Assembly: GCA_030671165.1 (NCBI GenBank)
Contig: DAOVAG010000010.1
Location: 1-13,247, forward strand
Length of the DNA stretch: 13,247 bases
Source: Candidatus Bathyarchaeota archaeon
GTDB lineage: Archaea; Thermoproteota; Bathyarchaeia; RBG-16-48-13; GCA-020355125
Direction: 5' to 3'
Each line of letters begins with the position of its first letter. Position 1 is the stretch's first letter. The translations under genes were made by a program, and so were the position numbers. Below the pieces are notes generated by a model, which worked only from the letters and a program-made list of their open reading frames with translations, was not told the DNA's origin and ran no database searches. This document shows positions 1-13,247 of the stretch, in pieces.

Positions 1-1344
1 GTTTTCCTTTGAAGCTATATCCTTCCTGTACCAGAGCGCCCCACCTTTAATAGCTTTTATTCCTTCAAGAGAAATTTCTCTTGCAGTTTCCACGGTTTCA
101 GCTGCTCCTACAACACAAACTGTTCGTGATTTTAATCCATACGTCTTTCCATTCCTCAACTCCATGGCTCCAGGGTAGACCCACATTTTCCCATGGCTTT
201 CTTCAGATAACTTATAAGCAGCATTTAGATCGATTTGTTTGTCGCCTCTGAACTCTTTAACCTTACCACCATATGTTGGTGGAACTTTATATGTCACAAC
301 AGTGGCTAATTTCTTAAATTTAACCATGTTTAAATTTCCATCAATTATTTTAAAACACACATCAACAAAATCATCCTTTAGTATGGGAAGTATATTCATT
401 AGTTCTGGATCTCCAGGTCTACTGTTATTCTCTAAGATTTTCAATCCCTTACCTGTGTGCATGAACGCAGCATAGAAAGGCACCCCACGAAGACCAGGAT
501 TAGTCCCTTTTCCTTTGAGACGTTTAAAAACTCTATTCATTACTTCTATCTCCTTATCTCTATCTTGTGGAGTCATAAATGGCAACCAGTCAGATGTACC
601 CTTATATGAACCCATTCCACCAGTATTTGGCCCCTGGTCTCCCTCGAAAGCTCTTTTATAATCCCTAGTTTCAGGTAGAGGTACGAGGTTTTTTCCATCA
701 CAGAATGCTTGAAAACTTGATTCCTCTCCAAAAATTTTCTCTTCAACTATTACTGGTCCATGCTTATAGTTAGATAAGAAATGTTGAAATAATTCTTGAC
801 GATTTGTAAAATGGTCTCCCCATATACCAACACCCTTCCCAGCAGTGGTTCCGTCAGGTTTAACAGCGACTTGATTATTTAGAGTATCCAACCATTTCCA
901 AAGATCTTTTTTAACATCAGTTAAATTCGGATAATCATTACGATCAAATAACTTGAACCTTGGATTTATCTCCGCTTTAATCTCTTGAAATAAGTGGCGT
1001 TGGACAATTTTACTTCCTTCAATAGCATATTTCCTTGTTGGACAAATCATAGGAATACTTGTTTCTTTTTCTAAAATATCCCGGACACCCTCGATTATCG
1101 GTTTCTCGGGACCGACTATCCCAAAATCGATCTTATTCTTATATTTTTCAGCGAACTTAGATATCTTTTTAACATCAAGATCAGGAATTACCAGATGTTT
1201 CTTAGCTTTCTTTACGTTAAACGGATTCCTATTTTTATCAATAATGTAAAGTTCAACAGAATATTTTACGCTACGGCATAAAGCATCAATGATTGCAGTT
1301 CCCCTTGATCCATAACAAATAGCTAAAACACCTACCCTATTCAT
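1..1344 (-). CDS. purD: Phosphoribosylamine-glycine ligase (GAR synthetase), C-terminus cut by window edge
   Basis: This enzyme ligates glycine to 5-phosphoribosylamine with ATP to give GAR, step 2 of purine synthesis. The frame is open from ATG 1344 to base 1 (448 codons). ATP-grasp features are clear: GPEKP near residue 78, GPTR-like CPTRKYAIEGSK at 101-112, the ATP loop KPDGTTAGKGV at 162-172, QGPNTGGMGSY at 237-247 and the metal-binding RPGDPE at 309-314. The visible end (ALWYRKDIAS) looks like the usual PurD tail, so probably only a few residues are missing. The N-terminus is odd: most PurD proteins have a Gly-Gly-Arg-Glu-His-Ala motif in the first strand-turn, but here it reads YGSRGTAIID. 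The start is supported by a perfect AGGAGG six bases upstream. It is the last gene of the leftward purine operon, 64 bases after purM. Function is confident; the atypical N-domain suggests a divergent PurD lineage. Confidence 0.93.
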   Translation of the reverse strand, partial: MNRVGVLAICYGSRGTAIIDALCRSVKYSVELYIIDKNRNPFNVKKAKKHLVIPDLDVKKISKFAEKYKNKIDFGIVGPEKPIIEGVRDILEKETSIPMICPTRKYAIEGSKIVQRHLFQEIKAEINPRFKLFDRNDYPNLTDVKKDLWKWLDTLNNQVAVKPDGTTAGKGVGIWGDHFTNRQELFQHFLSNYKHGPVIVEEKIFGEESSFQAFCDGKNLVPLPETRDYKRAFEGDQGPNTGGMGSYKGTSDWLPFMTPQDRDKEIEVMNRVFKRLKGKGTNPGLRGVPFYAAFMHTGKGLKILENNSRPGDPELMNILPILKDDFVDVCFKIIDGNLNMVKFKKLATVVTYKVPPTYGGKVKEFRGDKQIDLNAAYKLSEESHGKMWVYPGAMELRNGKTYGLKSRTVCVVGAAETVETAREISLEGIKAIKGGALWYRKDIASKEN

Positions 1345-1388
1345 CTAACCCCTCCTAAATCTTCTAAATATTTTTGATATCTTTCCAT
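1341..1388 (-). other. Short open frame ending on purD ATG; possible purC-tail remnant
   Basis: A 15-codon frame starts at ATG 1388 and its TGA overlaps the purD ATG (ATGA). The frame is also open upstream, back to about 1412. Read through, the peptide contains QISQIY, then Met-Glu, and ends EDLGGVR. The last 20 or so residues of the PurC encoded at 7230-8135 contain the same QISQIY and end EDLTGQSFR. Over the seven codons starting at QISQIY the DNA agrees at 18 of 21 bases. This may be a vestige of a purC copy once located between purM and purD, a coupling leader peptide, or chance in AT-rich DNA. No promoter or ribosome site of its own is seen. Confidence 0.2.
1351..1356 (-). promoter_or_regulatory. 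Strong Shine-Dalgarno of purD
   Basis: AGGAGG read on the minus strand, six bases before ATG 1344. It is the clearest ribosome site in the leftward operon and fixes the purD start. Confidence 0.8.
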
Positions 1389-1408
1389 GTAAATTTGACT
1401 AATTTGAT

Positions 1409-2533
1409 CTAATACCTATAAACAATCTTTTTAGGTTTTATTACTACACTTCTATCTCCTTTCTGTACATATCCTAACTTAACAATTTCAATTCCATATT
1501 TACCTGCAACTTCAATTATTGTCTCTTCATCTTCTTTTGGCGCAACTAGTGTTATAAAGACGCCCATATTCCACACTTTATAATTCTCGACATCCGTGAC
1601 ATCGAACCCGAATCGTCGTCCGAACTCTATTAATGAGGTAAAGATTAGAGGGGGTTCTGGAATATTTTCGATGATATATGAAAAGAGAAACCTAGCTCTT
1701 GCAATCTTTCTCCAACCATGACCAGTTATGGGAGAGATGTAGTGTAAATCAACTTTTGCCTTAAACATCTCTATAATTGGTCGTACATAAATCGGGGTCG
1801 GTGTTAGCAACTCTTCACCCACCGTCTTCCCATTCGGAAGCTTCGTGAAGTATCCATCTGGCAACTTCTCTACGATACTTCTTGCCTTCGAAACTCCATT
1901 AGCGCAGATCCCACCACTAGGTAAACCGTAAATAACATCACCATCTGTAATTTTTTGTCCATATGTAAATCTGCTCTTAGGCTTTATTACACCAATAGAA
2001 CTACCCATGAGATCTAAAGTCTCTTTATAAATTATGTTGGGTAAGGTAGGTGTCTCACCTTGAGGTATAGCACATCCCGCTAGATTAGCAGCGAGCGCGT
2101 ATCCGCTCAAAAGTTCATCCACTCTTTTCGGATCGCTGAACCATTCTGAATTCCCAGACGCTATCACGTCTGTGTACGCGATTGGATCTGCCCCGACAGC
2201 GACTAGATCAGTGACTGACATGGCTACTGCATCTTGCCCAAGGAAACGGTAGTATTTTCCGCCTTGAAACTCTTCCTCTATCTCAATCTTTTTCTTTAAT
2301 TCTCTCCATAAGCTGTCTGCAATCAGGTTCTTTGTCCCTAAACCTTCAACATTGAAGGCTAACATGAAATCATACTCAAGAAAATCCAAGACCGCAGCCG
2401 TTTCACCTATAGGGGCAACTTTTACCCCAAGTCTTTCAGGATTTTTAAATGTTGACTCAAACGTCTTTAAAGCCTTCCTCTTAACGGGATCTAACTTTTC
2501 ATAATCGACGAGATCAGAATACTTTATGGTCAC
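1409..2533 (-). CDS. purM: Phosphoribosylformylglycinamidine cyclo-ligase (AIR synthetase), divergent
   Basis: PurM closes FGAM to AIR using ATP, step 5 of the pathway. The 374-residue product has the AIRS fold landmarks in order: EGLGTKNLIA at 63-72 (usual DGVGTK), MSVTDLVAVGADP at 105-117 (usual MCVNDLLVQGAEP), QGET at 158-161, GLPSGGICANG at 203-213, LLTPTPIYV at 242-250 and the late WNMGVFI at 321-327. The usual HITGGG motif is replaced by PITGHG (268-273) followed by WRKIARA. The start is GTG 2533 with a GGGAG ribosome site about eight bases upstream; the stop is TAG. It begins 19 bases after purQ, so the two are probably co-transcribed. Length is slightly above the usual 340-350. The cyclo-ligase assignment rests on motif order and operon context; a PurM paralogue is unlikely because no other PurM is present here. 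Confidence 0.88.
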   Translation of the reverse strand: MTIKYSDLVDYEKLDPVKRKALKTFESTFKNPERLGVKVAPIGETAAVLDFLEYDFMLAFNVEGLGTKNLIADSLWRELKKKIEIEEEFQGGKYYRFLGQDAVAMSVTDLVAVGADPIAYTDVIASGNSEWFSDPKRVDELLSGYALAANLAGCAIPQGETPTLPNIIYKETLDLMGSSIGVIKPKSRFTYGQKITDGDVIYGLPSGGICANGVSKARSIVEKLPDGYFTKLPNGKTVGEELLTPTPIYVRPIIEMFKAKVDLHYISPITGHGWRKIARARFLFSYIIENIPEPPLIFTSLIEFGRRFGFDVTDVENYKVWNMGVFITLVAPKEDEETIIEVAGKYGIEIVKLGYVQKGDRSVVIKPKKIVYRY

Positions 2534-2552
2534 AAAGAGCTCTCCCTAATAA

Positions 2553-3356
2553 TTACGTTAGATTATTCTTAACATACTCTACTGCATTTCTGAATATTTG
2601 TACGCCACCCCCTTCCTTTGGTAAAGTCCCTCTTATTTTTAGTCTGGTCCAACGGGGATGATTATAGGGGCTTAAATATGCTGTTGCATGAGGCATCTTT
2701 CCAAATATCCTCCCTGTACAATCACAGATTCCAGCAATACTTTCAATTGATCCATTAGGATTCTGTGGATACTTCATTGTCGGTTTAAGGGAGTCCATAT
2801 CCGTGTATTGGAGGACAATTAGGTTTTTTTCTTTCAACTTCTCAAGATCACTCTTTTTTTCTACGATGAATTTTCCTTCACCATGTCTCACTGGAAGATA
2901 TAATTCCTCAATATTTTTTGTGAAAACGCAATTTGATTTTGGATTTATCTTCAATTTGACCCATCTGTCTTCAAAGATTCCAGAATCATTATAGGTCAAC
3001 GTTACACGCTGTGTGTGGTAATCCCCGTTTAATCCCGGCAAAATACCTGCCTTCACTAAAGCTTGAAAACCATTACACTCTCCAAATATTAGTTTCCCAT
3101 CGGAAATAAATTTTTGAATTGTTTCCCCTATCTCATACTTGTAAATGTTTGCCAAGACTTTTCCTGCAGCAATGTGATCCCCAAAGGAGAAACCTCCAAT
3201 CATTGCCAGAATCTGATAATCATCTAAAATCTGAGGAGCTTTAATTAAGTCCTTCAAAAAAATCTTTTTTACCTCTGCCCCTACCATTTTAAAGGCATAA
3301 ATAGTTTCATCATCACAGTTCAAGCCATATCCTACGGGAATTAAGACTCTACACAT
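2553..3356 (-). CDS. purQ: FGAM synthase glutaminase subunit
   Basis: PurQ hydrolyses glutamine and passes ammonia to PurL for FGAR to FGAM. The 267-residue protein is a class I glutamine amidotransferase: IGGFSFGDHIAAGK at 53-66, the nucleophile in GECNGFQ (Cys94), VRHGEGKF at 156-163 and the His223 region KMPHATAY at 220-227. In most members the last motif is PHPE, where Glu is the third residue of the Cys-His-Glu triad; here that position is Thr225. The remaining tail (NHPRWTR) fits a longer PurQ subtype of about 270 residues, compared with about 225 in Bacillus-type PurQ. It starts at ATG 3356, three bases after the stop of the second purL half, with a GGGAG ribosome site. The missing Glu may slow glutamine hydrolysis or be compensated by another residue. 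Family assignment is secure. Confidence 0.93.
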   Translation of the reverse strand: MCRVLIPVGYGLNCDDETIYAFKMVGAEVKKIFLKDLIKAPQILDDYQILAMIGGFSFGDHIAAGKVLANIYKYEIGETIQKFISDGKLIFGECNGFQALVKAGILPGLNGDYHTQRVTLTYNDSGIFEDRWVKLKINPKSNCVFTKNIEELYLPVRHGEGKFIVEKKSDLEKLKEKNLIVLQYTDMDSLKPTMKYPQNPNGSIESIAGICDCTGRIFGKMPHATAYLSPYNHPRWTRLKIRGTLPKEGGGVQIFRNAVEYVKNNLT

Positions 3357-3359
3357 TTT

Positions 3360-4826
3360 CTATACATCTCCCAAGGGACGTTTCCAAACTTCTTTTAAGC
3401 GGTTAATATCTGAATTAATAATGTAGATCCCATCTAAGCCTGTAATCTTTAATCTCTTCTCATCTGTAACAACCCCTATTTCCGTGCAGGTATTTCCTCT
3501 CATCACTACCTCGAATTCTTCTTTCATATTCTTTGGGACTGTGACTATAAATCTGCTGTTAGACTCTGAGAAGAGTACTACATCATTTCTTCTAACTCCA
3601 GAATAAGGAATTTTGCTTAAAGAAACGTTTAATCCATATCCCCCCGCAAAAGCGCTTTTTGCAAGAGCTACCCCCAATCCTCCTTTTGTCGGTGTGTGAA
3701 TTGAATGAACTAGACCTCTATTCGTGGCTTCACTCATACTTTTATAAATCTCCTTAGCTTTTTCTGCATTAACTATTGGAACACAATTTCCAACATAACC
3801 CACACCCCTCATTTTTTCTCCAATAAGTTTATAGTATTCTGAACCCCCCAACTCGTTAAAAGTTTCTCCGACGATGTAGACAATGTCTCCAACTTTCTTA
3901 ACATCCATCGTCACCGCTTTTCTGATATCTTCCATCTTTGCTATTACGGTTATTAAAAGGCTGGGAGGAATGGAAACTTTCATTCCATCTATTACTCGGT
4001 CACACTTCATACTGTCTTTACCAGAGATAAAGGGTAAACTGAAGGCCCTAGAGTAGTCATATAATGCCTTATTTGCCCTCACGAGTTGAGCTAGTTTATA
4101 ATCTCCATCCGTCGTCTTCTCTGATGGTTCAGGATCAGGCCAACAGAAATTATCCAAAGCAGCGAATGGAACTTTCTTACTGGGTAATTTTCCCCCAACT
4201 GCGATAACTCTCCTTACTCCCTCATCAATCGCTGAAGCTGCCATGTGATAAGTATCTATATCTGAGTAATGTGGATTTAACCCATTTGCGAAAATTATGC
4301 CCTCTATGGAACCATACTCTACAAGGCAAACGGTAGCATCACTCGGAACATCTTCTTCTCTTCCCACTAGAGGTTTAATTACGCTTAAACCTTTAACTTC
4401 GTGGTCATACTGTCGTAGCTTCTTCTCAATAGAACAAATATTGAGTCTCGTGAGCATTTCCTCTAGTATTACTGTCAAATCAACCGTTTCATAACATTTA
4501 GGCTCTTCATGAATTCGTTTCTTCCAAACCGCTTTTAGCCGCTTCTTGGGTACTCCTTCATGGAGGAATTTCATATCAAGATACCCAACTGTTTTGTCAT
4601 TATATTTCACATGAAACTTTCCTGAATCAGTAAACTTACCTAAAATAGTTGCCTCAACATCCCTTTTATTTGCCAACTCAAGGAATTGTTTAATTTTGGT
4701 GTGATCAATAGCTAGGGTCATCCTTTCTTGAGCTTCTGAGAGTAGGATTTCCCATGGCTGTAATCCTTGATACTTTAATGGAGCCGTTTTTAATTCTATT
4801 TCACAACCGCCACTATATAGCGCCAT
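3360..4826 (-). CDS. purL: FGAM synthase PurL, C-terminal half (after in-frame stop)
   Basis: This 488-residue frame continues PurL in the same reading frame as the upstream half, separated only by TAA 4827-4829. It begins MALYSGGCEIEL, matching the GEMA...GG..E.. stretch of intact PurL without its Gly-Glu, and runs through PLKYQGLQPWEILLSEAQER at 17-35, YDHEVKG at 140-146, AVGGK at 209-213 with FAALDNFCWPDP at 221-232, PFISGKDSM at 265-273, LGGSEYY at 326-332, TPTKGGLGVALAKS at 378-391 and FSESNSRF at 419-426. These are the tail of the first AIRS_C domain and the whole second PurM-like half. ATG 4826 could serve as a start only by reinitiation: no good Shine-Dalgarno precedes it. The stop is TAG. 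purQ follows after three bases. The coding frame is well preserved, so it is not an old pseudogene. Confidence 0.88.
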   Translation of the reverse strand: MALYSGGCEIELKTAPLKYQGLQPWEILLSEAQERMTLAIDHTKIKQFLELANKRDVEATILGKFTDSGKFHVKYNDKTVGYLDMKFLHEGVPKKRLKAVWKKRIHEEPKCYETVDLTVILEEMLTRLNICSIEKKLRQYDHEVKGLSVIKPLVGREEDVPSDATVCLVEYGSIEGIIFANGLNPHYSDIDTYHMAASAIDEGVRRVIAVGGKLPSKKVPFAALDNFCWPDPEPSEKTTDGDYKLAQLVRANKALYDYSRAFSLPFISGKDSMKCDRVIDGMKVSIPPSLLITVIAKMEDIRKAVTMDVKKVGDIVYIVGETFNELGGSEYYKLIGEKMRGVGYVGNCVPIVNAEKAKEIYKSMSEATNRGLVHSIHTPTKGGLGVALAKSAFAGGYGLNVSLSKIPYSGVRRNDVVLFSESNSRFIVTVPKNMKEEFEVVMRGNTCTEIGVVTDEKRLKITGLDGIYIINSDINRLKEVWKRPLGDV

Positions 4827-4829
4827 TTA
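4827..4829 (-). other. In-frame TAA interrupting purL at the conserved Glu of GEMA
   Basis: Minus-strand codons here read ATC GGG TAA ATG GCG. PurL proteins have Gly-Glu-Met-Ala at this point, after DNGAGGLSSSV, so TAA stands where GAA is expected: a single base change. The Met after the stop is the conserved Met, not a new start region. The break falls in a helix of the first AIRS_C domain, not in a linker. Confidence 0.9.
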
Positions 4830-6362
4830 CCCGATTGATGAGGCTAAACCACCCGCACCATTATCAGTAATGCATCTGTACATTCCTAAATCTCTAGCTT
4901 CTAGAAGGAACTCACTCATCATTTTTTGAGTAATAGGATCTCCAATCTGTACAGCTTGGACTGGTGACCCTCTATGCAGCTCTTCTGATGAGAAGGTTGC
5001 TCCATGAATTCCATCTTTCCCTATTCTCCCACCAACCATGACGATTAAATCGCTTGGATTAACCGTTTTTATGTGAGAAGGAAGCCCATTTTTTTCCTTT
5101 GGCATTATACCAAAGGTACCACAATAGACAAGAGGCTTAGCTTCACCGAACCGTTTATCAAAGATCTCTCTACCTATCACAAGCGGTATCCCACTCTGGT
5201 TACCCCCATCAATTATTCCTCTATGTACTCCTTCTCTAATTCTTCGAGGGTGAAGAAATTGTGTTAAGTTCTTACTTTTGTAGAATGGGCTACCAAAACA
5301 GTATGTGAAAACATTGAACATCAATTTAGCTCCAATACCGGTACCTAAGGGGTCTCTATTAACCCCAACTATCCCCGTCATAGCACCACCATATGGCTCA
5401 ATAGCTGAGGGTGCATTATGCGTTTCAACCTTGGCTACAATGTTTAATGTATCATTTAATTTTATAACTCCTGCATTATAAACAAAGATGGATACTAACC
5501 AGGAAAAATCTTTCATAATCTCTTCCGTACATTTCCTTATATAACTCTGAAAAAGACTATCGATCTCTTCTTCCTTATCTCCATCTCTGTAATGGATTAA
5601 GGCGTTGAAGATTTTATGTTTACAGTGCTCTGACCATGTTTGAGCAAGGGTCTCAAGTTCTACATCGGTTGGATTTCTACTTAATCCCTCTCTCTTTCGC
5701 TGTTCTGTTATCTCTTTATCAAAAAAATAATTCTTGATTATTTTCATCTCATCTAGCGTTAGTGCCAGTACACCCCTTCTACTGATCTGTATAAGTTCCT
5801 CATCACTAACTCTTAGATCATACTCTTTCACCTGAGGCTCCTGTTTCCAGAGAACGATAGGTGTTCGTATATTGATACCTTTTTCTAACACTTCTCTGTA
5901 GCTTAGAACCGTAAGGTTTTCGATGATTTCATTTGATAAAAGTTCTTTTCCAATCCTTTCAATTTCTATTAGAGATAATTTAGCACTCTTTATGAGATAT
6001 TGAATAGATGTATAGACTTTTTCTTTTTCTCTAACTTTTCTCTTTAACAAATTTTGAATGGCTTTTCTCGCTGTTTTCCCAACATTATCAGTAACACCCG
6101 GTTTATATCCAACTTCCATAAACCAATTAAAACTTGGAAGCTGACTAGAAACCTCTTCGATTATCGGATCTACAAAGAGTTCTCTCTTAACTTTCTTCAA
6201 CTCTTCTAAGTTTAACTCCATATCCAGAGTATATACTCTTCTAGTCTTTACGTGGTCAACCTTAATCCCTAGAAAATTATAGATATCCGTTTTAGTTCTT
6301 TCACCGAGAGTGTCGACTATGTTCGGTTTAAACTCCACTTCTATTCTGTAAACCATTTTCAC
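4827..6362 (-). CDS. purL: FGAM synthase: tandem PurS domains fused to PurL N-terminal half
   Basis: The 511-residue product has two PurS-like repeats, about 4-72 (YRIEVEFKPNIVD...VDPIIEEV) and 80-153 (WFMEVGYKPGVTD...SNEIIENLTV), then the first PurM-like half of PurL. PurL marks are the catalytic-His motif TWSEHCKHKIF at 242-252 (His246), KVETHNAPSAIEPYGGAMTG at 311-330, VNRDPLGTG at 334-342, DGGNQSGIP at 385-393 and TDNGAGGLASSIG at 499-511, where the frame stops. The PurS pair presumably replaces the separate PurS dimer, like the N-domain of large PurL. THNAPS replaces the THNHPS common in small PurL. With the downstream half the full protein would be about 1000 residues. The longest frame opens at GTG 6362; ATG 6356, two codons in, gives the more usual PurS start. 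It is the first gene of the leftward operon. Confidence 0.88.
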   Translation of the reverse strand: MKMVYRIEVEFKPNIVDTLGERTKTDIYNFLGIKVDHVKTRRVYTLDMELNLEELKKVKRELFVDPIIEEVSSQLPSFNWFMEVGYKPGVTDNVGKTARKAIQNLLKRKVREKEKVYTSIQYLIKSAKLSLIEIERIGKELLSNEIIENLTVLSYREVLEKGINIRTPIVLWKQEPQVKEYDLRVSDEELIQISRRGVLALTLDEMKIIKNYFFDKEITEQRKREGLSRNPTDVELETLAQTWSEHCKHKIFNALIHYRDGDKEEEIDSLFQSYIRKCTEEIMKDFSWLVSIFVYNAGVIKLNDTLNIVAKVETHNAPSAIEPYGGAMTGIVGVNRDPLGTGIGAKLMFNVFTYCFGSPFYKSKNLTQFLHPRRIREGVHRGIIDGGNQSGIPLVIGREIFDKRFGEAKPLVYCGTFGIMPKEKNGLPSHIKTVNPSDLIVMVGGRIGKDGIHGATFSSEELHRGSPVQAVQIGDPITQKMMSEFLLEARDLGMYRCITDNGAGGLASSIG

Positions 6363-6732
6363 ATCTTTCCATTTACCGTTTAATCCATTTTATTTTTCTA
6401 TAGGTATGTTCACAGCGTACATTGTTTTAGATCCGAATATTCATCAAGGAGTAAACCTATCTCAAGCCCCACTCCATATATTACTTTAAACTTATATATC
6501 TTTATCATCTATTTCAGTAAAATTAACAATAATATGTATAAAATAAAGATTAATCATATTACTCCCTTAAATTAAATGATAAATCATTTCAACTTTTACA
6601 TAAAACATCATAATTAAAAGTTTTGAGGAAGAAAAAGAAAAGTATTTCATATTCCTGAATGCGTCAAATCAATAAATAACGGATTGAAAGTATTGTACAT
6701 ATATCTAAAAAAAGACTTATGGAGAATGGAAA
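6363..6732. promoter_or_regulatory. Divergent control region between the two purine operons
   Basis: The 370-base AT-rich region lies between the leftward purL operon and the rightward purE operon. It must hold both promoters. A TATA-like stretch at 6490-6499 can serve the minus strand with a leader of about 105 bases, and 6671-6679 or 6696-6705 may serve purE. Two inverted repeats lie in the middle (listed separately). The segment 6405-6485 is richer in G+C and holds unsupported short frames: minus 6410-6508 (32 residues, MIKIYKFKVIYG...) and plus 6406-6489 (27 residues). Neither has a ribosome site. No tRNA or other structured RNA was recognised. Confidence 0.5.
6545..6589. repeat. Two operator-like dyads, same phase, 30 bases apart
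   Basis: The right dyad at 6574-6589 is a perfect 7-base inverted repeat with a two-base spacer (AAATGAT AA ATCATTT). The left one at 6545-6558 is close to the same pattern (AAAGAT TA ATCATA). Corresponding G positions are 6548 and 6578, about three helical turns apart, placing both on the same DNA face. This is compatible with cooperative repressor binding between divergent operons, but AT-rich DNA makes such dyads common. Confidence 0.3.
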
Positions 6733-7218
6733 ATGGTGGACGAGAAGATAATAATCATAATGGGATCTAAAAAGGATGAAGAATTTTCAAACCGCATATG
6801 TACCTGTCTAAATAAATTAAGCGTAACATATGATCGAAGAGTAGCATCTGCTCATAAAACACCGCAAAAACTCCTAAAAATAATCGAAGAATATGAAAAA
6901 ACGGAAGATCGACTTGTTTACATCACTATTGCAGGTAGATCAAACGCGCTTTCAGGCTTTGTTGATGCTAATACGAGATATCCCGTGATAGCGTGTCCGC
7001 CAAGTTCGAATAGGTTTGGACCTTTTGATATATATTCATCCCTAAGAATGCCTAGCGGTGTGTCACCCTTAGTCATTCTTAACCCTGAAAACGCAGCACT
7101 TGCCGCTGTGAAGATTTTGGCTCTAACGAATCCAGACTTAAGTAATAGAGTTCTTGATTATCAACGAAGAATAAAAGACATAATTGAGCGCGCTGATAAA
7201 AAAATGAGAAACGTTTAG
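6733..7218 (+). CDS. purE: AIR carboxylase, class II PurE
   Basis: PurE makes CAIR from AIR. The 161-residue protein has the PurE fold marks: MGSKKDEE at 10-17 and VASAHKTP at 37-44. The middle is not the usual bacterial AGAGGAAHLPGM; it reads AGRSNALSGFVDANTRYP at 67-84, then CPPSSNRFGPFDIYSSLRMP at 88-107 and SGV. That matches the animal PAICS carboxylase domain (AGRSNGLGPVMSGNTAYP, CPP, SSLRLPSG), which is class II: it uses AIR and CO2 directly and needs no PurK. No purK is present here, and the next gene is purC, the partner fused to it in animals. The start is ATG 6733 with GGAG eight bases upstream. It is the first gene of the rightward operon and ends 11 bases before purC. Class is assigned from motifs only. 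Confidence 0.93.
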   Translation: MVDEKIIIIMGSKKDEEFSNRICTCLNKLSVTYDRRVASAHKTPQKLLKIIEEYEKTEDRLVYITIAGRSNALSGFVDANTRYPVIACPPSSNRFGPFDIYSSLRMPSGVSPLVILNPENAALAAVKILALTNPDLSNRVLDYQRRIKDIIERADKKMRNV

Positions 7219-7229
7219 AGGGATATAAA

Positions 7230-8135
7230 ATGCATTTAGTCAAATCTGGGAAAGTGAAGGATGTTTACGCTGTAAATGATAAAGAGCTAGAGTTCAAATT
7301 TTCAAACAGGATTTCAGTCTTCGATAAGATTATACCAAGCGAAATTCCAAATAAAGGAGAGACACTAGCTAGAACAAGTGCTTATTGGTTTGAACTTATC
7401 CAAAAACTTGGAATTTCAACGCACTATCTTGGTTTAACAGCTCCGAATAGAATACGTGTTAAGCGCGTTAATGTGATAAGTGATTATAGTTTATTGACCA
7501 TGAAGACTGTGAAATACCTTATCCCCTTAGAATGTATTGTTCGATATTATGTCTATGGTTCCCTTTGGGATCGAGTATCCAAGGGAATAATAAAACCAGA
7601 GAAGTTAGGATTCCTTCCTGGACATGATATTAAGATTGCTGAGAAATTACCACAACCGTTTTTTGAGGTTACTACAAAACTTGAGAAGATAGATCGAAAA
7701 TTAACTGATGAAACAGCGTTAAAAATTTCCGGTTTAACTTTGGATGAATATACTTCGATTAAAGATGTATCATTGGAAATAGATGAGATCATCAAGTCGA
7801 GTATAAAACAGAGCGGTTTACTTCATGTTGATGGTAAGAAAGAGTTCGCTTTTGATGAAGATAGAAATCTGATGGTAGTGGATACTTTTGGGACTGCTGA
7901 TGAAGATAGATTTTGGGATATAAAAGAATTTGAAGATGGAAGATATGTTGAACGGAGTAAAGAGTTTGTTAGACAGTATTATAGAAAGATTGGTTACTAC
8001 GATGAGTTGATGAAGGCAAGGGAAGACCGTGAAGCAGAACCACCTATACCCGCCTTACCAGACGACATCATTCTACAAATTAGCCAGATTTACATTGATC
8101 TTTTTGAAGATTTAACTGGGCAGAGTTTTAGGTGA
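7230..8135 (+). CDS. purC: SAICAR synthetase
   Basis: PurC joins aspartate to CAIR with ATP, giving SAICAR. The 301-residue protein shows the expected order: SGKVKDVY at 6-13, SNRISVFDKIIPSEIPNKGE at 25-44 (usual TDRISAFD.. and IPGKG), an IVRYYVYGSLW stretch (usual VVRGY..GS.W), the substrate strand FFEVTTKLE, a DGKKEFAFDEDRNL segment (usual DTKFEFG) and VDTFGTADEDRFW (usual D...TPDSSRFW), ending in QISQIYIDLFEDLTG. It is longer than the 235-240 residues of bacterial PurC and nearer to the roughly 300 seen in long forms. The start is ATG 7230 with a GAGGGA ribosome site just after the purE stop. Its last codons, AGG TGA, form the ribosome site of purB, so the two are tightly coupled. Confidence 0.94.
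   Translation: MHLVKSGKVKDVYAVNDKELEFKFSNRISVFDKIIPSEIPNKGETLARTSAYWFELIQKLGISTHYLGLTAPNRIRVKRVNVISDYSLLTMKTVKYLIPLECIVRYYVYGSLWDRVSKGIIKPEKLGFLPGHDIKIAEKLPQPFFEVTTKLEKIDRKLTDETALKISGLTLDEYTSIKDVSLEIDEIIKSSIKQSGLLHVDGKKEFAFDEDRNLMVVDTFGTADEDRFWDIKEFEDGRYVERSKEFVRQYYRKIGYYDELMKAREDREAEPPIPALPDDIILQISQIYIDLFEDLTGQSFR
8130..8135 (+). promoter_or_regulatory. purB Shine-Dalgarno built from the purC Arg-stop codons
   Basis: AGGTGA serves as the final Arg codon plus TGA stop of purC and as the ribosome site for ATG 8142, six bases downstream. It decides the purB start and indicates translational coupling. Confidence 0.75.
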
Positions 8136-8141
8136 CTAAGT

Positions 8142-9521
8142 ATGTCTTTGTTTGACTCATTTTCTCCAACGGACTATCGGTATAATGTTACGGCGTTGAA
8201 GCCTTACTTATCCGAAGCGGCATTTATTAAGTATAAAGCAAGGGTTGAAAGTTCTCTAGTTCGAGTATTAGCAGAAAGAGGTTTCTGTTCTCAAGAAGTT
8301 GCGCGTGAAGTGGAATTGGCTTCAAGAGAAATAGATGCAGAAGAAGTATATCGAGAAGATGCGCGTATTAAACATGATATTAGAGCTTTAGTCAATATAC
8401 TAAGAAATAAAGTAAGCGATGAAGCCAAACCCTTCATACATGCGATGGCAACATCGTATGATATAGTGGATACAGCCAATGCTCTAAGGTATCGAGACGC
8501 AGTAAGAGATGTGCTTCTGAAAGATATGCTTACCTTGGAGAAGATTTGGATCGATCTTGCTAGAAGAGAAAAGGACACGATTCAGATTGGTCGGACTCAT
8601 GGGCAACATGCTGAACCGATAACTTTTGGATTCGCAATAGCCCAATATATCAATAGGTGGGGGAACAGAATTTTAAAGGTAAGGGATGCCATAGATAATT
8701 TAGTCGGAAAATTTTCTGGAGCTGTAGGTGCATATAATGCTTCCTCTCTTTTCTTTGAAGACCCTGAAAGTCTCGAGAGAGAAATATTAGAATCTTTAAA
8801 TTTGAAACCAGCCGAGCTCTCAACACAGATAGTTCCTCCAGAAACCTTTACGGACTTTCTTCATTCTATCGTCTCCAGTTTTGGTGTCTTAGCAAATTAT
8901 GCAAGAGATATGAGAAATCTTCAAAGGTCAGAGATAGGAGAAGTGGGAGAACCCTATGATGAGGCGCAGGTCGGATCCTCTACAATGCCCCAGAAAAGGA
9001 ATCCTATAAATTTTGAGAATGTTGAGAGCGCTTGGAAGAAATTTATGCCCCAGATGGTAACGATGTATTTAGATCAGGTTTCAGAACATCAGCGGGATTT
9101 AACGAATTCTTTGACCCAAAGATACATTCCTGAATTGTTGGTAATTTTTACATCTTCAATCCGGAAAATGATTAGAGTCACAAAAAAACTGAGAGTTGAT
9201 ACAGTAAATATCCATAGAAATTTTCAAATGAATAGCGATATGCTCCTTGCTGAACCCTTATACATTTTACTTGCTTTTTATGGTCATCCAAATGCTCATG
9301 AACATGTACGAAACTTGACAGAGCAATCTTATAGAACTAAAAAACCTTTGTGTGATCTAATTCAGAAAGATAGTACTCTTCAACCCTATCTTACAAGATT
9401 TACTTCAGATCAGAAGAAGCTTCTTAGCAATCCATCTAATTATATTGGTATTGCATCCAAAAAAACTGAAAAAATCGCTACACTCTGGGAAAAAAGATTA
9501 TTGACCATAAACCTGATATAG
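8142..9521 (+). CDS. purB: Adenylosuccinate lyase
   Basis: PurB releases fumarate twice in purine synthesis: from SAICAR to give AICAR, and from adenylosuccinate to give AMP. The 459-residue protein belongs to the fumarase/aspartase superfamily. Visible marks are KHDIRA at 77-82, ATSYDIVDTA at 103-112, the catalytic-His segment GRTHGQHAEP at 150-159, the superfamily signature GSSTMPQKRNP at 278-288 holding the mobile-loop serine, and SEHQRDLTNS at 314-323. Length fits archaeal and bacterial PurB (430-460). It starts six bases after purC and ends with TAG. A radical SAM gene follows after 45 bases. Nothing is broken or missing. Confidence 0.96.
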   Translation: MSLFDSFSPTDYRYNVTALKPYLSEAAFIKYKARVESSLVRVLAERGFCSQEVAREVELASREIDAEEVYREDARIKHDIRALVNILRNKVSDEAKPFIHAMATSYDIVDTANALRYRDAVRDVLLKDMLTLEKIWIDLARREKDTIQIGRTHGQHAEPITFGFAIAQYINRWGNRILKVRDAIDNLVGKFSGAVGAYNASSLFFEDPESLEREILESLNLKPAELSTQIVPPETFTDFLHSIVSSFGVLANYARDMRNLQRSEIGEVGEPYDEAQVGSSTMPQKRNPINFENVESAWKKFMPQMVTMYLDQVSEHQRDLTNSLTQRYIPELLVIFTSSIRKMIRVTKKLRVDTVNIHRNFQMNSDMLLAEPLYILLAFYGHPNAHEHVRNLTEQSYRTKKPLCDLIQKDSTLQPYLTRFTSDQKKLLSNPSNYIGIASKKTEKIATLWEKRLLTINLI

Positions 9522-9566
9522 AACAATGTTAGCCTTGACTTAATATATTATGGGGGAAGTACCTCT

Positions 9567-10607
9567 TTGTTTGAAGGAAATGCTATTAGATATCTCAATG
9601 GGCTATCATCCATGTTCAACTCTAGGTTTATAACTCATAAGCCTTTTTTCCTCGCCCACGCTATCACTTATGCCTGTAACTCTAGGTGTAAAACATGTAC
9701 CTATTGGAGAATGTCTAATCAGATTGATAAGAACTTGAAAACTGAAGAGATATTTGATCTTCTAGTTAATGCTTACAACATTGGAATGCGGGGATACTAT
9801 CTTTTCGGTGGGGAACCTCTTGTCATGAAAGATATAGAAGAAATACTGAGCTTTGCTAAGAGGAAAGGGTTCATAACAACGATGAATACAAATGCATCCC
9901 TACTTAAACAAAAAGCTGAATCTTTATCTGATAACCTTGACTTTGCTTTCGTCTCATTGGATTACCCTGACACTCATCATGATTATATACGTGGGCGAAA
10001 AGGTTCATTTTATGAAGTTGTTGGAGGTATTAAGAGGCTTCAAGAACTTGGGAAAACAAGAATTACATTAGTATCAACTATAAGTAACCTAAACTTTGAT
10101 AAAATTGAGGCTATGGCACAATTTGCAGTAGATCTAGGGATCGGGATCTCTTATAATGCTGTTGAACCCACTGTGCAATCAAGTTTTGAAGAAGGACGAA
10201 CTGATTCAGTTGTTAAGAATTATGGTCTAAGTAGTTTGGAACTTCAAAAGTTCTATGAGACTCTTTTAAGACTCAAGAAGGAAAAATATCCTCTTATGGA
10301 GACAGAGCAGGTCATCAGGGATCACATCGCAAATAAACCCTTTAAATGTTACTTTCCAAAAATTTTCGTTTATGTTTCACCAGATGGAAAAATATTCTCA
10401 TGTACATATGATCACACCTATGATTTGAAAACCGGTTCCTTCGAAGATTACTTTAAGAGTAAACTATATCAAAATCATGTTAAGATGGCTGAAACCTGTA
10501 ATATTTGTCTTCGAACATGTGTGCGTATGTATTCATATACCTATGCTCTTTATCCTAGACATTTCTTCAGATTGATTAGCGATATAAAGATCTTAGCGAA
10601 ACAATAA
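9567..10607 (+). CDS. Radical SAM protein with SPASM-like C-terminal cysteines, function unknown
   Basis: The 346-residue protein has the radical SAM cluster motif CNSRCKTC (Cys37, Cys41, Cys44), the SAM-binding GGEP at 81-84, and a barrel-like middle. The C-terminal part has Cys261, Cys279 and then CNICLRTC (Cys311, 314, 318), a SPASM/twitch-like set that probably binds an auxiliary iron-sulfur cluster. The last 30 residues (ALYPRHFFRLI) are hydrophobic-basic and may contact a membrane or partner. The family includes peptide-modifying and cofactor-forming enzymes; I cannot assign a substrate. The start is TTG 9567, supported by GGGGGAAG about eight bases upstream; ATG 9612 is an alternative. 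It lies 45 bases after purB. A TATA-like TTAATATATTATG at 9540-9552 suggests it may also have its own promoter. A link to purines is only positional. Confidence 0.85.
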   Translation: MFEGNAIRYLNGLSSMFNSRFITHKPFFLAHAITYACNSRCKTCTYWRMSNQIDKNLKTEEIFDLLVNAYNIGMRGYYLFGGEPLVMKDIEEILSFAKRKGFITTMNTNASLLKQKAESLSDNLDFAFVSLDYPDTHHDYIRGRKGSFYEVVGGIKRLQELGKTRITLVSTISNLNFDKIEAMAQFAVDLGIGISYNAVEPTVQSSFEEGRTDSVVKNYGLSSLELQKFYETLLRLKKEKYPLMETEQVIRDHIANKPFKCYFPKIFVYVSPDGKIFSCTYDHTYDLKTGSFEDYFKSKLYQNHVKMAETCNICLRTCVRMYSYTYALYPRHFFRLISDIKILAKQ

Positions 10608-10766
10608 TTTAGTTTACCAATTATCGATTTATATGTCGTGTAATAATCTTACAGGGAACTATTATCGAAATTTATGGCATCTCTTTTATTACTTGAATGT
10701 TGATTTATTTTTATAAAGAATTCTCAATTTTTAGACGATTAATCTTTTCTATATTTTCTTTGGAAT
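10608..10766. terminator. Convergent intergenic region with T-rich termination signals
   Basis: The radical SAM gene (plus) and nadC (minus) converge here. Plus-strand T-runs, notably TTTATTTTT at 10704-10712, are typical archaeal terminators for the rightward unit. No convincing hairpin was seen, and no clear T-run for the leftward unit. Confidence 0.4.
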
Positions 10767-11627
10767 TTATCTATGAATATTTTTCATTCTCAAGCTTATA
10801 TCAATGGCTTGAACTGAGTGTGTTAGTGAGCCTAAAGAGAGGATATCCACTCCTGTTTTCGCATAATCTACAATGTTCTCAATCGTTATCCCTCCTGAAG
10901 CTTCAATTAGAATTTTATCTCGTATTCCTCTTCTCTTTAATTCTCTTAACGTCCTCCGAATTTCCATTGGTTCCATATTGTCAAGCATGACGATGTCTGC
11001 CCCCGCTTCAACTGCTTCTATTGCTTGAGAAGAGTTCTCCACTTCAATCTCTACCTTCTTAGTAAAACTTACCGTATCTAAAACCCTTCTTACAGCTTCA
11101 CTAATTGAGGGTATTAACTTCAAATGGTTATTCTTTATCAAGACACAATCATCAAGCCGAAATCTATGTGTATCTCCACCCCCGATCTTAACCGCTTTCT
11201 TCTCGAAGTACCTAAACCCTGGAGTTGTTTTTCTAGTTGCCGCTACTCGAATTTTTGGATTATAATTTCTTGCCAGAGAAAGCACCTGTTTTGTTGCAGT
11301 AGCGATACCACTCATCCTCATTAAAATGTTTAATGCCACTCTTTCCCCATTAAGAATACTCTTTGATGGACCTTCAATTTCAAGGACAATAGTCTGAGGT
11401 TTAACCGCTTCCCCATCGTTGATTACAATATGCGATTTACAACCTACTAACTCAAAAATGGTGGCTGCTTCATCCACTCCAGCTAGGACCCCTTCCTCTT
11501 TAAAAACAACTTCCGCTTCAGCCATCGAGTTGTCATCTATTAGAGTGTCAGTTGTGATGTCTCCAAATCCCAGATCTTCAGATAAAAATTCCTTGATTTT
11601 TTCCTCTAATAAAATCCTATTTTTCAT
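10767..11627 (-). CDS. nadC: Nicotinate-nucleotide pyrophosphorylase (quinolinate phosphoribosyltransferase)
   Basis: NadC converts quinolinate and PRPP to nicotinate mononucleotide, CO2 and pyrophosphate in NAD synthesis. The 286-residue protein shows LGFGDITTDTL at 19-29, LNGERVALNILMRMSGIAT at 92-110, the phosphate/quinolinate-binding TRKTTPG at 131-137, GGGDTHRFRLDD at 149-160, IKNNHL at 164-169, EVEN at 195-198, MLDNM at 214-218 and EASGGI at 242-247, all canonical. Length is normal. It starts at ATG 11627; GTGTGAT upstream is only a weak ribosome site, so a short or nearly leaderless mRNA is possible. nadA and nadB are not adjacent. It shares PRPP use with purine synthesis but points away from that cluster and is separately transcribed. 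Confidence 0.95.
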   Translation of the reverse strand: MKNRILLEEKIKEFLSEDLGFGDITTDTLIDDNSMAEAEVVFKEEGVLAGVDEAATIFELVGCKSHIVINDGEAVKPQTIVLEIEGPSKSILNGERVALNILMRMSGIATATKQVLSLARNYNPKIRVAATRKTTPGFRYFEKKAVKIGGGDTHRFRLDDCVLIKNNHLKLIPSISEAVRRVLDTVSFTKKVEIEVENSSQAIEAVEAGADIVMLDNMEPMEIRRTLRELKRRGIRDKILIEASGGITIENIVDYAKTGVDILSLGSLTHSVQAIDISLRMKNIHR

Positions 11628-11940
11628 GATCTAATCACACAGTTATAATAGATCCTTTGATGTTATTGTAAAACTATGATTTAATTGTTAGCTTATTAAT
11701 GAGCCTTCAATTCAATCTCTGGACATTTATAATATAAACAGAAAGTTGAAATTCTCGAATATAAGACTAAAATGACGCATTAAGCATTTATCTCAAAAAA
11801 TTCCTTTCTCATCATTAAATATCTGTCGTTGTATTTTTGTAAAGTAAAACTGAGATTAAGAGCCACTCAAGGGAAAAAATAACGTCAGTAATAATTGATT
11901 ACAAAGCCTCATATAACGTAATACTCTAGAGGGTCTCACT
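11628..11940. other. Intergenic region without recognised gene
   Basis: 313 AT-rich bases lie between nadC and rpl37e, both on the minus strand. It should hold the nadC promoter; a possible TATA-like element is AATTAAATC at about 11677-11686 (minus). Several minus-strand frames of 11-18 codons occur without ribosome sites. A perfect C-box-like ATGATGA occurs on the minus strand near 11810, but no matching D box follows, so a C/D RNA is not called. CTCTAGAG near 11923-11930 is a small palindrome just past rpl37e. Confidence 0.4.
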
Positions 11941-12138
11941 TCACAATAAGCGCCTTACTCTCCTAACTCCTCTCGTCTGCCAACTGAATCTTCGAATCTT
12001 ACTGCTTCTACCGTAACCACAAGCAGAGCATACCTTATGTCTAACATGATATGATCTCCTTCCGCATCTGCGGCAACTAATCACTCGCCTTTTATGATGC
12101 TTACCAAAGGAAGGGGTTCCTTTCACCAATGTTTTCAC
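11941..12138 (-). CDS. rpl37e: Large subunit ribosomal protein L37e
   Basis: This is a small basic zinc-ribbon protein of the 50S subunit, found in archaea and eukaryotes and absent from bacteria. The product has the family opening KGTPSFGK at 6-13, the zinc ligands CRRC (Cys22, Cys25) and CSAC (Cys37, Cys40), RRSYHVR at 27-33, SSKIRRFSWQ at 45-54 and an Arg-rich end. The longest frame starts at GTG 12138, but most family members begin right before KGTPS, so GTG 12126 is an equally likely start and would give 61 residues. In many archaea this gene follows an LSm gene; none is found in the 118 bases upstream, where only a TATA-like TTATAAAG (12203-12210, minus) is seen. Function is confident; the start is uncertain. 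Confidence 0.93.
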   Translation of the reverse strand: MKTLVKGTPSFGKHHKRRVISCRRCGRRSYHVRHKVCSACGYGRSSKIRRFSWQTRGVRRVRRLL

Positions 12139-12256
12139 TCACTTTATTAATTTCTATAAGGATTCATGTCAGAAGCAATTTTCTTCATATATAGAGCTTT
12201 CTCTTTATAATTATTTAGGACTTTAACAAAAATTTGATACGAAATAACTGTTTTTC

Positions 12257-12523
12257 CTATCTCCTTCTCCGTCCTCTCCTTCTACGGGAATCACCAGAGT
12301 TTTCTGAATCTGTCTGGACACTGGGTCGGAGTACAATCATTTTCTTCATCTTTATGCTCTGAATATATCCTGCTACTTCATTTCGAAGAGTTTTTGTTGG
12401 GATATCTATTATTTCACTGATCAGCTTTTTATTCTCTTCAAAGTCATCTACAAACTTATCCGGATACTTTTCATATAGTTTCTCAGCTATCCTCCTCACA
12501 CTGATCGCTCGCTTTTTTCCCAT
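12257..12523 (-). CDS. rps17e: Small subunit ribosomal protein S17e with Arg-rich tail
   Basis: S17e is an archaeal/eukaryotic 30S protein. The 88-residue product matches over residues 1-56: MGKKRAISVRRIAEKLYEKY, then PDKFVDDFEENKKLI and IPTKTLRNEVAGYI (usual I.SK..RN.IAGYI). Typical archaeal S17e ends about ten residues later (62-70 total). Here about 30 residues follow, ending in an acidic-polar patch (DSENSGD) and RRRRGRRRR. The DNA of this tail is purine-rich AGA/AGG repeats, so slippage expansion is plausible. ATG 12523 has GAGGG six bases upstream. It lies upstream of rpl37e on the same strand with a 118-base gap, so separate transcription is likely. Confidence 0.88.
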   Translation of the reverse strand: MGKKRAISVRRIAEKLYEKYPDKFVDDFEENKKLISEIIDIPTKTLRNEVAGYIQSIKMKKMIVLRPSVQTDSENSGDSRRRRGRRRR

Positions 12524-12811
12524 TCCAGTCCCTCTTCTCCTGCTATACCCTTTACAATATTCTTATCCAATTATCATAAATCGCTTTTTTTTCGACTCCG
12601 GATTCTCTTACAAAGGGAATAACGCATATAAATTTTCTTCTTTTTAGATAGAAATTACAAGAATTTTTCATATTACACGCCAAAAGGATTCAGTTTTATT
12701 CAATAGGATGAGATCTCACCCAATCTATTATGTTAAACTTTAATCATATAAACAATAATCTCTCTGGATATATCTTGTATTTGTATAGTCTATATACTTT
12801 TTCTTATAATC
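12524..12811. other. Divergent intergenic region rps17e / thermosome, no gene seen
   Basis: This AT-rich region holds the outward promoters. It contains one perfect 10-base palindrome, TGAGATCTCA at 12709-12718, lying about 105 bases upstream of the thermosome TATA box. No open frame of note and no tRNA-like structure were recognised. Confidence 0.45.
12571..12582 (-). promoter_or_regulatory. Candidate rps17e promoter (TATA-like)
   Basis: Minus strand reads GATTTATGATAA after an A-rich block that could act as the BRE. A start site about 25 bases downstream would fall near 12550, giving a leader of about 27 bases with the GAGGG site inside it. Confidence 0.4.
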
Positions 12812-12854
12812 AAAAAGATTTTTATATCTATTAATCGTTTGACTCGAGATAGGT
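12812..12854 (+). promoter_or_regulatory. Thermosome promoter and ribosome site
   Basis: A BRE-like AAAAAGA (12812-12818) precedes the TATA box TTTTATAT at 12820-12827. The expected start site is near 12849, followed closely by AGGTAAT at 12851 as a weak ribosome site for ATG 12862. The leader would be only about 13 bases. Confidence 0.6.
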
Positions 12855-12861
12855 AATAAAT

Positions 12862-13247
12862 ATGGCACAATTGATTCCCGCTTCGGTTGGCGGGCAACCG
12901 GTTTTAATTTTGAGGGAAGGAAGTAGTAGGAGTAGGGGTAAGGAAGCTCAGAGGAATAATATTCAGGCTGCTAAGGTTGTTGCGAATGTTGTAAAGTCGG
13001 CGTTGGGGCCGAAGGGTATGGATAAGATGCTTGTTGATTCTTTGGGTGATGCTACGATTACGAGTGATGGTGCGACTATTTTGAAGGAGATGGATATTCA
13101 GCACCCAACAGCTAAGATGATGGTTGAGGTGGCGAAGACTACTGATGATGAGGTTGGGGATGGTACTACGTCTGTTGTTGTGTTTACGGGGCGATTGTTG
13201 GAGAAGGCTGAGGATTTGTTGGATAAGAATGTTCATCCGACGATTAT
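12862..13247 (+). CDS. Thermosome (group II chaperonin) subunit, N-terminal part
   Basis: Thermosomes are ATP-driven double-ring chaperonins that fold cytosolic proteins. The visible 128 residues start [20 protein letters not shown] and include the equatorial-domain ATP motifs: [36 protein letters not shown] and the catalytic [13 protein letters not shown]. The C-terminal three quarters lie beyond the window. ATG 12862 gives the normal N-terminus. Codon use is unusual: by hand count only about 14 of 128 codons end in A or C, and most of those are in the first 28; the rest end in G or T. As a result the antisense strand is open from 13236 to 12904 by accident. Strong expression selection or acquisition from a different genome could explain it. 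Which of the alpha/beta/gamma paralogues it is cannot be told. Confidence 0.96.

Follow-up and report, generated by a model that had tools for sequence, protein, structure and literature searches.

PurSL, also called 'mdPurL', is an FGAM synthase whose N-terminal region resembles PurS, and PMC3261824 describes archaeal examples of it. The purine gene studied here is like this enzyme in its composition. It has an N-terminal PurS, followed by the FGAR-AT linker, AIRS and AIRS_C, in about 1000 aa and with a separate purQ adjacent. It lies in the window, by which we mean the whole stretch of DNA that was analysed (13,247 nucleotides), and it is a single archaeal PurSL gene (fused PurS-PurL, FGAM synthase) that carries one stop. 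Judged from sequence comparison, this stop is very probably a private and non-functional break in an ordinary archaeal purSL, and a functional two-part enzyme would not be made from it.

Architecture and setting of the interrupted gene

The first-pass annotation had described a purL frame cut by one in-frame TAA exactly at the glutamate of the conserved GEMA motif and followed by ATG, with both flanks forming one continuous frame (511 positions, the stop and 488 positions). It turned out that this description holds. On the minus strand the codons around the break read ...GCC TCA TCA ATC GGG TAA ATG GCG CTA TAT AGT GGC..., in which TAA is 4829-4827 and ATG begins at 4826. The two ORFs lie in one frame, the upstream one terminating at this TAA and the downstream one running from the adjacent ATG to its own terminator at 3360-3362. 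The coordinates are collected in Table 1. With ATG 6356 as an alternative start, the N-terminal part has 509 aa, and the near-identical protein P0121 begins there.

Table 1. Features of the purSL region, in window coordinates
Feature	Position	Strand	Remark
purSL 5' part: PurS, FGAR-AT linker, AIRS, start of AIRS_C	4827..6362	(-)	511 aa from GTG 6362
In-frame TAA in purSL	4827..4829	(-)	column otherwise invariant Glu; residue 510 counted from ATG 6356
purSL 3' part: two AIRS_C stretches (Pfam)	3360..4826	(-)	488 aa counted from the post-stop Met
Leu codon, third after the stop	4818..4820	(-)	private to the window; Arg in C45 and G002
Tyr codon, residue 293 (D293Y)	5478..5480	(-)	Asp in 116/116 fetched full-length PurSL proteins and in P0121
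Stretch matched end to end by C45 (3337 bases, same bin)	4447..7784	.	91% identity, unbroken frame across the site

Above the Pfam cut-offs, the N half contains PurS, the FGAR-AT linker, AIRS and positions 2-76 of the 156 positions of AIRS_C, while the C half contains AIRS_C in two stretches. The domain order expected of PurSL (PurS, FGAR-AT linker, AIRS, AIRS_C) is present across the two halves, and the N half stops at position 76 of AIRS_C, which places the break inside the first AIRS_C domain, as had been proposed. The halves also tile the NCBIfam model TIGR01736, the N half covering positions 10-262 and the C half positions 271-714 of 718, and each half alone scores below the curated cut-off of this model. 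The TAA/ATG break is more than a chance boundary between ORFs. What the window does not encode is one unbroken chain with the GEMA-type glutamate of a PurSL, the place of this residue being taken by the TAA.

The window is contig C214 of the bin G000, a Bathyarchaeota-type genome (227 contigs, 1.18 Mb, 77% complete, 3.9% contamination). On the same strand, purSL has as neighbours purM, purQ and a purD that is truncated where the contig ends. The other genes of the window are purE, purC, purB (adenylosuccinate lyase), a radical SAM gene, nadC, an S17e gene and the start of a thermosome gene. The frames of purM, purQ, purE, purC and purB are open, and that of purD is open up to the contig end. 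No second complete copy of purSL was found in the bin at this completeness, and the window contained no match to tRNA or Rfam families. Besides, the radical SAM protein that adjoins the purine genes (9567-10607, plus strand) has rSAM_PTO1314 as its nearest NCBIfam model, with 124.7 bits against a cut-off of 306.05 bits.

State of the codon in relatives

The codon was read in the loci taken from the best-match lists, most of which are distant; of these 120 loci, all but L034 and L072 cover it, leaving 118. These 118 loci represent 111 distinct segments of 123 nt, of which 110 have Glu and one, that of the window only, has TAA. In this set the split is shared neither by relatives nor by other assemblies, all of the other distinct segments (110 of 110) being unbroken at the codon. 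At the protein level, the column is Glu in every fetched protein of 900-1100 residues (116 of 116), which bears out the glutamate that had been expected at the stop codon. Glu is also found in all 316 proteins that matched a fixed motif expression among the 355 fetched; the 39 unscored ones include fragments, variant motifs and the C half of the window itself. In the PurL chains from Thermotoga, and likewise in the 3viu chain, the residue aligned to this column is Glu. The glutamate that corresponds to it in Salmonella PurL is a metal ligand.

All near relatives that can be read at this position are unbroken. Contig C45, from the same bin G000, keeps its frame open across the site and encodes Glu at the codon; purSL of G002, from the same genus, is unbroken; G003 and G005, from the same family, are unbroken at the codon, and so are the 998-aa proteins P0240-P0243. 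In the other genome of the genus, G001, the gene is represented by its 3' end only, which is uninformative at the codon. The first-pass annotation had considered that an unbroken purL in all near relatives would speak against its proposal of a split, and this is what we found in all those that can be read across the codon. Since the stop is absent from all examined relatives, its most likely origin is either an error of assembly or base calling or a mutation of very recent date.

The search covered 101 genomes, with G000 among them, and gave a match in 87; internal stops were listed for two of these, G031 and G087. As far as the matched stretches can be read, neither shares the stop of the window. 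For G031, the matched stretches contain no stop and its locus L118 has Glu at the codon; because these stretches are free of stops, the listed TAG is probably the end of the gene itself. For G087, the TAA lies elsewhere in its PurL. In this PurL, a distant one from the same class (contig C25, locus L119), the in-frame TAA follows 46 residues of the match to the C part.

Private changes and strain mixture around the stop

Two more codons of purSL in the window are of note (Table 1). The Leu after the stop stands at a variable position and is found in 13 of the 316 scored proteins. The Tyr at residue 293, by comparison with the family, makes this the second site of the gene that is suspicious. 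P0121, encoded on a contig of 1312 bases, is identical to the window in 389 of 391 residues; the differences are the D293Y site and one Arg/Lys, for which P0121 has Arg and the window, C45, G002 and P0240 have Lys. Because P0121 ends before the stop codon, no second contig of the exact strain covers the site.

For the 124 columns that are invariant in all others, the window departs at two. The same count over the 116 relatives gives no departure in 89, one in 17 and two or more in 10, so two departures are not extreme, although the seven nearest relatives that were tested have none. At columns conserved to at least 95%, the window departs at 4 of 244, and the two beyond the stop and D293Y are milder. 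An excess of G-to-T changes, the signature of damage or error, was not found in the substitution spectrum of the window versus G002. That G-to-T is not in excess and that relatives, too, depart at invariant columns would both argue against a simple error.

Over its whole length, contig C45 is closer to G002 (95% identity) than to the window (91%). One end of it consists of 137 bases identical to the window (window 4447-4583, positions 1-137 of locus L032). At the sites that distinguish the window from G002, C45 has the G002 state in 119 and the window state in 21 over 4900-6356; over 4447-4799 it has the window state in 32 and the G002 state in 7, and the intermediate interval gives 3 to 2. 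C45 changes haplotype close to the stop, and strains have therefore been mixed or recombined around it. Since C45 is window-like at its 3' end and yet unbroken, the bin contains an intact codon next to a 3' flank that is for the most part window-like. Bin G000 mixes at least two close strains, or recombination occurred. In all, three observations point to a problem of the contig or to strain mixture: the D293Y difference from P0121, the private stop together with the private Leu, and the haplotype switch of C45.

Explanations of the break

An ATG directly follows the stop. Under stop-start reinitiation, ribosomes would terminate at the TAA and reinitiate at the adjoining ATG, and the two chains would assemble into a natural two-part PurSL. 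Besides the position of the ATG, the preserved frame across the stop and the conservation of both halves agree with this, and 8 of the best 120 matches to the C half (window aside) begin at, or one residue from, the same Met. We nevertheless hold it to be very unlikely. Glu 510 would fall in neither chain, yet it is the invariant residue of the full-length proteins described above. The ATG encodes the normal Met of the family, present in 261 of the 316 scored proteins, and hence needs no special explanation. The 24 bases preceding the stop are identical in the window and in the unbroken C45 and G002, so no new signal for the start of translation is seen there in this comparison. Apart from the window, none of the loci spanning the codon is broken at it, and of the best 120 matches to the N half none ends at the break. 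Some database proteins begin at the GEMA Met and at first sight resemble natural C-terminal halves. Among the best 120 C-half matches, 74 proteins start with Met, of which six (window excluded) begin exactly at the GEMA Met and two are one residue off, and other conserved Mets at offsets 31, 71 and 93 have 10, 6 and 11 starts. Starts at the GEMA Met are no commoner than at these Mets, as genes cut at contig ends would give, and because of this equal pile-up in the start histogram we read them as probable contig-edge gene calls. Outside the window, the C half finds its best match at 66% identity. These comparisons give no support to a natural split of FGAM synthase. That a real stop and its stop-start pair would yield two chains forming a working FGAM synthase without the invariant Glu, as a newly arising split of PurL, seems to us highly improbable.

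An amino acid might instead be placed at the TAA by readthrough or an altered code, in agreement with the continuation of the frame past the TAA and the conservation on both sides. However, purQ, the radical SAM gene and nadC of the window all terminate in TAA, no other locus spanning this codon has a stop there, and no internal stop was contained in any of the 42 matches in G000 to PF00005 and PF04055, the two Pfam families by which nonsense elsewhere in the bin was sampled; we give readthrough almost no credence. A long-standing pseudogene in a purine auxotroph would be in line with the broken frame and with the lack of another complete copy in the 77% complete bin, but it is extremely improbable in view of the state of the two halves. 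Neither has a further stop, and each aligns to G002 as one piece. Their dN/dS values against G002 (0.151 for the N half with 509 codons and 0.161 for the C half with 488 codons) are within the range of the neighbouring intact genes purM (0.080), purQ (0.087), purE (0.208) and purC (0.210). Signs of decay, either relaxed selection or extra lesions, were thus not found in either half when the window was compared with G002 (dN/dS 0.15 and 0.16). The break is young or unreal, since dN/dS of both halves is ordinary and purifying, and these values indicate that normal constraint acted on purSL until very recent times, or that it still acts. The first-pass annotation had already argued from the intact rest of the operon against long-standing loss; the open pur frames agree with it, and dN/dS now adds to the same argument. 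Among the four options listed there, a recent null mutation and a base or assembly error survive, while a two-part PurL by stop/start and readthrough are left unsupported.

For the private break, the chances are roughly even that it is a consensus or assembly error in a strain-mixed bin. Two or more close strains would have been mixed in the bin, and an error of consensus or assembly would have placed the stop. Alternatively, the break would be a loss-of-function allele that arose very recently in one strain, within a population where intact copies also occur; this is a serious possibility, whose probability we put somewhat below one half. In that case one strain would recently have acquired the null allele, with intact copies persisting in the population. 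If the stop is real, the N-terminal chain would be truncated and inactive, and FGAM synthase would be lost in those cells.

Comparison with known systems

We know of no natural split of FGAM synthase at this place, and the present one would be the first if the stop were real and functional. The case is mainly a call for caution. When a stop falls on a conserved residue and an ATG comes next, a designed split can be mimicked, although the ATG comes from the protein motif and the stop occurs in a single contig of a bin that mixes strains.

In conclusion, the locus is similar to the sporadic in-frame stops in metagenome-assembled genes, like the TAA in PurL of G087, in that a single codon is broken and the frame is intact on both sides. 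It differs from other sporadic stops in that the break hits an invariant residue and has an ATG adjoining it, which made it look designed. Compared with PurSL or 'mdPurL', whose domain content it shares, the window copy is distinguished by one stop at the position where all full-length homologues (116 of 116) have Glu.
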